A stretch of DNA of 64,000 nt from Psychroflexus tropicus DSM 15496 (GTDB taxonomy: Bacteria; Bacteroidota; Bacteroidia; Flavobacteriales; Flavobacteriaceae): positions 1 to 64,000 of the forward strand of contig NZ_KB905346.1 in the NCBI RefSeq assembly GCF_000378765.1. Direction: 5' to 3'. How positions within the stretch are numbered: the stretch's first letter is position 1; each line of letters starts with the position of its first letter. The translations under genes were made by a program, and so were the position numbers. The notes under the pieces are model-generated. The model was not told where the DNA came from, made no database searches, and saw only the letters and a program-made list of their open reading frames with translations. This document shows, one piece after another, positions 1 to 64,000 of this stretch.

Positions 1-130
1 CCAACGGTCTAGGCTATGAGTAGTTGCGTGGATTAGCACTTAACTTTGCAAATACACATTAAGCTGAAAATCCTCGCGGATTTTCAGAAGTAGGCGAGAA
101 CAAGCAATTACTTATAGCCATTGTTGTAAG
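1..130 (-). repeat. attC-like cassette repeat, copy A
   Basis: Imperfect palindrome of about 130 bp. Its outer arms (2-27 and 104-126) are partly complementary, and an inner perfect 10-bp hairpin lies at 64-73/78-87 with loop TCGC. It closely matches a second copy at 838-971 on the far side of the 134-817 gene. Its right edge reads GTTGTAAG, the octamer found (in either orientation) at the other cassette edges. The architecture resembles integron attC sites, but the sequence is not a canonical attC and no integrase is seen here. The left edge is cut by the window. Confidence 0.75.
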
Positions 131-133
131 TAG

Positions 134-817
134 TTATTTTTCAGTTCTATATTCTCCTTGTTTTAGTTCAGGAAGTCCTATTTTCTTACGCTCAATGTTT
201 GTACTGTCAATATTTTCTATGAATGGCGGAACAACTGAGTTCGTTTTGGGGTCAAATTCATCTCCCGTTCCGTAGAGCTGATTTTTTCTGTAAGCCTTTT
301 TTCTCATATTATCAACATAGGTTGCAAATTTGATAGGCTCCATTCGATTTGCCTTTACTTCTTCAATAAGTAAATTTTGCATCTTTTCAATAGTCTCTTT
401 CGGTGTATGGAATAGAAATAACATTGGGTCAACAACTGAATCTAATTTGGCTTTACTTAACCATCCATAATCTCTGATTATTTCGTAAAGTCGATTTGTG
501 TTTTTTAAATCAATTTCGTTCTGAATACTCCAAAGTGAGTCTATTTGCTCTTCGGAAAGTTCAGATTGATGCGTCTGTCTGAATTTTATATTTTCTTCTA
601 TTGTCAATTTGTTCACACTGTCAATTAAGTTTTGGTCAAAAGTTTTTAATGAGATATAAGACCTGTTTAATTGGTCTGCTTCTTTCATTTCTTTAAACTC
701 AGCAATCAATTCAGCTTTTTTAGATTCGGATAATTCTTTTTTTTCTACATCTTTATTTTTTTGTTTACAGGAAAAGAGAGAAATCACAAGGCTCAAAATC
801 AAAACTATTTTTTTCAT
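134..817 (-). CDS. cassette-borne lipoprotein of unknown function
   Basis: I do not recognise a family. The 227-residue product starts with a lipoprotein signal (hydrophobic stretch, then LFSC with Cys at about 17), followed by a Lys/Glu-rich, probably helical segment, so it should be tethered to an envelope membrane. It lies exactly between two attC-like repeats, like a gene cassette, and is transcribed in the same direction as the next cassette. A Trp-containing helical region around residues 95-125 is the only distinctive part. Start: ATG at 817 with the signal sequence immediately after it. Confidence 0.7.
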   Translation of the reverse strand: MKKIVLILSLVISLFSCKQKNKDVEKKELSESKKAELIAEFKEMKEADQLNRSYISLKTFDQNLIDSVNKLTIEENIKFRQTHQSELSEEQIDSLWSIQNEIDLKNTNRLYEIIRDYGWLSKAKLDSVVDPMLFLFHTPKETIEKMQNLLIEEVKANRMEPIKFATYVDNMRKKAYRKNQLYGTGDEFDPKTNSVVPPFIENIDSTNIERKKIGLPELKQGEYRTEK

Positions 818-837
818 AAAACTTGTTTTTTTAATTA

Positions 838-971
838 CTTACAACGGCTCCGGCTATGAGTAGTTGCATGAGTTAGCACTAAACTTTGCAAGTACACACC
901 AAGTTGGAAAATCCGCGAGGATTTTCGTAAGTAGGCGAGAACAAGCAATTACTTATAGCCATTGTTGTAAG
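838..971 (-). repeat. attC-like cassette repeat, copy B
   Basis: Second copy of the repeat at 1-130. The outer arms at 842-867 and 945-967 are imperfectly complementary; an inner 8-bp stem lies at 907-914/919-926 with loop GCGA. The two copies are nearly identical outside the loop and a few arm positions. The octamer CTTACAAC (GTTGTAAG on the other strand) marks the edge at 838-845, and GTTGTAAG ends the other side at 964-971. The last codons of the TPR gene at 949-1788 lie inside this repeat. Confidence 0.78.
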
Positions 972-1788
972 CCGTTTTTAGTTCATTTTCAATGTTTTCT
1001 AAATATATTTTGTCCATTGGATTCGAATATGGGTCGGTCATTCTTCTTTCTCCAATGTAAAGTTCCTTTGCTTTATCCAAACAAGATTTATATTCGGTAG
1101 GTTTATCTAATTTTAAATAAGTCATAGCCAAATAATATTGATTTTCCGCCACTTCATTGTTTTCCGATTGTTTCTTGAATGTCTCAACTGCTTTTTCAAA
1201 TTTTTCAGTTTCTAAATATAGAACTCCAAGATGCAGATAATCATAAGCACCAACAAAGTTTTCTTCCTCGTTTAATTTAATTTGTTTTTCTAAAATTGCT
1301 ATTGCCTTTTCTTTTTCTCCAATCGCTTTATAGCACATGCCTTTGGCAATATTCAAATGGTATGTTCCGTTTTGCGTTTGTCCAATATCATAATCTACCA
1401 AACTATCCAACTTTTCGATGTCTTTAATTGCTCCTTTGTAGTCTCTAAAGAATTGGTAACGACACCAACCTCTATATCCTAAATGTTCTTTTGGATTGTA
1501 TTCAACAGCCTTGTCAATTAATTTTTTCCAAGTCACAAAGTCTCCACTTTTCAGATAGGCAATGGATTTTGCCCAATAAGCGTAATCGAATGTAGGGTCA
1601 ATCTCAATAGATTCGTCTAAAACGGTTTGGTATTCTTTACTGAATTGGTAATGACCTTTAATCTCCATTGCTTTTTTACAAGCTTCGTATTTTAAGGTAT
1701 CTCCATAATATTTGTAAGCCTCGCAATTTGGTTGTGCTAATGAACTTGAAAATGCAAACAATAGCATTAAAAGGTTAAAGTATTTCAT
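949..1788 (-). CDS. secreted TPR protein (cassette gene)
   Basis: The 279-residue product has a cleavable signal peptide (residues 1-18, ending SLAQP) and several tetratricopeptide-like helical pairs, for example 'YDYLHLGVLYLETEKFEKA' and 'ENQYYLAMTYLKLDKPTEY'. TPRs mediate protein contacts; no enzymatic motif is seen, so the role is unknown. Its ATG overlaps the stop of the upstream gene by one base (TAATG), implying translational coupling. The last residues (AYNNGYK) and the stop are encoded inside the attC-like repeat, so the C-terminus depends on the repeat. Confidence 0.75.
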   Translation of the reverse strand: MKYFNLLMLLFAFSSSLAQPNCEAYKYYGDTLKYEACKKAMEIKGHYQFSKEYQTVLDESIEIDPTFDYAYWAKSIAYLKSGDFVTWKKLIDKAVEYNPKEHLGYRGWCRYQFFRDYKGAIKDIEKLDSLVDYDIGQTQNGTYHLNIAKGMCYKAIGEKEKAIAILEKQIKLNEEENFVGAYDYLHLGVLYLETEKFEKAVETFKKQSENNEVAENQYYLAMTYLKLDKPTEYKSCLDKAKELYIGERRMTDPYSNPMDKIYLENIENELKTAYNNGYK

Positions 1789-2309
1789 TATGGTAAAATT
1801 TCAGTTAGTTGTCCGTCTGTAATTTTGAATATTAAATACATATAATAATCAACAGTCACTTCGTTTCTTTTAAAAACTTCCCAATTCTCAATTTCTTTGG
1901 TTATGTTTAGAAGTTGAGAAACTATTTCTTTGTTAAAATTCTTTTCTTGGTAACTATAATCCGATTGCAAAACCCTAAATCTACCTGCTTTTCCCTCACA
2001 GTTTACAATGAAACGTATTCTGATTAGTCCATTTTGATTTTTGTCCGTTATTGGTTGATATTTTGATTTAAACGTATTTAAAATTTTAGATTTTTCTCCG
2101 CTATAAACAGGTCCTTTTCCTAAATTAAAATATTGAAGGATTTTATCATATCCGTTGCAAACTTTAAATTCCAATTCGTCAATCTGTTCATTTTTTTCTA
2201 TATCTCCTACCCAACGTAAATATTCTTGTTTTTCGTCAGCTTTTTTTTCAGTTTGACAACTCCAAAGAAGCGAGAAGATTACTGTTGTTAGTATAATTAT
2301 TTTTTTCAT
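1788..2309 (-). CDS. lipoprotein of unknown function (cassette gene)
   Basis: The 173-residue product has a lipoprotein signal (LLWSCQ, Cys at 18). The central segment 'NQNGLIRIRFIVNCEGKAGRFRV' resembles the TonB C-terminal-like fold found in many Bacteroidota lipoproteins, in which 'V.f.V...G.v....v' is typical; this is weak. It is the first gene of a two-gene cassette, coupled by a 1-bp overlap to the TPR gene. The upstream edge of the cassette is the GTTGTAAG octamer at 2332-2339. Confidence 0.65.
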   Translation of the reverse strand: MKKIIILTTVIFSLLWSCQTEKKADEKQEYLRWVGDIEKNEQIDELEFKVCNGYDKILQYFNLGKGPVYSGEKSKILNTFKSKYQPITDKNQNGLIRIRFIVNCEGKAGRFRVLQSDYSYQEKNFNKEIVSQLLNITKEIENWEVFKRNEVTVDYYMYLIFKITDGQLTEILP

Positions 2310-2331
2310 TCAGGGTGTTTTGTTCAAATGG

Positions 2332-2339
2332 CTTACAAC
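2332..2339 (-). repeat. cassette boundary octamer (array start)
   Basis: CTTACAAC on the plus strand (GTTGTAAG in the transcribed direction), the same octamer that borders repeats A and B. No full palindrome follows here, so this looks like the fixed proximal end of the array, where the first cassette joins ordinary chromosome. Confidence 0.5.
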
Positions 2340-2410
2340 TAGTATATATCCTCTAAAACTAGTAACTTTTTGCATAAAATCGATTCGGCTTCAATAAAAA
2401 CTTAAAAAAA

Positions 2411-2656
2411 CTAAGCCTTAGGAGTATATACCTGCCCCCGATGGGGTTTTAAACGATCTCTGTAGAATTTCATGTCGGTTTCCTTTACCACCAAATAGGC
2501 AATGCTGTGGTGTTCGCTGAGTTTTTCTACGCCGGTCTTTAAATCCAGGAGGCGATTCATCCTTAAGAAATCCTGGAGATGAATTTCATGATGCTCTGCG
2601 GTTTTATGGGCATTGGGTCCACGGAAGTCCCAAATCAATTTCAAATGTCTGCACAT
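2411..2656 (-). CDS. small conserved protein linked to trehalose synthesis
   Basis: The 81-residue product is charged, has no signal peptide or TM segment, and is rich in His (HLK, NAHKTAEHHEIHLQDF, SEHHS). I recall similar small proteins in other Bacteroidota but know no function. It begins 16 bp after the stop of the otsA/otsB fusion on the same strand and probably shares its mRNA. It is likely cytoplasmic. The density of His, Asp and Glu would allow metal binding, but this is speculation. Confidence 0.65.
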   Translation of the reverse strand: MCRHLKLIWDFRGPNAHKTAEHHEIHLQDFLRMNRLLDLKTGVEKLSEHHSIAYLVVKETDMKFYRDRLKPHRGQVYTPKA

Positions 2657-2672
2657 CGTATTTGTTCAATAA

Positions 2673-4880
2673 TTAGTTACCTAAGGTTTTTAAGAGGGAT
2701 CTTACGTCTTCTACCCTGTTCACATAATACTTGGCCTTCGTTTTACGCACTCCAACTTTTATCGACTCTGTTTTTTCAGGCAGTTCTTCAAACATAAACT
2801 CATCGGTCCAGTCGTCTCCAAACGCAAAAATATGCTGTGAAGGAAATTGATTGACAAGCTGTGATGCCGCTCTGCCTTTATTCACTTTACTGCTTTTTAT
2901 TTCCAGAACCTTATTGCCTTCCAGCAGAGTCAAGTCGGTGTTCGAAATAAAACTAGTGAGCACGGTTCTTATTTCCACCAGCCGTTTTTGTGCGAGTTCG
3001 ACGTCGGTGTTTCTGTAATGCCAGGCCAAAGAAAACTTTTTCTTTTCGACCAGCGTTCCTGGGGTTCGGTCGACAAAAGTTTCCAGAACGGGTAACACGT
3101 CTTCCATCCAGTCGGTTTTAAGAACCTCCAAGGTTTTCCAGTCTTCACCTTCTAGCCTCATGGATACGCCGTGGTCGGACACCAGGGTGTAAGGCGTTTG
3201 TCCAAACCAATTGTTTAGTGTCTCCTTATCTCGCCCGCTGATGATGACTAGTTTTAGATTTGGTTTAGTATGCAACTGCTTCAAAAGGTCGTAAAGCTCC
3301 TGGTCTGGTTTAGCCTCTTCTGGCTGGTTTTTAAAGTTGACCAGAGTACCATCGTAATCCAAAAAAATCAGCTTTGAGTCTTCAGAATTCACTTTCTTTT
3401 GAAAGGCTTCAATATCGCTTTTCTCCGCCTTTTTGGCTTTGATGCTGTGATAAACTTTATGCACCTGGTTGAGGGAATTCATAAATTCCTGAGCCCATTT
3501 CTTAACCGTATAGCGTTTTAATCGTTCCTGTAAAGCCTGCATCCTTTCCTGCTGCTCTGGTTTTGGCATTTCCAGGGCCTGTTTGATGCTATCGGCAATT
3601 TCCTCATAATTAAAAGGATTAATCAATAAAGCTTCGTTTAATTCTTTAGAAGCCCCAGCCATCTCACTCAAAATCAACACACCATCCTTTTGAGTTCGGG
3701 TGGTAACATACTCTTTGGCGACGAGATTCATACCATCCCTCACTGGTGTGATAAGCGCTACATCGGAAGAGGTGTAAAGATCGATAAGATTCTCAAAAGG
3801 GAGTGCTCTGTAAAAATACCAGATGGGTGTCCAGCTTACTGTAGAAAATTCTCCGTTTATCCTGCCTACGAGTTCATCGGTTTCCTGCTTGAGACGCTGG
3901 TACTGTGGAACTTGAGATCTAGAAGGAACCGCCAGCATGATAAGCCGGATTTTCTCCTGAAACTCAGGGTATTTTTTGAGGAAATATTCAAAAGCCTTTA
4001 TCCGGTTAGGAATGCCTTTGGTGTAATCCATCCGGTCTATAGACAAAATCATCTTAACACCCTCTTCATGCTGAAGGTGTTGATCCAGTCGTTTTTGGAT
4101 TTCAGATTTTTCACTTTCACCCTTTTCATCATGAGCTAAGGCTGCCTGTTCAAATTTTTCATAGTCGATCCCCATGGGGAACGAATCAACTTTGATGATT
4201 CTATTATGATAGGTCACCCGGTTAAAATTGACTTCCAAACTCAAAATACGCTTCACTGAACTTAAAAAATGACGTTCGTAATCGTAAGTGTGAAAACCGA
4301 TGAGGTCGGCTCCAAGCATGCCTTCCAGGAGTTCCTTTCGTTTGGGGAAGGTCCTAAAAATTTCATACGAGGGAAATGGAATATGATTAAAAAATCCGAT
4401 GGACAGGTTTGGTTTTTTAGCTTTTACCATTGCCGGCACAAGTAGCAATTGATAGTCCTGAACCCAGATGTTATCGCCATCTTCTGCATTGGCCAGAACC
4501 TGATCTGCAAATTTTTGATTTACGGCCTTATAGGTTTCCCAGGATTCTGGGTCATACTCGGTGTATTCGATAAAGTAATGAAAAAGAGGCCAAAGGGTTC
4601 GGTTACTAAAACCATAGTAATATAAGTCTAGATCACGCTCACTCAATTTTACAGCCACACACTGCTCTTTGGCAACGGCAGCATTCACTTTGGTTTCCAA
4701 CTCGGGATCCAGTTCTTCCTCGGTCATGCCCGTCCAGCCAATCCATATCCCATTGCCACCTTTATGCACTGTTTTAAGGCCAGTTGCCAGTCCTCCAACG
4801 CTGGGAGTCACTTTTAGCTGCTCCCCTTCCATGCTAATTTGTAATGGTAATCTATTCGAGACAATTATCGTTTTATTCAT
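2673..4880 (-). CDS. bifunctional trehalose-6-phosphate synthase/phosphatase
   Basis: A 735-residue fusion. The N-terminal ~480 residues are a GT20 trehalose-6-phosphate synthase (OtsA; GGLATGL near residue 30, IWIGWTG near 45, and 'RDGMNLVAKEYV' in the donor site), which joins UDP-glucose to glucose 6-phosphate. The C-terminal ~240 residues are a HAD-type trehalose-6-phosphatase (OtsB), with nucleophile motif LDYDGTL near residue 508 and motif FGDDWTDEFMF near the end. Trehalose is a compatible solute and stress protectant, which fits a salt-exposed organism with an Mrp antiporter. It is divergent from the GH15 gene across a ~160 bp gap. OtsA-OtsB fusions are common in Bacteroidota. Confidence 0.95.
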   Translation of the reverse strand: MNKTIIVSNRLPLQISMEGEQLKVTPSVGGLATGLKTVHKGGNGIWIGWTGMTEEELDPELETKVNAAVAKEQCVAVKLSERDLDLYYYGFSNRTLWPLFHYFIEYTEYDPESWETYKAVNQKFADQVLANAEDGDNIWVQDYQLLLVPAMVKAKKPNLSIGFFNHIPFPSYEIFRTFPKRKELLEGMLGADLIGFHTYDYERHFLSSVKRILSLEVNFNRVTYHNRIIKVDSFPMGIDYEKFEQAALAHDEKGESEKSEIQKRLDQHLQHEEGVKMILSIDRMDYTKGIPNRIKAFEYFLKKYPEFQEKIRLIMLAVPSRSQVPQYQRLKQETDELVGRINGEFSTVSWTPIWYFYRALPFENLIDLYTSSDVALITPVRDGMNLVAKEYVTTRTQKDGVLILSEMAGASKELNEALLINPFNYEEIADSIKQALEMPKPEQQERMQALQERLKRYTVKKWAQEFMNSLNQVHKVYHSIKAKKAEKSDIEAFQKKVNSEDSKLIFLDYDGTLVNFKNQPEEAKPDQELYDLLKQLHTKPNLKLVIISGRDKETLNNWFGQTPYTLVSDHGVSMRLEGEDWKTLEVLKTDWMEDVLPVLETFVDRTPGTLVEKKKFSLAWHYRNTDVELAQKRLVEIRTVLTSFISNTDLTLLEGNKVLEIKSSKVNKGRAASQLVNQFPSQHIFAFGDDWTDEFMFEELPEKTESIKVGVRKTKAKYYVNRVEDVRSLLKTLGN

Positions 4881-4999
4881 AGCAAAGGGCTTTGAGTTGA
4901 ATTATTTACTTTATTTTTATAAAAATAAGAATTTAATCACTGGTAGAGGGTCTGTTTTGTAGAGGCTTATCTTAAATTTTGATTTTATTTCAGAATAAC

Positions 5000-5017
5000 C
5001 CCCTTATTTAAAAGGGG
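5000..5017. promoter_or_regulatory. small hairpin upstream of the GH15 gene
   Basis: CCCCTT/AAGGGG, a 6-bp inverted repeat with a 6-nt A/T loop in the divergent trehalose intergenic region, 24 bp before the GH15 start. It could be an operator or an mRNA leader hairpin. There is no clear T-run, so it is probably not a terminator. Confidence 0.3.
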
Positions 5018-5041
5018 TCTTTCATCAAAAATGTGAATTTA

Positions 5042-6823
5042 ATGGATAATTTTAATTATGGAATCATAGGTAACTGCAGGACGGCTGCTTTAGTCTCAGA
5101 CAAAGGCTCTTTAGACTGGTGTTGCTTGCCTGAGTTTGATTCAGCTTCAGTATTTGCTAAACTTTTAGACGAGAAAAAAGGGGGCCAATTTGCTTTTGAA
5201 GTCGATGAGACCTACCACATTTCTCAGAGCTATGTCAAAAATACTTCCATATTAAAAACCACTTTTGAATCTGTTGAGGCTAGCTTCGAACTTTATGATT
5301 TTTTACCCAGATACCCGAAAAAACATAAAGAGTATCACGCTCCGCCGGAGGTCATAAGATACTTGAAAGTGACGAGTGGGAAGCCAAAATTGAAGATAGA
5401 TTATAACCCAAAGCTTGAATATGCTTTAGGTCGGACTGAGATATATATCAAGAAAAATTTTATCGTTAGTCTCACTGAAGCCGACGAATTTGATACGCTG
5501 TTTCTGTACACCTCGTTACCTAAAGAGGCTGTTGTCAACTCTGAAGAGATTGAGCTGACTAAAGACGTATTTTTTCTCATGTCTTATAACGAGAAAATCG
5601 AATTGCCCAGCTTATCATCTGTTGCTTTAGATCTTGAAAAAACGAAAGTCTACTGGCTTAATTGGAGTTACAACACCCCAAAATTTGGCTATTATGACGA
5701 CGAGATCCTAAGGAGTGCCATGACCTTAAAGCTGCTGAGTTATGAGAAAACAGGAGCTATTCTAGCTGCTGCAACGACTTCTCTTCCAGAAACGATAGGA
5801 GAGGTGAGGAACTGGGATTATAGGTTTTGCTGGATAAGGGACGCCTCTATGGTGGTGAAAGTAGTCTCCCAACTTGGCCATACCAGAATGACTAAGCGTT
5901 ACTTGCAGTTCATTATTGATTTGATTCCAGATAAGAATGAGAAACTCCAGATCATGTATGGTATCAATAAAGAAAAAGAGCTCACCGAAAAAATACTAAC
6001 GCATCTTTCTGGTTACAAAGGCTCTTCACCTGTAAGAACTGGAAATGCTGCTTACGCCCAAAAGCAAAATGACATTTATGGAATTTTGGTGGATGTGATT
6101 CATCAGGAGTTAGTGAAATTCAAGTCCGATACCGATAATCAGGAAGAATTATGGACCATCACCAAAGGTATAGCTTGGGTGGTAGGTAATCATTGGCAGG
6201 AGCCTGATAAAGGTATTTGGGAATTTAGAACGGAAGACCGTCATTTCACGTTTTCCAAAGTCTTATGTTGGGTGGCTATCGATCGAGCTATTAAGATTTC
6301 AAAATTGTTCCGTAAAACCTCAAAGCTGGAGCGTTGGAAAACTTTAGAGCAAGCGATCAAAGCAGACATTCTTGAGCATGCCTGGAACGAAGAAGTGCAG
6401 GCATTTACTCAATCTTATGGCTCTAAAGATCTGGATGCTTCTGTATTGCTCATGGAGACCTATGGCTTTATAGATGCAAAGGATCCTAAATTTATAAGCA
6501 CAGTAAAAGCGATAGGAAAACACCTTACAAATGATGGCCTTCTTTATCGGTATAAAAACAAAGATGATTTTGGATTGCCGAGTTCCTCTTTTACCATCTG
6601 TACTTTTTGGTATATCAACAGTTTGAATAAAATTGGAGAAACTGAGGAAGCTAAACGTCAGTTTGAACGCTTAATTGGTTTTTCCAATCACCTGGGCTTA
6701 TTGAGCGAGGACATCGATTTTAAAACCAAGCGGTTACTAGGGAATTTTCCTCAGGCCTATTCGCACTTAGCTTTAATTGAAACCGCTATCAATTTATCTA
6801 AATCCTTCAATTCAGAACTCTGA
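5042..6823 (+). CDS. GH15 family glycoside hydrolase (trehalase/glucoamylase-like)
   Basis: 593 residues, with an N-terminal trehalase-like beta domain and a C-terminal (alpha/alpha)6 barrel of GH15. Family marks are MDNFNYGIIGNCRTAALV at the N-terminus, RNWDYRFCWIRDASM near 260, and GIWEFR with the probable general acid Glu at 394. Where related proteins normally carry the catalytic-base Glu before the F..C.FW motif, this one reads PSSSF (Ser at 514), so hydrolysis may be altered. The divergent otsA/otsB fusion suggests trehalose turnover. I chose ATG 5042 over the GTG 9 bp upstream because homologues begin at this motif. The 3' end overlaps the convergent di-haem gene by 12 bp. Confidence 0.88.
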   Translation: MDNFNYGIIGNCRTAALVSDKGSLDWCCLPEFDSASVFAKLLDEKKGGQFAFEVDETYHISQSYVKNTSILKTTFESVEASFELYDFLPRYPKKHKEYHAPPEVIRYLKVTSGKPKLKIDYNPKLEYALGRTEIYIKKNFIVSLTEADEFDTLFLYTSLPKEAVVNSEEIELTKDVFFLMSYNEKIELPSLSSVALDLEKTKVYWLNWSYNTPKFGYYDDEILRSAMTLKLLSYEKTGAILAAATTSLPETIGEVRNWDYRFCWIRDASMVVKVVSQLGHTRMTKRYLQFIIDLIPDKNEKLQIMYGINKEKELTEKILTHLSGYKGSSPVRTGNAAYAQKQNDIYGILVDVIHQELVKFKSDTDNQEELWTITKGIAWVVGNHWQEPDKGIWEFRTEDRHFTFSKVLCWVAIDRAIKISKLFRKTSKLERWKTLEQAIKADILEHAWNEEVQAFTQSYGSKDLDASVLLMETYGFIDAKDPKFISTVKAIGKHLTNDGLLYRYKNKDDFGLPSSSFTICTFWYINSLNKIGETEEAKRQFERLIGFSNHLGLLSEDIDFKTKRLLGNFPQAYSHLALIETAINLSKSFNSEL

Positions 6824-7855
6824 AAATTGAGGGTCAAGCAGGAAGTTATCGTCGGTGAGCGTCCTTAAAAAAGCAATGAGTTGTTCTTTTTCCGTCTCAG
6901 TAAGCTGAATTCCCAATTCTTCTTCTTGTTGGAGAAGAGGATCTAACGTAGAACTGGCTGTGACTCCTGAGTCATAAAAGTCTAAGACCTCTTTAAGGGT
7001 TTGAAATCGACCATCGTGCATGTAAGGTAAGCTCACGGCTATATTTCTCAAGCTTGGTACTTTGAATCTATATAAATCTTCTTCAAGGCCTGTCACTCGC
7101 TTCCTACCCACATCATTGTATTGAGGATCTACAGGTAGACCATTATTTCTGTAGGACTGGTCTGTCAACAAAATACCTTTATGACAACTGGAACACTTGG
7201 CATCAAACAGGGCTTTGCCTGCTGCTTGGGCTTCAGTAAATACGGCGTTACCTTCTAAGACTTTATCATACTTTGTTTCTGCAGAAACCATCATCACCAT
7301 AAACTGTGATAATGCTCTAAACATATTTTGGGTGTCCACTTCGCCATTTTCGAAAGCCTGAGCAAATAAGCTTAAGTATTCGTCGTCTTGTTTTAATTTG
7401 GATAACACATTGGTTACGGTTTCATTCATTTCTACATCTGTAGTAATTGGAATAATAGAAAAAGAATCTAGATGCGGTGCAGCACCGTCCCAAGAAAACT
7501 CATTGAAGTAGGCCAGATTGATAAGCGGCTGGGCGTTACGAGTTCCCAAAGCTCCATTGACGCCATGGCTCACTTCATGGGTGTGATGAGTGAAAGAAAA
7601 CTCTTGGATATGGCAAAAACCACAAGAAATGACGCCAGTGGAAGATAGCCGGCCATCGTAAAATAGTTTCTTGCCTAGCTCAAATCCTTTTTCTGTAGGA
7701 GGATTTTCTTCCAAATCATAGGCCGGTAAGGGAAAGAAGTCAGGTTGTGGGAAATCTAATTTTTTGTTCTCAGAAATTTCAACATAGGCATTATCTTCAC
7801 TATTGCAAGCCAGGCAAAGTGTTAGACAAATAATGAAAATTGAAAATTTCTTCAT
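6812..7855 (-). CDS. MauG/MbnH-like di-haem cytochrome c peroxidase family protein
   Basis: 347 residues: lipoprotein signal (LACN, Cys at 17) and two c-type haem motifs, CGFCH at 78-82 and CSSCH at 221-225, in the layout of di-haem cytochrome c peroxidases/MauG. The adjacent upstream gene encodes an MbnP-like protein. In methanobactin systems MbnH is a di-haem enzyme that oxidises a Trp of MbnP to kynurenine to build a copper site, so this is probably an MbnH-type protein-modifying oxidase rather than a simple peroxidase. It is the last gene of a four-gene operon, 5 bp after mbnP. Confidence 0.88.
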   Translation of the reverse strand: MKKFSIFIICLTLCLACNSEDNAYVEISENKKLDFPQPDFFPLPAYDLEENPPTEKGFELGKKLFYDGRLSSTGVISCGFCHIQEFSFTHHTHEVSHGVNGALGTRNAQPLINLAYFNEFSWDGAAPHLDSFSIIPITTDVEMNETVTNVLSKLKQDDEYLSLFAQAFENGEVDTQNMFRALSQFMVMMVSAETKYDKVLEGNAVFTEAQAAGKALFDAKCSSCHKGILLTDQSYRNNGLPVDPQYNDVGRKRVTGLEEDLYRFKVPSLRNIAVSLPYMHDGRFQTLKEVLDFYDSGVTASSTLDPLLQQEEELGIQLTETEKEQLIAFLRTLTDDNFLLDPQFSEF

Positions 7856-7860
7856 ATTAA

Positions 7861-8625
7861 TTAATGGGTTGTAAAGACGGAGACTAATGAAAACATCTGA
7901 CTCACGTTTTCTGCAATTTTTGGAGCATTTTCTGGATCTATCTGAACATCTGGTTTGTCTTGGATTTGGATGTCATGGGTGGCATTAAAAACCTTCAAAA
8001 GGTCAGCTTTTATTGAAATTAGATTCTGTTGATTCAGATTAAGAAACGGCTCTTGGGAAGAAAGTTCAACCACTTTATAATTGTCCAAATTGGTGCCGTG
8101 GCTTCCAATGTGGAAAAGAAAAGGGCTCTGCACCTGATTTACAGAATAATTTCCCTCCATTTTAAAAAAGATATAACCGGCGGACCAGCTCCAAAGCATT
8201 CCACTCTCTTCGGCCGTAGGAACAAAATTGTCGACACCGTTTAGGGGGTAATTACTTTGATCTATACCAATTCCAAGCCTAAGGATTTTGAAGTTTTCTA
8301 TAGGGATGTTTTTTAAAGTGATGAATTTGCTATCGTTGTTTTCCTGATTGATTAAAAAATAGCCGTCTTCTACAGGGTATCTAAATACATCTCCGTTTTC
8401 TTTCTCAAACTCAATATTACTGATGATGTATTTTAACTCGTTTATTGAAAATTCTTCTCCAGCTGAATTTTGATAGGTATTGGAATCCAGATTGATTATT
8501 TCAGAATTTATCGTATTTAAAAAATTGATACTAACATCTTTAGTCTCCGAATTGAAAATCTCTTCGTCATCATTACAAGATAGAAGTAAACCCAAAATAC
8601 TAGCGAGATATATTATTTTTTTCAT
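7861..8625 (-). CDS. MbnP-like copper-site lipoprotein
   Basis: 254 residues: lipoprotein signal (LLSC, Cys at 17) and then a single MbnP-type beta domain. Family features are 'LRLGIGIDQSNY' near 117, the Trp pair in MLWSWSAGY (W145, W147) and FHIGSHG (H172, H176). In characterised MbnP a Trp is converted to kynurenine by its di-haem partner and contributes to Cu(I) binding; W145 and W147 are the obvious candidates here. It lies between the propeller lipoprotein (1-bp gap) and the di-haem partner (5-bp gap), so co-expression is nearly certain. The role in flavobacteria is not established. Confidence 0.85.
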   Translation of the reverse strand: MKKIIYLASILGLLLSCNDDEEIFNSETKDVSINFLNTINSEIINLDSNTYQNSAGEEFSINELKYIISNIEFEKENGDVFRYPVEDGYFLINQENNDSKFITLKNIPIENFKILRLGIGIDQSNYPLNGVDNFVPTAEESGMLWSWSAGYIFFKMEGNYSVNQVQSPFLFHIGSHGTNLDNYKVVELSSQEPFLNLNQQNLISIKADLLKVFNATHDIQIQDKPDVQIDPENAPKIAENVSQMFSLVSVFTTH

Positions 8626-8626
8626 C

Positions 8627-9997
8627 TTAATTCAATTTAAATATAAAGGCATCTTTATCGCCCTGGTTATTGAGGAAATCGTTGTCCTTGCTTTCACTGC
8701 TGCCTACTACGAAAATTTCTCCTCTTGCATTCCTGGCAGCATCATTTCCAAGATCGAGTTGGCTTCCACCAGTTGTTTTTTGCCAAATTAACTCGCCGTT
8801 GCCATTGATGATAAAATTCCAAACGTCGTTCATACCATAGTTAAAGTCAAGCTGAGCATTTAGACTTTGTGAACTACTGGTCACAAAATATTCATCATTA
8901 CCAAGCGCTACAATGGATCTGCCCGATTCAAAATCTGAACCCCCATAAGTCTTTTCCCAAATCAACTCACCTTCGGGATCGAATTTAATGATCCAAACAT
9001 CGGCGCTACCTCTTGGATTAGAAACATCCTTATCTGTACTACGGGTGTCGCCTACCAGCAAATAATTGCCGCCATCAGTTTTAATAATATCGTAACCTAT
9101 TTCTATACTGCTTCCTCCAAAATTCTGCTGCCAGTCCAGGTCTCCATCTTCACTCGTTTTTACGACCCACACATCGTAACTTCCTTTAGGGTCGGTAATA
9201 TCAAAATCATCACTCTCAGAATGTCCTACCTGTATAAATCCACCATCCTCAGTCTGAATTGCCGCATAGCTTCTGTCATTATTTGTACCACCAAAATATC
9301 TTCGTCTTAAGGTCTCCCCGCTACCAGATAAGTGTATTCCCCAGAATTCACCAACACCATGCTTTGGTAAAGACTGATCGAACTTATTTTTTGACCCACT
9401 AAAATCGTCGTTGCCTTCGCCACCGGAGGCTGTGACATCCAAAAATCCAGTGGCATAATATCCCCCTTCTGACGTTGTGGTAATGCCGTATCCGCGATCA
9501 TTCCCAGAAAAACCAATACTTTTTTCCCATTGAATATTGCCACCTGCATCGAGTTTGACTACCCAGTAATCCTGAAATCCATAATTTTGACTCACAACTC
9601 CATCTAAGCTCCTGCTAAATCCATTGACGATGAAGCCTCCATCTGATGTCGCTGCCATATCCTGTCCACGGTCATCGTTACTCCCGCCAAAAACGCTTTG
9701 CCATTCGATGTTGAGGTTTTCATCAAATTTGACAAGCCAATAATCACTGTCCGTGGTTGGCTTTCCAGTGATGTCTCCATCGTTGCTTTGTGTAAACCCA
9801 AAAGCTGCAGCTCCACCATCCTGAGTAGCTACAACAGATAAAAAGTCATCTTGCTCAGATCCGCCTATGGTTTTGAGGAATTCTATTTCTCCTGGAAACA
9901 CAGGGCTTTCTTCAGTTTGATCTTGAACTGTGTCATCTTCTCCAGAGCAGGAAAGCAATAAGATGAAAACCAGCATGGATGTGATTTGCTTTAGCAT
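8627..9997 (-). CDS. beta-propeller-like repeat lipoprotein
   Basis: 456 residues with a lipoprotein signal (LLLSC, Cys at 17). The body is about seven repeats of roughly 55 residues with the consensus '..GG....D.......T.DGG....G.S.S.D.D......G..D.W..K....G...W...', expected to form a surface beta-propeller. No T9SS tail and no enzymatic motif is visible. It is coupled to the upstream LVIVD gene by a 1-bp TAATG overlap and precedes mbnP. I recall this repeat lipoprotein beside MbnP/MbnH genes in other marine Bacteroidota, suggesting an outer-membrane partner of the redox pair. Confidence 0.75.
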   Translation of the reverse strand: MLKQITSMLVFILLLSCSGEDDTVQDQTEESPVFPGEIEFLKTIGGSEQDDFLSVVATQDGGAAAFGFTQSNDGDITGKPTTDSDYWLVKFDENLNIEWQSVFGGSNDDRGQDMAATSDGGFIVNGFSRSLDGVVSQNYGFQDYWVVKLDAGGNIQWEKSIGFSGNDRGYGITTTSEGGYYATGFLDVTASGGEGNDDFSGSKNKFDQSLPKHGVGEFWGIHLSGSGETLRRRYFGGTNNDRSYAAIQTEDGGFIQVGHSESDDFDITDPKGSYDVWVVKTSEDGDLDWQQNFGGSSIEIGYDIIKTDGGNYLLVGDTRSTDKDVSNPRGSADVWIIKFDPEGELIWEKTYGGSDFESGRSIVALGNDEYFVTSSSQSLNAQLDFNYGMNDVWNFIINGNGELIWQKTTGGSQLDLGNDAARNARGEIFVVGSSESKDNDFLNNQGDKDAFIFKLN

Positions 9998-11412
9998 TAC
10001 TTAATGACGAGTTTTTTGGTGAAGGAATTGTTTATTTTAACCATATAGAGCCCCGCTTTAAGGGCTTCAAGTTGAACTTGGACCTGATTCAAGCTATTAT
10101 AATTTTGGTAGAATACTCGTTGTCCTAAAAGATCATAGAGCTCAATAGAATTGATAGGCAGAGAAGAATTTTCAATTTGAACATAAGTGCTGGCAGGATT
10201 TGGGGAGATGCTGAAGTTTTCCTGGATGAAATTATCAGAACTAAGCGTGCCAGATTTTCTGATGAGAAAAAAACCTCTGTCGATATCGCTTATTACAATG
10301 TTTCCACTTTCAAAATAAGGATAATTACTCCATACACCACTGAAGCCCGCATTGTTGTTCTCTGGATACGTGTCAAAAAAACCGATTTCAGTCACGGTTT
10401 GAGATCCCACACCAGATACATCTATAATGCGTAAGCCAGCATTATAATTTGATAGGTAAAAGGTGTTATTATGAATGTATCCATTATGATCCACAGCCTC
10501 TGTGGGGCCAAAATAATCTAAATGGACACTTGGGTTGTCAAGATCCTGGACATCAAAAATGATAGTCTTAGTATCAAAGCCAAAACCTAATTCATCGGTT
10601 TCATCACCAAGAAAAAAATAACGCTGGTCTTCTGTAAGCCATCCTTGGTGGGTATAGCCTATGTTACTGTAAGAAACTGTTGAGATGAGTGAAGTATTAG
10701 ATGGATCTGTTACATCAACGAAGACCACCTCATCTTCGTTACTCCCAATGTATATTTCTCTGCCTATATAATCTTGATCTGGACCGTTATAGGTCACTAC
10801 CTGTGCGTCGTGAGTATAGAAACTTTCTTCATAGCCACCTGCAAAAACAGGTTGTAAAGGATTGGATATGTCTACAATATGAGCACCACCGCTAAACGTA
10901 GAAGTACCTACTGCATAAGCATAGGGTTTCTCTTCATTGATCACAATATTATGCGCATTACCAAATCCATTGTAATGCGCATCATTATTAAAAGTTTGTG
11001 GAGGGTTAGCTATATTGCGTAGTCTCCTTAAATCAAACACCTGCATACCATGTCCATTAGCTTCTGAAACTACAAAGGCATAGTTGTTATAAACCTTGAT
11101 ATCTCTCCAGGTACTGGATTGTGTATGGGTTGGTAATTTACCAAGGTATATTGGGTCAACGGGATCGCTTACGTCAATAAAAGCGGTACCATTGCTTAAT
11201 CCAATGAGCGCATACTCCTTTCCTGTTTGGGGATCGGTCCATCCCCAGGAATCATTTCCTGCGCTAGCTGAAAGTACGTTAAGATCGATATGTGACATCA
11301 GGTCATAATCATTGCAGGGGTAAGAACCTGCAAAACCATTTTCACATGGGGTCTGAGCATATGCAGCGAAGGCCCAAATCATCGCTAAAATTTGGATGTA
11401 ATTTTTTTTCAA
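9997..11412 (-). CDS. choice-of-anchor B family LVIVD-repeat protein, T9SS-secreted
   Basis: 471 residues: signal peptide (MKKNYIQILAMIWAFAAYAQ), an LVIVD-type propeller with repeated 'FIDVSDP...P.Y.G' and 'IVDISNPLQPVF' units, and a C-terminal type A sorting domain starting near residue 400 (SISPNPAS) and ending TKKLVIK. It should be exported by the type IX system and anchored on or released from the cell. It is the first gene of the operon with the propeller lipoprotein, MbnP-like protein and di-haem partner. A TATATTTG -7 box lies just upstream. Confidence 0.88.
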   Translation of the reverse strand: MKKNYIQILAMIWAFAAYAQTPCENGFAGSYPCNDYDLMSHIDLNVLSASAGNDSWGWTDPQTGKEYALIGLSNGTAFIDVSDPVDPIYLGKLPTHTQSSTWRDIKVYNNYAFVVSEANGHGMQVFDLRRLRNIANPPQTFNNDAHYNGFGNAHNIVINEEKPYAYAVGTSTFSGGAHIVDISNPLQPVFAGGYEESFYTHDAQVVTYNGPDQDYIGREIYIGSNEDEVVFVDVTDPSNTSLISTVSYSNIGYTHQGWLTEDQRYFFLGDETDELGFGFDTKTIIFDVQDLDNPSVHLDYFGPTEAVDHNGYIHNNTFYLSNYNAGLRIIDVSGVGSQTVTEIGFFDTYPENNNAGFSGVWSNYPYFESGNIVISDIDRGFFLIRKSGTLSSDNFIQENFSISPNPASTYVQIENSSLPINSIELYDLLGQRVFYQNYNSLNQVQVQLEALKAGLYMVKINNSFTKKLVIK

Positions 11413-11426
11413 AATAATAATTTTAT

Positions 11427-11434
11427 CAAATATA
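11427..11434 (-). promoter_or_regulatory. -7 box for the LVIVD/MbnP/MbnH operon
   Basis: TATATTTG on the minus strand, an exact match to the Bacteroidota TAnnTTTG -7 element, 14 bp before the ATG at 11412. No TTG is found at the usual 17-19 bp upstream, so confidence is moderate. Confidence 0.45.
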
Positions 11435-11511
11435 CTGGAAAAGAATCAATTCTTAAATTAATGAAAGTTAGTTGATTACCTTTAATTAGTATTTTATCTA
11501 AAAGCTTTAAT

Positions 11512-11519
11512 TAACTTTG
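11512..11519 (+). promoter_or_regulatory. -7 box for thiL
   Basis: TAACTTTG, a perfect TAnnTTTG element 19 bp before the thiL ATG. No convincing -33 element is seen. Confidence 0.45.
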
Positions 11520-11538
11520 TGCTTTAAAATTTTATTGA

Positions 11539-12588
11539 ATGTTTCAAAATACGAAAGACAGCAAAACTAAATTATCTGAATTAGGTGAATTTGGACTGAT
11601 AGATCACCTTACTCAATTTTTAAAAGTGAAGCATTCTTCAACAGTAAAAAGTATTGGAGACGATGCTGCTGTTTTAGATCACGAGCAACAGACTGTGGTG
11701 ACAACAGATCTTTTAGTGGAAGGGATTCATTTCGACCTGGCTTTTATGCCTCTTAAGCATTTAGGCTATAAAGCGGTTATGGTAAACTTGTCTGATGTAT
11801 ATGCTATGAACGCCAAAGCCGAACAAATAACAGTTTCTATAGCTTGTTCAAATAGATTTACGGTTGAGGCTCTCGAGGAGCTGTATAGCGGAATTAGTGC
11901 AGCAGCCGAACTTTACAATATTGATGTCGTAGGTGGAGATACCACCTCGGCCACCAAAGGGCTTACAATTAGCATTACAGCACTTGGGCAAGCTAAAAAA
12001 GAAGAGATCACTTATAGAAGTGGAGCCAAGCCAAATGATTTATTAGTGGTATCAGGAGACTTGGGTGGAGCTTTTTTAGGATTGAAAGTTCTGCAAAGAG
12101 AGAACGAGGTTTTTAAAGTCAATCCTAACGCGCAGCCAGATTTGGAGAAATATACCTACATAGTAGAAAGACAACTTAAGCCCGAAGCTAGAAAAGATAT
12201 TGTTGAACTGCTAAAAGCTCTGAAGGTTAAGCCTACTTCAATGATCGATATTAGTGATGGATTGTCTTCAGAATTGATGCACTTATGTAAACATTCTAAG
12301 GTGGGGGCCAATTTATATGAGGACAAGCTTCCCCTAGATCCTTTATGTATTTCTACCTGTGAAGAGTTTGAATTGGATTCTACAACCGTAGTCCTTAATG
12401 GAGGAGAAGACTATGAACTATTATTTACAATCGCACAAGAGGATTTCGATAAGATAAAGGCCAATCCCAACCTTACTGTCATTGGGCACATGGCAGAAAA
12501 AAAAGAGGGAATTCATCTAATTTCAAGAATGAATACCAAGATTCCGATCAAAGCAAGAGGCTGGAATGGGATGGAGGAAGAAAATTAA
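11539..12588 (+). CDS. thiL: thiamine-monophosphate kinase
   Basis: 349 residues, the usual ThiL length. It phosphorylates thiamine monophosphate to thiamine diphosphate with ATP. Visible family marks are GEFGLIDHL near the N-terminus, SIGDDAAVL with the metal-binding Asp pair, VTTDLLVEGIHF, NLSDVYAMNA, VGGDTT and the C-terminal NGGEDYELLF. It is followed after 15 bp by a DUF2007 gene on the same strand. No TPP riboswitch is seen in the short leader. Confidence 0.95.
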   Translation: MFQNTKDSKTKLSELGEFGLIDHLTQFLKVKHSSTVKSIGDDAAVLDHEQQTVVTTDLLVEGIHFDLAFMPLKHLGYKAVMVNLSDVYAMNAKAEQITVSIACSNRFTVEALEELYSGISAAAELYNIDVVGGDTTSATKGLTISITALGQAKKEEITYRSGAKPNDLLVVSGDLGGAFLGLKVLQRENEVFKVNPNAQPDLEKYTYIVERQLKPEARKDIVELLKALKVKPTSMIDISDGLSSELMHLCKHSKVGANLYEDKLPLDPLCISTCEEFELDSTTVVLNGGEDYELLFTIAQEDFDKIKANPNLTVIGHMAEKKEGIHLISRMNTKIPIKARGWNGMEEEN

Positions 12589-12603
12589 CTTTAAACTCTA
12601 AGG

Positions 12604-12810
12604 ATGAAAGAAAGAATATTTAGCACAAAGTCTAAAGTTGAACTGATGGGGGTTAAAAATTTATTAGGCTCTGAAGGTATCGATTCTTTTGAAATTAATA
12701 ATGTGGATTCAGCATATGCAGGAGCATTTGGTTATTATGAATTGAAAGTAAATGTTGATGATGTTGAAAGGGCAAGAGAAATTATAGAGCGATTTCAATC
12801 CGAGAACTAA
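12604..12810 (+). CDS. DUF2007-like small protein
   Basis: 68 residues matching the DUF2007 ('putative signal transducing protein') pattern: an N-terminal strand 'ERIFSTKSKVELMGVKNLL', a middle segment ending YYELKVNVDD, and a C-terminal helix 'VERAREIIERF'. No biochemical role is known for the family. It is cytoplasmic, with no TM segment. It follows thiL by 15 bp and is probably co-transcribed. Confidence 0.75.
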   Translation: MKERIFSTKSKVELMGVKNLLGSEGIDSFEINNVDSAYAGAFGYYELKVNVDDVERAREIIERFQSEN

Positions 12811-12893
12811 GTTTTCGTTTTATGATATGGTTAATGTTTTTTGAAAACTGACCCCATCGCCTGATTAATAATTAATTTTATCAAAATTTAATT

Positions 12894-13304
12894 ATGAAAC
12901 GACAGGCAACAGCGATATGGAATGGAGACATTAAAGAGGGAAATGGAACTCTGTCTTCCAAGAGCGGCGTCTTGGGTCAAACCCCATACTCGTTCAAATC
13001 ACGTTTTGAAGAAGGAAAAGGGACTAACCCAGAAGAGCTAATTGCGGCTGCTCATGCTGGATGCTTTGCCATGCAATTGTCTGCGTTTTTAACCGAAGAA
13101 AATTTTGAGCCTGAGAGTTTAGAAGCTCAAGGTGAGGTAACATTCAAGGAGGGGAAAGTCACATCATCTCACATCACTTTATCAGCTCGCATACATGATA
13201 TATCAAAAGGTAAATTTGATGATCTGGTGCAGAAAGCAAAAAATGATTGTCCAATTTCTAAACTTTTGGACACTCAAATCACAGTCGAGGCGAGGTTGAT
13301 TTAG
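12894..13304 (+). CDS. OsmC family peroxiredoxin
   Basis: 136 residues with the OsmC fold signature: basic N-terminus 'MKRQATAIWNGD', 'TNPEELIAAAHAGCFAM' with the first redox Cys (C57), and NDCPISKLL with the second (C119). OsmC-type enzymes reduce organic hydroperoxides using this Cys pair. Length and both cysteines agree with the OsmC subgroup rather than Ohr. A hairpin terminator follows at 13324-13340. It stands alone about 80 bp after the DUF2007 gene. Confidence 0.92.
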   Translation: MKRQATAIWNGDIKEGNGTLSSKSGVLGQTPYSFKSRFEEGKGTNPEELIAAAHAGCFAMQLSAFLTEENFEPESLEAQGEVTFKEGKVTSSHITLSARIHDISKGKFDDLVQKAKNDCPISKLLDTQITVEARLI

Positions 13305-13323
13305 CCTACTCCTATTTCATTTC

Positions 13324-13340
13324 ACTCACTTTCAGTGAGT
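13324..13340 (+). terminator. hairpin after osmC
   Basis: Perfect 7-bp stem ACTCACT/AGTGAGT with a 3-nt loop, 20 bp after the OsmC stop and followed by an A/T-rich stretch. There is no long T-run, so termination is plausible but not certain. Confidence 0.5.
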
Positions 13341-13425
13341 TAGAATTTTACAAGTAAATACACCTTTGGACTTTAAACTTTCAATAAGCAAATCAATCTA
13401 ACAAACTGTCTTATTTAAATATAAA

Positions 13426-13433
13426 TATATTTG
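13426..13433 (+). promoter_or_regulatory. -7 box for the mrp operon
   Basis: TATATTTG, an exact TAnnTTTG match 18 bp before the mrpA ATG in a very A/T-rich leader. No clear -33 element. Confidence 0.4.
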
Positions 13434-13451
13434 CAATAAATCATTTTAAGC

Positions 13452-15758
13452 ATGCTAGGAGCAGTACTTTTAGGATTATTATTCTCTTTTTTTCTGGTAT
13501 TTGCAGGCTCTTATTTTAAAGGCCGGCTTGCGGTGCTGTCTTCACTTGTCCCTATAAGTCTGTTTGTCTATTTCCTAACTTATATCCCAGACATTGCGCA
13601 AGGTGAAATTATTTACGAAAATTATGAATGGATCCCAAGTTTTGGGGTCAATTTGAGCTTTACCTTAGATGGTTTAGCATTATTATTTGCTTTGATGATC
13701 ACAGGAGTAGGTTCACTTGTTTTTCTTTACACCTCAGCTTACCTTAAAAATCATAAATACTTAGATCGATTTTATGGATACCTGAGTCTATTTATGGCAG
13801 CAATGCTAGGCTTGGTTCTTTCAGATAACCTGATGTCGTTATTTATTTTTTGGGAGCTGACCAGCATTTCGTCATTTTACTTAATCGGTTTCAATAATGA
13901 TAAAGCCGATTCCAGAAAATCTGCTCTAATCGCCCTTGGAATCACTGGGATTGGGGGATTATTACTTTTGGGGGGTGCCGTCTTATTAGGAGATGTAGCA
14001 GGAACTTACCGTATTTCTGAAATGCTAGCGATGCGAGATGTGATTTCAGATAGCCCGCATTATTTATTGATTTTATTACTGATTTTTGGTGCTGCTTTCA
14101 CCAAATCGGCTCAGTTTCCATTTCACTTTTGGTTACCTGGTGCGATGAAAGCTCCAACACCTGTTTCAACTTACCTTCACTCTGCAACTATGGTGAAAGC
14201 AGGAGTGTATCTGTTGTTTAGAATGTCTCCTGTGTTAAGTGGTGGGGATATCTGGCACACTATTTTAATTGCTGTTGGTGCCATTACCATGGTCTACTCA
14301 GCCATCCATATTATTTTTAGAACAGATTTGAAGGGTATTCTAGCTTATTCCACCATATCAGCGCTCGGTATTCTGGTCTTCCTAATAGGAATAGGAACTC
14401 AGGCTGCGCTTATAGCTGCAGCCGTTTTTATTGTTGTTCACGCCCTTTACAAAGCCTCATTGTTTTTAATAACTGGGATTATAGATCATGAAACAGGCAC
14501 TAGGGACGTCACCCAGCTCTCTGGTCTTCGTAAGGTCCTAATGCCTGTAGCTATTGCTGGATTTATTGCAGCCTTAATTAGTGGTGGTGTACCACCAACT
14601 CTTGGATTTATTGGCAAAGATTTGATTTACGAATCGACACTACACTATGCAGATTCAGCCATATTATTAACGGGGTTAGCTATAATTACAAAAATATTAC
14701 TTTTCTACGGTGGATTTGTGGCCGGTGTAAAACCATTCATGGGGAAACTTCCAGAAAAATTTTCAAAATTACACTTGCCTAGTCCTTTAATGTGGGTACC
14801 ACCTTTAATTATGACATTAGCTGGTATTGTGTTTGGGGTATTTCCGGGGCTTATTGAATCGGCTTTTGCCAAGCCTATAGCTATGACTCAAGCTATCAAC
14901 TACGAAGAATTTCACCTCAAGTTATGGCATGGATTCACTACTATTCTTGGCCTTAGCGCTATAACGATTACAGCAGGTACTGTGTTATACTTCACTATAA
15001 AACCTAAGCATTCACTAGAAAATTTTATAGCAAAATTTGATGTCGTGGCTCCTAAGGATCTGCTTATAAAACTATCTGAAGGGTTTGCTTTATTTTCCAG
15101 ATTTTGGACTAATAGTTTTCAAACAGGCTATCTGAGACATTATTTGTCTATTATTGTTGGATTTCTAACCTTACTATTAGGCTACCTTATATTTTCAGAT
15201 TTTTCATTAAATATTGATGTTTCTACCCTAGCAGATTTAACGATTTATGAAATTTCTATTTTGATTATGTTACTGCTCGGGGTCTTATATGTCGTATTTA
15301 CAAAATCAAGACTTGCCGCTGTTGCCGCCACTGGAGTGGTTGGTTTGTCCTTTAGTCTGCTCTTCTTATTTTATAGTGCACCAGACCTTGCGATGACTCA
15401 ATTTTCTGTAGATACCCTTACAGTTATACTTTTTGTTTTAGTACTTTATAAACTTCCAAAATATTTAAAATTATCTGATAGTAAACTCAGAATAAAGCAC
15501 CGAATACTCTCTATAAGTTTTGGAACTTTAATAACTCTATTGATTCTTAGGGTACTTAATGAACCCAAAAACACTGAAATTTCTGAATATTATGCTGATT
15601 ATGCCTACAAATTAGCCCATGGAAAAAACATTGTTAACGTAATATTAGTAGACTTTAGAGGAATTGATACCATGATAGAGATTTCCGTACTTATTGTGGC
15701 AGCACTTGGTGTCTTTGGACTCTTAAAACTGAGATTGAAAACAAGAGATAAAAAGTAA
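13452..15758 (+). CDS. mrpA: Na+/H+ antiporter subunit A
   Basis: 768 residues, polytopic. The N-terminal ~500 residues are a NuoL-like proton-channel module ('[18 protein letters not shown]', '[19 protein letters not shown]', '[20 protein letters not shown]'). The C-terminal part carries the MbhD/MbhE-like helices typical of MrpA ('[19 protein letters not shown]' near 640, '[20 protein letters not shown]' near 735). It is the largest subunit of the hetero-oligomeric Mrp antiporter, which expels Na+ in exchange for H+ and supports salt and alkali tolerance. It leads a seven-gene operon; mrpB starts 1 bp after its stop. Confidence 0.95.
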
Positions 15759-15759
15759 T

Positions 15760-16173
15760 ATGAGAACGATTATATTAAAATCAGCTTCAAGCTACCTTCT
15801 GCCGGTATTGTTATTGTTTTCAGTATTCATACTGTTAAGAGGACATTATCTTCCTGGAGGAGGCTTTGTAGGTGGACTGGTTGCAGCTATTGCTTTTGTG
15901 CTTGATGCCTTCTCTAATGGTCTGGACAAAACTAAGTCTGTCTTAAAATTTCATCCTGGATTTTTAATGCCTCTGGGTCTTTTGATCGCATTTTTTAGTG
16001 GAATTTCTCCCATTATTTTTACAGATATGCCTCTCATGACCGGACTGTGGGCAGAAAATCCAATTCCAGTCATAGGATATATAGGCAGTGCATTGTTTTT
16101 TGATCTTGGAGTTTACTTAGTGGTGATAGGAGCGTCCTTAACCATCATTTTCACAATTTCAGAATCGGCTTAA
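15760..16173 (+). CDS. mrpB: Na+/H+ antiporter subunit B
   Basis: 137 residues and four TM helices with the MnhB signature '[19 protein letters not shown]'. It is a structural subunit of the Mrp complex. It starts 1 bp after mrpA and directly abuts mrpC. Length is normal. Confidence 0.93.
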
Positions 16174-16527
16174 ATGGAAATTATACTTGCTATTATTACA
16201 GGTGTTCTTTATGCTTCAGGCGTTTACATGATCATGCGCAGAAGTATGGTAAAGCTTATTTTAGGCATTATTTTACTCGGTAACGGCGTCAATCTCCTTA
16301 TTTTTCTTTTAGGAAGAATTACCAAAGGAGAGCCCCCAATCATTGATTCTGCTGAAAAAGTTTTGGAAGGGGTCTATGCCGACCCAGTGCCACAAGCTTT
16401 GATTTTGACGGCTATTGTTATCAGTTTTGGACTTCAGGCGTTTGCCATCATACTTGTAAAACGTACTTATAAAGTTTTAAAAACAGACGATTTAGATCAA
16501 CTTAACACAACAGACGAAGATTCATGA
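16174..16527 (+). CDS. mrpC: Na+/H+ antiporter subunit C
   Basis: 117 residues, NuoK-like, with three TM helices; '[18 protein letters not shown]' and '[19 protein letters not shown]' are the family motifs. It has a conserved role beside MrpD in the membrane arm of the antiporter. It directly abuts mrpB, and its stop overlaps the mrpD start by 4 bp (ATGA). Confidence 0.94.
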
Positions 16528-18032
16528 CAAACGATATCATCATACTGCCTTTAGTAGTCCATCTGTTCTTTAGCATCCTCCTCATGTTTTTCTGGAACAA
16601 AGTCAATTTTCAAAAAATCGTAAGTGTTGTAGGTAATGCAGTAGCTCTGGGCGTCGCCATATGGGTCTTCATTTTTGTGTACAATAATGGGACTTACATC
16701 GTCGAGTCTGGAAACTGGTCGGCTCCCTTTGGGATTGTTTTTGTTGGAGATATGCTGGCAGTGACATTAGTCCTTCTTACAGCTATTGCTGGCTTTGCTG
16801 TTTCCATTTTTTCCACGATATCTGTTATAAAAGCACGGCTGAGATTTGGATACTTCAGTGTTTTTCACTTTCTGCTGCTAGGACTTAATGGAGCCTTTCT
16901 CACCGGTGATATTTTTAATTTATATGTTTGGTTTGAAATCATTATCATTAGCTCATTTGTGCTCATCAGTATTGGAGGAGAAAAAAACCAGCTAGAAGGA
17001 GCCGTCAAGTACTTTGCATTAAATTTTTTCGCCTCCATGATTTTCCTGACGGCCTTAGGGGTTCTTTATGGACTTGTAGGAACACTCAATATGGCCGACA
17101 TTTCCTTGAAAATTGCCGAGGTTGAGAACAGGACACTTGTGGAAATTAGTGCTGTACTCTTCCTGGTGGGATTTGGAATCAAGTCTGCTATATTTCCTCT
17201 TTATTTTTGGTTACCTGCGTCCTATCACACGCCGCCCTCAGCAGTCTCTGCAATTTTTGCAGGCTTGCTTACCAAAGTCGGCGTTTACGCATTAATCCGT
17301 GTATTTGCGCTCATTTATGGTGGAGATTCCTTCTTGACTATCCTATTGCTTACCCTGGCAATCCTGACCATTTTTAGTGGAGGTGTTGGAGCTATCATTC
17401 AGAATAACATCAAAAAAGTGTTTATGTACTTTATCATTTGTCATATTGGTTTTATGATAGGTGGACTGGCATTATATACTGAAATAGCCATGGCTGGGGT
17501 TATATTTTATCTCATTCACGATATCATCATCAAAACCAATTTGTTTTTGATGAGCGGGCTCATATACAGGATCAAAACCACGACCAACATGAAAAAACTG
17601 GGAGGCTTGTATGCTAATTATCCAAAATTGAGTCTTTTAATGGCAATACCTTTATTCTCCTTAATTGGTATACCACCATTATCGGGTTACTGGCCAAAAA
17701 TTTCTCTCTTTTTAGCCAGTTTCAATGCAGAAGAATATTGGTTGTTTGGAGCTTTAGTTTTTGGAAGTTTAATAACACTTATCGTTATTGCTAAGCTTTG
17801 GTCGGAAGTCTTTTGGAAAGATCAACCTCAGCTAGATTTTCCAAAAAAGTTTATCTATTTTAATCAACTCAGGTTTGGTCAAAAGTTCACTTTTATCTTC
17901 CCTGTGGCATTTCTAACTTTTGTAACTTTATATATAGGTTTTGGTGCAGAACATATTCAGCAATTATCACAACGTATTGCTACTGAACTAATGAATAATG
18001 AATTGTATATCAATGCAGTTTTAAAACAATAA
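16524..18032 (+). CDS. mrpD: Na+/H+ antiporter subunit D
   Basis: 502 residues, NuoN/NuoM-like proton-conducting subunit. Key motifs are '[19 protein letters not shown]', '[19 protein letters not shown]' with the channel Lys, and '[19 protein letters not shown]'. Together with MrpA it forms the ion-translocating core. It overlaps mrpC by 4 bp, and mrpE begins 6 bp after it. Confidence 0.95.
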
Positions 18033-18038
18033 CCCAAG

Positions 18039-18521
18039 ATGAAAACCAAATTTTTATCCAACATACTCTTAACGCTGATCTGGGTATTTCTGACTGGTGA
18101 GTATAATTTGAATAATTTTTTATTTGGATTTGTCTTGAGTTTTGTGATTCTTTGGATATTGAGTGGTGTTGAAGATCAGGGAAAGTTAAAGTACTTTAAG
18201 ATTGTCCCCAGAGTTATCAGTTTTATATTCTTCTTTATCTGGGAATTAACTAAAGCTAATATACAGGTAGCTTATGAAGTCATTACCCCTAAGTTCAACA
18301 TGAAACCAGGAATTGTGGCCCTACCGCTAGATGCCAAGACAGACCTTGAGATTACGCTTTTGGCCAACTTAATTACCCTTACGCCTGGAACTTTAGCGCT
18401 TGATGTTTCTTCAGATCGGAGTGTTTTGTATGTTCATGGGATGTATGTAGAAGACAGAAAAGAATTTGTCGAAGACATAAAGCAGGGCTTCGAAAAACGC
18501 TTATTAGAAATTTTACGATGA
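18039..18521 (+). CDS. mrpE: Na+/H+ antiporter subunit E
   Basis: 160 residues: N-terminal TM segments and a C-terminal soluble domain with the family motif 'LLANLITLTPGTLALDVS'. It is an accessory subunit needed for stable Mrp assembly. It overlaps mrpF by 4 bp. Standard length. Confidence 0.93.
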   Translation: MKTKFLSNILLTLIWVFLTGEYNLNNFLFGFVLSFVILWILSGVEDQGKLKYFKIVPRVISFIFFFIWELTKANIQVAYEVITPKFNMKPGIVALPLDAKTDLEITLLANLITLTPGTLALDVSSDRSVLYVHGMYVEDRKEFVEDIKQGFEKRLLEILR

Positions 18522-18793
18522 ACGTACACGATTTTTTATATTATATTATTTTACCGATTTTGTCGATATCTTCTCTTTTGGTCTTCGTCAGGTTTTTTAA
18601 AGGGCCAAGCATCGTCGATAGGGTTGTCGCTTTAGATCTTTTGATCACGATTGGTATTGGAATTATAGCCATATACAGTATACTGAGTAATAAGCCTACG
18701 TTTTTGGACATATCATTAGTCTTAGCGCTAATTGCTTTTTTAGGAACCGTAGCCTTTGCTTATTACTTAGAAAAAAGAAATAAAAATGACTGA
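18518..18793 (+). CDS. mrpF: Na+/H+ antiporter subunit F
   Basis: 91 residues, three TM helices, with the MnhF motif 'RFFKGPSIVDRVVALDLL' (conserved GP...DR.VA.D). Essential small subunit of the Mrp antiporter. It overlaps mrpE by 4 bp and mrpG by 8 bp, indicating tight translational coupling. Confidence 0.93.
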   Translation: MNVHDFLYYIILPILSISSLLVFVRFFKGPSIVDRVVALDLLITIGIGIIAIYSILSNKPTFLDISLVLALIAFLGTVAFAYYLEKRNKND

Positions 18794-19181
18794 TATTTTA
18801 GTTTACATCACCTCCGGATTAGGAGCTGTTTTTGTGCTTTTAGCAGCTATAGGAACCCTTAGAATGCCAGATCAGTACCTGCGAATTTCAGTCAATACAA
18901 AAGCAGCGACTTTAGGCGTTGGACTTCTATTAACAGCTGCAGCATTATTTTTCCTAGAAACGTCAGTCACTACCAGGGTGATTGCGGTTATCATTTTTAT
19001 TTTTATTACAGCGCCGGTAGGAGCTCACTTAATAGGAAGGACTTCCTATTTTATTGGAAATGCCTTATGGGGGAAATCGGTTACTGATGACCTGAAAGAC
19101 AAATACAATAAAATTACACACGAACTGAAGGGACACGAAGAGAAGAAAGAAAATGAAGATGAAACCAAATCCAAATCCTAA
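18786..19181 (+). CDS. mrpG: Na+/H+ antiporter subunit G
   Basis: 131 residues: three TM helices with the MnhG motif 'LAAIGTLRMPDQYLRIS' and 'TAPVGAHLIGRTSYF', then a charged C-terminal tail rich in Lys and Glu. It completes the A-G set. Its coding end overlaps the start of bioF by 29 bp, an unusually long overlap that ties the antiporter operon to biotin synthesis. Confidence 0.93.
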   Translation: MTDILVYITSGLGAVFVLLAAIGTLRMPDQYLRISVNTKAATLGVGLLLTAAALFFLETSVTTRVIAVIIFIFITAPVGAHLIGRTSYFIGNALWGKSVTDDLKDKYNKITHELKGHEEKKENEDETKSKS

Positions 19182-20316
19182 TTCTCCTTTTCCAGAATCT
19201 CTAAAAGAAAAGTTGTCTCAGCGCGGAAGGGATAATGCTTTAAGGTCTCTTCAACAAACCTATAAGGATTTAATCGATTTTTCTTCTAATGATTATCTTG
19301 GATTTTCATTCAACCAAAGTATTTCTGAGTTAGTGAGTGAAAAGCTTGATACTTATAAAAGCACTCATAAGTCAGCGACAGGTTCCAGACTTTTGACAGG
19401 AAATTATCCAATGATTGAGGATTTTGAATCCTACCTAAAAGGTTATTATAATTCTGAAGCTGCTACGGTTTTCAACTCCGGATACGATGCCAATCTTGGA
19501 TTAATATCGGCGATAGGTCAAAGGCAAGATTTGATTCTCTACGATGAACTTTGTCATGCCTCTATAAGGGATGGTATTCAGTTGAGTCCTGCTAAGGCTT
19601 ATAAATTCAAGCATAATGACTTAAGCGATCTCGAAGCTAAACTGTCGAAATTTAAAGATCAATTTGATTCAATATATGTGGTTTCAGAGTATGTATTCTC
19701 AATGGATGGTGATGACTCAGACCCGGAAGCCTTGATGAGTTTATGTAATCGTTTTCAAGCTTTTTTCATTCTTGATGAAGCCCATTCTATTGGTGTGTTA
19801 AATCGGTACGGCATAGATAACCTATGTTTTACGCCATTTGCGAGAGTTGTCACTTTTGGAAAGGCTTTTGGTGCTCATGGTGCTGTGGTTTTAGGGTCTA
19901 ATGAACTTAAGACCTACCTTATCAATTTTGCCAAAAGCTTTGTTTACACTACTGCTCCTAGCCAAGAAACAACGGCTCGAAACTGGGCTTCACACCTCTA
20001 TTTAGACCAAAACGCTAAAGCTTTTGAGACTTTAAAATCAATTATTCAATATTTTAAAGCTGAAGTAAGTTCTAAGCACTTATCGTCTTGTTTTATCGAC
20101 AGCAATTCCGCCATTCAGTCCTGTGTCATTCAGGGTAACACAAAGGTGAAATCAGTTTCAAAACACTTGCAGAAGGAAGGCTTTGACGTAAGACCCATTC
20201 TTTCTCCTACAGTTCCTAAGGGAAAGGAAAGATTGAGGTTTTGTTTGCATAGTTTCAATACAAAAACAGAGATTTCTGAAATTTTAAGTAAATTAGGTCA
20301 ATCTATAACCAATTGA
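19153..20316 (+). CDS. bioF: 8-amino-7-oxononanoate synthase
   Basis: 387 residues, PLP-dependent alpha-oxoamine synthase that condenses pimeloyl thioester with L-alanine in biotin synthesis. Marks: 'DFSSNDYLGFS' near 40, 'GSRLLTGNYPMIEDFE', 'FILDEAHSIGVL', and TFGKAFGAHGA with the PLP Lys. The N-terminus (MKMKPNPNPNSPF) overlaps mrpG by 29 bp; the ATG 6 bp downstream would shorten this only slightly. First of the bioF-unknown-bioD run. Confidence 0.94.
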   Translation: MKMKPNPNPNSPFPESLKEKLSQRGRDNALRSLQQTYKDLIDFSSNDYLGFSFNQSISELVSEKLDTYKSTHKSATGSRLLTGNYPMIEDFESYLKGYYNSEAATVFNSGYDANLGLISAIGQRQDLILYDELCHASIRDGIQLSPAKAYKFKHNDLSDLEAKLSKFKDQFDSIYVVSEYVFSMDGDDSDPEALMSLCNRFQAFFILDEAHSIGVLNRYGIDNLCFTPFARVVTFGKAFGAHGAVVLGSNELKTYLINFAKSFVYTTAPSQETTARNWASHLYLDQNAKAFETLKSIIQYFKAEVSSKHLSSCFIDSNSAIQSCVIQGNTKVKSVSKHLQKEGFDVRPILSPTVPKGKERLRFCLHSFNTKTEISEILSKLGQSITN

Positions 20317-20317
20317 T

Positions 20318-21358
20318 ATGAAATCTTATTTGACAGGCTTATTTTTGATATTATTTGTCTGCGTTCAAGGGCAGAGCATTGATGGTAAAATAGTTGATAA
20401 AAATAATAAGCCATTATCCAATGCTACGGTTTATTTTGACGGCAGCACTACAGGTACCTTAAGCAGAAGTGATGGTAGTTTTACAATCCAAACCAGCAAT
20501 CGAAAAAACCTCATCTTAGTCGTAAGGTATATCGGCTACGAAACCGTTTATATAAAGGATCCAGACCCGGAAACCACCTACCAGATTGAACTATCTGTAC
20601 AAGAAAACTTTTTAGATGAGGTAGTTCTAGAAAGTTCTCTATTTTCCAGAAAACAAATGCTTAAAGCTTTCAAGAGAGACTTTCTGGGTGAAACTAGAGC
20701 AGGAAGACGTTCAAAAATTTTAAATGAAGACGATCTGACTTTCTACTACGATAAAAACGACAGGATGCTTTTAGCCTCCTCTAAAAATCCAATTAAAATT
20801 GAAAACAAAGAGCTAGGCTACCTTATTGAATTTGATCTTATCGATTTCATATCTGAATTTTCAAGTCTATCGCTGCATAAAGCGTATTTGAGAAGTAATT
20901 TTTTTAGTGGGACTTCCTTCTTTCAAGAACTAGATGATAATTCTAAATATGAAAAAAAGAGAAAGAAAACATACTATGGCTCGCCTAAGCATTTTTTCAA
21001 AAGTCTAACTTCAAGACAATTAGAAGAAAATAATTTTGAACTGTATGATAACTCATTCAGAGCTTCTGTAGATTCGATATTTAAGGTGTTAAGCGTGCAG
21101 AATGGTTACGAAATCACCATTTTGAAAAACGATCTAGATCGTATAAAATCAGGATCTTTGCCTGGTAACTCAAAGTTTCAAAAGAAAATTACCATTTTGA
21201 ATAAGAACGACCGATCTGACGTTAGCTTTAAAACCGAAACATTTTTTGTGGATAAGTACGGGAATCATACTCACATCGATCAAATTTTGTTTTATGGTGA
21301 AATGAGCAAAAGAAGGGTAGGAGACATGTTACCCATAAATTATAAACCAGATGAATAA
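20318..21358 (+). CDS. carboxypeptidase-like regulatory domain protein in the biotin operon
   Basis: 346 residues: signal peptide (to about VCVQGQS), then a CarboxypepD_reg-like beta domain at 20-95 ('IDGKIVDKNNKPLSNATVYF', 'GTLSRSDGSF', 'VVRYIGYETVYIKD'), then about 240 residues of unassigned, Lys/Ser-rich sequence. There is no plug or barrel. It is probably periplasmic or outer-membrane associated. It sits 1 bp after bioF and overlaps bioD by 8 bp, so it is fixed inside the operon even though nothing in it suggests biotin chemistry. Confidence 0.75.
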   Translation: MKSYLTGLFLILFVCVQGQSIDGKIVDKNNKPLSNATVYFDGSTTGTLSRSDGSFTIQTSNRKNLILVVRYIGYETVYIKDPDPETTYQIELSVQENFLDEVVLESSLFSRKQMLKAFKRDFLGETRAGRRSKILNEDDLTFYYDKNDRMLLASSKNPIKIENKELGYLIEFDLIDFISEFSSLSLHKAYLRSNFFSGTSFFQELDDNSKYEKKRKKTYYGSPKHFFKSLTSRQLEENNFELYDNSFRASVDSIFKVLSVQNGYEITILKNDLDRIKSGSLPGNSKFQKKITILNKNDRSDVSFKTETFFVDKYGNHTHIDQILFYGEMSKRRVGDMLPINYKPDE

Positions 21359-21974
21359 TATATATTTTATAACCGGAATAGGAACTGAAGTCGGTAAGAC
21401 TATGATTTCAGCAATTGTAACCGAAGCTTTAGAGGCAGATTACTTTAAACCAGTCCAGGCGGGCGATTTAGATAATTCTGATACCGACAAAGTCAGGGCC
21501 TTAATTTCTAACACAAAATCCAAATTTCACAAGAATGCTTTCGCATTGAAAACTCCAATGAGTCCACATGCGGCGGCAGCTATAGATAAGATAGAGATAA
21601 AGCGGGAAGACATTAAAAGGCCTCAAACAGAGAATCATCTGGTCATTGAAGGTGCTGGCGGACTGTTGGTTCCCTTGAACTCTAAAGATTGCATTATTGA
21701 TCTTCTGGAACCCTCAGACCGTATTATACTGGTTTCGAGACACTACTTAGGAAGCATCAATCACACCCTACTTTCTGTTGAAGCCCTAAAAAATAGAGGG
21801 TTTAAAAATATTGGACTTATTTTTAGCGGAGATAAACACTCTACAACAGAACAAATTATTTTAGAAAAAACTCAGCTTCCCCTAATTGGGAGAATTCAAG
21901 AGGAAAATGAGTTTTCAAAAGATGTGATCTCGAAACATGCCAAGGCTATAAAGTCTAAGCTTAAAGAAATTTAA
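21351..21974 (+). CDS. bioD: dethiobiotin synthase
   Basis: 207 residues. It carboxylates 7,8-diaminopelargonate to dethiobiotin using ATP. P-loop 'FITGIGTEVGKTM' at 5-17, 'YFKPVQAG' near 33, and 'LVIEGAGGLLVPL' near 100. A little shorter than E. coli BioD but with all motifs. It overlaps the preceding gene by 8 bp; bioA follows after 70 bp with its own -7 box. Confidence 0.94.
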   Translation: MNNIYFITGIGTEVGKTMISAIVTEALEADYFKPVQAGDLDNSDTDKVRALISNTKSKFHKNAFALKTPMSPHAAAAIDKIEIKREDIKRPQTENHLVIEGAGGLLVPLNSKDCIIDLLEPSDRIILVSRHYLGSINHTLLSVEALKNRGFKNIGLIFSGDKHSTTEQIILEKTQLPLIGRIQEENEFSKDVISKHAKAIKSKLKEI

Positions 21975-22020
21975 CTTATTAATATTATTCTTACAGGAAA
22001 GCAAGTAGTTTGAAGAACTG

Positions 22021-22028
22021 TAACTTTG
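22021..22028 (+). promoter_or_regulatory. -7 box for bioA
   Basis: TAACTTTG, an exact TAnnTTTG element 16 bp before the bioA ATG. The nearest TTTG (22009-22012) is only 8 bp upstream, so the -33 element is unclear. Confidence 0.45.
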
Positions 22029-22044
22029 CAAGAAATCACTAATT

Positions 22045-23367
22045 ATGAAACTCTTTGGGAAGTCGATTTCTTTACCGTTTTCAAAGCCATCTATATCCAA
22101 ACGTGACCAGAAATTTATCTGGCACCCGTTGACTCAACATAAATTGAATCCTGAGCTTCTGGCTATCAAGTCCGCGAAAGGTGCAGTACTAAAGGACGAA
22201 TCTGGAAACACTTATATAGACGCCATAGCTTCCTGGTATACGAGTATGTATGGGCATTGCCATCCTTATATTACAAAGAAGGTGAAAGCTCAGGTCGATA
22301 CCTTAGACCAGGTGGTATTTAGTGGTTTTACACATGAACCCGCTGTAGAATTGTCTGAGAAACTTATGCAGATCCTGCCGAAAAATCAAAACAAACTTTT
22401 TTTTAATGATAATGGGTCCACTGCTACCGAAATCGGTATCAAAATGGCGCTTCAATATCATCATAATAAAGGCAGCGATAGAAAGGTCATGCTAGCTCTG
22501 GAGGAAGGTTTTCATGGTGACACGTTTGGAGCGATGTCCGTCTCCAGCTTATCGGTTTATAATGGTGCTTTTGAGGATCACTTTATCGAGGTTATCAGGT
22601 TGCCAAAACCACTAGGACACAATAATGATACTGTCATAGCTCATCTTAAATTGATTTTGGAAGAGCATTCAATCGCAGGATTCATTTATGAACCTCTTGT
22701 ACAGGGAGCAGCTGCCATGAAAACGTATGATCTTGATGGACTTAACAAAATTCTGAAACTATGTAAGTCTGAAGATGTTGTTTGTATTGCTGATGAAGTA
22801 ATGACTGGCTTCGGTAAAACAGGAAAGCATTTTGCTTCAGATTATTTATCTGAAAAACCCGACGTCATGTGCTTGAGTAAAGCTTTATCCGCTGGAATGG
22901 TAGGTATGGGAATCACATCCTGTACCAAAAAAGTTTATCAGGCTTTTTATGCTGATGAAGTAGCTAAAGGCCTGTTTCATGGACATACCTATACAGGAAA
23001 TCCTTTGGCCTGTGCTGCTGCTATTGCAGGACTTGAACTTCTCCAATCTCAGGAGATTCAGGAGTCTATCAAAAACATTATGAGTTTAAATCAAATGTTT
23101 GCCGATAAGATGCGTAAACATAAATCAATCGCAGATGTCAGACAGGTTGGTGTGATTTTAGCCCTGGATCTGGATGTAGAAATGGAACGTTACGGCAATG
23201 CCAGGGATGAGATGTTCAGGTTTTTTATGAAAAAAGGAATATTCTTACGACCGCTAGGGAAAACCATTTACATTTTACCACCTTATGTAATTACGGAGAC
23301 TCAGCTGACTAAAATTTATGCTGCGATCGAAGACTTTTTAGACCACTTAGGTCAACAACAGCATTAG
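22045..23367 (+). CDS. bioA: adenosylmethionine-8-amino-7-oxononanoate aminotransferase
   Basis: 440 residues, class III PLP aminotransferase that makes 7,8-diaminopelargonate from BioF product and SAM. Marks: 'IWHPLTQHKLNPE' near 27, 'WYTSMYGHCHPY', 'GFHGDTFGAMSVS', 'CIADEVMTGFGKTG', and LSKALSAGM with the PLP Lys. The first ~17 residues are an extension before the usual start region. The stop overlaps the convergent T9SS gene by 4 bp. bioB and the pimeloyl-forming genes are not in the window. Confidence 0.95.
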   Translation: MKLFGKSISLPFSKPSISKRDQKFIWHPLTQHKLNPELLAIKSAKGAVLKDESGNTYIDAIASWYTSMYGHCHPYITKKVKAQVDTLDQVVFSGFTHEPAVELSEKLMQILPKNQNKLFFNDNGSTATEIGIKMALQYHHNKGSDRKVMLALEEGFHGDTFGAMSVSSLSVYNGAFEDHFIEVIRLPKPLGHNNDTVIAHLKLILEEHSIAGFIYEPLVQGAAAMKTYDLDGLNKILKLCKSEDVVCIADEVMTGFGKTGKHFASDYLSEKPDVMCLSKALSAGMVGMGITSCTKKVYQAFYADEVAKGLFHGHTYTGNPLACAAAIAGLELLQSQEIQESIKNIMSLNQMFADKMRKHKSIADVRQVGVILALDLDVEMERYGNARDEMFRFFMKKGIFLRPLGKTIYILPPYVITETQLTKIYAAIEDFLDHLGQQQH

Positions 23368-25193
23368 TGTTTTATGAATTTTAAGGTCTGTCGGGTTTTA
23401 TCTTGACCAGTTAAAACAATCAGATAAACGCCGATAGGTAAGGAAGAGGCATCATATGTTGCGACCTGACCTTGATTTTTCAAATGGCCCTCTGCAACCT
23501 TTTGGCTTAGCAGAGAATAGACCTCATAGCGCAAATCGCTCTGTTTTGTATTTAGAGATCTTATTTTTAAAATGCCTCGGGTGGGATTAGGATAAATTTG
23601 AAAATTTTCTGTTGTAAAATCTTCTGAGGCCAAAGTTTCTGATTTGAGTACAAATCCATACCTCAACTCAGGCTCCGCTTCTACGATTTCATAATCAACA
23701 ATTAAGTCTTGAGTAGATTCCAAAGGATATTCCTTATCCAAATAGAAATCTTTAAACACAATATCTGTTTCAGAAATTTGTTCTCCTTCGATTTTTAATT
23801 GATAATGATTTTGTTTTTTATTGTAGAAGCCAACCCTAACGGTATCAGTAGTAATTGGAAATTCTCTTTCTTCAATACTTAGGTATCGCCCTTCAGAATA
23901 TATATAAATGCTTTCATCAAAATTGAATAGTTTTTTGGCATCCTTATCATCTACTTCTGAATTTGCTCCTGGTTTTAATTTTAGGCTTAAGGCATCTATC
24001 GCTTCATTTTCTTTTAAAAGTTTAAGGTTTATTCTAGTATTGATATTAAATGTTTCGACTTGTGGTTCTTCAATAGCTTTATCTGTTTCTCTAAAGGAAA
24101 TATTTAAAGAAGAAGGACCCGTATTTAAAGCTTCTACAAAGACTGCCTGCCAGCCCTGGATAAATTGATTGGCCTCAGATCCTTGTTGATTAGTACCACC
24201 TTCATTCAATTCTACAGTGGCATAGCCGCCCCTTGTGTTTAGGGTGGGGTCATAAACATAAATATAATTGGAGTTTAACATAGGATTACGCTGAAGAACC
24301 AAATTCGCATCTATTGTGGCGTGGTAAGGATTACCTAATAATACAAAACTATTGTCAGTATTTAAATCAACGGATGAATTATAATTCAAAATACTTGGGT
24401 TTCCCGTTAATCTTAAAGTGGTTTCGGGACCCAAGGCAATATTTGAGTTTAAGTTGGTAGCTCGACTCCCACGAATCAATAATGAAAAGCTTTCAGCTTT
24501 ACTAAGAGTTTTAACGTCTGTATTTGAAATGCTATTCCAGGACTGATTTGTATCATTCCATTTAAAAAAGGAAGGATTTCCAGATCCAGTAGCGTCAAAG
24601 CCGTTACTGCCGGTTTTTGATCCACTAATATGAGTGCCAAATCCTGGTAGGGTGTTGTTGTTATCATCAGGATAATTAGTTCCTGTATTATTTTGACCTT
24701 CCTGTAGATTGGTTCTTATGCTTTCCGAAGTGGATACTGGGCTGGAAAAGTACCTAAAAGCTCTGTTGGACTGCGGAATAAAACGTTCTATTACCATGTC
24801 TCCAAGTATAGTTCCTCCAGTGTTTTGTCCTATTTGAGCGGTAAGCGTATCATTACTTTTTAAAGTTAATCTAGCTTCTGGCTTAAAGGTGCCGCCGTGA
24901 ATTTCAAAAGTTCTAAACACGTCCTGATGGCCAGAAATAACTTCAGCTTCGTTACCAGATTTATCGATACTGAAGTTTTCTATGACGCCGGTCCCACTAA
25001 TAGTCTGTGTATTATCCCCAGACAATTTTAGATTACCTGAACCTAGTATTGTTCCATTGTTGGTCATGTTTCCACTTATGGACAATTCAGTAGAATTTTT
25101 GAGTACAATCTTAAAGGCATCATCGACATAGAACTGAGCCTGCAGTGATGTCATAAGAAAAATAAAAAAAGTAGTAGATATTAATTTAATCAT
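23364..25193 (-). CDS. T9SS type A sorting domain protein, unknown surface function
   Basis: 609 residues: signal peptide (to about SLQAQF), repetitive beta-rich sequence near the N-terminus ('GNMTNNGTILGSGNLKLSGD'), a middle domain with 'RFIPQSNRAFRYFSSPV' typical of large Bacteroidota surface proteins, and a C-terminal sorting domain near 530-609 (IYPNPTRGILKIRS ... TLKFIKH). It should be secreted by the type IX system. No catalytic motif. It is divergent from the gene at 25238 across 44 bp that hold two overlapping -7 boxes. Confidence 0.85.
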   Translation of the reverse strand: MIKLISTTFFIFLMTSLQAQFYVDDAFKIVLKNSTELSISGNMTNNGTILGSGNLKLSGDNTQTISGTGVIENFSIDKSGNEAEVISGHQDVFRTFEIHGGTFKPEARLTLKSNDTLTAQIGQNTGGTILGDMVIERFIPQSNRAFRYFSSPVSTSESIRTNLQEGQNNTGTNYPDDNNNTLPGFGTHISGSKTGSNGFDATGSGNPSFFKWNDTNQSWNSISNTDVKTLSKAESFSLLIRGSRATNLNSNIALGPETTLRLTGNPSILNYNSSVDLNTDNSFVLLGNPYHATIDANLVLQRNPMLNSNYIYVYDPTLNTRGGYATVELNEGGTNQQGSEANQFIQGWQAVFVEALNTGPSSLNISFRETDKAIEEPQVETFNINTRINLKLLKENEAIDALSLKLKPGANSEVDDKDAKKLFNFDESIYIYSEGRYLSIEEREFPITTDTVRVGFYNKKQNHYQLKIEGEQISETDIVFKDFYLDKEYPLESTQDLIVDYEIVEAEPELRYGFVLKSETLASEDFTTENFQIYPNPTRGILKIRSLNTKQSDLRYEVYSLLSQKVAEGHLKNQGQVATYDASSLPIGVYLIVLTGQDKTRQTLKFIKH

Positions 25194-25197
25194 AGAG

Positions 25198-25214
25198 CAA
25201 AATTAATAAATTTG
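25198..25214. promoter_or_regulatory. overlapping divergent -7 boxes
   Basis: TAATTTTG on the minus strand (25205-25198) for the T9SS gene and TAAATTTG on the plus strand (25207-25214) for the gene at 25238. Both match TAnnTTTG and lie nearly back to back, so polymerase binding for the two genes may compete. -33 elements are not obvious. Confidence 0.4.
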
Positions 25215-25237
25215 CCACAACAAAAGTGATTTAAGTT

Positions 25238-26659
25238 ATGAAAAAAAGTTTACTATACATATTAATTGCGTTATTAAATTTTTATTGGGTCGAAGCTCAG
25301 GTAGGAATAGGAACAGAATCGCCTAGTGCTTCGTCAATTTTGGATATAGAATCTACTGAAGAAGGAGTCTTATTGCCAAGAATGACTACCGCTCAGCGAG
25401 AAGCTATAGCCAGCCCCGCTAATGGACTCACTGTATTTGACAACGATGTACAGACTTATTACTTTTATAATGAAAATGAATCTCAATGGGAGCAATTGAG
25501 TACATCTCGACTGAAGCGAACCAACTATCAGCTCGTTCAGTCCGAAGATGATTTTCCAGCACCTTCTGGAGGTACAATTACTTTAGACTCGGATACCTTT
25601 TATGAAATCAACGGGATGATCACTCTCGAAAATTCAATAGAATTAAATGGCGCCTATATCTCTGGATTCGATTCCTTTGAAGATGGATTAGATAAGCCCA
25701 CGGGAAATTTGTTTGTGGGCACTACTGGGGGAAGTCTTAGGTTTTTAACCTTATCAGGTGGGGGAAAAGCCTTCAATATTACTGGTGGACAATCCTTAAT
25801 AGTTCAAAATTCCGTGTTTAAAGATTTTAGTAATGTGGGTAATATTACTGATGTTAGTTTTGTTTTCTTTAGCATAACTCAGTATGTCGGAAATTCTAAT
25901 GGCATCACTTATAAAAATATAAATAACCTACTTTTAAGTAACTCCGCCTGGCAAGGTAATAATTCAGGAACCTACGAGAAATTTGAAGGAAGTTTTGATT
26001 TGATTCAAAAAGGAAGCGGATTTTCTGAAGCCAATGGAGCTTCAGTAGCTATTGATGTGTCTGAAAATCCGAGCGTAGGAAACGGAGTAATTACAGGAAC
26101 TGCTTTCATAGGAGATTCTTCTACTAAAGTGAATAAATACACTTCTACCCCTATTAATCAAAATTTTACAAATGATTGGTTTGTTCAGGCTCCTGGAATT
26201 CAAGATGAGTACGATGATGTTGCGACTGGAAATATTTATTATGATGGAGAGCTGGACACAGGTTATGGAATAAGTTCAGCAGCAGTTGACACCCCATTTA
26301 AATTGACTGGTGGAGATAAGACTTCAAATTTACTAAGGTTTACATCAGATGCAAATAATAGATTAACGTATGAAGGTAAAGAGGCGCAAGCTTTTTCGAT
26401 AAACGCTTCTTTGTCAGTAAGAGGTACGAATAGGGCTGGTGATTTTTATGCTTTTTTTATAAGAGTCAACGGAAATGAAACATTAAATAGGACGAACGCT
26501 ATATTTTTGGTCGAAAACACAACCAATGTATCTAGTGTATCACTATCAGGAACAGTAGTTTTAGGGCCAAATGATTACGTGGAAATTTGGTGTCAAAAAT
26601 TAACAGGAACTCAGAGTGGTAATCTGACTATTTTCTCCCAAAATCTTAATGTAAATTAA
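25238..26659 (+). CDS. surface protein with fibre-like N-terminus, unknown function
   Basis: 473 residues: signal peptide (to about VEAQ), then the widespread Bacteroidota motif VGIGTESPSASSILDIES and 'GVLLPRMTTAQREAI' found in phage-tail-fibre-like and adhesin N-termini. The rest is a Gly/Ser/Asn-rich beta sequence with possible right-handed beta-helix features (residues 95-260). No T9SS tail is seen. It ends overlapping the convergent beta-barrel gene by 4 bp. Confidence 0.75.
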   Translation: MKKSLLYILIALLNFYWVEAQVGIGTESPSASSILDIESTEEGVLLPRMTTAQREAIASPANGLTVFDNDVQTYYFYNENESQWEQLSTSRLKRTNYQLVQSEDDFPAPSGGTITLDSDTFYEINGMITLENSIELNGAYISGFDSFEDGLDKPTGNLFVGTTGGSLRFLTLSGGGKAFNITGGQSLIVQNSVFKDFSNVGNITDVSFVFFSITQYVGNSNGITYKNINNLLLSNSAWQGNNSGTYEKFEGSFDLIQKGSGFSEANGASVAIDVSENPSVGNGVITGTAFIGDSSTKVNKYTSTPINQNFTNDWFVQAPGIQDEYDDVATGNIYYDGELDTGYGISSAAVDTPFKLTGGDKTSNLLRFTSDANNRLTYEGKEAQAFSINASLSVRGTNRAGDFYAFFIRVNGNETLNRTNAIFLVENTTNVSSVSLSGTVVLGPNDYVEIWCQKLTGTQSGNLTIFSQNLNVN

Positions 26660-27303
26660 AATACATAACCCACAGAAAAACTCCAGATGCTATTAAATTG
26701 ATCGCCTGGAGTAGGGTCACTTATATCATTCAAACTTTGGGTGTAACGGGCTTGGAGCATAAAGTTTGGACTCAATTTGTAGCGGAGTCCGCCAGCTAGG
26801 CCTACATCTAAGTCTTTATAATTCTCTTTACTGCCTATGGTTTCAGTTTCGCTATTCACCTGTCCTGTTTCTCCAGTCGTTACACGTTCACGTTCCAATT
26901 CAGCATCCACTAAGTAACCTACTTGAATTCCGCCTTCTATCCAAAGATATTCTACCACATTATAACTGGCTAAAATGGGTAAGTTGATGTATTGCATTCT
27001 TAAGACTTCATCAAATTCAACATCTTGCCCAGTTTCTGGGTTGAATTCATTAAATTCGTTGGTAAAGCCTTGCTCAGAATATAGCAACTCAGCCTGAATC
27101 CCTAATTTTGGAAGGATCTTATACAATCCATACATTCCTATGTTCATGGAAGCTTTAGACTCTATACTCGAGTCTACATCTCCCGAAAACGTGGAAAGGT
27201 TAACTCCTCCTTTAAAGCCGTATTCGAAGTACTCCTGTTGAGCATTGGAATTAGTAAAACATAAGATTGTTATAAGGCTAAAAGCTATAATGGGTAATTT
27301 CAT
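26656..27303 (-). CDS. porin-family outer membrane beta-barrel protein
   Basis: 215 residues: signal peptide (MKLPIIAFSLITILCFTNSNAQ) and an eight-strand barrel of the Bacteroidota 'PorT/OMP_b-brl_2' kind: 'YGFKGGVNLSTFSGD', 'LGIQAELLYSEQGF', 'INLPILASYNVVEYLWIEGG', 'FMLQARYTQSLNDI', ending in aromatic SFSVGYVF. I chose the start at 27303 over the ATG 42 bp upstream because the signal peptide begins there. Function unknown; it is probably a small outer membrane protein. Confidence 0.82.
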   Translation of the reverse strand: MKLPIIAFSLITILCFTNSNAQQEYFEYGFKGGVNLSTFSGDVDSSIESKASMNIGMYGLYKILPKLGIQAELLYSEQGFTNEFNEFNPETGQDVEFDEVLRMQYINLPILASYNVVEYLWIEGGIQVGYLVDAELERERVTTGETGQVNSETETIGSKENYKDLDVGLAGGLRYKLSPNFMLQARYTQSLNDISDPTPGDQFNSIWSFSVGYVF

Positions 27304-27463
27304 AATTTGAATTTTGTATAAAATTAGTCTTTTTGGATACGTCATCCCTAGTGTTAATTCAATTTTAACCTGATTGAGTTTTAGAACTGAAAAATAAGAC
27401 TTGAGTAACTATTGTTACAGCTTTTCTAATGAATTAAGCTTTAATTTGCAGCAAAAATTAATT

Positions 27464-28018
27464 ATGGAATGGATAACAAATCCCTGGCCCTGGTATGTCT
27501 CCGGGCCATTAATTGCTTTAGTGATGTTTGTTTTGCTTTTTGTAGGTAAACAATTTGGCATGTCTTCCAACTTAAGAACCGCTTGTTCTATTGGTGGTGC
27601 TGGAAAAGTATCTGATTTTTTTAAATTTGATTGGAAAAAAGAACGCTGGAATTTAATCGTTGTGTTGGGGGCAATTATTGGTGGATTTATTTCAGCCAAT
27701 TATCTATCAAGCAATACAGTAGATATTAACCCTGAAGTTGAAAGTAAGCTTGAGTCTTACGGGATAACTAGTTCTGGAGAAGCTTATTTACCAACTGAAA
27801 TTTTTGGACCTGACAGCTTAAACGATCCAAAAATTTTAGCCGTACTAATTATTGGAGGATTTCTTGTTGGTTTTGGTGCCAGATACGCCGGAGGTTGTAC
27901 ATCTGGGCATGCGATTTCAGGACTTAGTAATCTTCAGCTTCCTTCGTTGATCGCAGTAGTTGGCTTTTTCATCGGTGGCCTCGTCATGATTAATTTTTTA
28001 TACCCCTTAATTTTTTAG
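27464..28018 (+). CDS. YeeE/YedE family transporter, first half
   Basis: 184 residues with four to five TM helices and the sulfur-transport motif 'GFGARYAGGCTSGHAISG' with its conserved Cys. YeeE/YedE proteins import thiosulfate or related sulfur species. In many bacteria the transporter is split into two adjacent genes, and here the partner begins 4 bp downstream. I chose ATG 27464, since the upstream TTG would add a non-homologous extension. No rhodanese or SoxR-type regulator is adjacent. Confidence 0.88.
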   Translation: MEWITNPWPWYVSGPLIALVMFVLLFVGKQFGMSSNLRTACSIGGAGKVSDFFKFDWKKERWNLIVVLGAIIGGFISANYLSSNTVDINPEVESKLESYGITSSGEAYLPTEIFGPDSLNDPKILAVLIIGGFLVGFGARYAGGCTSGHAISGLSNLQLPSLIAVVGFFIGGLVMINFLYPLIF

Positions 28019-28022
28019 CAGC

Positions 28023-28436
28023 ATGAAAACAATAGTTTATATAATAATAGGCGTATTTTTTGGAATAGTAATGTACAAGTCTGAAGCAGCGTCCTGGTTT
28101 AGGATTTATGAAATGTTCGAGTTTGGCTCTTTTCATATGTATGGTATTATTGGTTCAGCACTTGCCATAGGTGTAATTGGTGTTCAAATTATTAAGCGAA
28201 ATAACATCAAAGCTCTTGGAGGACAGGCGATGGAATTGAAACCTAAGACAATGAGTATTCCACGCTATCTCATAGGAGGCATTTTATTTGGTTTGGGTTG
28301 GGCGCTTGCCGGAGCCTGTCCTGGTCCTATGTATGTTTTAGCAGGTGCGGGATATGGTTCCATTTTGATAGTCATAGGCGGGGCCTTGTTGGGTACATTT
28401 GTCTATGGTTTAATAAGACATAAATTGCCGCATTAA
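28023..28436 (+). CDS. YeeE/YedE (DUF6691-like) transporter, second half
   Basis: 137 residues with four TM helices and the matching motif 'GWALAGACPGPMYVLAGAG' with its conserved Cys. It is the second half of the split sulfur transporter. An intrinsic terminator follows 30 bp after the stop, closing a two-gene operon. Confidence 0.88.
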   Translation: MKTIVYIIIGVFFGIVMYKSEAASWFRIYEMFEFGSFHMYGIIGSALAIGVIGVQIIKRNNIKALGGQAMELKPKTMSIPRYLIGGILFGLGWALAGACPGPMYVLAGAGYGSILIVIGGALLGTFVYGLIRHKLPH

Positions 28437-28467
28437 CTAGCCATTGCTGTTCAATAACTTTAATAAA

Positions 28468-28494
28468 ACCTCCCTCATTTAGGGAGTTTTTTAT
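28468..28494 (+). terminator. intrinsic terminator of the YeeE/YedE operon
   Basis: Stem CTCCCT/AGGGAG (28470-28475/28481-28486), loop CATTT, followed by a T-run. Confidence 0.85.
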
Positions 28495-28579
28495 TTGTAA
28501 TTAAACCTATACTCACTTTTTCAGTCTTAATTTAAATCTCAATTGAATTAGTCAATTGATTAAAAAATAAAAACTCACT

Positions 28580-31069
28580 ATGATTAAAAAATTAGTTTAC
28601 TACACATTCGTCGCGGGAATGGTAGTTTCGATGTCATCCTGTTCTATATTACAGGGTAAAAAAGATGATAAATCGGCTTCAAAATCTCCTAAAAAGGAAT
28701 CCAAAAATGGAGTAAAACCTTATAGTAAAATTATCACCAACAAAGCTAAATCAGACGAAGGTCTGTTTACAGTTCATCAGGTTGATCAGGACTATTTCTT
28801 TGAAATTCCAGATTCACTTTTCAACCGAGAGATGTTGATGGTCACTCGTATAGCTCAAACCGCTCAGGGTATCGGCTTTGGTGGGGGAAAGCAAAATGAA
28901 CAGGTTCTTCGTTGGCAAAAGAAAGGTGACAAAGTTTATCTTAGAGTAGTTTCTTATGACATCGCAGCAGCAGACTCGCTTCCTATTAACGAGGCAGTAG
29001 TTAATTCTAATTTTGAACCAATCTTATATTCTTTTGAGGTTAAAGCTTATAAAAAAGATTCAGTTAACAACAATACGGTTATTAACGTTAACGATTTATT
29101 CCAAAAAGATGTTGAAGCCATAGGACTTCAAAGTCGCAGAAGAAAACCTTATAAAATTTCACGATTAGATGGAAGTCGTTCTTATATCGATACCATCAGA
29201 AGTTATCCTGAAAATATTGAAATTAGACACGTCAAAACCTATAATGCAGGTGATCCACCGTCAAATTCCAGTACAGGTTCTGTTTCACTAAAGTTTAGTA
29301 ATTCGATGGTGCTTTTGCCTAAAGTTCCAATGAGAAGACGCTACTTTGATCAGCGTGTTGGATGGTTTACTAGCCGTCAAACCGATTATGGCTTGGATAA
29401 TCAAAAATCTGAAACAGTTACCTATTTAGATCGTTACAGACTGGAGGTGAAAGATGAGGATATTGAAAAATATAAAAGAGGAGAACTGGTAGAACCTAAA
29501 GAGCCAATTATTTATTATATCGACAGAGCTACTCCAAAAAAATGGAGAAAATACATTAAGCAAGGTATTGAGGACTGGCAAGTCGCTTTTGAAGCTGCTG
29601 GTTTCAAAAATGCAATTATTGCAATGGACCCTCCATCAAAGGAAGAAGATCCAGACTGGAGTCCAGAAGATGTAAGATATTCTGTGGTAAGATATTTAGC
29701 CTCTCCAATACCTAATGCTAATGGACCTCATGTAAGTGATCCTAGATCTGGAGAAATTTTAGAATCAGATATCAATTGGTATCACAATGTAATGACCTTA
29801 TTACGTAACTGGTATTTTGTACAAACTGCGGCTATCAATCCAGAGGCCAGAGGAGTCGAGTTTAAAGATGAGGTCATGGGACGCTTAATCCGCTTTGTAT
29901 CTTCTCACGAAGTTGGGCACACCCTCGGACTTCCACACAACATGGGAAGTAGTGTAGCTTACGATGTTGAAGATCTTAGAGATCCAGAATTTACTAAAGA
30001 ATATGGGACTGCACCATCAATAATGGATTACGCCAGATTCAACTATATCGCTCAGCCAGGAGATGGCGACGTATCTTTGATGCCTAACGTAGGTCCTTAC
30101 GATAAGTATTCTATTGCTTGGGGATACAAACCAATCTTGGATAAGACTCCTGAAGAAGAAAAAGAAATCTTAAACCAGTGGATTTTAGAAAAAGCTGGAG
30201 ATCCTATTTACAGGTTTGGGAAACAACAATCTGGAGGAGTGATCGATCCAAGTTCTCAAACAGAAGACTTAGGAGATGATTCCATGGAAGCAAGTGCTTA
30301 CGGTATAGAGAATCTCAAGCGTATCGTCCCTAATTTGATTGAATGGACTGCCGAAGATGGTAAAAATTACGATGATCTAGAAGATCTTTATAATCAGGTA
30401 TACGGTCAATATAATCGTTATATGGGCCATGTGGCTGCGAACATTGGTGGAGTTTACGAATACTATAAGACTTACGATCAGGATGGTGCAGTTTATATAC
30501 ATACACCAAGAGACAAGCAGGTGAGAGCCATGGAGTTTTTACAGGAACAATTATTCGAAACCCCAGAATGGCTAATCGACCAGGATATTTTCAACAAAAT
30601 TCAATTTGATGGATATTTAGAGAAAATCAAATCCTATCAGGAAAGAGCTTTAAATAATGTCTTGGATTTTGGTCGTATGGCTAGAATGATGGAGAATGAA
30701 GAGCTTAATGATGATGCCTACAGCATGGTTGAGATGATGGAAGATTTAAGAACTGGTTTGTTTAGTGAATTGAGAAGAGGAGAAGAAATTTCTAGAATCA
30801 GAAGAAATCTTCAAAGAGTTTATATTTCAAGAATGCATGAACTCATGACAGAAGAACAGTCTAGTATTCCAGCGCGTTACAGACGATACATCAGTAGAAG
30901 TAATATTGATGTAGAGACTAGTGATATTAGACCTCTAGTAAGAGCTGAATTAAAAACCTTACAAAGAGACATGAGAAGAGCCATCAATAGAACGCGTGAT
31001 ACAATGACAAGATATCATTTGCAAGATGGTGTTGAACGAATTGAAAAAATCCTCAATCCAGAAGCCTAA
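28580..31069 (+). CDS. zinc-dependent metalloprotease (DUF5117/DUF4953 family)
   Basis: 829 residues: lipoprotein signal (MSSCSILQG, Cys near 21), an N-terminal DUF5118/DUF5117-type beta region, and a metzincin-like catalytic domain with HEVGHTLGLPHN near 445 (two zinc His and Glu in HEVGH, third His in LPHN) and a Met-turn-like IMDYARFNY near 484. The C-terminus is helical and Arg-rich. It should be an outer-membrane or secreted protease of the large family common in flavobacteria; its substrate is unknown. It is a single-gene transcript ended by a strong terminator. Confidence 0.9.
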   Translation: MIKKLVYYTFVAGMVVSMSSCSILQGKKDDKSASKSPKKESKNGVKPYSKIITNKAKSDEGLFTVHQVDQDYFFEIPDSLFNREMLMVTRIAQTAQGIGFGGGKQNEQVLRWQKKGDKVYLRVVSYDIAAADSLPINEAVVNSNFEPILYSFEVKAYKKDSVNNNTVINVNDLFQKDVEAIGLQSRRRKPYKISRLDGSRSYIDTIRSYPENIEIRHVKTYNAGDPPSNSSTGSVSLKFSNSMVLLPKVPMRRRYFDQRVGWFTSRQTDYGLDNQKSETVTYLDRYRLEVKDEDIEKYKRGELVEPKEPIIYYIDRATPKKWRKYIKQGIEDWQVAFEAAGFKNAIIAMDPPSKEEDPDWSPEDVRYSVVRYLASPIPNANGPHVSDPRSGEILESDINWYHNVMTLLRNWYFVQTAAINPEARGVEFKDEVMGRLIRFVSSHEVGHTLGLPHNMGSSVAYDVEDLRDPEFTKEYGTAPSIMDYARFNYIAQPGDGDVSLMPNVGPYDKYSIAWGYKPILDKTPEEEKEILNQWILEKAGDPIYRFGKQQSGGVIDPSSQTEDLGDDSMEASAYGIENLKRIVPNLIEWTAEDGKNYDDLEDLYNQVYGQYNRYMGHVAANIGGVYEYYKTYDQDGAVYIHTPRDKQVRAMEFLQEQLFETPEWLIDQDIFNKIQFDGYLEKIKSYQERALNNVLDFGRMARMMENEELNDDAYSMVEMMEDLRTGLFSELRRGEEISRIRRNLQRVYISRMHELMTEEQSSIPARYRRYISRSNIDVETSDIRPLVRAELKTLQRDMRRAINRTRDTMTRYHLQDGVERIEKILNPEA

Positions 31070-31090
31070 ACAATTAATTTAATGTTTTAA

Positions 31091-31118
31091 AACCACCTCT
31101 TGTTGAGGTGGTTTTTTT
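31091..31118 (+). terminator. intrinsic terminator of the metalloprotease gene
   Basis: Perfect 9-bp stem AACCACCTC/GAGGTGGTT with a 5-nt loop, followed by TTTTT. Located 21 bp after the stop. Confidence 0.92.
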
Positions 31119-31134
31119 GTTAGTAAAAGATATA

Positions 31135-31169
31135 AAAAACCCCCTTACAGATATTTATCAATAAGGGGG
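31135..31169 (-). terminator. intrinsic terminator of the Arg/Ser-rich gene
   Basis: Stem CCCCCTTA/TAAGGGGG (31140-31147/31162-31169). On the minus strand it is followed by TTTTTT, so it ends the transcript of the gene at 31191-32360. Confidence 0.88.
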
Positions 31170-31190
31170 AAATAAACAAAAAAAATATAA

Positions 31191-32360
31191 TTATGACCTG
31201 TTTCTAGAACTGCTACTTTGTTTACTTTCTCTAAATCTAGAATTTCTTTTAGATTCAGATACCTGTCTTCTTTGTGAAAATACTCTTGCTTTATTAGCAG
31301 TATGTCTTCTGGACGGCTTCATTTGTTTTGAAGATCTATTTGATCTTGTACCAGATATTCTACTTTGGCTTCTGGTATTCAATTTTGTAGATCTAGACTT
31401 CATTCTTTCCTTTACAGCTGAAGCTCTTGAATTTCTTCGAGAAACTTCATATCTGCTTCTTCTATTTTGAACTCTATCTGGAGTTCTTCCCATTCTGGTT
31501 CTTACCTCAGTCCGACTTGAAGCCTCTATATTGTTTATCGATCTAGATGATCTAGAGACTTGGTTCCTACGGTTTTCTAAATTTACATTCGTATTAGACC
31601 TCCTTATACGATTAGCTCTTTCCAAACGTCTTTGTACGTTAGACCTTAAGTTTCTTTCAAATCTGTTTCTAGGCGACTGTGCATAACTTCGACTCCTATT
31701 AGTAGTGACACTTGATCTTTGGCTTGGGGATTGTCTGTTGAATGCAAAATGACGTCTATTGTTTCTATAAGGTCTGTAGTATATGTGCCTTACTGGTCTA
31801 TAAAATCGTCTGTACGGTACCGCACTTATCAAACAAAATTGAGCTGCAGGTAAGGCGTAATATTGATGCCATGGTCTCCAGACAAAGTTTCTATGAGATA
31901 GATTAACAAAGCCTGTTTGTCTCCAAAGATTATGACCTCTATAGTATAGGTTTAATCCACCTATTCGATTCACAAAACCACGTCGGTTATAATTAATGAA
32001 TATACTCCCGATCTGTTGTATACGTCCGTAATAATCATAAAAAATGGGAGTGTTTCTTATTTGAATTATGGCCCCATAGCTATCATACTGTACATATGGA
32101 TTGTAATTAAAACCAGTATTGAAAGTGAAGTTAATTCCATTCCCTCCCAATGCAAAGTTGGAAGCAACTTGAGGAAGGTAAAAATCAAATTGCCCATCTT
32201 GAAACACAGAAAACTCGATACCATTTTCAGTGAAGATAAACGAAGAATTTGCGTTAGTATTCCAGCCGTTTACTGTATTGATAGCTTGGCTTGATTGATT
32301 TGCCCATCCAGACATACTGAAAAAAACAAACCCTGCGAGTAAATAGATAAATCCTTTCAT
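31191..32360 (-). CDS. secreted protein with a long Arg/Ser-rich basic tail
   Basis: 389 residues, family not recognised. Signal peptide (to about SGWANQ), a beta-rich domain at 25-180 rich in Tyr, Phe and Asn ('YDYYGRIQQIGSIFINYN'), then about 190 residues of Arg, Ser, Asn and Gln with almost no acidic residues ('NRRHFAFNRQSPSQRSS'). The tail should be disordered and strongly positive and could bind nucleic acid, anionic polysaccharide or the cell envelope. The C-terminus (SSSRNRS) is not a T9SS tail. Own terminator downstream. Confidence 0.75.
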   Translation of the reverse strand: MKGFIYLLAGFVFFSMSGWANQSSQAINTVNGWNTNANSSFIFTENGIEFSVFQDGQFDFYLPQVASNFALGGNGINFTFNTGFNYNPYVQYDSYGAIIQIRNTPIFYDYYGRIQQIGSIFINYNRRGFVNRIGGLNLYYRGHNLWRQTGFVNLSHRNFVWRPWHQYYALPAAQFCLISAVPYRRFYRPVRHIYYRPYRNNRRHFAFNRQSPSQRSSVTTNRSRSYAQSPRNRFERNLRSNVQRRLERANRIRRSNTNVNLENRRNQVSRSSRSINNIEASSRTEVRTRMGRTPDRVQNRRSRYEVSRRNSRASAVKERMKSRSTKLNTRSQSRISGTRSNRSSKQMKPSRRHTANKARVFSQRRQVSESKRNSRFRESKQSSSSRNRS

Positions 32361-32542
32361 GATCTTCGGGTTTAAGGGTTATATCTAAGACATAACAAAG
32401 CCTGTGCCGAAATATATAAAATACTGATTTACAGAATTATAAGATTAATTAGTCTGTATAGTGTTAATCTTTATAATCAATTTAAAGTCCCTAAAAAGGA
32501 TTTGGGAGAGCATTTTAATTCTGGATCAAGAAAATACAATAA

Positions 32543-33775
32543 TTAAAGAATCAATTCAGGATCTTTCTCTTGGAGCTTTAATTTTTTTTCTGAAGTTTGA
32601 ATAAGTTGTTTGGCCGATTTGACGATGTAGTCTTGAAAATAATGCTTCCTTTTATTTTGGGTGTGAGTCATAACAATAACCACCAAATCATCATCTGGGT
32701 GATACTCAAGACCATTTCTAAAACCATCCCAAAGGCCATTATGATAAATGATTTTTTTTCCAGCTTTTTTTTCTAATCTAAATCCCATGCCGTAGCGTTT
32801 ATTCTTTCCGCCTTTATCATTACCAAACATCAAGTTGACACTTTCTTCACTTAAGATGTTAGCGTTTTTAAGGTCCCTAAACCAAACAAATAAATCCTTT
32901 GGTGAAGCATAAATCCCTTTATCCCCTATAGCACCATTGTGGAATCCAGCCGGTAATTTAATGAAGGAACGTCCATAAGCTTGATAGCCATCTAGTATAA
33001 AGTCATCATTCTTTTCATTTTTAACTACAAAAGTTTCATCAAGACAGAGCGGAAGTAGGAATTCCTCTTCTATAAACTCACCTAAAGTCAGATTGCTTAC
33101 CTGTTCTACAATAGCTCCTAAGACGACATAGCCTGTGTTACTGTAACTAAAATACCTCCCAGACGGAAAATTGAGCCTAGGGGCATGAGTATTGAGAAGA
33201 TCAACAACTTCAAGATTATTAGGCGCTATATCATCCTTCCAGTATTGTTCAGTCAAATACATATAGTTCCAAAGCCCAGATCTGTGTTTTAAAAGATCTC
33301 TGACGCTCACCTCCTCAAACTTGAAATCAGCTAAGTAGTTTGAAACTGGGTGGTCGATATCCAACAGGTTTTTTTCATGAAGCTTCAAAATGGCTGCGGC
33401 TGTATATTGCTTACTCACCGAAGCTAATTGATACGAAAGATCGGGCTGCATAACCTCCTTGGTGATAGGGTTCTTGTAGCCGAATTGATTTTCGTATAAA
33501 ATTTGGTCTTTATAGGCGACAATTACAGATCCGTTGATACGATACCGCCTGGCTTTGTCTATTATTTTTTTTTGGAAAGTAGATAATTCTGAAGAAAAAA
33601 TACTCTTATAATCTGGAACTTCAGGCTTAGGTTCGGGTTCTGCGATAACTGTCGCATTTTCATTATAGGTCTCAAAATTACTGAAAGCAAAATTTTGAAA
33701 CAAAGAGTAAGAGATGATGAGAGCTAGAGTTGCAAACATCAAAAATCTAAAGAAAAGCTTTGAATTAAATCTCAT
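32543..33775 (-). CDS. beta-lactamase-family serine hydrolase (class C-like)
   Basis: 410 residues: N-terminal TM or signal anchor (10-30), then a class C beta-lactamase/DD-peptidase fold with SxxK as SVSK (nucleophile S119, K122), YSN at 211-213, and an HNG-type third motif ('IIYHNGLWDGFRN'). Such proteins hydrolyse amide or ester bonds in peptides or cell-wall-like substrates; the real substrate is unknown, and most members are not antibiotic resistance enzymes. It stands alone with A/T-rich flanks. Confidence 0.9.
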   Translation of the reverse strand: MRFNSKLFFRFLMFATLALIISYSLFQNFAFSNFETYNENATVIAEPEPKPEVPDYKSIFSSELSTFQKKIIDKARRYRINGSVIVAYKDQILYENQFGYKNPITKEVMQPDLSYQLASVSKQYTAAAILKLHEKNLLDIDHPVSNYLADFKFEEVSVRDLLKHRSGLWNYMYLTEQYWKDDIAPNNLEVVDLLNTHAPRLNFPSGRYFSYSNTGYVVLGAIVEQVSNLTLGEFIEEEFLLPLCLDETFVVKNEKNDDFILDGYQAYGRSFIKLPAGFHNGAIGDKGIYASPKDLFVWFRDLKNANILSEESVNLMFGNDKGGKNKRYGMGFRLEKKAGKKIIYHNGLWDGFRNGLEYHPDDDLVVIVMTHTQNKRKHYFQDYIVKSAKQLIQTSEKKLKLQEKDPELIL

Positions 33776-33982
33776 TTAAAATGAATACTTCATTTTTAGT
33801 GCAATATATTATAAATAATTGCTACTTCTAAATTCACTAACAATTTTAATTAAAAAATATATAATAACCTATGGCTGTCCACTGTAATTGAAGGATATTA
33901 TGAATTAATTATGTTTTGAGGGTATAAACGAGATTAAACTAAGAATCGTCTACTTTATTTATTAAAATTGCTAAATTTTATT

Positions 33983-34708
33983 TTAAACTTGAGAAGGTTC
34001 TTTAGACCAAACCTCAGATAGTTCTTTTAAAGATTCAAAAAGTATATCAAAAGAGGAGATAACGTAATAGTCTTCTTGCATGATATCGGTTCTAAAAACC
34101 TTTTGGATAATTTCATCAATAGAATACGTCAGAAAATTAGCTTTTTGTTGATGGATTTGGTTAGTTTCACCGAAGGAGGATAGGATACCAGCACCATAGG
34201 ACTGAATTTTATCCTCTTCTTTAATGACTCCAAACTCGATGGTAAACCAGTAAAGGCGTTGAAGCTGAAGTAATTTATCTTTATCATCTATGAATTGACA
34301 ACCCAACTTGCCAAATTTATATACAAATTCAGAAAAGACAGGATTACTGAGTAATGGAACATGACCAAATATATCGTGAAACATATCGGGTTCTTCCAAA
34401 TAATCCAGGCTATCTTTAGAACGTAACCAGGTAGACGAACAAAACTTTCTTTCGGCTAAGAGTTGAAAAAATTCCTCGACTGGAATAAGGCCTGGAACAA
34501 CTTTCAATTCCCATTTGGTTTCTGTTTCGAACCAACGGTTTATGTGTACAAAACAAGGAATCTCATCAGCGTTCAATACAGGAGACATGTGATTTAAAGC
34601 ATCGATATAAGCTTGGGACGCTTTGCCAGGAATATTTTCGACTTGGCGATCAAATAAGGTTTTCCACACCCATAAATCTTCTTTAGTGTATTTAGACATG
34701 TCTTGCAT
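33983..34708 (-). CDS. phhA: phenylalanine 4-hydroxylase
   Basis: 241 residues, a non-haem iron, tetrahydropterin-dependent aromatic amino acid hydroxylase that converts Phe to Tyr. The 2-His-1-Glu iron site is visible: 'PDMFHDIFGHVPLL' with H111 and H116, and 'WFTIEFGVIKEE' with E158. Length fits the bacterial single-domain type without the regulatory domain. Its 5' leader holds a Tyr-codon leader peptide and a terminator (separate entries), so expression should rise when Tyr-tRNA is scarce. MSKYTKE, 9 bp downstream, is an alternative start. Confidence 0.93.
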   Translation of the reverse strand: MQDMSKYTKEDLWVWKTLFDRQVENIPGKASQAYIDALNHMSPVLNADEIPCFVHINRWFETETKWELKVVPGLIPVEEFFQLLAERKFCSSTWLRSKDSLDYLEEPDMFHDIFGHVPLLSNPVFSEFVYKFGKLGCQFIDDKDKLLQLQRLYWFTIEFGVIKEEDKIQSYGAGILSSFGETNQIHQQKANFLTYSIDEIIQKVFRTDIMQEDYYVISSFDILFESLKELSEVWSKEPSQV

Positions 34709-34723
34709 TAGCTTGTTTTTTAA

Positions 34724-34756
34724 ATAAAAATCCCGATTCGTAATGGAATCGGGATT
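34724..34756 (-). terminator. attenuator terminator in the phhA leader
   Basis: On the minus strand: a perfect 11-bp stem AATCCCGATTC (34756-34746) / GAATCGGGATT (34739-34729) with loop CATTAC, followed by a T-rich run. It lies upstream of phhA, not after a gene, which marks it as a leader terminator. Its 5' arm can pair instead with GAATCGG at 34795-34789 in the leader-peptide coding region (CCGATTC, 34752-34746, 7 bp), forming an antiterminator. Confidence 0.88.
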
Positions 34757-34784
34757 GATTTGGATTTATTAAATGATTTCACCA

Positions 34785-34844
34785 TTAACCGATTCTTGAT
34801 CTAAGAATTGAATAATAGTAATAATAAGTTTCTTTTAATATCAT
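34785..34844 (-). CDS. tyrosine-rich leader peptide of the phhA attenuator
   Basis: The 19-codon ORF reads MILKETYYYYYSILRSRIG, with five consecutive Tyr codons (TAT TAT TAC TAT TAT, 34826-34812) and a TAA stop at 34787-34785. It begins 4 nt after the -7 box, so the transcript is probably leaderless. Right after the Tyr codons comes segment 1 (ATTCTT, 34808-34803), which pairs with segment 2 (AAGAAT, 34797-34792); segment 2 can instead pair with the 5' arm of the terminator. This is the classic 1:2, 2:3, 3:4 layout of amino acid attenuators. A second ATG 4 nt upstream opens a Leu-rich reading frame, but would lie at or before the likely transcript start. Confidence 0.8.
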   Translation of the reverse strand: MILKETYYYYYSILRSRIG

Positions 34845-34848
34845 GCAT

Positions 34849-34879
34849 CAAAGTTAGCTAATATTGGAATGTATGCAAA
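34849..34879 (-). promoter_or_regulatory. phhA promoter
   Basis: TTTG (34879-34876), 19 bp, TAACTTTG (34856-34849) on the minus strand, a full match to the Bacteroidota sigma consensus. Transcription should begin near 34845, directly at the leader-peptide ATG. Confidence 0.85.
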
Positions 34880-34971
34880 TCAACAAGTGTTAAATAGAAA
34901 AGAATTTAAACTTAAGCTTTAAACTTGGGTTTCTAAACAATTCCTCTTTATTTTACATCAATATAATAGCA

Positions 34972-35969
34972 ATGGCAAACAGAAAATACCGTTGGGGAAT
35001 CGTAGGGCTTGGAAATATAGCCCAGAAATTGGCCTCTGATTTAAAAAGTGTAAAGGGGGCAACCTTTATGCTGTGGCTTCCAGATCTGAAGCAAAAGCCA
35101 GGGCATTTGCAAAAGACAATGACGCTCATGTGTATTATGATTCTTACCAGGCTTTAGCAAAAGACCCTAAGGTGGACATCGTCTACGTTGCTACACCTCA
35201 CGTTTTTCATGCGGAACATACGCTCTTGTGTCTCAAGCAAAACAAAGCAGTATTATGCGAAAAACCAATAGCGATGAATGTTTTCCAATTCAAAACAATG
35301 CAGGAAGCAGCAAAGTCGAATAATTGCTTTTTAATGGAAGGGCTTTGGACCAATTTCATGCCGCATCTCCAAAAGGTCCATGAGTTAATTCAACAAAACA
35401 CTTATGGTCACTGTTTAAAAATGGAAGCTGACTTTTCTTTTAAAGCCGAGTTTGATCCTTACAAAAGGCTTTTTAATAAAAACTTGGGGGGTGGAGCTTT
35501 ACTGGATATTGGAATTTATCCGGTTTACCTGGCGCTTAAGCTGTTAGGCTTGCCTCAAGATATAGAGGCTTCTTGTGAATACTCTTCTACTGGTGTAGAT
35601 GCCTCCAATCAGATTGAGTTCAAGTATGCCAATGGTGCTTCGGCACAGTTATCTTCAAGTTTCTTAAAGACTACAGCATCACAAGCAAAAGTCTATTTTG
35701 AGGAAGCTGTAGTAGAATTCGGATCTAGATTTCATGAAACCGATAAGTTCACTATCAAAACTGATACAGGCACACAATCCTTCGATTATAACTATCCTGC
35801 TAACGGTTACCAATTTGAAATCGAACATGTCCATAGGTGCTTACATAGAGGTTTAGTCCAAAGTCCAGAGATGTCTTTAGAGGCATCTTACCAATTGATT
35901 TCAACTCTTGATGAAATAAGACATAAAATGGGCCTGCAGTATAAAGAAGATAAACCATATAAAGAGTAA
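34972..35969 (+). pseudogene. Gfo/Idh/MocA family oxidoreductase, frameshifted
   Basis: Two overlapping frames make one NAD(P)-dependent oxidoreductase. The N-terminal part 'WGIVGLGNIAQKLASDLKS' (Rossmann GxGxxA/G) is in the frame from 34972; the rest, from 'AVASRSEAKARAFA' through 'CEKPIAMN' and 'GGGALLDIGIYPVYL', is in the frame running to 35969. The join is at the five-G run 35055-35059: one more G gives the continuous sequence KGGNLYAVASRS. Intact length would be about 332 residues, normal for the family. Either a real inactivating or phase-variable slip, or a sequencing error. The substrate (sugar or cyclitol) cannot be told. Confidence 0.85.
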
Positions 35970-36013
35970 GTCGGTGACCTGAAATAAACAGGAGATTTTA
36001 TCAGATTAAAAAA

Positions 36014-36043
36014 TTGTGTAAGCCTTTCGAATTAGTAAATTTG
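36014..36043 (+). promoter_or_regulatory. serS promoter
   Basis: TTG (36014-36016), 19 bp, TAAATTTG (36036-36043), a full consensus promoter 25 bp before the serS ATG. Confidence 0.75.
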
Positions 36044-36068
36044 CTAAAAATTACAATCCCGTAACCTT

Positions 36069-37340
36069 ATGTTGGAAGTCAAGCACATTCGAGCGCACAA
36101 AGTCGAATATATCGAAGCTCTTAAAAAAAGAAATTTTGAAGCTGAGGCGGTATTTGAATCCATTTTAAAGCTAGATGATAAGCGTCGTGCCAGTCAAAAG
36201 CAATTGGATGAGATTTTATCTGAATCTAACAATTTATCTAAAGAGATAGGTCAATTATTCAAAGCGGGAGAAAAAGAAAAAGCCAATGCGCTTAAGGCTA
36301 AAACAGCTGAACTTAAAGAAGATTCAAAACGACTTGGTGAAGAGATGAGCCAGGCCGCTACAGAGCTACAAGCCTTATTGTATCAGGTGCCCAATGTTCC
36401 TCATCCTTCTGTTCCTGCGGGTAAAAGTGAAGAAGATAATGAAGAGATTTTTAAGGAGGGAGAGGTGCCCAAATTATCCAAAAATGCTCTTCCTCATTGG
36501 GAATTAGCCAAGAAGTATGATATTATCGATTTTGAACTTGGTAATAAAATAACTGGTGCTGGATTTCCGGTATATAAAGGGAAAGGAGCCAGGCTCCAAA
36601 GGGCACTAATATCTTATTTTTTAGATAAGAATACTGAAGCTGGGTATAAAGAAGTGCAGGTCCCGCTCCTGGTAAACGAAGCTTCTGGATATGGCACTGG
36701 TCAGTTGCCAGACAAAGAAGGACAAATGTATCACGTGGGTAATGATGACCTTTATTTAATACCTACCTCAGAAGTACCTATAACCAATATGTTTCGTGAT
36801 GACTTATTAACAGAAAAGCAGTTGCCCATTCAATTAACAGGGTACACTCCATGTTTTAGAAGAGAAGCAGGAAGTTATGGTGCTCACGTTCGTGGCCTTA
36901 ATCGCTTGCATCAATTCGATAAAGTAGAAGTCGTCAATATTGTGAAACCTGGAGATTCTTACCAGGTACTAGACCAAATGGTAGAACATGTCCAGTCGAT
37001 TTTAAGAGATCTGAAATTACCTTACAGGATTTTAAGGTTATGTGGAGGAGATTTAGGCTTTACCTCTGCATTAACCTTTGACTTTGAGCTATTTTCTACT
37101 GCTCAGGACCGCTGGCTTGAAATTTCTTCAGTTTCCAATTTTGAAACTTTTCAGGCTAATCGATTGAAAATAAGATATAAAGACGCTCATAAAAATAAAG
37201 CTTTGGTTCATACACTCAATGGAAGTTCATTAGCCTTACCAAGAGTTTTAGCGGGTATTTTAGAAAACTATCAAACCGATGATGGCATTGTTGTGCCAGA
37301 AGTTTTGAGGCCTTATGCAGGTTTTGAGAAAATAGATTAA
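36069..37340 (+). CDS. serS: serine--tRNA ligase
   Basis: 423 residues, class II synthetase charging tRNA-Ser (and tRNA-Sec where present). An N-terminal antiparallel coiled coil (about 25-100) binds the tRNA long arm. The catalytic core shows 'LYLIPTSEVPITNMF', motif 2 'TPCFRREAGSYGAHVRGLNR', and motif 3 'NGSSLALPRVLAGILENYQ'. Length and motifs are normal. Transcribed from its own promoter; the next gene has a separate one. Confidence 0.97.
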   Translation: MLEVKHIRAHKVEYIEALKKRNFEAEAVFESILKLDDKRRASQKQLDEILSESNNLSKEIGQLFKAGEKEKANALKAKTAELKEDSKRLGEEMSQAATELQALLYQVPNVPHPSVPAGKSEEDNEEIFKEGEVPKLSKNALPHWELAKKYDIIDFELGNKITGAGFPVYKGKGARLQRALISYFLDKNTEAGYKEVQVPLLVNEASGYGTGQLPDKEGQMYHVGNDDLYLIPTSEVPITNMFRDDLLTEKQLPIQLTGYTPCFRREAGSYGAHVRGLNRLHQFDKVEVVNIVKPGDSYQVLDQMVEHVQSILRDLKLPYRILRLCGGDLGFTSALTFDFELFSTAQDRWLEISSVSNFETFQANRLKIRYKDAHKNKALVHTLNGSSLALPRVLAGILENYQTDDGIVVPEVLRPYAGFEKID

Positions 37341-37395
37341 AGCTTTTTCAAAAGTATTTTAGAATACAGCTTTACAATTCTTTCTCAAAGTTGAG

Positions 37396-37423
37396 TTGAC
37401 CGAAAAATATTTAGGTAAATTTG
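37396..37423 (+). promoter_or_regulatory. promoter of the TPR-rsmA-mgtE operon
   Basis: TTG (37396-37398), 17 bp, TAAATTTG (37416-37423). The -7 box ends 3 nt before the ATG of the TPR gene, implying a leaderless mRNA. Confidence 0.65.
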
Positions 37424-37426
37424 AAT

Positions 37427-39241
37427 ATGTTTTTGATATCATCGCGACGTTTGAGGTTTAACCTGGTGCTTTTTAGCTTTCTATGTCTTTCCTTTTCTTT
37501 AAGTATAGGGCAGAACCCAGAACTGGCAGATAATTACTTTGACCAGGGAGAGTATGAAAAAGCAGAGTCCTTGTTTGCGAAGCTTCACCAAAAAAGCCCA
37601 GCCCAACAATCTTGGCTACTCAAATATGTAGAGACTCTTCAAGCTTTAGGTAAAACCAAAAAAGCTGAAACGGTCCTTAAAGAGTACCTTACTAAAATTG
37701 GGAAATATCCAAATATTCAGATTGAATTAGGTTACCTCTATCAAAAAAATAAAGATACTGTTTTGGCTCAGCAGTATTATCAAAAAGCCATAGCTCAGGT
37801 TGAAAGTAGGCCCAGTTTTTCTTATACAGTAGGCAGTACTTTTCAAAAATATGGGCTTTTGGATCTAGCGATTCAAACGTATGAAACCGCACAGCAAATT
37901 CAGCCTAAAAGCAATAACACCATTCAATTGGCGAGGATCTATGGAGAGCAGAGTCGGTATGAAAAAATGTTTGAAAATTATATTGAGTTAATCGCCGAAA
38001 ATCCAAATTACTTTCAAATCCTCAATCGAAATTTTACTCAATATATCACTAAAGACTCAGAGTCGAAACCCAACCGGGCTTTAAGAAAAGTCCTCTTGAA
38101 ACGAAATCAACAAAACCCCGAGCTGGTTTTCAATCAAATGTTAAGTTGGTTGTTTGTTCAGCAAGAAGATTATGCAAAAGCTTTTGCTCAAGAGCGAGCC
38201 GTATTTCAGCGTTCAGAATTAAAATCGTTGAGTAGAATTATAAATTTGGCCTCCATTTCTAAAGCTAATAATGATCTTGAAAGCGCAGAGCAAATGCTTG
38301 AGTTTGCCATTCAGAACAGTACAAGTGAACGTACGCTAATTTCAGCTACAAGAGAACTTCTGCTTATCGATAGGCTTCAGGCTCAACCAGAAGAATACGA
38401 CATAATCGAAAATGAATACAGTGCATTTCTATCTAAACTAGGTAATGGCAGAGACACATTTAGCATTCAAAAAGATCGAGTCGAATTTACAGCCTACCAG
38501 TTGGGAAATTTCAAAAAAGCCTTAGCTTTAATTGAGGATATGAATTTCCAAAATCTATACCAACAGCAACTAGCAGAATTAAAATTACTGGAAGCTGATT
38601 TATATTTACATCAATCCCAGTTTAATCAGGCGTTATTGCTTTATACACAAGTAGAAAAAATAATTCCTAATAGTGATTTGGCTAGAGAGGCCAAATTTAA
38701 GGTGGCAAAAACCAGTTATTTTACAGGAGATTTCGATTGGGCGTTGACCCAGTTGAAAGTTTTAAAAACTTCGGCCTCGCAGCTTATGGCCAATGATGCT
38801 ATGGAATTGTCTTTATTAATTAAAGATAATAGTCAGGTAGATTCTACAAGAACAGACTTGAAACTCGTGGCAAAAGCCGACCTGCTTCAGTTTCAAAATC
38901 AACCTGAAGCTGCTTTAGATATTTTAAATAAAGTTGTTGCTAATTACAAATCCTCTTCAATAGTAGATGAAGCTCTATTAAGAATAGCAAAAATTCATTT
39001 GGAGAAGCAGAACTATAATAAGGCTTTATCCAACTTGCAGCGCATAGTGGATGAGTTTGGAGACAAGATTCTTGCAGACAATGCCAATTTTTTATTGGGC
39101 CAGTTGTATATGGATGAGCTAGATGCTCCAGAACAAGCCAGACCTTATTTTGAAACTATAATTTTTAATCATCCCGATAGCATTTATGTCGTAGAAGCCA
39201 GAAAACGCTTCCGGCAGCTAAGAGGAGATCAAATACAATAA
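37427..39241 (+). CDS. periplasmic tetratricopeptide repeat protein
   Basis: 604 residues: signal peptide (to about LSIGQNPE) and at least ten TPR-like helix pairs over the whole length ('LADNYFDQGEYEKAESLFAK', 'IELGYLYQKNKDTVLAQQYY', 'AKFKVAKTSYFTGDFDWAL'). The C-terminal part resembles the YbgF/BamD type of tol-pal or envelope-assembly scaffold. Start is ATG 37427 rather than the upstream TTG, because the promoter -7 box overlaps the latter. DUF4286 follows 1 bp after the stop, so it heads the cluster that includes rsmA and mgtE. Confidence 0.85.
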   Translation: MFLISSRRLRFNLVLFSFLCLSFSLSIGQNPELADNYFDQGEYEKAESLFAKLHQKSPAQQSWLLKYVETLQALGKTKKAETVLKEYLTKIGKYPNIQIELGYLYQKNKDTVLAQQYYQKAIAQVESRPSFSYTVGSTFQKYGLLDLAIQTYETAQQIQPKSNNTIQLARIYGEQSRYEKMFENYIELIAENPNYFQILNRNFTQYITKDSESKPNRALRKVLLKRNQQNPELVFNQMLSWLFVQQEDYAKAFAQERAVFQRSELKSLSRIINLASISKANNDLESAEQMLEFAIQNSTSERTLISATRELLLIDRLQAQPEEYDIIENEYSAFLSKLGNGRDTFSIQKDRVEFTAYQLGNFKKALALIEDMNFQNLYQQQLAELKLLEADLYLHQSQFNQALLLYTQVEKIIPNSDLAREAKFKVAKTSYFTGDFDWALTQLKVLKTSASQLMANDAMELSLLIKDNSQVDSTRTDLKLVAKADLLQFQNQPEAALDILNKVVANYKSSSIVDEALLRIAKIHLEKQNYNKALSNLQRIVDEFGDKILADNANFLLGQLYMDELDAPEQARPYFETIIFNHPDSIYVVEARKRFRQLRGDQIQ

Positions 39242-39242
39242 C

Positions 39243-39557
39243 ATGTTAATTTATAATGTAACAACAAACGTCGAAGAGAGTGTTCATGATGAATGGGTGG
39301 AATGGATGAAAAACATTCACATACCTGCGATGATTCAAACCGGTAAATTCAAAAGTGCGACGATGAGTCGGATAGATGTTGTGGAATCTATGGGTGGAAT
39401 TACTTATTCGGTGCAGTATAAAATTCAGAATAAAAAAATATTGAACGAATACCTTGAAAACGACTTTGAGGAGATGAAAAAGCAAACCAAGCTGTTTGAA
39501 GGTAAATTTGTAAGCTTTAGAACCGAATTGGAAATTGTACACGAACATCATGGGTGA
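39243..39557 (+). CDS. DUF4286 family protein
   Basis: 104 residues of the DUF4286 type ('[20 protein letters not shown]', '[20 protein letters not shown]'), a ferredoxin-like fold of unknown function that I recall next to rsmA in flavobacteria. It starts 1 bp after the TPR gene and overlaps the rsmA start by 8 bp. Confidence 0.85.
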
Positions 39558-40416
39558 AAAAAAACGACCATCGATAGAAGATGAAGTCTTTAAAGCTAAT
39601 TTTGACCAAGGCATTCGAGAAGTCAAAGCCAAAAAACATCTTGGACAACATTTTTTAAAAGATGAAGAGGTTTCAGAACGCATAGCAAAAACCTTGCAGA
39701 AGAATAATTATTCTCAGGTTTTGGAGATCGGTCCTGGTATGGGGGTTTTGACTAAATATCTGCTTAAAGCCTATGATCGTTTTGTAGTGATGGATCTGGA
39801 TAGGGAATCCATAGCTTATCTGAATTCTACATTTAAGAATGAGCATAAAATTGAAGATAATTCTAAGGCCTTTGAAGTGGTGGAAGCAGACTTCTTGAAA
39901 GTAGATCTCCAGCAGTATTTCGAGGATCAACAATTTGCAGTAATAGGAAATTTCCCTTACAACATTTCTACTCAGATAGTATTTAAAGCTCTGGAATACA
40001 AAACTCAAATTCCAGAATTTTCGGGAATGTTTCAGAAGGAAGTGGCGGAGCGTATTTGTGCCAAAGAAGGCAGTAAAATCTATGGGATTTTATCGGTACT
40101 GACTCAGGCTTTTTATGAAGCGGAATATTTATTTACCGTGCCTCCAGAGGCCTTTGATCCTCCTCCGAAAATCCACAGTGGTGTGTTGAGGTTAAAACGG
40201 AGAGAAAACTACGAGCTACCTTGTGAAGAAAAGAAACTACGAGATGTGGTTAAAACAGCCTTTCAACAACGAAGAAAAACACTTCGCAATAGTTTAAAAA
40301 AATTCAACTTGTCTCCAGAATTAAGAGAAGAGCCTATCTTTGCGAAACGCCCCGAACAATTGAGCGTTGAAGAATTTATAGAGCTGACCATAAAACTAAG
40401 TGAAGATGCCATTTGA
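39550..40416 (+). CDS. rsmA: 16S rRNA dimethyladenosine transferase
   Basis: 288 residues (KsgA/RsmA). It dimethylates the two adjacent adenosines near the 3' end of 16S rRNA (A1518 and A1519 in E. coli numbering) with SAM. Marks: '[15 protein letters not shown]', the SAM-binding '[15 protein letters not shown]', and NFPYNIST (NLPY-type catalytic motif). The N-terminus carries about 25 extra residues before KKHLGQHF. Start is ATG 39550, overlapping DUF4286 by 8 bp. mgtE overlaps its end by 11 bp. Confidence 0.95.
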
Positions 40417-41755
40417 ACTCACCAAAGAACTGATTGAGAAAATTGAGTCTCTCATCGACGAAAGCAACGATGCAGAGCTTCAGACTCATCTGGAAGAATT
40501 TCACCATGCAGATATCGCCGAGATCCTCGACGACCTAAACATGGAGCAGGCGACTTATATCATTAAGTTGCTGGATAGTGAACAGACGTCTGAGGTGTTG
40601 ATGGAAATGGATGAGGATGATCGGGAGAAGATTCTTCGTAACCTTAATGCCAAAGAAATTGCCGAAGAGATAGAAGAAATGGATACCGATGATGCGGCAG
40701 ATATTGTGTCAGAATTATCGGAAGATATTAAGACTCAGGTCATTTCCAACATTAAAGATAAAGAGCACGCCGAGAATATTGTCGAACTTCTTAAATATGA
40801 CGAGAATTCTGCCGGTGGCTTGATGGCGAAGGAATTAATACGCGTGAACGAAAACTGGAGTGTAACCGGTTGTATGACTGAAATGCGTAATCAGGCCGAA
40901 AATGTGACTCGAGTCCATTCGATTTACGTGGTAGATAACAAAGGAAAACTAAAAGGCCGACTCTCTCTAAAAGACCTGATCACTGCGCCAAGCAAAGCCG
41001 AAATTGGTGATGTGTACATAAGAAATGTTGATTATGTAGATGTGCATACTTCAGGCGAAGAAGTAGCCAGAGTGATGCAGAAATACGATTTGGAAGCCAT
41101 TCCAGTAGTTGACGAATTTGGTCGGCTGGTCGGTCGTATTACCGTAGATGATATCATCGATTTTATAAGAGAAGAAGCCGATAAAGATTACCAGATGGCT
41201 GCTGGTATTTCTGAAGATGTAGAGGCCGACAGTAGCGTTTGGGAACTCACTCGAGCCCGATTACCCTGGCTTATTTTAGGCTTGTTTGGAGGTTTAGGAG
41301 CCGTCTATGTCATGCAGGGCTTCGATTCTGCTCTGGAGAAGTATGAAATTCTTTTCTTTTTCACCCCACTTATCGCCGCAATGGCCGGAAACGTTGGAGT
41401 GCAGTCGTCTGCCATTATTGTGCAGGGACTTGCTAATGATTCTGTAAAAGACAGCCTGGTCAAACGTTTACTTAAAGAAGTTTTTCTAAGTGTTATCAAT
41501 GGCTCAGCTCTAGGGGTTTTAATTATTGGTTTTGGAGCCTTAACCTCAATGGACTTTTTGGTTAGTCTTACCATAGCGGTATCGATTTTATCGGTCATTA
41601 TCATGGCGGCATTAATCGGGACTTTCGTTCCTATTATATTAGATAAACGTGGTATTGATCCAGCGATTGCTACAGGACCGTTCATTACGACCAGCAACGA
41701 TATCATTGGGATTTTAGCTTACTTCTATATCGCGAAGTTAATTTTGAATTTCTAA
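40406..41755 (+). CDS. mgtE: magnesium transporter
   Basis: 449 residues: N-terminal helical MgtE_N domain (about 1-130, very acidic), two CBS domains (about 135-260; '[20 protein letters not shown]'), and five TM helices at the C-terminus with '[20 protein letters not shown]' and '[17 protein letters not shown]', the pore motifs. The channel is gated by cytosolic Mg2+ bound to the N and CBS domains. ATG 40406 was chosen over the GTG 6 bp upstream. It overlaps rsmA by 11 bp; I recall rsmA-mgtE as a common flavobacterial pair. Confidence 0.96.
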
Positions 41756-41756
41756 G

Positions 41757-42167
41757 ATGAGACCTATTCCATTTCAACAGGAGTTGACTGTAAAATCAAG
41801 CCACCTGGATGAGCAGAATCACGTTAATAATTTAGAATACATCAGGTGGATATTAGACATCTCAGAAGCCCATTGGATCAGTAGAACACCCTCAGATATC
41901 AGAAAAAAATACGCCTGGTTTGTGTTGGATCATCATATTCAGTACAAGCGTCAGGCTTTTTTGGGAGAAAAATTGATCTTAACCACCTGGATAGAAAATT
42001 ACGCACAGGTAAAATCGGAGCGCCGGGTTCAAATCGCTCGTAAAACAGACGGTAAAATTATTGTAGAAGCCAAAACCAACTGGTGTTTTATCGATCAGGA
42101 AACTAAAAAACCAACGCGCATTACCACAGAAATTATAAAGCCTTATTTTGAATTTGAATCGGAATAG
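41757..42167 (+). CDS. hotdog-fold acyl thioesterase
   Basis: 136 residues, 4-hydroxybenzoyl-CoA/acyl-ACP thioesterase type: 'SSHLDEQNHVNNLEYIRWI' holds the active-site Asp/Asn region, followed by 'WFVLDHHIQYKRQAFLGEKL'. It should hydrolyse acyl-CoA or acyl-ACP; chain specificity is unknown. It starts 1 bp after mgtE, in the same operon. Confidence 0.86.
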   Translation: MRPIPFQQELTVKSSHLDEQNHVNNLEYIRWILDISEAHWISRTPSDIRKKYAWFVLDHHIQYKRQAFLGEKLILTTWIENYAQVKSERRVQIARKTDGKIIVEAKTNWCFIDQETKKPTRITTEIIKPYFEFESE

Positions 42168-42207
42168 CCTTATGCTTTTGCGATATTCAGCTTAAACTTA
42201 AAGACGT

Positions 42208-43152
42208 ATGAAGATATTACATCTGGATAGCAATCACCCACTTATGATTCAGGAATTGACCAAATTAGGTTTCGATAACACTGAAGACTTTACGAGTACC
42301 AAAGCTGAGGTAGAGGCTAAAATTCATATGTATGAGGGCCTAATTATACGAAGTCGATTTACTATCGATAAAACCTTCATTGATAAAGCCACCAACTTAA
42401 GGTTCATCGGTCGAGTAGGAGCAGGTTTAGAAAATATAGATGTCGACTATGCCAGGCAAAAAGGCATAAAACTATACAATGCTCCGGAAGGAAATAGAAA
42501 TGCAGTATCTGAGCATGCTATGGGTATGCTGCTCGGTTTATTTAATAAATTACGAACTGCTCATGATGAGGTAATCAACGGGCAGTGGCTACGTGAAGCG
42601 AATCGCGGTCACGAAGTGGAAGGCAAAACTGTAGGGATTATTGGCTATGGCAATACTGGAAAAGCATTAGCGAAAAAACTGTCTGGATTTGACTGTGAGG
42701 TGTTATATTACGACATCCTTGATGATCTGGGAGATGATAATGCTAAACAAGCCAGTTTGGAACAGCTGAAAGCGGAAGCAGATGTCATCAGTTTGCACAC
42801 TCCACAAACCCCTCAGACTTTAGGAATGATCAATTCTGAATTTATCGATGCTATGGCTAAACCTTTCTGGTTTATTAATACGGCCAGAGGCAAGAGCGTA
42901 GTGACCAAAGATTTGGTGGCCGGACTTCAATCTGGAAAAGTCTTAGGCGCAGGGCTTGATGTCTTAGAATATGAGAAAACCTCCTTCGAAAACTTATTTT
43001 CTTCAGATCTTCAGTTGCCGGAAGCTTTTCAGTATCTGATGAAGGCTGACAATGTGCTTTTGAGTCCTCATGTGGCTGGCTGGACGGTTGAAAGTCATAT
43101 CAAATTGGCTCAAACCATTGTGAATAAAATCAGTACAGATTTCAAGGTTTAA
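42208..43152 (+). CDS. D-2-hydroxyacid dehydrogenase (phosphoglycerate dehydrogenase-like)
   Basis: 314 residues, NAD-binding 2-hydroxyacid dehydrogenase. Marks: 'RFIGRVGAGLENIDVDYA' near 70, 'GNRNAVSEHAMGMLLG' near 99, the Rossmann 'VGIIGYGNTGKALAKKL' near 146, a catalytic Arg/Glu/His set ('FINTARGKSVVTKD', 'SPHVAGWT'). Without an ACT domain it resembles short PGDH or related enzymes, so serine synthesis is likely but not proven. It follows the thioesterase by 40 bp. Confidence 0.88.
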   Translation: MKILHLDSNHPLMIQELTKLGFDNTEDFTSTKAEVEAKIHMYEGLIIRSRFTIDKTFIDKATNLRFIGRVGAGLENIDVDYARQKGIKLYNAPEGNRNAVSEHAMGMLLGLFNKLRTAHDEVINGQWLREANRGHEVEGKTVGIIGYGNTGKALAKKLSGFDCEVLYYDILDDLGDDNAKQASLEQLKAEADVISLHTPQTPQTLGMINSEFIDAMAKPFWFINTARGKSVVTKDLVAGLQSGKVLGAGLDVLEYEKTSFENLFSSDLQLPEAFQYLMKADNVLLSPHVAGWTVESHIKLAQTIVNKISTDFKV

Positions 43153-43155
43153 AAA

Positions 43156-43184
43156 ACCTCTCTAGATTTTTATCCAAGAGAGGT
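43156..43184 (-). terminator. terminator of the plug-domain gene
   Basis: Stem ACCTCTCT (43156-43163)/AGAGAGGT (43177-43184). Read on the minus strand it is followed by a T-run, so it ends the gene at 43195-45738. It may also slow the plus-strand transcript. Confidence 0.75.
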
Positions 43185-43194
43185 AAATCCATAT

Positions 43195-45738
43195 TTAAAG
43201 TTCATTTCCATAAAAAGAAGCAATATCTATAATTTGGTCTTCGAGCTTGTTTAGGTTTACAATTTTATAGGATCTACTTTCATTAGTAGAACCGTAATTT
43301 CTGTATAGAGTAAATCTTACATAATTTGGATTATTGGCCGATGAATTTTCTTCATTGCCCTTCAAAGCTATCTTCCAATTATCACTACTGGATATGTTTT
43401 TAAGTATAAAAAATTCAGTATGATATCCTGTTTCATTTTCATAATTCAATCGATCAAAATCTGACATGACGTTGTGGGAAGAACTAAAATATTTATTTTC
43501 TGAGTTGATATATTGAATCTCGAACGAAGAATCAACATCGTTCCAGTCGATTACCATAAACGCATCAAAGGTTTGAGCCACAGTGTAGTACTTATCATCA
43601 ATTTTATCGAGATCTAATTTTGATTTATACTTTGTCAATAAATGCTTCAATTTAATCTCAGCGAGCTCTATAGAAGACTCGTCAAGGATCAAGCCTGGTA
43701 TTTTATTATTGATCAAATCCAAATAAAGGTCTGATGCTTTAGTATACTGTTTTAGATCTGTATAATTTTGTGCCAGGTCTAAATAGGTTTGAGTGGAATA
43801 GGGTTGAAGCGATCCAATTTTTTGATGTACTTGCAAAGCTCCATCAAAAAGACCATATTCCTCATAGGTGAAAGCTAAAGATTTTAACCCTTTCACATTA
43901 TTGTTAAGTAAATTTTCAAGACTATCAAGGATACTCTTGGCAACCTCTTTTTCTCCTTTTTTATAAAAATATTTAAAACTTTCAATATAGAACGGAACAC
44001 TTTGTTTGTTATCTTCCAATTGTTCTTTGTAGTTGTCGATTGTATACTTTTGACCAGATGAGGAAATAAAATCAAAGACTTGTAGATCTTCTAATTTTAC
44101 TTTAGTAGACTTCTCATGATTAAGATTTTTATTAAATACCATTTCCTTCATCGATTGATTGTCTCTTTTATCAATAAAATTACCAGCTTTCGTTGTGACT
44201 AATATCACTCCTCCTCTGCCTAATGTACCATACCTCGAAGTTCCACCGTAGCCCGTTATTACAGAAACTGATGCTATATTATTGACATCTAAAAGGCTTC
44301 CGTTTAATTGATCTGGAACTCCGTCAACAACTACCAACGCCCCTCTTCTTTGACCTGCTGTTCCACTGCTAAGTTCCTCTTGAACACTTGAAATTCCACC
44401 TCTTAATGTAAATGAATCAATACCCCCAACTCCTCTTTGTACTCTCAAACCAGGAAATTTACCTTGTATCAGCTGACTAAAAGTTATTGCAGCTCTGTTG
44501 AGTTCGTCAATAGTTCTCGTATAATTGGCATATCCTGAAGTTCTCTTTTTCACCTTTCCAAAGGGTGTGTCAAGAACAGGAAATGATGAATCTTCAGCTT
44601 GTTTCTTTTTAGTAATTGTCACTGTATCTAGATCTATATAGCGTCTGGACATTTCTACCTGCAGGAATCCGTCATCCTGTATTTTAACTTCCTTAGGCTG
44701 TGCTGAAAAATGACTAAAGACTAATTTGTCTTCAACTTCAGCTTCGATTTTAAATAGCCCTTCTGAATTTGTTTGAATTTCATTAAGTGAGTGGTTAATT
44801 TTTACAGTGGCCTTATTGAGGGGCTTGCCGTTGCTTAAAACAATTCCAGAAATCATTTCTTTGTTTTTATCAGGCTTTAGTCTTTCATTTAAGACATTTT
44901 CTTGGAGGGGTAAGACTTTAAAATTCACTCCAAAGAAAGGAAGTTCATTAAGTTTAGCATGGGAATTTACCTTTTGATAGGCCTTATAATTTTCTGATAA
45001 GCCTAAATTAACCTGGAAATCCTTTTCATAGGAATCAACAACCTGAATGCCTATTAACAAATCTTCATAGGAATTTATATCTAATAAGTCTAATGGAATA
45101 ATTTGCCAACCTGATGCTTTGACGTTGTGATAAATGGTTTTGTAATTGTTCCTTTGAAAGCGTTTTTCTCTTAAACCATCGTAAAATTTAAGTTTCAATT
45201 TTAAGCTGTCTGTATTTTCAAACTTTAAATAATACATTATAGAATCTGCAGAACTCATTTCTAAATGAGCTAATGAGGTGATAATTTCCTGACCGGTTAT
45301 AGAATTGATTTTCCAAAACCTAGTAGGCTCATCGATTTCAGTAGGTTTTGTTTCAATAATGTTAGATGCCAATTCAAGCTTAGAATTATTTCTTTCTTCT
45401 TTTGTAAGAAGCAGTATTGGATGTTTAGAAAAGTACTCTTTAACAAGATCAACGTTCATCTTGATTGGAAAATAATTGGCAGACTGAAATAAAAGGGTGT
45501 CATTTCTATCGAGATCAGATTGTCTAAACTTGAGTTCAAAATAGCCATTCTTGTCACTTATAACACCTCTTTCTAGGTTTAAAAAGCCAATTTCAACGTA
45601 AGGCACTGGTTGTTTTGTTTCACGATCAATAACGTAAGCTTTGATAGAAATTTCATTTTCTTGAGTTTCAAAATCGACTTCTGTACCAAAGAGATGAGTA
45701 CACATTAAGAATATGGTAATTAAGGATAGGATTTTCAT
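43195..45738 (-). CDS. plug-domain protein without a beta-barrel, with TPR-like C-terminus
   Basis: 847 residues. Signal peptide, CarboxypepD_reg-like domain near 30-100, another regulatory beta domain near 295-365 ('MISGIVLSNGKPLNKATVKI'), a TonB-receptor plug near 395-525 ('QGKFPGLRVQRGVGGIDSFT', 'GVPDQLNGSLLDVNNIASVS', 'GRGGVILVTTKAGNF'), then TPR-like helices near 585-690 ('SFKYFYKKGEKEVAKSIL'), then a beta-rich end. The ~500-residue barrel of real TonB receptors is absent, so it cannot itself form a gated pore. It may be a periplasmic or surface partner. Followed by its own terminator. Confidence 0.8.
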   Translation of the reverse strand: MKILSLITIFLMCTHLFGTEVDFETQENEISIKAYVIDRETKQPVPYVEIGFLNLERGVISDKNGYFELKFRQSDLDRNDTLLFQSANYFPIKMNVDLVKEYFSKHPILLLTKEERNNSKLELASNIIETKPTEIDEPTRFWKINSITGQEIITSLAHLEMSSADSIMYYLKFENTDSLKLKLKFYDGLREKRFQRNNYKTIYHNVKASGWQIIPLDLLDINSYEDLLIGIQVVDSYEKDFQVNLGLSENYKAYQKVNSHAKLNELPFFGVNFKVLPLQENVLNERLKPDKNKEMISGIVLSNGKPLNKATVKINHSLNEIQTNSEGLFKIEAEVEDKLVFSHFSAQPKEVKIQDDGFLQVEMSRRYIDLDTVTITKKKQAEDSSFPVLDTPFGKVKKRTSGYANYTRTIDELNRAAITFSQLIQGKFPGLRVQRGVGGIDSFTLRGGISSVQEELSSGTAGQRRGALVVVDGVPDQLNGSLLDVNNIASVSVITGYGGTSRYGTLGRGGVILVTTKAGNFIDKRDNQSMKEMVFNKNLNHEKSTKVKLEDLQVFDFISSSGQKYTIDNYKEQLEDNKQSVPFYIESFKYFYKKGEKEVAKSILDSLENLLNNNVKGLKSLAFTYEEYGLFDGALQVHQKIGSLQPYSTQTYLDLAQNYTDLKQYTKASDLYLDLINNKIPGLILDESSIELAEIKLKHLLTKYKSKLDLDKIDDKYYTVAQTFDAFMVIDWNDVDSSFEIQYINSENKYFSSSHNVMSDFDRLNYENETGYHTEFFILKNISSSDNWKIALKGNEENSSANNPNYVRFTLYRNYGSTNESRSYKIVNLNKLEDQIIDIASFYGNEL

Positions 45739-45843
45739 AATATTTTTATTTAAATTTAATGATTTAATGGAAATATGTTTATCAGTTGATTATAGTTTTA
45801 ACATATCCTAATTATAATTTCATTATTGATAATCGACAGTATT

Positions 45844-46045
45844 ATGAAACTCCAAAAAGACTTTGCACCTGATATTGATTGTTCTGGTAATCGTCAGTTC
45901 TCTTGGATATGCCTATGGTTTGAATTGGGATGCTATTCGGAGTGGAAACATAAGTTTTAAGGAACTTGGAGGATTTTTCACTTCAGTTTTTGTACTCTTT
46001 GTCTTGGTACTAGGCTATTATTATAAACCTAAAGACACTGAGTAA
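45844..46045 (+). pseudogene. decayed two-TM small protein (copy 1)
   Basis: From ATG 45844 the frame is lost at the five-A run 45854-45858. With one A fewer the product would read MKLQKTLHLILIVLVIVSS, a Gly/Asn/Trp-Asp linker and a second TM ending YYYKPKDTE, about 66 residues. This pattern matches the intact protein at 47784-48005. The part after the shift is open from a TTG at 45863, so a shortened product cannot be excluded. A second copy with the same shift lies at 48114-48315. Confidence 0.65.
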
Positions 46046-46060
46046 TAATTTAGAATTGAA

Positions 46061-46095
46061 AAACCCTTACTGCACTGAACGCCAGTAAGGGTTTT
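46061..46095. terminator. bidirectional terminator between the decayed gene and ssb copy 1
   Basis: Perfect 12-bp stem AAACCCTTACTG/CAGTAAGGGTTT (46061-46072/46083-46094), loop of 10 nt, flanked by A and T tracts on both sides. It serves the convergent ssb and the plus-strand remnant. Confidence 0.85.
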
Positions 46096-46104
46096 AAATT
46101 TAAT

Positions 46105-46455
46105 CTAAACTTGACGTTGAGACTTCTGCGAGGTTGGCACAATCTCCGAACAATTGATTTCGGTGATGTAGCGCTTTTCTCCTTCTTTAGTTTCGTAAGA
46201 GCGTGGCGCGAGTTTTCCTCTTAATAAGACTTCCTGACCTTTTTTGACATAAGTCTCGATAAAGCTGGCAGTTTTTCCCCAGGCCACAATATTGTGCCAG
46301 TAGGTGTTGGTGACTTTCTCTCCGCTGTTGTCATAATAGAACTCGTTGGTCGCGATGGAAAATTTCACGAGTTTCTTTCCAGAGTCTAGGTTGATAACTT
46401 CTGGATCCTGGCCTAAGTGGCCCATTAACTGAACTGAATTTTTTAAAGTACTCAT
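46105..46455 (-). CDS. ssb: single-stranded DNA-binding protein, copy 1
   Basis: 116 residues of a short SSB: one OB-fold ('NSVQLMGHLGQDPEVINL', 'NTYWHNIVAWGKTASFIE', 'VLLRGKLAPRSYETKEGEKR') without the acidic DDDIPF-type tail of housekeeping SSB. It binds ssDNA, perhaps during competence, recombination or element transfer. Start is ATG 46455 (MSTLKNSVQ), not the upstream ATG at 46533, because all three copies share it. The first 112 residues are identical to copy 2; the C-terminus is QKSQRQV. Confidence 0.92.
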   Translation of the reverse strand: MSTLKNSVQLMGHLGQDPEVINLDSGKKLVKFSIATNEFYYDNSGEKVTNTYWHNIVAWGKTASFIETYVKKGQEVLLRGKLAPRSYETKEGEKRYITEINCSEIVPTSQKSQRQV

Positions 46456-46821
46456 AACGATAAAAATTAAATGATTTAAATAATGGTCTGGTCTTTCCAG
46501 GCCAATCGACGGTGTTTCCGATCGACAATGCAAAGATGAAGTAGGGGTTTCGTTAGAGTCGTTTGTTATCCAGTTACCTCCTTTTACTTTCGCTTACAAA
46601 CGTTTGTAGCCGTTTATGAACGAATAATGGATTTGAATTTTGAGTTCTATTTTCTAAAATAATGACCCATAAATGACTTATTAAACTAATAGATTAGTTG
46701 ATTAAATCATGTATTTATGTCTAGATACCTTATAATCACTACCTTTAATCAAAATGGGGTAGAAGTTATTTGCCTAAAATTTTACGGTTTTACCGTAGCA
46801 TGTTTACGGTCAAACCGTAAA
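46456..46821 (-). repeat. conserved upstream region of ssb copy 1
   Basis: Upstream of each of the three ssb genes is a related ~350 bp region. Shared parts, in order from the gene: CATAACGATAAAAATTAA, the ATCGAC...GATCGAC pair, CATCTTTGC (near-match to a -7 box on the minus strand), ACAAACGTTTGT palindrome, CTAATAGATTAG, CTTATAATCAC, then the paired ACGGT palindromes. No ORF of note is seen inside. Divergence is mostly between these blocks. Confidence 0.75.
46781..46821. promoter_or_regulatory. paired ACGGT palindromes, copy 1 (probable operator)
   Basis: Two 13-bp palindromes of form ACGGT-N3-ACCGT at 46784-46796 and 46806-46818, starting 22 bp apart (about two helix turns), inside a larger palindrome TTTACGGTTT ... 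AAACCGTAAA. Same pair occurs at 49031-49071 and 52718-52758. Likely binding site for a dimeric regulator or other DNA-binding protein working on two faces. Confidence 0.7.
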
Positions 46822-46869
46822 TGGGAAAATTAAATAAAATTTAATTTTAGTTTTACTAAACATCTGCCT

Positions 46870-46941
46870 ATGAAGAAGTTACATTTTAATTTAAAAAGAG
46901 AAAGCCTCTACAAAGTAGAAGCTTCTCCCGTAAAGGCATGA
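46870..46941 (+). CDS. possible 23-residue peptide
   Basis: ATG to TGA ORF starting MKKLHFNLKRESLYKVE. Basic, amphipathic start resembles leaders of Bacteroidota ribosomal peptides, but no core Cys/Thr region or modification enzyme is seen. It overlaps an imperfect hairpin (GAGAAAGCC ... GCTTCTC). Could be chance. Confidence 0.2.
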   Translation: MKKLHFNLKRESLYKVEASPVKA

Positions 46942-46995
46942 AAAACATACACTTCACTGTGCTTTGCAAATGTATTGGTTTTCATGAGATGCGCA

Positions 46996-47032
46996 ACTTC
47001 TTTGCAAAGAAGTATCATCTGGTAAGATGATA
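46996..47032. promoter_or_regulatory. tandem inverted repeats upstream of the 47067 gene
   Basis: A perfect 18-bp palindrome ACTTCTTTGCAAAGAAGT (46996-47013), followed at once by TATCATCT/AGATGATA (8-bp arms, 47013-47032). They lie 35 bp before the lipoprotein start. Could be operators or leader RNA structure. Confidence 0.45.
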
Positions 47033-47066
47033 AATTACCAAATCGATATTTAAAAAATTAATTATC

Positions 47067-47774
47067 ATGAAAACTTTAAGAAAACCACAATTAGCTTTTG
47101 CTTTATCTGTTATTTTATTATTGGCATCTTGTAGCCAATATGAATATTTTGATTCAGAAGAATTAAAATTTAATTATTCACTTTATAACGAATTCATTGA
47201 TGATGATTATAATATTGGAATAATATATGAAGTTAATAATCATTTGAACAACATGAAAGATTTGAATGAATCAGATAGTATGTCAATTATGCTTCGTGAG
47301 GTCAATGAATATTATCAATCTGATTTAAATTTTTCGAATGATTTTTTGATTTCATTAAATCATAGTACTGATGAATTACCTGAGATATTAATAGACTTGG
47401 GTTATATTAAAAATGAAGACTTGAATTTAATCGATCATTTTTTAACAGATTCTGATATTCATGGTTTTGAATACGCTCTAGAAGAGTTTCAAGCGTCTGT
47501 AACTGAATTGAGCCTCTCCACTTCAGAATTTAAGAATAAAAATGATTTTGCTAATGTATTGAAATCTCTAAATCATTTTGCTCCTAGTCTCTTTTCGAAT
47601 AATAAAAATTTTTCTAAAAGTGGTCTAGGATGTGCAAGGGCTGCATTAGCATTAACTGCTGCTAGTGTTGCATTAGCTACTTGTGTAACAGTAGTAGCAT
47701 GTGGTATTGCTGTAACAGGTTGGATTCTTGCCTATGGAGCATATCAAGATAATTGTATTAATCACCATCAATAA
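47067..47774 (+). CDS. lipoprotein with hydrophobic four-Cys C-terminal segment
   Basis: 235 residues, no family recognised. Lipoprotein signal (LLLASCSQ, Cys at 22), acidic helical body (25-180), then a sharply different last ~50 residues: Ala/Val-rich with four Cys (GLGCARAALAL, LATCVTVVACG, YQDNCINHH). The tail looks like a membrane-active or bacteriocin-like peptide joined to a precursor body. The next gene, 9 bp on, encodes a small two-TM protein that could be its immunity protein or partner. The toxin role is inference only. Confidence 0.7.
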   Translation: MKTLRKPQLAFALSVILLLASCSQYEYFDSEELKFNYSLYNEFIDDDYNIGIIYEVNNHLNNMKDLNESDSMSIMLREVNEYYQSDLNFSNDFLISLNHSTDELPEILIDLGYIKNEDLNLIDHFLTDSDIHGFEYALEEFQASVTELSLSTSEFKNKNDFANVLKSLNHFAPSLFSNNKNFSKSGLGCARAALALTAASVALATCVTVVACGIAVTGWILAYGAYQDNCINHHQ

Positions 47775-47783
47775 ATTTATATT

Positions 47784-48005
47784 ATGATCAAATTGCCTAA
47801 AATAGTTGCTTTTATCATTTTTTTAATGATGACGTTGCTACTCGCTAATTCATTTTCAAATTTTGATTGGAATATTTTTAAAGGTGAAAATGACCCTGAA
47901 AGTATTTTTAAGGAACTTAGAGAACCTCTTATGTTTTTATTGTTAACCATATTCTTTTTAAACTATTATGTAGAGACCCTTAAAGAAAAGAAGAAGCCTG
48001 AATAA
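47784..48005 (+). CDS. small two-TM protein, possible partner or immunity protein
   Basis: 73 residues: TM1 at about 6-24, a short charged loop (SNFDWNIFKGENDPESIFKE), TM2 at about 48-62, then a Lys-rich cytoplasmic tail (LKEKKKPE). Same layout as the two decayed copies at 45844 and 48114 (shared NWD/DWN, FKEL and basic end). It is 9 bp after the Cys-tailed lipoprotein and must be co-transcribed. Typical for bacteriocin immunity proteins, though that is unproven. Confidence 0.7.
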   Translation: MIKLPKIVAFIIFLMMTLLLANSFSNFDWNIFKGENDPESIFKELREPLMFLLLTIFFLNYYVETLKEKKKPE

Positions 48006-48113
48006 TTAAAATTAATATTTTGATGGAATTGGTCAATCTTATAAATAGTTCTTTTCATAAAGTTTAAAGTCGGATGGAAGCATTAACAGTACCAGTTCAT
48101 AATCAATAATGCT

Positions 48114-48315
48114 ATGAAACTCCAAAAAGACTTTGCACCTGATATTGATTGTTCTGGTAATCGTCAGTTCTATTGGATATGCGTATGGTTTGAATTGGGC
48201 TGCTATTTGAAACGGAAACATAAGTTTTAAGGAACTTGGAGGATTTTTCACTTCAGTTTTTGTACTCTTTGTCTTGGTACTAGGCTATTATTATAAACCT
48301 AAAGACACTGAGTAA
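48114..48315 (+). pseudogene. decayed two-TM small protein (copy 2)
   Basis: Aligns without gaps to 45844-46045 (constant offset 2270). It has the same extra A in the five-A run and, in addition, an in-frame TGA (ATT TGA) after the first TM segment, so it cannot make the full protein. It follows the intact member of the family by about 110 bp. Confidence 0.7.
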
Positions 48316-48330
48316 TAATTTAGAATTGAA

Positions 48331-48365
48331 AAACCCTTACTGCACTGAACGCCAGTAAGGGTTTT
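48331..48365. terminator. bidirectional terminator before ssb copy 2
   Basis: Identical to 46061-46095: stem AAACCCTTACTG/CAGTAAGGGTTT (48331-48342/48353-48364). Part of the duplicated segment. Confidence 0.85.
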
Positions 48366-48386
48366 AAATTTAATCTAAACTTGACG

Positions 48387-48725
48387 TTAAGACTTCTGCG
48401 AGGTTGGCACAATCTCCGAACAATTGATTTCGGTGATGTAGCGCTTTTCTCCTTCTTTAGTTTCGTAAGAGCGTGGCGCGAGTTTTCCTCTTAATAAGAC
48501 TTCCTGACCTTTTTTGACATAAGTCTCGATAAAGCTGGCAGTTTTTCCCCAGGCCACAATATTGTGCCAGTAGGTGTTGGTGACTTTCTCTCCGCTGTTG
48601 TCGTAATAGAACTCGTTGGTAGCAATTGAGAATTTAACGAGTTTCTTTCCAGAGTCTAGATTGATAACTTCTGGATCTTGGCCTAAGTGGCCCATTAACT
48701 GAACTGAATTTTTTAAAGTACTCAT
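48387..48725 (-). CDS. ssb: single-stranded DNA-binding protein, copy 2
   Basis: 112 residues, one OB fold, identical in protein sequence to the first 112 residues of copy 1 with only scattered silent base changes, and ending PTSQKS. The duplication covers the two-TM remnant, the terminator and this gene (45844-46470 with 48114-48740). No C-terminal acidic protein-interaction tail. Confidence 0.92.
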   Translation of the reverse strand: MSTLKNSVQLMGHLGQDPEVINLDSGKKLVKFSIATNEFYYDNSGEKVTNTYWHNIVAWGKTASFIETYVKKGQEVLLRGKLAPRSYETKEGEKRYITEINCSEIVPTSQKS

Positions 48726-49071
48726 AACGATAAAAATTAAAGGATAATAAAAACTGACTGGTTTCCTAAGTCAGATCGACGGTGCTTCCGATCGACAGGG
48801 CAAAGATGCAGCAGGGTTTTCGTTAGAGTCGTTTGTTATCCAGTTACTTCCTTTTACTTTCGCTTACAAACGTTTGTAAATGGATAATTATTTGATCCGA
48901 GTGGTGTTTTTAATCCTAAATAAATCTCTATATAACTAATAAAATAGTTGAATAAATTGCCGATTTATCTCTGGATAGCTTATAATCACTACCTTTAATT
49001 AAAATAGGGCAGAAGTAATATGCCTAAAATTTTACGGTTTTCCCGTAGCAGGTGTACGGTCAAACCGTAAA
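48726..49071 (-). repeat. conserved upstream region of ssb copy 2
   Basis: Same ordered blocks as upstream of copies 1 and 3, including GATCGAC, CATCTTTGC, ACAAACGTTTGT, CTTATAATCAC and the ACGGT palindromes. The ~490 bp between ssb and the 49216 gene hold no other ORF that I can support. Confidence 0.75.
49031..49071. promoter_or_regulatory. paired ACGGT palindromes, copy 2
   Basis: ACGGTTTTCCCGT (49034-49046, one arm mismatch) and ACGGTCAAACCGT (49056-49068), 22 bp apart, in the larger TTTACGG...CCGTAAA palindrome. The outer edge is followed by a TTTTG and a TATATTTTTG stretch facing the 49216 gene. Confidence 0.7.
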
Positions 49072-49215
49072 TCTTTTGATTTTCTCTATCCTATATTTTT
49101 GTCGTTATATATCTGTTGGTTATAAAATGTTTAAATCTAAGTACGGGGGTCCAAATTAAACGACACATTAGGGAATGCCAATTATTAAAAATTCAATCTT
49201 TACTAAAACTGAGTT

Positions 49216-49755
49216 ATGAAACATTTTTTGTTATTAATAGCACTTGTTGCTTCTTTAAGCCTAAATGCTCAAATCACCAAAAACAATTGGTTGGTAGGGG
49301 GAAGTGCAGCTTTTTCATATACTGAAAATGATAACCAGTCAAATAGCAACAATTTAAGGCTAAGTTTATCTCCCAACATAGGCTATTTTTTCTTAGATAA
49401 ACTGGCTTTAGGACCCAGGCCTAACTATTTTTTAAATAGGGGAAATTCAGATTCTGGTACTAGTAAATCTGAAAGGATCATACTAGCTCCATTTGTAAGG
49501 TATTATTTTTTGGAGGCAGAAAAAAAAATAAATGTATTTGCAGAAGGTGCTTACAATTTAGATATTGATGTTTTTGGTGATGGTGATAATCCAGAGGATT
49601 TCGAAATAAAAGCAGGCTTGGCCATATTCCTAAATAGCAGTGTTGCCCTTGAAACTTCCCTAAGTTACATCAACTCCAATTCAAAAAATCAATTTGTTGG
49701 AAACCATACTTTTCTACTTGGGTTTGGGCTTCAAATACATTTAGAAAAGCTATAA
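49216..49755 (+). CDS. outer membrane beta-barrel protein, twin 1
   Basis: 179 residues: signal peptide (to about SLNAQ) and an OMP_b-brl-type barrel: 'NNWLVGGSAAFSYTENDNQ', 'LSLSPNIGYFFLDKLALG', 'LAPFVRYYFLEAEKKINVFA', ending 'FLLGFGLQIHLEKL'. Same family as the next gene, 12 bp downstream, which it matches in nearly every strand. Function unknown. It faces away from ssb copy 2 across the shared operator region. Confidence 0.82.
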   Translation: MKHFLLLIALVASLSLNAQITKNNWLVGGSAAFSYTENDNQSNSNNLRLSLSPNIGYFFLDKLALGPRPNYFLNRGNSDSGTSKSERIILAPFVRYYFLEAEKKINVFAEGAYNLDIDVFGDGDNPEDFEIKAGLAIFLNSSVALETSLSYINSNSKNQFVGNHTFLLGFGLQIHLEKL

Positions 49756-49767
49756 ACTCATCCCATT

Positions 49768-50301
49768 ATGAAACATTTTTTTTTCTTTTCAATATTTTTG
49801 TTTTCACTCTCTTTAAGTGCTCAAATCAATAAAGGAGATTGGTTAGTTGGTGGAAGTGCAACATTTGCATATTCTGAAAACAAACCTAATGAAGTAAGTG
49901 ATTCCAGATCTTTCAATATTAATATATCTCCAAGAGTTGGTTATTTCTTTTGGGATAAACTAGCGTTTGGACTTAGAGCAAATCTTACCCGATCAAGAAC
50001 AGAATTTGAAACTAGCACAAGTAGGTTCAACCGCTATTTTACAGCACCTTTTGCCAGGTATTATATACTGGAATCAGATAAAATGCTTAATCCTTTTGTA
50101 GAAAGTTCTTACGGATTTGATGCCATAAATTCAGATAACTCTCGAGAATTTACTTTATCTGGTGGATTGGCTGTTTTTGTAAATCAGAATATTTCTTATG
50201 AATTGACATTGTCATATATAAATACTACAAATCCTTCGAACGATAGACTTAGAGGATCACAGACCATTCTTTTAGGAATTGGTATTCAAATCCATTTATA
50301 A
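49768..50301 (+). CDS. outer membrane beta-barrel protein, twin 2
   Basis: 177 residues, a paralogue of the previous gene: signal peptide (to about SLSAQ), 'KGDWLVGGSATFAYSENK', 'ISPRVGYFFWDKLAFGLR', 'FTAPFARYYILESDKMLNPF', ending 'TILLGIGIQIHL'. The tandem pair arose by local duplication and diverged. Followed after 18 bp by the broken T9SS gene. Confidence 0.82.
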   Translation: MKHFFFFSIFLFSLSLSAQINKGDWLVGGSATFAYSENKPNEVSDSRSFNINISPRVGYFFWDKLAFGLRANLTRSRTEFETSTSRFNRYFTAPFARYYILESDKMLNPFVESSYGFDAINSDNSREFTLSGGLAVFVNQNISYELTLSYINTTNPSNDRLRGSQTILLGIGIQIHL

Positions 50302-50319
50302 ACACAAAAACCAATTATT

Positions 50320-51900
50320 ATGAAACAAATTTTATCAATTATTTTTTTAACAATCACAGTTACAGTCTTCTCGCAGGTCACTGTAAGTATTGAAGCTTTA
50401 GAAGCAGGCGGTGTATCACTACCAAACGGTTCTTCCATTAATTAAGGAACAGATTCATCTATAAATGTGACTTTTAGAGTTGATTTAGCTAAGAGTGTAA
50501 CTGATTCTATTGGCCCTGCAACAGTATATATTGATGTTATCGATAATTTAGGAAATCGCACAGAAAAAGATGATGGAGATGTACCCGTAAACGAATTTGT
50601 AACAGGGGCTTCAGCACCTTTTGATATTAATATCGACGATACAGATATAAGGTTTGGAGATGGTAATTATCTGGTTGCTGTACTTAAACAAAATAACGCT
50701 CCTAAAGTAGAGTGGACCTCACAACAAATTCCAATCAATAAAACTCCAACGTTTTTCTTAGAACCTTCTTCTATAAATATACCTTGTGGTAATACATCTC
50801 CTCAAACCTTTACTGTGTCTAATAATTCTAACTTGAGTGGCGTCACCTATCAATGGGATGTTGGTAGCGGCTGGTCTGGCAATATAGGAAGTGGTAATTC
50901 AATTACAATTACTCCAAGTAGTGGTAATAATTTACCCTCCGACATTTCAGTTACACCTGTTTTTAATGGAGAGCCTGTTACAACATTAGATAGTTTTGTT
51001 AATAGAGCAGCATATAATCCATCCTCTTTTATTTCTGGTTCAGCTACCCTATGTAGCAATCCCAACTATAGCGTTAATAATCTAGAAAGTGGAGAAACCA
51101 TTATTGGATGGAGTGTCTCAGACACAGCGATAGCTAGCTTTGACCCTAGAAGCCCAGGAAGAAACCAAATAACTCTTAATGCCAATGGAAGTGGCGCAGT
51201 TACACTTACGGTTACAATACAGAATGCCTGTGGCCAAACAGCAGATATCACAAGAAATGTGTTTGTAGGCTTCCCTGCAGCTAATGGCAATACCGAAATA
51301 TGGGCAGGAACACCAGGTGTTAATCCTGTTTCTACCCTTCCAGGGGCTACTTATAAATTTGAAGTAGAAGATGTACCTGGTGCTAACTCATATACATGGG
51401 TTTTGCCTAGTGGTTTTAATGTTTTGAACGGAGGCTCAACTACTACAACAAGTACTTCCATTTTTGTTACAACTTCATCTACACCTGGAACTTATACGAT
51501 AAACTGTAGAGCTAACAATCCATGTGGATTGAGCTGGACAGATAATTTAACTATCACAAATGGCTCTATCAGTGGCGGTGGTGGTAGCAATAATTGTCCT
51601 CCAGGAGTTTCTCCTCCTTGTGCAATTATAGGACCACACCCCCTAAGTGTTTCTCCTAATCCAGCCTCAGATTTTATTGAAATAGGTTCAAGGTACGAAT
51701 CTGGAAAAAATAAAAAGTTAGCTAGTTTTGCATTAGAAGACCATAGCTACAAGCTTTACGATTTTAACGGTAAACTAATTCAAAAAGACAACTTTATTAA
51801 TTCTACTAGAGTAGATGTGTCCAGGCTTAACAAAGGAAGGTATATACTAATTACTAAAACAGGTGATCAAGTTAAAACCCATCATATTGTTATTGAGTAA
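50320..51900 (+). pseudogene. T9SS-sorted surface protein interrupted by a stop codon
   Basis: The reading frame opens at ATG 50320 with a good signal peptide (MKQILSIIFLTITVTVFSQV) and continues in the same frame to 51900, but is broken by TAA at 50443-50445 (after PNGSSIN). A CAA-to-TAA change would explain it. The remainder has PKD/Ig-like beta domains ('VTYQWDVGSGWSGNIGSG', 'YTWVLPSGFNVLNGG') and a type A sorting domain at the end (SVSPNPASDFIEIG ... HHIVIE). Full length would be 526 residues. Without its signal peptide the downstream part cannot be exported. Confidence 0.85.
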
Positions 51901-51997
51901 TGATAGTGACAAAAGCATTATCAATGCTTAGCTTTTATTCAATATTTACAATAATTATTAGATATGCAAAAGCTGTATATGGACTCAACTAAATTTA

Positions 51998-52034
51998 AAA
52001 TCCCACCTTGTAATACACAAGGAGGGGTTTTTTA
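51998..52034 (+). terminator. terminator after the broken T9SS gene
   Basis: Near-perfect 14-bp stem (AAATCCCACCTTGT / ACAAGGAGGGGTTT, one mismatch and one G-U) followed by a T-run. Unlike the terminator shared by ssb copies 1 and 2. Confidence 0.8.
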
Positions 52035-52053
52035 AACTCACATTAAAAATTAT

Positions 52054-52392
52054 CTACTCTTTTCTGGAGGTCGGCACAATCTCCGAACAATTGACTTCGG
52101 TGATGTAGCGCTTTTCTCCTTCTTTAGTTTCGTAAGAGCGTGGCGCGAGTTTTCCTCTTAATAAGACTTCCTGACCTTTTTTGACATAAGTCTCGATAAA
52201 GCTGGCAGTTTTTCCCCAGGCCACAATATTGTGCCAGTAGGTGTTGGTGACTTTCTCTCCGCTGTTGTCGTAATAGAACTCGTTGGTCGCGATGGAAAAT
52301 TTAACGAGTTTCTTTCCAGAGTCTAGATTGATAACTTCTGGATCCTGGCCTAAGTGGCCCATTAACTGAACTGAATTTTTTAAAGTACTCAT
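52054..52392 (-). CDS. ssb: single-stranded DNA-binding protein, copy 3
   Basis: 112 residues, one OB fold, differing from copies 1 and 2 by Val for Ile in ITEVNCSE and by the last residues (PTSRKE). ATG 52392 is in register with the other copies. The 3' flank differs from copies 1 and 2 (no two-TM remnant, different terminator), so the duplicated unit ends with the gene here. Confidence 0.92.
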   Translation of the reverse strand: MSTLKNSVQLMGHLGQDPEVINLDSGKKLVKFSIATNEFYYDNSGEKVTNTYWHNIVAWGKTASFIETYVKKGQEVLLRGKLAPRSYETKEGEKRYITEVNCSEIVPTSRKE

Positions 52393-52758
52393 AACGATAA
52401 AAATTAAATGATTTAAATAATGGTCTGGTCTTTCCAAACCAGATCGACGGTGTTTCCGATCGACAAGGCAAAGATGCGGAGAGAGTTTTGTTGTAGTCGG
52501 CTGTTAAACAGTTACTTCCTTTTACTTACGTTTGAAAACGTTTGTAGCCGTTTGTAAACGAATAATAAGCTTGATTTTTAATTCTATTCATTAAAAAAAA
52601 GCTTTGTAAACTCCTGTTTAAACTAATAGATTAGTTTAATAAATTACCAATTTATCTTTAGATAGCTTATAATCACTGTCTTTAATCACAAGAGAGTAAG
52701 AATAGAAAGCCTAAAATTTTACGGTTTTCCCGTAGCATGTGTACGGTCAAACCGTAAA
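52393..52758 (-). repeat. conserved upstream region of ssb copy 3
   Basis: Third copy of the ssb upstream region. Very close to copy 1 near the gene (including ATGATTTAAATAATGGTCTG) and to copy 2 at the far end (ACGGTTTTCCCGT form), so it is a mosaic of the other two. No ORF. Confidence 0.72.
52718..52758. promoter_or_regulatory. paired ACGGT palindromes, copy 3
   Basis: ACGGTTTTCCCGT (52721-52733) and ACGGTCAAACCGT (52743-52755), 22 bp apart. About 20 bp downstream lies the -7 box of the 52831 lipoprotein gene, so the site is placed like an activator site. Confidence 0.7.
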
Positions 52759-52778
52759 CCTTTTGGTTTTATCTATCC

Positions 52779-52786
52779 TACATTTG
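52779..52786 (+). promoter_or_regulatory. -7 box of the small lipoprotein gene
   Basis: TACATTTG, an exact TAnnTTTG element 44 bp before the ATG at 52831. TTTG at 52762-52765 is 13 bp upstream, shorter than usual, consistent with an activator-dependent promoter. Confidence 0.5.
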
Positions 52787-52830
52787 TAATGTCAACAAAC
52801 AATAAAACAATTCATTTAAAACTTAGAGTT

Positions 52831-53007
52831 ATGAAAAAGATTATCGGAATTTTCACAATGGTATGTTTATTATTTTTCGCAGGTTGTTCTCCAGAAACCT
52901 TTAATGATGATCAGTACGAAGGACAAACGCCAGAAGAAATCTTTGGAACAGGTGGAGAAAATAGAGTTCATAGAGCAACAAGAACCCATGATGATGGTGA
53001 TCTTTAA
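52831..53007 (+). CDS. 58-residue lipoprotein, possible signal precursor
   Basis: Lipoprotein signal (LLFFAGCSPE, Cys at 19), then about 40 polar residues ending with RVHRATRTHDDGDL. No family recognised. It starts at ATG 52831, not at the upstream 52789 ATG, because the signal begins there. It lies 42 bp before the TPR histidine kinase gene. A short secreted tail next to a sensor kinase fits a signal or sensor accessory, but this is inference. Confidence 0.65.
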   Translation: MKKIIGIFTMVCLLFFAGCSPETFNDDQYEGQTPEEIFGTGGENRVHRATRTHDDGDL

Positions 53008-53049
53008 GATTAATTAAGTACTTTCGACAAGATCTAGAAATATGTTTTA

Positions 53050-55050
53050 ATGAAGCAATGCTTATTTTATCTTGTCATTTGTATTCTTTTAATAAATTGT
53101 CAATCTCCTAAAGATAAAAGTGTTGAAATTAATTCTCAACTTAGAGATTCTATACTTAGTAATTTAAGAAGGTTTGATAATAAAATTGATGAAGAAAATA
53201 GTTTAACAAAGTCATTTCAACATGTTATACAAATTGATAATGACAGCCTTCAAATTAAATATTTAAGGGCTCTAGATTACAGAGCACTTAATTCAAGTTT
53301 AGATCTATTTACTGAGATAAACCATTTAGGGAGGGAAAAAGCTTTAAAATATAAAGACACTTTTTCATTAGCTACTTTCTACTGGGATCTAGGTGATTAT
53401 CATTTAAATAAAAATGACTCGGATAAAGCTTATCTTGCTTTTAATGAAGCTCAATTTCTATACGGTCAAATAGACGAATTAGAAAAAAATGCTCTATTGC
53501 TATATAATTTGGCATTAATACAATCTCAAGCTAAAGATTATACAGGAGCAGAAGTAAACTTAATAAGGGTTGCCGAAATTTCAAAAGAAATTCAAAACTT
53601 TGAGTTACTCTTTAAAACGTTTAATTCATTAGGAGTTTCAAACTATAACTTGAGAAATTACGAGGTTGCCATTACTTATTATAACAATGCTTTACAAGCC
53701 TTAGGAAAAGTTGAAGATTCAGAATTATATCGGGCTGCCACTTTCAATAACCTTGGTAATGTTTATGAAAAGCAAGGCAAATACGATTTAGCAATCACCA
53801 ATTATCGTAAAACCTTATCTACTCCCAAACTTTATGATGGTGATCCTTACCTCTATGCCATGGCTTTGGATAACCTGGCCTATAACCGTTTAGAAACAGG
53901 AGCGCTTCAAAATGTGCTTCCCGATATGCAGGAAGCCTTGGGTATTCGCCAAAAAATACAACACTTAGCTGGGATCTCCATTAGTCAACTCCACATTGCA
54001 GAATATTATCAGTTTGTTGGTAATCAAACCAAGGCTGTCGAGTTTGCAAAAGCTGCGAATACCACCTCCAAACAAAACAATAACAATAGAGATATTCTAG
54101 CCTCCTGGCTATTATTAGCAGATCTTCAGCCAGAAAATAGTTACAAATACACCACCTCCTACATCCAATTAAGCGATAGTCTTCAGATGGAGGAACGAAA
54201 AGTCAGAAATAAATTTGAGCGGATACGCTTTGAAACCGAAGAAGTCATGCAGCGGGCTGAAATGCTGGAAGAAGAGCGAACCATTGTATTTCTCATCTCT
54301 TCGCTTATTATTATCATAGGGAGTTCGATTTTTATTTTTTACGTACAGCGTTCCAAAAACAGGTCTTTAAAACTGGAACGTGATCAAAAAATCGCCGATG
54401 AAAAAATTTACGAGTTACTTTTGATCCAGAGTGCCAGAAAGGATGAAGGAAAGCGAGAGGAACGCGATCGTATTGCCAGAGAACTTCACGATAACATCCT
54501 TACCGAATTGTATGCCAACCGGATGAATCTCATGTTTTATAAATATAAAATCGGGATTAAAGGAGACGAAAAGTTTGGTAAACTCACCGATAACCTTATG
54601 GACGTTGAAAAGCAAATTCGTAGTTTATCCCATGAACTGTCCAATACTTATTTTGATGAACATAAAGAATTTGGGGATCTGATTCAGGATCTCATTCAAA
54701 AATTACAATTGGAACGCACGCATCAGTTATCTGTAGACGACTCTGTTAATTGGTCTAAAATTGCTTCTAATATTAAAATGCATACCTATCGTATCCTACA
54801 GGAATCGATTATGAATATTCAAAAGCACGCCGAGGCACATTTTGTATTCATCAAGTTCACTTTAAATGAAGAAGCCGATAAGATTGAATTTACGATTAAA
54901 GATGATGGGAAAGGCTTTAAAGACTCAAAAAAACCAGGGATTGGATTAAAAAATATTAAATCTAGGGTTGAAGATATTAAAGGAAAAATAAGTATTAATT
55001 CTAAACTTGGATCTGGAACAAAAATCAGTATTTTTATTCCAATCAAATAA
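53050..55050 (+). CDS. TPR-domain sensor histidine kinase
   Basis: 666 residues: lipoprotein-like signal (LLINCQS), about six TPR units (about 90-385; 'FNSLGVSNYNLRNYEVAITY', 'NNLGNVYEKQGKYDLAITNY'), a TM helix at 411-432, a HisKA_3 dimerisation helix with the phospho-accepting His in ARELHDN (H480), and a HATPase_c domain with DDGKGF (D618), IGLKNIKSRV and GSGTKISIF. NarX/LiaS-like architecture common in Bacteroidota. The response regulator starts 5 bp downstream. Ligand unknown; the periplasmic TPR part may bind a partner protein or peptide. Confidence 0.92.
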   Translation: MKQCLFYLVICILLINCQSPKDKSVEINSQLRDSILSNLRRFDNKIDEENSLTKSFQHVIQIDNDSLQIKYLRALDYRALNSSLDLFTEINHLGREKALKYKDTFSLATFYWDLGDYHLNKNDSDKAYLAFNEAQFLYGQIDELEKNALLLYNLALIQSQAKDYTGAEVNLIRVAEISKEIQNFELLFKTFNSLGVSNYNLRNYEVAITYYNNALQALGKVEDSELYRAATFNNLGNVYEKQGKYDLAITNYRKTLSTPKLYDGDPYLYAMALDNLAYNRLETGALQNVLPDMQEALGIRQKIQHLAGISISQLHIAEYYQFVGNQTKAVEFAKAANTTSKQNNNNRDILASWLLLADLQPENSYKYTTSYIQLSDSLQMEERKVRNKFERIRFETEEVMQRAEMLEEERTIVFLISSLIIIIGSSIFIFYVQRSKNRSLKLERDQKIADEKIYELLLIQSARKDEGKREERDRIARELHDNILTELYANRMNLMFYKYKIGIKGDEKFGKLTDNLMDVEKQIRSLSHELSNTYFDEHKEFGDLIQDLIQKLQLERTHQLSVDDSVNWSKIASNIKMHTYRILQESIMNIQKHAEAHFVFIKFTLNEEADKIEFTIKDDGKGFKDSKKPGIGLKNIKSRVEDIKGKISINSKLGSGTKISIFIPIK

Positions 55051-55055
55051 TAGCT

Positions 55056-55724
55056 ATGCCTAAGCACAATATACTCCTCGTTGATGATCACCCCATGATA
55101 ATTGCCGGTTTCGACCAAGCTTTAGATATCATTAGCGAGCGTAATCATAAAATGAAATTTAATAGTAATTCTGCTTTAGAGTGTGATACTGCTGCAGAAT
55201 TAATTAAAGACTCAGAAACCTCTTACGATCTTATATGTCTGGACTTATCTTTACCTGGAAGCAAAGACGGCAAGTATAATTCTGGCGAAGATTTAGCTCA
55301 ACTGGCACGTAAGCATCAGCCTGAAGCCAAATTATTGATTTGTACCATGCTTGAAAATAATTATAAGGTACTTAATGTGATGCGCAGGATAGATCCCGAC
55401 GGATTTCTGGTGAAGTCTGAAACCAATCCGGATATTTTAATTGCTGCGATTGAGAACTTACTAAGAGGAAAAACCTACCAAAGTGCCACTGTCCATCAAA
55501 TGCTAAAGCGAACTGTAGAGTATTCTCATAATATTGATGAGATAGACCTCAAAATTCTTTACCTCCTTTCTCAAGGTACCTTAACAAAAAATCTACCCGA
55601 AAGTATTGGCTTTTCACTGAGTGCTATCGAAAAGCGAAAAAAGCAAATGAAGCAGTTTTTTGATGTTTCCAACAGTAACGATAAGATTCTTCTAGAAAAA
55701 GCAAAAGAAAAGGGATTTTTATAG
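55056..55724 (+). CDS. response regulator (NarL-like)
   Basis: 222 residues: receiver domain with acidic pair D10/D11 and phospho-accepting D63 (LICLDLSLPGS), a Lys near 128 (DGFLVKSE), then a C-terminal HTH ('ILYLLSQGTLTKNLPESIGF', 'SAIEKRKKQMKQFF') of the LuxR/NarL type, though divergent. It pairs with the upstream kinase and should control transcription. The paired ACGGT palindromes nearby are candidate targets. A terminator overlaps its stop codon. Confidence 0.88.
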   Translation: MPKHNILLVDDHPMIIAGFDQALDIISERNHKMKFNSNSALECDTAAELIKDSETSYDLICLDLSLPGSKDGKYNSGEDLAQLARKHQPEAKLLICTMLENNYKVLNVMRRIDPDGFLVKSETNPDILIAAIENLLRGKTYQSATVHQMLKRTVEYSHNIDEIDLKILYLLSQGTLTKNLPESIGFSLSAIEKRKKQMKQFFDVSNSNDKILLEKAKEKGFL

Positions 55725-55737
55725 ATCCCTTTTTTTT
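55708..55737 (+). terminator. terminator of the two-component operon
   Basis: Stem AAAAGGGAT/ATCCCTTTT with an 8-nt loop and a T-run, overlapping the last codons of the response regulator. Confidence 0.85.
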
Positions 55738-55883
55738 AGATAGATATTTGTTGCCAGTTTGAGCTAGCTGATGATAAGAGCAATCAGCAATCAAAACAAC
55801 TCTAATACCGTAACTTGTCTTCGAGAGGACTTCATTCGGCATCCATTCCATACTTATACTTGTTGTGAGTTTTAATAAAATTC

Positions 55884-56030
55884 TGTCAATTCGAGTGAAA
55901 TATTTATCGAGAATAAGAATTTTTAGATTTGAATGAGTTCTCGACCTGCCTGCCTGCTGGCTGGTACAATTTTTTATCAAAAAATCACCCGCCTGAATGA
56001 CTTCGTCGGGCAGGCTCGAACAGACAATAT
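55884..56030. repeat. remnant of a dispersed intergenic repeat
   Basis: The 400-bp gap between the response regulator and the OmpA gene holds no supported ORF. It contains TGTCAATTCGAGTG, the inverted pair TCGAGAA (55908-55914)/TTCTCGA (55938-55944) and CCTGCCTGCCTGC with the partial inverse CGGGCAGGC near 56010. I recall such 'TGTCA.TTCGAG...TCGAGAA' and 'GCCTGCC..GGCAGGC' blocks as common intergenic repeats in flavobacterial genomes. Confidence 0.45.
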
Positions 56031-56124
56031 GCTATCTATTCCAATTCAAAATGCACCTCAGGTTAATACATAAAATTCTTATCAATTCTTTACAGGTCTT
56101 TAATAACCTTATTGATCTCATCTT

Positions 56125-57084
56125 TTATTCACTCAACAATCTAGAAATTTCATCCAATTTAGGTGTAAGGACAACCTCGATACGTCGGTTCTTAGATTTA
56201 CCAGCGCTTGAAGTATTTGAAGCAACGGGAGCAAATTCACCTTTTCCAGCTGCAGTTAGGTTTTGAGGGTTAATATTATTGTTTTTCAACAGTAATTTGA
56301 GAACTTCTGTCGCCCGTTTTGTAGATAAATCCCAATTATCGTTTAAAGGACCATTACCACCATAAGGTACATTATCAGTATGTCCTTCTATGAGAACAGC
56401 AATATCTGGATTTTGAGCCAAAACCTTTCCAAGTTCATTCACTGCTTTTTGCCCTTCTTTTCCTACATTCCAACTCCCAGAGTCAAAAAGTAATTTATTC
56501 TCCATAGACACATAAACTTTCCCGTCTCTCATTTCGACACTCAGGCCCTGACCTTCAAAGTTAGTTAACGCCCTGGATAGATTATCCTTTAAAGTTTGCA
56601 TCTTTTGCTCTTTTTCAGCGATAAGGCCTTCCAGTTCTGCTACGCGTCTCGATCTAGCCTCCAGGTCCTTTTGAAGCTGTTCTAATCGGGTCTGTTCTTT
56701 AGCTAAGGCTTTCTCTTTATCTTCCAAGGTCTGAAGTAATTCCCGGTTTTGCTTTGAATTTTCTGCAAGAGCCTGAGAACTGTTTTGTTCTAAAGCATTA
56801 TAGGATTGCTGAAGATTGTCCAGTGTATTCTTAGTTCGGTCCAGGTCTGCTAAAAGTTCGTCGCGCTGAGTTTTTAGTATCTCTATGCGGTCTCTAGCAT
56901 AGGCTAGGTCATCTTCAATTTTCACTCTCTCTGCATTAGCCTCCTCTAGCTTTCTCTCTAATTGTTGATTTACTCGCTGTAATGAATTATAATCTTCTTC
57001 CAACTCCAAAAAGCGTTTTTGGCTAACACAGCCCATTAGATTAAGAGTCAAAAAACCAATAAAAGCGTATTTCAATGTCTTCAT
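56125..57084 (-). CDS. OmpA-family lipoprotein with coiled coil
   Basis: 319 residues: lipoprotein signal (NLMGCVSQ, Cys at 19), a long coiled coil at about 25-175, and a C-terminal OmpA peptidoglycan-binding domain at 190-310 ('KLLFDSGSWNVGKEGQKAV', 'IEGHTDNVPYGG', 'GKGEFAPVASNTSSAGKSKN', 'NRRIEVVL'). It tethers the outer membrane to the cell wall. Length and layout match flavobacterial OmpA/MotB-type lipoproteins. Followed on the strand's upstream side by the exonuclease III gene, 42 bp apart. Confidence 0.9.
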   Translation of the reverse strand: MKTLKYAFIGFLTLNLMGCVSQKRFLELEEDYNSLQRVNQQLERKLEEANAERVKIEDDLAYARDRIEILKTQRDELLADLDRTKNTLDNLQQSYNALEQNSSQALAENSKQNRELLQTLEDKEKALAKEQTRLEQLQKDLEARSRRVAELEGLIAEKEQKMQTLKDNLSRALTNFEGQGLSVEMRDGKVYVSMENKLLFDSGSWNVGKEGQKAVNELGKVLAQNPDIAVLIEGHTDNVPYGGNGPLNDNWDLSTKRATEVLKLLLKNNNINPQNLTAAGKGEFAPVASNTSSAGKSKNRRIEVVLTPKLDEISRLLSE

Positions 57085-57126
57085 TTAATTTAAGATTTTA
57101 GGACTATAACGGTCATTGTTGAGTAT

Positions 57127-57891
57127 TTATTTTAGCTCCAGCATAACGGGGCAATGATCACTATGTTTTGCTTCAGGCAGTATAACTGACTTGGAAATTC
57201 TTTCTTCTATTTCATTAGCCACCAAAAGATAGTCTAAGCGCCATCCCTTATTATTGGCTCTGGCGTTGGCTCTATAACTCCACCAGGAATACTGAATCAC
57301 ATCTTCATTTAGTTTTCTAAAGGAGTCAACAAATCCAGTTTCATCCAGGAAACTGGAAAGCCATTTTCGTTCTGCAGGTAGAAAACCTGAAACAGTCTTT
57401 AGCCTCACCGGGTCATGAATATCGATAGCTTCGTGACAAATGTTATAATCTCCGCAAATCACGAGCTGAGGAATCTTTTGCTTAAGCTCTTCAATATAAG
57501 ATTTAAAATCATCCATGTAAGAAAACTTGTAGTCGAGTCTGGCATCATTGGTGCCTGATGGAAGGTAAAGGCTCATGATAGAAACATCATCGAAGTCTGC
57601 TCTTAGGTTTCTGCCCTCTTTATCCATATAATCTATTCCAGTTCCATACTCAATATGATTTGGTTCAATTCTAGAAATGATTCCTACACTACTGTAGCCT
57701 TTTTTCTCAGCCGAGTACCAATAACAATAATTGTAGCCTAAGTCTTCAAAAATGGAATTATCAATCTGTTCTGGTTGGGCTTTGGTTTCTTGAAAACAAA
57801 CAACATCTGCATCGGTGGAATCGATCCAATCTATCAATCCTTTCTTGAGTGCAGCACGAATACCATTGACATTATAAGAGATTATTTTCAT
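57127..57891 (-). CDS. xth: exodeoxyribonuclease III
   Basis: 254 residues, AP endonuclease/3' exonuclease of the EEP fold, acting in base excision repair. Motifs: 'MKIISYNVNGIRAALKKG' at the N-terminus, 'CFQETKAQPEQID' with catalytic Glu, 'CGDYNICHEAIDIHDP', 'WRLDYLLVA' and 'HSDHCPVMLEL' at the end. A TACTTTTG -7 box lies upstream at 57913-57906 on the minus strand. Confidence 0.95.
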   Translation of the reverse strand: MKIISYNVNGIRAALKKGLIDWIDSTDADVVCFQETKAQPEQIDNSIFEDLGYNYCYWYSAEKKGYSSVGIISRIEPNHIEYGTGIDYMDKEGRNLRADFDDVSIMSLYLPSGTNDARLDYKFSYMDDFKSYIEELKQKIPQLVICGDYNICHEAIDIHDPVRLKTVSGFLPAERKWLSSFLDETGFVDSFRKLNEDVIQYSWWSYRANARANNKGWRLDYLLVANEIEERISKSVILPEAKHSDHCPVMLELK

Positions 57892-58056
57892 ACAGGTTTT
57901 TAAACCAAAAGTATAAATAAGTAATCAACTGAATTTGTCAGTTTTTGATTTTTTAAGACGAATCCTCTGGTGGGGAAAAATCCGAAAATAATATGTTGAT
58001 TTTCAGCGCTATGAAATTTATCCTGTTAATAATTTACAAAAAATCATCAATTTATT

Positions 58057-58086
58057 TTTGAGAGATGAATATCTACCGTACATTTG
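58057..58086 (+). promoter_or_regulatory. promoter of a small RNA
   Basis: TTTG (58057-58060), 18 bp, TACATTTG (58079-58086): a full Bacteroidota consensus promoter pointing into a gap with no plus-strand gene downstream before a terminator. Confidence 0.75.
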
Positions 58087-58091
58087 TATTA

Positions 58092-58166
58092 GGATGAAGT
58101 TTTTTCATAATAGATTGGTTAGTTAAGAAAAGCCTTGAGCACTCGTTCAAGGCTTTTCTGTTTTAT
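58092..58166 (+). ncRNA. candidate small RNA
   Basis: A short transcript of about 70-75 nt is predicted from the promoter at 58057-58086 to a strong terminator, a perfect 13-bp stem AGAAAAGCCTTGA/TCAAGGCTTTTCT (58126-58138/58147-58159) followed by GTTTTAT. There is no real gene between, only a 10-codon ORF starting at 58094 (MKFFHNRLVS). It could be a trans-acting sRNA or an orphan leader. No known RNA family is recognised. Confidence 0.55.
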
Positions 58167-58184
58167 ATACTTTCCTGTTAACAA

Positions 58185-58212
58185 AAAAGACTTTCCCTAC
58201 GGAAAGCCTTTT
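58185..58212 (-). terminator. tyrS terminator
   Basis: Stem AAAAGACTTTCC/GGAAAGCCTTTT with a CTAC loop (one G-U pair in RNA), followed on the minus strand by a run of T. It ends tyrS. Confidence 0.82.
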
Positions 58213-58230
58213 AAATACTTTTTTTAACTA

Positions 58231-59526
58231 CTAATTGAACTTAATGAGGTAAGTGTTTTTCTTTCCTTTGTTAATCAATACATATCTTTCGTTAATTAGA
58301 TCCTTATCAGTAATCTTAAAGTCTAAATTGACTTTAGTTTTATTCACTGATATGGAATTTTCTTTTAACGCTCTTCTGGCTTCACCATTAGATTTTAAAA
58401 ATCCTGTCTCTGCGGAAAGCGCTGCTATCATGTCAAAATCTGTATTTAGCAAATCTCTACTTAGCTCTTTTAATGGAACACCTTCAAAAACGTCAAGAAA
58501 TGTCGCTTCATCAAGTCTTGCAAGATCTTCTTCAGTACTTTTTCCAAATAAAACTTTAGAGGCTTCTTTAGCTTTCTCTAAAGCCTCTTTGGAGTGAACT
58601 GTCGCTGTGATTTCATCTGCTAATCTATTTTGAAGCCGTCTCAAGTGAGGTTCTTTACTATGAGATAAGATTAAGCTATCGATTTCATCTTGTGATAAAA
58701 AAGTAAATATTTTGATAAATTTTTCAGCATCTTCATCACTGGTATTGATCCAGTATTGGTAGAACTTGTAAGGGGATGTTTTTGCTGGATCCAGCCAAAT
58801 ATTACCCGAAGCTGTCTTCCCAAATTTTGTTCCGTCTGCCTTTGTAATGAGAGGGCAGGTGAGGGCAAAGCCTTTACCTTGATCTATTCGTCTTATGAGC
58901 TCTGTTCCTGTGGTAATATTTCCCCACTGGTCACTTCCACCCATTTGTAATGTACAATGTTGAGTTCTGAATAAATGAAGAAAATCGTAACCCTGAACCA
59001 ATTGGTAGGTGAATTCAGTAAAGCTCATTCCTTCTTTAGACTCTGATGATAATCGTTTCTTTACAGAATCCTTGGACATCATATAATTCACAGTGATGTG
59101 TTTCCCTACATCTCTAATAAAGTCTAAGAATGAAAATTCTTTCATCCAGTCGTAATTATTAACTAACTGGGCTGAATTATCATCTGATGTATTAAAATCT
59201 AAAAACTTCGAAAGTTGGTTTTTAATCGCATTTTGGTTATGCCTTAGGGTCTCTTCGTCCAAAAGATTTCTTTCTTGAGATTTTCCAGAAGGATCGCCAA
59301 TCATACCGGTAGCACCTCCTATTAAGGCTACTGGCCGATGTCCAGCCAATTGAAAATGACGAAGCATCATTACGCCCACCAAATGACCTATGTGTAAGGA
59401 GTCTGCTGTGGGATCGATACCAACATAAGCAGCTCTAGAGGATTCATTCAGATGTTCTTGAGTACCCGGCATCAAATCGTGGACCATGCCTCTCCAGGTC
59501 ACTTCCTGTATAAAATCTTTTTTCAT
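58231..59526 (-). CDS. tyrS: tyrosine--tRNA ligase
   Basis: 431 residues, class I synthetase charging tRNA-Tyr. HIGH motif at 45-48 (SLHIGHLVG), substrate loop '[18 protein letters not shown]', KMSKS-type KFGKT near residue 230, and an S4 RNA-binding domain at the C-terminus (about 365-430). The ATG at 59526 (MKKDFIQEV) is preferred over 59547, which overlaps the -7 box of its promoter. No leader-peptide attenuator or T-box is seen in its 20-nt leader, unlike phhA. Confidence 0.97.
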
Positions 59527-59546
59527 ATTTATCTTATGATTTCGCA

Positions 59547-59575
59547 CAAAGATATTATAATGAAAAAATTATCAA
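59547..59575 (-). promoter_or_regulatory. tyrS promoter
   Basis: TTG (59575-59573), 18 bp, TATCTTTG (59554-59547) on the minus strand: full consensus promoter. Confidence 0.75.
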
Positions 59576-59600
59576 CTTTCGATTTTCGTATATTTACCAA

Positions 59601-60599
59601 ATGAATTTACTAACGGGAGCAACAGGACTTGTTGGTGCACACTTGCTAGCATACCTTATTTCTAAAAAAGTCAAAACTCGTGCTTTGTTTAGAACCGAAA
59701 ACAAGAAGCAACAAGCCATCAACGTACTACTGAAATACGACATATCAGATGATCAGTTGGAGAAGTATATAGAATGGTATAGGTGCGATATCTTAGATCT
59801 TCCTGCTTTAGAATTAGCTTTTGAGGGTGTAACTCATGTTTACCATTGCGCTGGATTCATTAGTAACAGTCCTTCAGATTACAAGCTTATGCGTAAGGTG
59901 AATATTGAAGGCACAGCCCATATGGTTAATCTATCAATCCATTTTGGTATTGAAAAATTTGGGCATGTTAGTTCTATTGCAACACTTGGGAAGCCTATCT
60001 CACCGCAAACTGAGATTACTGAGAAGACTCCTCTAGCAGAAGATCAAAAACCCTCTGCTTACGAAATTAGTAAGTACGGGGCCGAAATGGAAGTATGGAG
60101 AGCTTCTCAGGAGGGCTTAAAAGTCGTTATCCTTAATCCTGGAATCATTCTTGGCGATGGATTCTATAGCACAGGAAGTGGGAAGCTTCTCTCGAAAATG
60201 AAAAATGGGGTGAAAATATTTCCACCAAAGATTACTGGTTTCGTTGGGGTTTATGATGTGTGCAAGGCCATGATCAAATTGATGGACAGCAACATCATCA
60301 ATGAAAGGTACATCTTAGTATCAGAGAATTTATCTTTTTATCATGTTATGAGCCTTTTTGCATCAAAATTCAATAAACCTGCTCCTGACATAGAACTAAA
60401 ACCCTGGATGTTGTATATCACATGGTTTTTCGAAATTCTAAGGTCTTTTTTTACAAGCTATAAACGCCAGCTTACCTTAGAAGTCATCCCAGATTTATTT
60501 AAAAATGCTTTGTACTCTTCCAATAAAATTAAAAATGAACTAGATTTTGAATTTGAACCTATAGAAGTGTATCTGGATAGAATTTATCAAAGGTATTAA
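59601..60599 (+). CDS. NAD-dependent epimerase/dehydratase family protein (extended SDR)
   Basis: 332 residues with an N-terminal Rossmann motif TGATGLVGAHL (GxxGxxG), 'DILDLPALELAFEGVTHVYH', and the catalytic YxxxK as YEISK. Extended SDR enzymes act on nucleotide sugars or other alcohols; the substrate is unknown. It is divergent from tyrS and convergent with DUF4296, overlapping the latter's end by 4 bp. Confidence 0.88.
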   Translation: MNLLTGATGLVGAHLLAYLISKKVKTRALFRTENKKQQAINVLLKYDISDDQLEKYIEWYRCDILDLPALELAFEGVTHVYHCAGFISNSPSDYKLMRKVNIEGTAHMVNLSIHFGIEKFGHVSSIATLGKPISPQTEITEKTPLAEDQKPSAYEISKYGAEMEVWRASQEGLKVVILNPGIILGDGFYSTGSGKLLSKMKNGVKIFPPKITGFVGVYDVCKAMIKLMDSNIINERYILVSENLSFYHVMSLFASKFNKPAPDIELKPWMLYITWFFEILRSFFTSYKRQLTLEVIPDLFKNALYSSNKIKNELDFEFEPIEVYLDRIYQRY

Positions 60600-61051
60600 T
60601 CAATACTTTTATCCCGGGTAATCATTATTTTCTTCGGGATCGTATCAAGTTTACGAATTGAATCTTGTTTCTTTTTTTCCACTCTTCTTAGACTATCTGT
60701 AACTTCCGAAATGGAATCATAGGCTTTTTCTAAACGTGTAATACTGTCTTTTACTTTTTGATAGATCTCTAAATTTTCATCAAATTTCAAGTTGTAGTAA
60801 AGTAGATTCTGTTTGAGATCTGTACTGTCTATCTTGTATTTAAGGGATAAAAATTCAAGCATTTCAACATCTAATTCCTCAAGCCTTTTCTCATTGACTC
60901 CAGTAGCTGCATCGAGCAAAACCATATCGTAAATCAGATCTTTCATTTCTGATTTTGTCAACAAAGTATTGGGTTTCTCAACCTCCTTAACATCCTGACA
61001 ACTCAAGAGTAAGAAAAGATTTAACAGCCCTAAAGCAAATATCAGTTTCAT
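60596..61051 (-). CDS. DUF4296 domain lipoprotein
   Basis: 151 residues: lipoprotein signal (LFLLLSCQD, Cys near 18), then the DUF4296 helical domain ('LTKSEMKDLIYDMVLLDAAT', 'EFLSLKYKIDSTDLKQNLLYY') and a Lys/Asp-rich coiled-coil tail. Function unknown; conserved in Bacteroidota. I chose ATG 61051 because the signal starts there. It begins 1 bp after the dihydroorotase gene. Confidence 0.85.
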   Translation of the reverse strand: MKLIFALGLLNLFLLLSCQDVKEVEKPNTLLTKSEMKDLIYDMVLLDAATGVNEKRLEELDVEMLEFLSLKYKIDSTDLKQNLLYYNLKFDENLEIYQKVKDSITRLEKAYDSISEVTDSLRRVEKKKQDSIRKLDTIPKKIMITRDKSID

Positions 61052-61052
61052 A

Positions 61053-62393
61053 TTATCGATCAAATTCTAAGCGTTCACCAAACAGTCCATCATTGAATTT
61101 AAAATTCTCAAATACAAGGTGTCCATTTACAAAAGTGTGAGTCACTCTGGACTTGAAACTTGTTCCTTCGAAAGGGGACCAGCCGCATTTATAAAAAATA
61201 TTTCTCGAGTTGACGGTCCAAGGTGCCAAAGTGTCGACCAATACCAAATCTGCTTTATAGCCTTCTTTAATAAATCCTCTTAGGTGAATATCAAATAATA
61301 GAGCCGGATTGTGGCACATTTTTTCTACAATTTTTTCTAAAGATAGCTTCCCCTGATGATAAAATTCCAGCATTGCCGGTAAAGCGTGTTGGACAAGGGG
61401 TCCCCCGCTAGGGGCTTTTGTGTATACATTATCTTTTTCTTCCTTAGTATGAGGAGCATGATCTGTAGCAACAACGTCGAGTAAGTTCTTATTCAGAGCT
61501 TTGAGTAATTCTTGTTTATCCTTAGCTGTTTTTACCGCTGGATTCCACTTGATATGAGTTCCTTTTTTATTATAATCGGACTCGTCAAACCACAAATGGT
61601 GTATACATACTTCTGCGGTTATCTTTTTCTTCTTTAGAGGTAGCTTATTAGAGAATAATTTCAATTCTTTAGCGGTAGACAAGTGAAATACATGTAGTCT
61701 AGCTCCTGTCTTTTTAGCTAAAGCAACTGCTTTGGAAGAGGAAAGGTAGCAGGCTTCTTCACTTCTGATTTTGGGGTGCAGATGGATAGGAATATCTTCT
61801 CCATATTCTTCAAGATGTGCTTGTAAATTTCTTTGAATTGTATCTTCATCTTCGCAGTGTGTGGCTATGATAAGTGGAGAATGTTTAAAAATATCCTCCA
61901 GAACTTTTTCATCGTCCACAAGCATGTTGCCTGTAGATGAACCTAGGAATAATTTTAAGGCTGCTGTTGTTTTTGGGTTCACTTTCTTGATCTCCTCTAA
62001 ATTGTCATTTGTGCCTCCAAACATAAAGGAGTAATTAGCATAAGAGTTATCTTTTGCCATATCAAACTTCTCCTCTAATTTTTCAATTGTCGTGGTTTGG
62101 GGGTTGGTGTTTGGCATTTCGAAGTAGGAGGTAATGCCTCCAGAAACCGCAGCTTTAGACCCAGTTAATATGGTTTCTTTATGGGTTAGCCCAGGCTCTC
62201 TAAAATGAACTTGGTCATCTATAATTCCGGGGATTAAATGCTTGCCGCCAGCATCAATAATCTTAATATCACTTGATTTTGCACTTATAGATGAAGAGAC
62301 TTCTACTATGATATCATTTTTGATATGAACATCGCCTTCAAAGATTTTATTTTCATTGACGATTTTTGCATTTTTAATCAGATACTCTGTCAT
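61053..62393 (-). CDS. pyrC: dihydroorotase
   Basis: 446 residues, an amidohydrolase that closes the ring of carbamoyl-aspartate to dihydroorotate in pyrimidine synthesis. Marks: 'LIPGIIDDQVHFREPGLTHK' near 50-70, 'GGITSYFEMPNTNPQ', 'IATHCEDEDTI', 'ATDHAPHTKEEKDN'. The first His of the usual HxH is Gln here (DDQVHF); I recall this as normal for the Bacteroidota type, not a defect. The stop lies 1 bp from the DUF4296 start; the GT2 gene is 3 bp upstream. Confidence 0.9.
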   Translation of the reverse strand: MTEYLIKNAKIVNENKIFEGDVHIKNDIIVEVSSSISAKSSDIKIIDAGGKHLIPGIIDDQVHFREPGLTHKETILTGSKAAVSGGITSYFEMPNTNPQTTTIEKLEEKFDMAKDNSYANYSFMFGGTNDNLEEIKKVNPKTTAALKLFLGSSTGNMLVDDEKVLEDIFKHSPLIIATHCEDEDTIQRNLQAHLEEYGEDIPIHLHPKIRSEEACYLSSSKAVALAKKTGARLHVFHLSTAKELKLFSNKLPLKKKKITAEVCIHHLWFDESDYNKKGTHIKWNPAVKTAKDKQELLKALNKNLLDVVATDHAPHTKEEKDNVYTKAPSGGPLVQHALPAMLEFYHQGKLSLEKIVEKMCHNPALLFDIHLRGFIKEGYKADLVLVDTLAPWTVNSRNIFYKCGWSPFEGTSFKSRVTHTFVNGHLVFENFKFNDGLFGERLEFDR

Positions 62394-62396
62394 AAA

Positions 62397-63125
62397 TTAA
62401 ATTTTTCCAAAGAGGCTTTTAAGCTTCAAGGTGATAACTCCAAATACAGCTTCCTTAATGATTCCACTACTCATTTTAGATTTACCTTTTGTTCGATCTG
62501 TAAAGATAACAGGGATCTCTTTGAGTTTAAATCCTTTTTGGAAAGCTTTAAATTTCATTTCTATCTGAAACGCATATCCAACAAATTTTATTTTATCTAA
62601 ATCTATAGTTTCTAACACCTTGCGCTTATAACAGATAAAACCAGCCGTAGTATCCTCAATTGGCATCCTTGTTATAGCTTTAACGTATTTGGAAGCCATC
62701 CATGATAGTAATACGCGTTTCATAGGCCAATTAATCACATTTACACCAGTGATATACCTGGAGCCAATCGTTACATCGTAATTTTCCTTAAGACAGGAGT
62801 TGTAAAGCCGGATTAAATCATTTGGGTTGTGTGAGAAATCTGCATCCATCTCAAAAATATAATCGTACTTTCTCTTTAAAGCCCATTGAAAGCCGTGTAA
62901 ATAAGCTTTTCCCAATCCGCTTTTAGAAGTTCTTATTTCCAGGTGCAACTTTTCAGGGTACTCTTCCTGTAATTTATGAACTAAAGACCAGGTACCGTCT
63001 GGAGATGAATCATCAACAACTAGAATTTCAAAATCAACGGGTTGAGAAAAAATATTTTTAACTATTTTCTCAATATTTTCAATTTCGTTGTATGTGGGGA
63101 TGATGACTAATTTTTGAGGCATCAA
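62397..63125 (-). CDS. polyprenol monophosphomannose synthase (GT2)
   Basis: 242 residues, GT-A glycosyltransferase of the dolichyl-phosphate mannosyltransferase type: 'LVIIPTYNEIENIEKIV', 'ILVVDDSSPDGTWSLV', 'YIFEMDADFSHNPNDLIRLY', 'ITRMPIEDTTAGFICYKRKV'. It transfers a hexose from a nucleotide sugar to a polyprenol phosphate. Lacks C-terminal TM helices, as in the short class. The second Met (MPQKL) is an alternative start. First gene of the pyrC-DUF4296 operon; a TATATTTG -7 box lies at 63154-63147. Confidence 0.9.
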   Translation of the reverse strand: MMPQKLVIIPTYNEIENIEKIVKNIFSQPVDFEILVVDDSSPDGTWSLVHKLQEEYPEKLHLEIRTSKSGLGKAYLHGFQWALKRKYDYIFEMDADFSHNPNDLIRLYNSCLKENYDVTIGSRYITGVNVINWPMKRVLLSWMASKYVKAITRMPIEDTTAGFICYKRKVLETIDLDKIKFVGYAFQIEMKFKAFQKGFKLKEIPVIFTDRTKGKSKMSSGIIKEAVFGVITLKLKSLFGKI

Positions 63126-63197
63126 GTGTGGTTGAAAGTTGATTCACAAATATAGATTTTACCAACTAAAAGTCATCCATAAAAGGCTGTTTTAATT

Positions 63198-63205
63198 TAC
63201 ATTTG
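63198..63205 (+). promoter_or_regulatory. -7 box of the DUF4271 gene
   Basis: TACATTTG, an exact TAnnTTTG match 14 bp before the TTG start at 63220. No clear -33 element. Confidence 0.4.
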
Positions 63206-63219
63206 CTTTAAAAACGTTT

Positions 63220-63867
63220 TTGTTTCAATCGTTAAGACCACATATAGATCACCATTGGACCGTAGCCACATTCTTTTTTGTGCTCATTATCTTAGTGGTT
63301 GTTAAGTGGAACAAGACTAGCTATTTTTTTTCCTATCTCAACTCCCTTTACACGTCAAATTTTTATTCGAAAAAATTTCTTGAAAAAAGAAGGATAGAAC
63401 TTTCAGAAGTTCTCTTATTCATAGGTAGTTTGTTCGGTTTGTCGTACTTTATTATGATCATTACTGAAAGTTTAGACTTCTCCATTCTAACTCATCTTCA
63501 AATTCTATTTTTAATTTCGATTTTTGTACTAAGTAAATACCTGGTCGAGAAAATGCTTGGAGATCTATTTGAAATAGATCAAATATTGAACAAATACTTG
63601 TTTTATAAGCAGGGAGTTCTCAGCTGGTTAGCGTTATTTTTTTTATTTCCTGCCGGACTTTTTTTATACTTTCAAGGTAGCTACAGTCCAATAATAGTTT
63701 TAGGGATTGTAACCGTGGCTGTGTTGGTGTACGCGTTCAAATTATTTTCCTTTGTCGGTTTATATCAAAAACACATTTTAGCATATTGGTTTTATTTTAT
63801 TTTGTACCTTTGCGCTTTTGAAATTGCACCCTATTTGATTCTTTTTAAGGTTTTAAAAATCAATTGA
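63220..63867 (+). CDS. DUF4271 membrane protein
   Basis: 215 residues with about six TM helices and the flavobacterial DUF4271 pattern: W/H-rich start 'HHWTVATFFFVLIILVVVKW', 'FLISIFVLSKYLVEKMLGDL', 'LYFQGSYSPIIVLGIV'. Function unknown. No ATG is available between the in-frame stop at 63193 and the conserved start, so TTG 63220 is the likely start. In flavobacteria it precedes hemD, as here. Confidence 0.82.
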   Translation: MFQSLRPHIDHHWTVATFFFVLIILVVVKWNKTSYFFSYLNSLYTSNFYSKKFLEKRRIELSEVLLFIGSLFGLSYFIMIITESLDFSILTHLQILFLISIFVLSKYLVEKMLGDLFEIDQILNKYLFYKQGVLSWLALFFLFPAGLFLYFQGSYSPIIVLGIVTVAVLVYAFKLFSFVGLYQKHILAYWFYFILYLCAFEIAPYLILFKVLKIN

Positions 63868-63898
63868 ATAAGCAAGGTGTAGTATAAAACTAAGCTAT

Positions 63899-64000
63899 AT
63901 GAAAGTGAAAAATATTCTTATTTCACAACCCAAACCTAATGTAGAAAATTCACCTTATTCAGAATTAGAAGAAAAACTGAAAGTTAAGATTGATTTTATT
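63899..64000 (+). CDS. hemD: uroporphyrinogen-III synthase (partial, cut by the window end)
   Basis: Only the first 34 residues are present (MKVKNILISQPKPNVENSPY, then a Glu/Lys segment). They fit the N-terminus of HemD, which closes hydroxymethylbilane to uroporphyrinogen III, and the position after DUF4271 supports this. Starts 31 bp after the DUF4271 stop. Confidence is limited by length. Confidence 0.7.
   Translation, partial: MKVKNILISQPKPNVENSPYSELEEKLKVKIDFI

Follow-up and report, generated by a model that had tools for sequence, protein, structure and literature searches.

A putative tyrosine-codon transcription attenuator upstream of phhA in Psychroflexus tropicus

The phhA leader locus

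The window analysed here is a stretch of 64,000 nucleotides from Psychroflexus tropicus DSM 15496 (Flavobacteriaceae; contig NZ_KB905346.1). The genome is 3.0 Mb in size, 100% complete and has one phhA gene. The gene (33983–34708, minus strand, ATG at 34708) encodes a phenylalanine 4-monooxygenase of 241 amino acids, PhhA, assigned by Pfam and NCBIfam. PhhA matches Pfam Biopterin_H at 142.5 bits; among NCBIfam models, phenylalanine 4-monooxygenase scores best (241.6 bits, slightly below its cut-off of 247). The closest relatives are encoded by Psychroflexus phhA genes (83–86% identity). On the other side of the phhA leader the neighbouring gene is divergent. Two overlapping frames are found on the plus strand, at 34972–35157 and 35073–35969. 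The longer is a Gfo/Idh/MocA oxidoreductase, for which the match begins at position 33 of the NAD-binding model, and the shorter resembles a dinucleotide-binding start. The overlap is probably due to a frameshift or a sequencing error.

The DNA between the divergent gene and phhA contains a set of minus strand elements, described in the earlier note, that we find base for base where they had been placed. A putative promoter was recognised by motif only. It consists of a −33 element, TTTG (34876–34879), read directly 19 nt 5′ of a −7 element, TAACTTTG (34849–34856); the Bacteroidota consensus is TAnnTTTG (given in a section of PMC7366714). The leader ORF (34785–34844) begins with ATG at 34844, 4 nt past the −7 element, and has 19 codons (MILKETYYYYYSILRSRIG) followed by TAA (34787–34785). 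Within the ORF are five consecutive Tyr codons, TAT TAT TAC TAT TAT (34826–34812). Segment 1 (34803–34821) is the 5′ arm of helix 1:2 and contains Tyr codons 3 and 4, parts of codons 2 and 5, and the sequence ATTCTT (34808–34803). The 3′ arm of helix 1:2 is at 34797–34779. Segment 2, AAGAATCGG (34789–34797), includes GAATCGG (34795–34789), which pairs with CCGATTC (34752–34746) of segment 3. Segment 3, AATCCCGATTC (34746–34756), is also the 5′ arm of the terminator, of which segment 4, GAATCGGGATT (34729–34739), is the 3′ arm. The terminator (34756–34729) has 11 bp, 5 of them G-C, and a 6 nt loop. It is followed by the T-rich tail TTTATTTA (34721–34728).

The phhA start codon is 20 nt from the terminator, and the equivalent distance is 12–47 nt in most relatives. 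Hence, there is no space for a second phhA promoter. This bears on the suggestion, made by the earlier note as evidence that would count against attenuation, that phhA transcripts might start downstream of the terminator. Because the upstream gene is divergent, the terminator can act on the leader transcript only. The leader RNA folds with an energy of −28.9 kcal/mol, compared to −16.1 (sd 3.1) for shuffled sequences (z −4.2). When 300 nt upstream of each of the 52 window ORFs of at least 120 amino acids were inspected, phhA alone had both a run of 4 identical residues in 6 codons and a terminator.

Conservation of the exclusive helices and of the tyrosine codons

For comparison we used 83 phhA upstream regions, made up of the window, 79 of 80 relative loci and L085–L087. 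A leader alignment was made from 59 distinct leaders. Here, L022 was omitted (identical to L019), as was L042 (insufficient upstream DNA), and L020 was added by hand. Two phhA loci that have a terminator and no run were also excluded. The terminator scan required a T-rich tail with at least 6 T in 8. The aligned sequences stop 8 nt past the terminator, with the phhA start outside, and those of L019 and L028 were trimmed one base early.

In the alignment, 96.6% of cells are paired in the 3:4 terminator helix, and changes on both sides occur at all 10 pairs examined. None of 500 shuffles equalled this covariation and slid versions of the helix were much worse. The 11 bp helix of the earlier note was confirmed. 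It could be argued that the leader acts mainly after transcription, on phhA translation, RNA stability or Rho, and that the 3:4 helix is not an efficient terminator. The T tract in the window is interrupted (TTTATTTA). Furthermore, Bacteroidota are described as lacking Shine-Dalgarno sequences and, if so, RNA structure around the start codon might have an influence. However, the 3:4 stem covaries, contains G+C, is followed by a T-rich tail and is located where a terminator is expected. We therefore regard an action mainly after transcription as improbable, to a high degree, and favour termination ahead of phhA.

The earlier note had also proposed a 7 bp 2:3 helix, GAATCGG with CCGATTC. The helix is present but, in the window taken singly, the complementarity is not significant (p 0.11); its support is comparative. 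When the best 2:3 duplex was assessed in each leader singly, p was 0.05 or less for 38 of 59. A contiguous 2:3 helix of at least 7 bp, beginning 8–20 nt past the Tyr run, is found in 46 of 59 leaders, compared to 4.9% of shuffles. With at least 6 bp in an 8–22 nt window the count is 56 of 59, representing 43 distinct sequences. The variants include GAATCGG/CCGATTC, GAACTGAG/CTCGGTTC, GGAAGCCG/CGGTTTCC and GGAGCGG/CTGCTCC. When partners were swapped between leaders, the own partner outranked the median in 54 of 59 cases and came within the best tenth in only 17. The mean helix length was 7.5 with own partners and 6.2 when partners were redealt. None of 300 redeals reached the real mean, a figure that is not a probability since the 59 rows are related.

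Helix 1:2 was described in the earlier note as 6 bp long. The helix exists but its length was wrong; in the window it has 17 pairs, includes part of the Tyr codons and has an energy of −12.3 kcal/mol, whereas the 6 bp part alone has −1.6. Across the leaders, the 1:2 region (the Tyr run and the next 45 nt) has a folding energy of −10.6 versus −6.35 kcal/mol, and in 56 of 59 cases it is more stable than its shuffles are on average. Because the window helix incorporates the whole of Tyr codons 3 and 4 and some of 2 and 5, a ribosome stalled there would remove it. The local remnant is then at most −1.6 kcal/mol, versus about −9.3 to −10.4 for 2:3; the 3:4 helix has −15.4. These computed energies are consistent with attenuator logic. 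Sequence and comparison show, as the earlier note had proposed, that 1:2, 2:3 and 3:4 are mutually exclusive. The leader stop codon adjoins segment 2 and, for a ribosome of the expected footprint, its position would let the ribosome mask this segment.

To score codon runs, we asked for a short ATG-initiated ORF in which at least 3 of 6 codons specify the same residue. By this rule, Tyr runs are found in 56 of 83 phhA upstream regions, compared to 2.9% of shuffles. With at least 4 in 6 codons, the numbers are 33 of 83 and 0.2%. Leu runs (at least 3 in 6) occur in 22 of 83, which is the chance level (21.6% of shuffles), and every other residue in 12 of 83 or fewer. One of the 56 passes, in a Psychroflexus MAG (L006), is considered spurious since the ORF is 208 nt upstream. 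The rule for Tyr is not satisfied in 27 of the 83 regions. Among these are five loci (L004, L016, L039, L066 and L075) with shorter or GTG-started leaders that were kept in the alignment, and all seven Balneolaceae phhA loci. There is no Tyr run upstream of phhA in L086 or L087. The comparison proposed by the earlier note supports its reading. Most close relatives keep the Tyr run and the alternative stems despite sequence change; the Psychroflexus MAG and the Balneolaceae are among the exceptions.

A second frame, absent from the earlier note, also passes through the Tyr repeat. This frame opens with ATG at 34848 and encodes MHDIKRNLLLLLFNS, so the leader might instead sense leucine. Wherever TAY codons are repeated, YTA (Leu) codons are necessarily repeated two bases on, and synonymous drift cannot separate the frames; for this reason the 83 phhA upstream regions were compared for frame. 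Whilst Leu runs are at the shuffle level, the in-frame ATG is found in 58 of 59 distinct leaders for the Tyr frame, 5 for the Leu frame and none for the third frame, although the loci were picked by phhA alone and these leaders were then collected by requiring a Tyr-frame start. Peptides such as MMSTNTYYTYAYFPNRK, MKTNTYCTYSYFQMETN and MNHLHTYYYAAYSNPFGNR retain Tyr while the Leu frame is disrupted. Similarly, the interrupted runs YYTYAYF, YCTYSYF and YYAAYS keep Tyr and break up the Leu codons. Since the Leu ATG comes immediately after the −7 box, it probably lies outside the transcript. The target genes, too, make tyrosine. Sensing of leucine is therefore extremely unlikely, and we rejected the Leu frame as the sensing frame in favour of Tyr.

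Tyr runs arise in 2.9% of AT-rich shuffled leaders and terminator-like sites are common, so that an ordinary terminator and an AT-rich stretch might by chance precede a phhA gene with its own promoter; this is scarcely credible given that the arrangement recurs in many relatives with regular spacing, that both exclusive helices covary, that the upstream gene is divergent and that 20 nt would not hold a promoter. A terminator of the upstream gene is rejected because that gene is divergent.

Some phhA loci are of other kinds. Two records labelled Glaciecola amylolytica (L063) and Actinomyces viscosus (L039) have Flavobacteriales-type phhA with Tyr leaders, and are probably mislabelled or misbinned. 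At L065 (1–3714), phhA has no Tyr leader and closes a cluster in which we take the preceding genes to be trpB, trpA and DAHP synthase. By eye, the DNA immediately 5′ of phhA in L059 and L067 is similar to that of L065. Leader-like ORFs with mixed His and Tyr codons (MNPTPRTYVHHSYHFLQ and variants) precede phhA in L230, L231 and L232, which are of one family.

Aromatic and other leaders in Bacteroidota

The genome has three aromatic leaders, each matched to its gene. In addition to the phhA leader (YYYYY), the leader MFQKINNSWWWSVLRQTS, containing WWW, matches RF01692 (58.3 bits) and precedes an ORF that is presumably trpE. The third leader, MSARFYFYYNFYFAIPAKRG, has 4 Phe and 4 Tyr codons and, with a terminator, precedes a pheA-aminotransferase-tyrA-DAHP synthase operon (L167 6948–6823, minus strand; G000:C1). 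In this operon TyrA was identified by profile match, and the remaining names are our assumption. The 2:3 helix of this leader has 11 bp and an energy of −15.4 kcal/mol.

We built a covariance model, R1, from the 59 phhA leaders. In this genome the phhA leader scored 89 bits and the runner-up 39.6 bits (L112); R1 found no second Tyr leader of the phhA type here. By eye, the R1 matches L112, L113 and L115 look like ordinary terminators and they were rejected. Over 346 genomes of the order, R1 gave 10 matches with E ≤ 0.001. Seven are directly before phhA, several being training sequences. The other three, none of which are in the model, precede the prephenate dehydrogenase gene tyrA. Of the 10 genomes with phhA in this draw, 3 gave no R1 match.

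The 30 best tyrA matches in 176 genomes, all from one family (f5), were followed up. At all 30 loci a short ORF with YYY precedes tyrA. The terminator pattern is found at 28, and a similar hairpin can be seen by eye at the other two. The 2:3 helix of the tyrA leaders is weak, being interrupted and, in most, about −7.6 kcal/mol. The earlier note had stressed that codon identity and enzyme function agree at phhA. This is borne out by the similar leader at tyrosine-making tyrA in another family, both enzymes being assigned by protein family only.

A mixed model, R2, was run over 345 genomes of the class (E ≤ 0.01) and returned 30 matches. Eleven are Tyr leaders before phhA; nine of these are outside the training set, one in another Psychroflexus. 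Two are Tyr leaders before tyrA, one outside training. Six, each in a different Bacteroidota genome (L182, L183, L186, L188, L191 and L192), are leaders with His codons and a terminator ahead of hisG; hisG was identified by NCBIfam for the three tested and by eye for the others. One, L180, is an Ile-rich leader, MRNTINNIINISIIILLWERDRK, with a terminator before leuA (2-isopropylmalate synthase). No recognised leader was present in 10 of the 30 matches, and the best 9 are all Tyr leaders. Thus, across the R2 leaders, the repeated codon varies with the pathway to which the downstream gene belongs.

A short phhA is found in 51 of the 345 class genomes. In 19 of these 51 a Tyr run is followed by a terminator, compared to 2 of 306 shuffles. 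The remaining 32 do not satisfy this full rule; three have a Tyr run with no terminator by rule, and in the rest the rule finds none. Most Flavobacteriaceae have a long aromatic amino acid hydroxylase of 590 amino acids, and no comparable leader was found before it. Only 1 of 23 such upstream regions reaches 3 Tyr codons, in a GTG-started ORF.

Of 59 phhA leaders, 50 have a TAnnTT[TC]G box 5′ of the leader start, as do 28 of the 30 tyrA leaders. In the 50 phhA leaders, the gap between box and start is 4 nt in 18 and 3–10 nt in 44; if more than one box or start qualified, the gap closest to 5 nt was taken, so that these raw counts favour short gaps. TTG is present at the −33 place (17–22 nt) in 18 of the 50, and five other Psychroflexus leaders have it at the 19 nt spacing seen in the window. 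In 28 of the 30 tyrA leaders (L136–L165), precisely 4 nt separate the box from the start codon, which is GTG in 26 and ATG in 2. The gap is also 4 nt for the trpE leader of this genome, and 17 and 25 nt for two hisG leaders. The box sits in the −7 region, with consensus TAnnTTTG (section of PMC7366714). Hence, the start codon would be expected at, or a few bases from, +1 and we predict a transcript start at or near the leader start codon. According to the same section, 5′ UTRs shorter than 10 nt make up only about 3.7% of the total in Bacteroides thetaiotaomicron. The 4 nt gap here and in 28 of 30 tyrA leaders suggests that translation of the leader may begin at the extreme 5′ end of its RNA. 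This spacing poses the question of how translation initiates on such leader RNAs.

Proposed mechanism, known systems and physiological role

The features that define a peptide attenuator are found together at phhA: a Tyr-rich short ORF with its own promoter (by motif only), an intervening terminator, an exclusive 2:3 helix and a 1:2 helix over the regulatory codons. The controlled enzyme makes the amino acid that would be sensed. Taken together, the comparative sequence tests support the classical logic put forward in the earlier note, and phhA is very probably controlled by a tyrosine-specific, ribosome-mediated transcription attenuator. RNA polymerase would start at, or a few bases before, the leader ATG and a ribosome would trail the polymerase, translating the Tyr-rich leader. 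With ample Tyr-tRNA, the ribosome would continue to the stop codon, which borders segment 2 on its 3′ side, and cover that segment. The 3:4 terminator would then form and transcription would end before phhA. Conversely, if Tyr-tRNA were short, the ribosome would stall on the Tyr codons and cover segment 1. Segment 2 would then be free to pair with segment 3, phhA would be transcribed and more tyrosine would be made from phenylalanine.

Leader-peptide attenuators are textbook regulators for Trp, His, Leu, Ile/Val, Thr and Phe. The pheA and pheST attenuators of enterobacteria work on the same principle for a related aromatic amino acid; they differ in having Phe codons, in belonging to gamma-proteobacteria and in controlling other genes. 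The Tyr T-box of Firmicutes likewise senses the charging of tRNA-Tyr and controls a terminator, but binds uncharged tRNA directly and has no leader peptide. No Rfam family, T-boxes included, matched the window at its gathering score. In a scan of 20 loci the only match was Bacteroid-trp (RF01692) at the trpE locus (L119), and a permissive search of the phhA leader gave sub-threshold scores only (Trp_leader, 17.6 of 41 bits). Bacteroid-trp is likewise a Bacteroidota peptide leader RNA, with 4 nt between −7 box and ATG, and one copy precedes trpE here. However, it has Trp codons and another sequence, and the phhA leader falls below its 49 bit cut-off. Bacteroid-trp is mentioned in portions of PMC2864571 and PMC6414381.

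Attenuators have been predicted before tyrA operons, including that of B. thetaiotaomicron (portion of PMC1173090). The putative B. thetaiotaomicron attenuator (pheA>hisHb>aroA-aroQ>tyrA; Table 7 of PMC1173090) is alike in phylum and in preceding an aromatic operon with tyrA, but would control a whole Phe/Tyr operon and not phhA. The Pseudomonas regulator PhhR also controls phhA, but is a sigma-54 activator in a catabolic setting (PMC1173090), whereas here we propose control by the tRNA of the product, in the manner of a biosynthetic gene. In a portion of PMC1262725 (2005), T-boxes are listed as the regulators for tyrosine, and attenuators as those for histidine, threonine and phenylalanine. 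PMC7366714 notes short ORFs resembling leader peptides in long 5′ UTRs of B. thetaiotaomicron. The earlier note knew of no Tyr-peptide attenuator for phhA. Consistent with this, full-text literature searches found no description of a Tyr-codon or phhA attenuator in the portions of text returned; an earlier account of Bacteroidota attenuators is possible (e.g. Lopatovskaya 2010, Mol Biol 44:128, cited in PMC4833913). By every sequence test available, the phhA leader would represent a new family of the textbook attenuator kind, conserved and tyrosine-specific, in which the logic of the target is unusual and the 5′ end may be so too.

We are evenly balanced on a broader proposal. This is that a tyrosine-specific attenuator class is widespread in Bacteroidota and sits on whichever enzyme supplies tyrosine, phhA or tyrA by lineage. 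PhhA would thus be run as a biosynthetic enzyme. The leader peptide would be made from a leaderless or near-leaderless RNA, starting about 4 nt past the −7 box, with the ribosome loading on the emerging 5′ end.

PhhA is usually described as a catabolic enzyme. Attenuation at Tyr codons predicts that phhA is made when tyrosine is short. We infer, arguing from this predicted regulation, that the main selected role of phhA here is tyrosine supply. An enzyme predicted to be switched by shortage of its product bears on whether PhhA serves to make tyrosine or to destroy phenylalanine, and the element could be used to report Tyr-tRNA charging in Bacteroidota. The idea that genomes with a phhA leader lack tyrA holds only in part. 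Among the 10 genomes with phhA that were drawn from the order, 7 gave no TyrA match (E ≤ 1e-5), two of the seven being less than 70% complete, and the three Psychroflexus of the draw, this genome included, have TyrA. The idea that such genomes lack tyrosine breakdown was rejected, as the tyrosine-breakdown enzyme HPPD was matched in 16 of 16 tested, 15 over the cut-off. P. tropicus has both HPPD and a PhhB-type dehydratase, so PhhA may also serve in phenylalanine breakdown via tyrosine in this organism.
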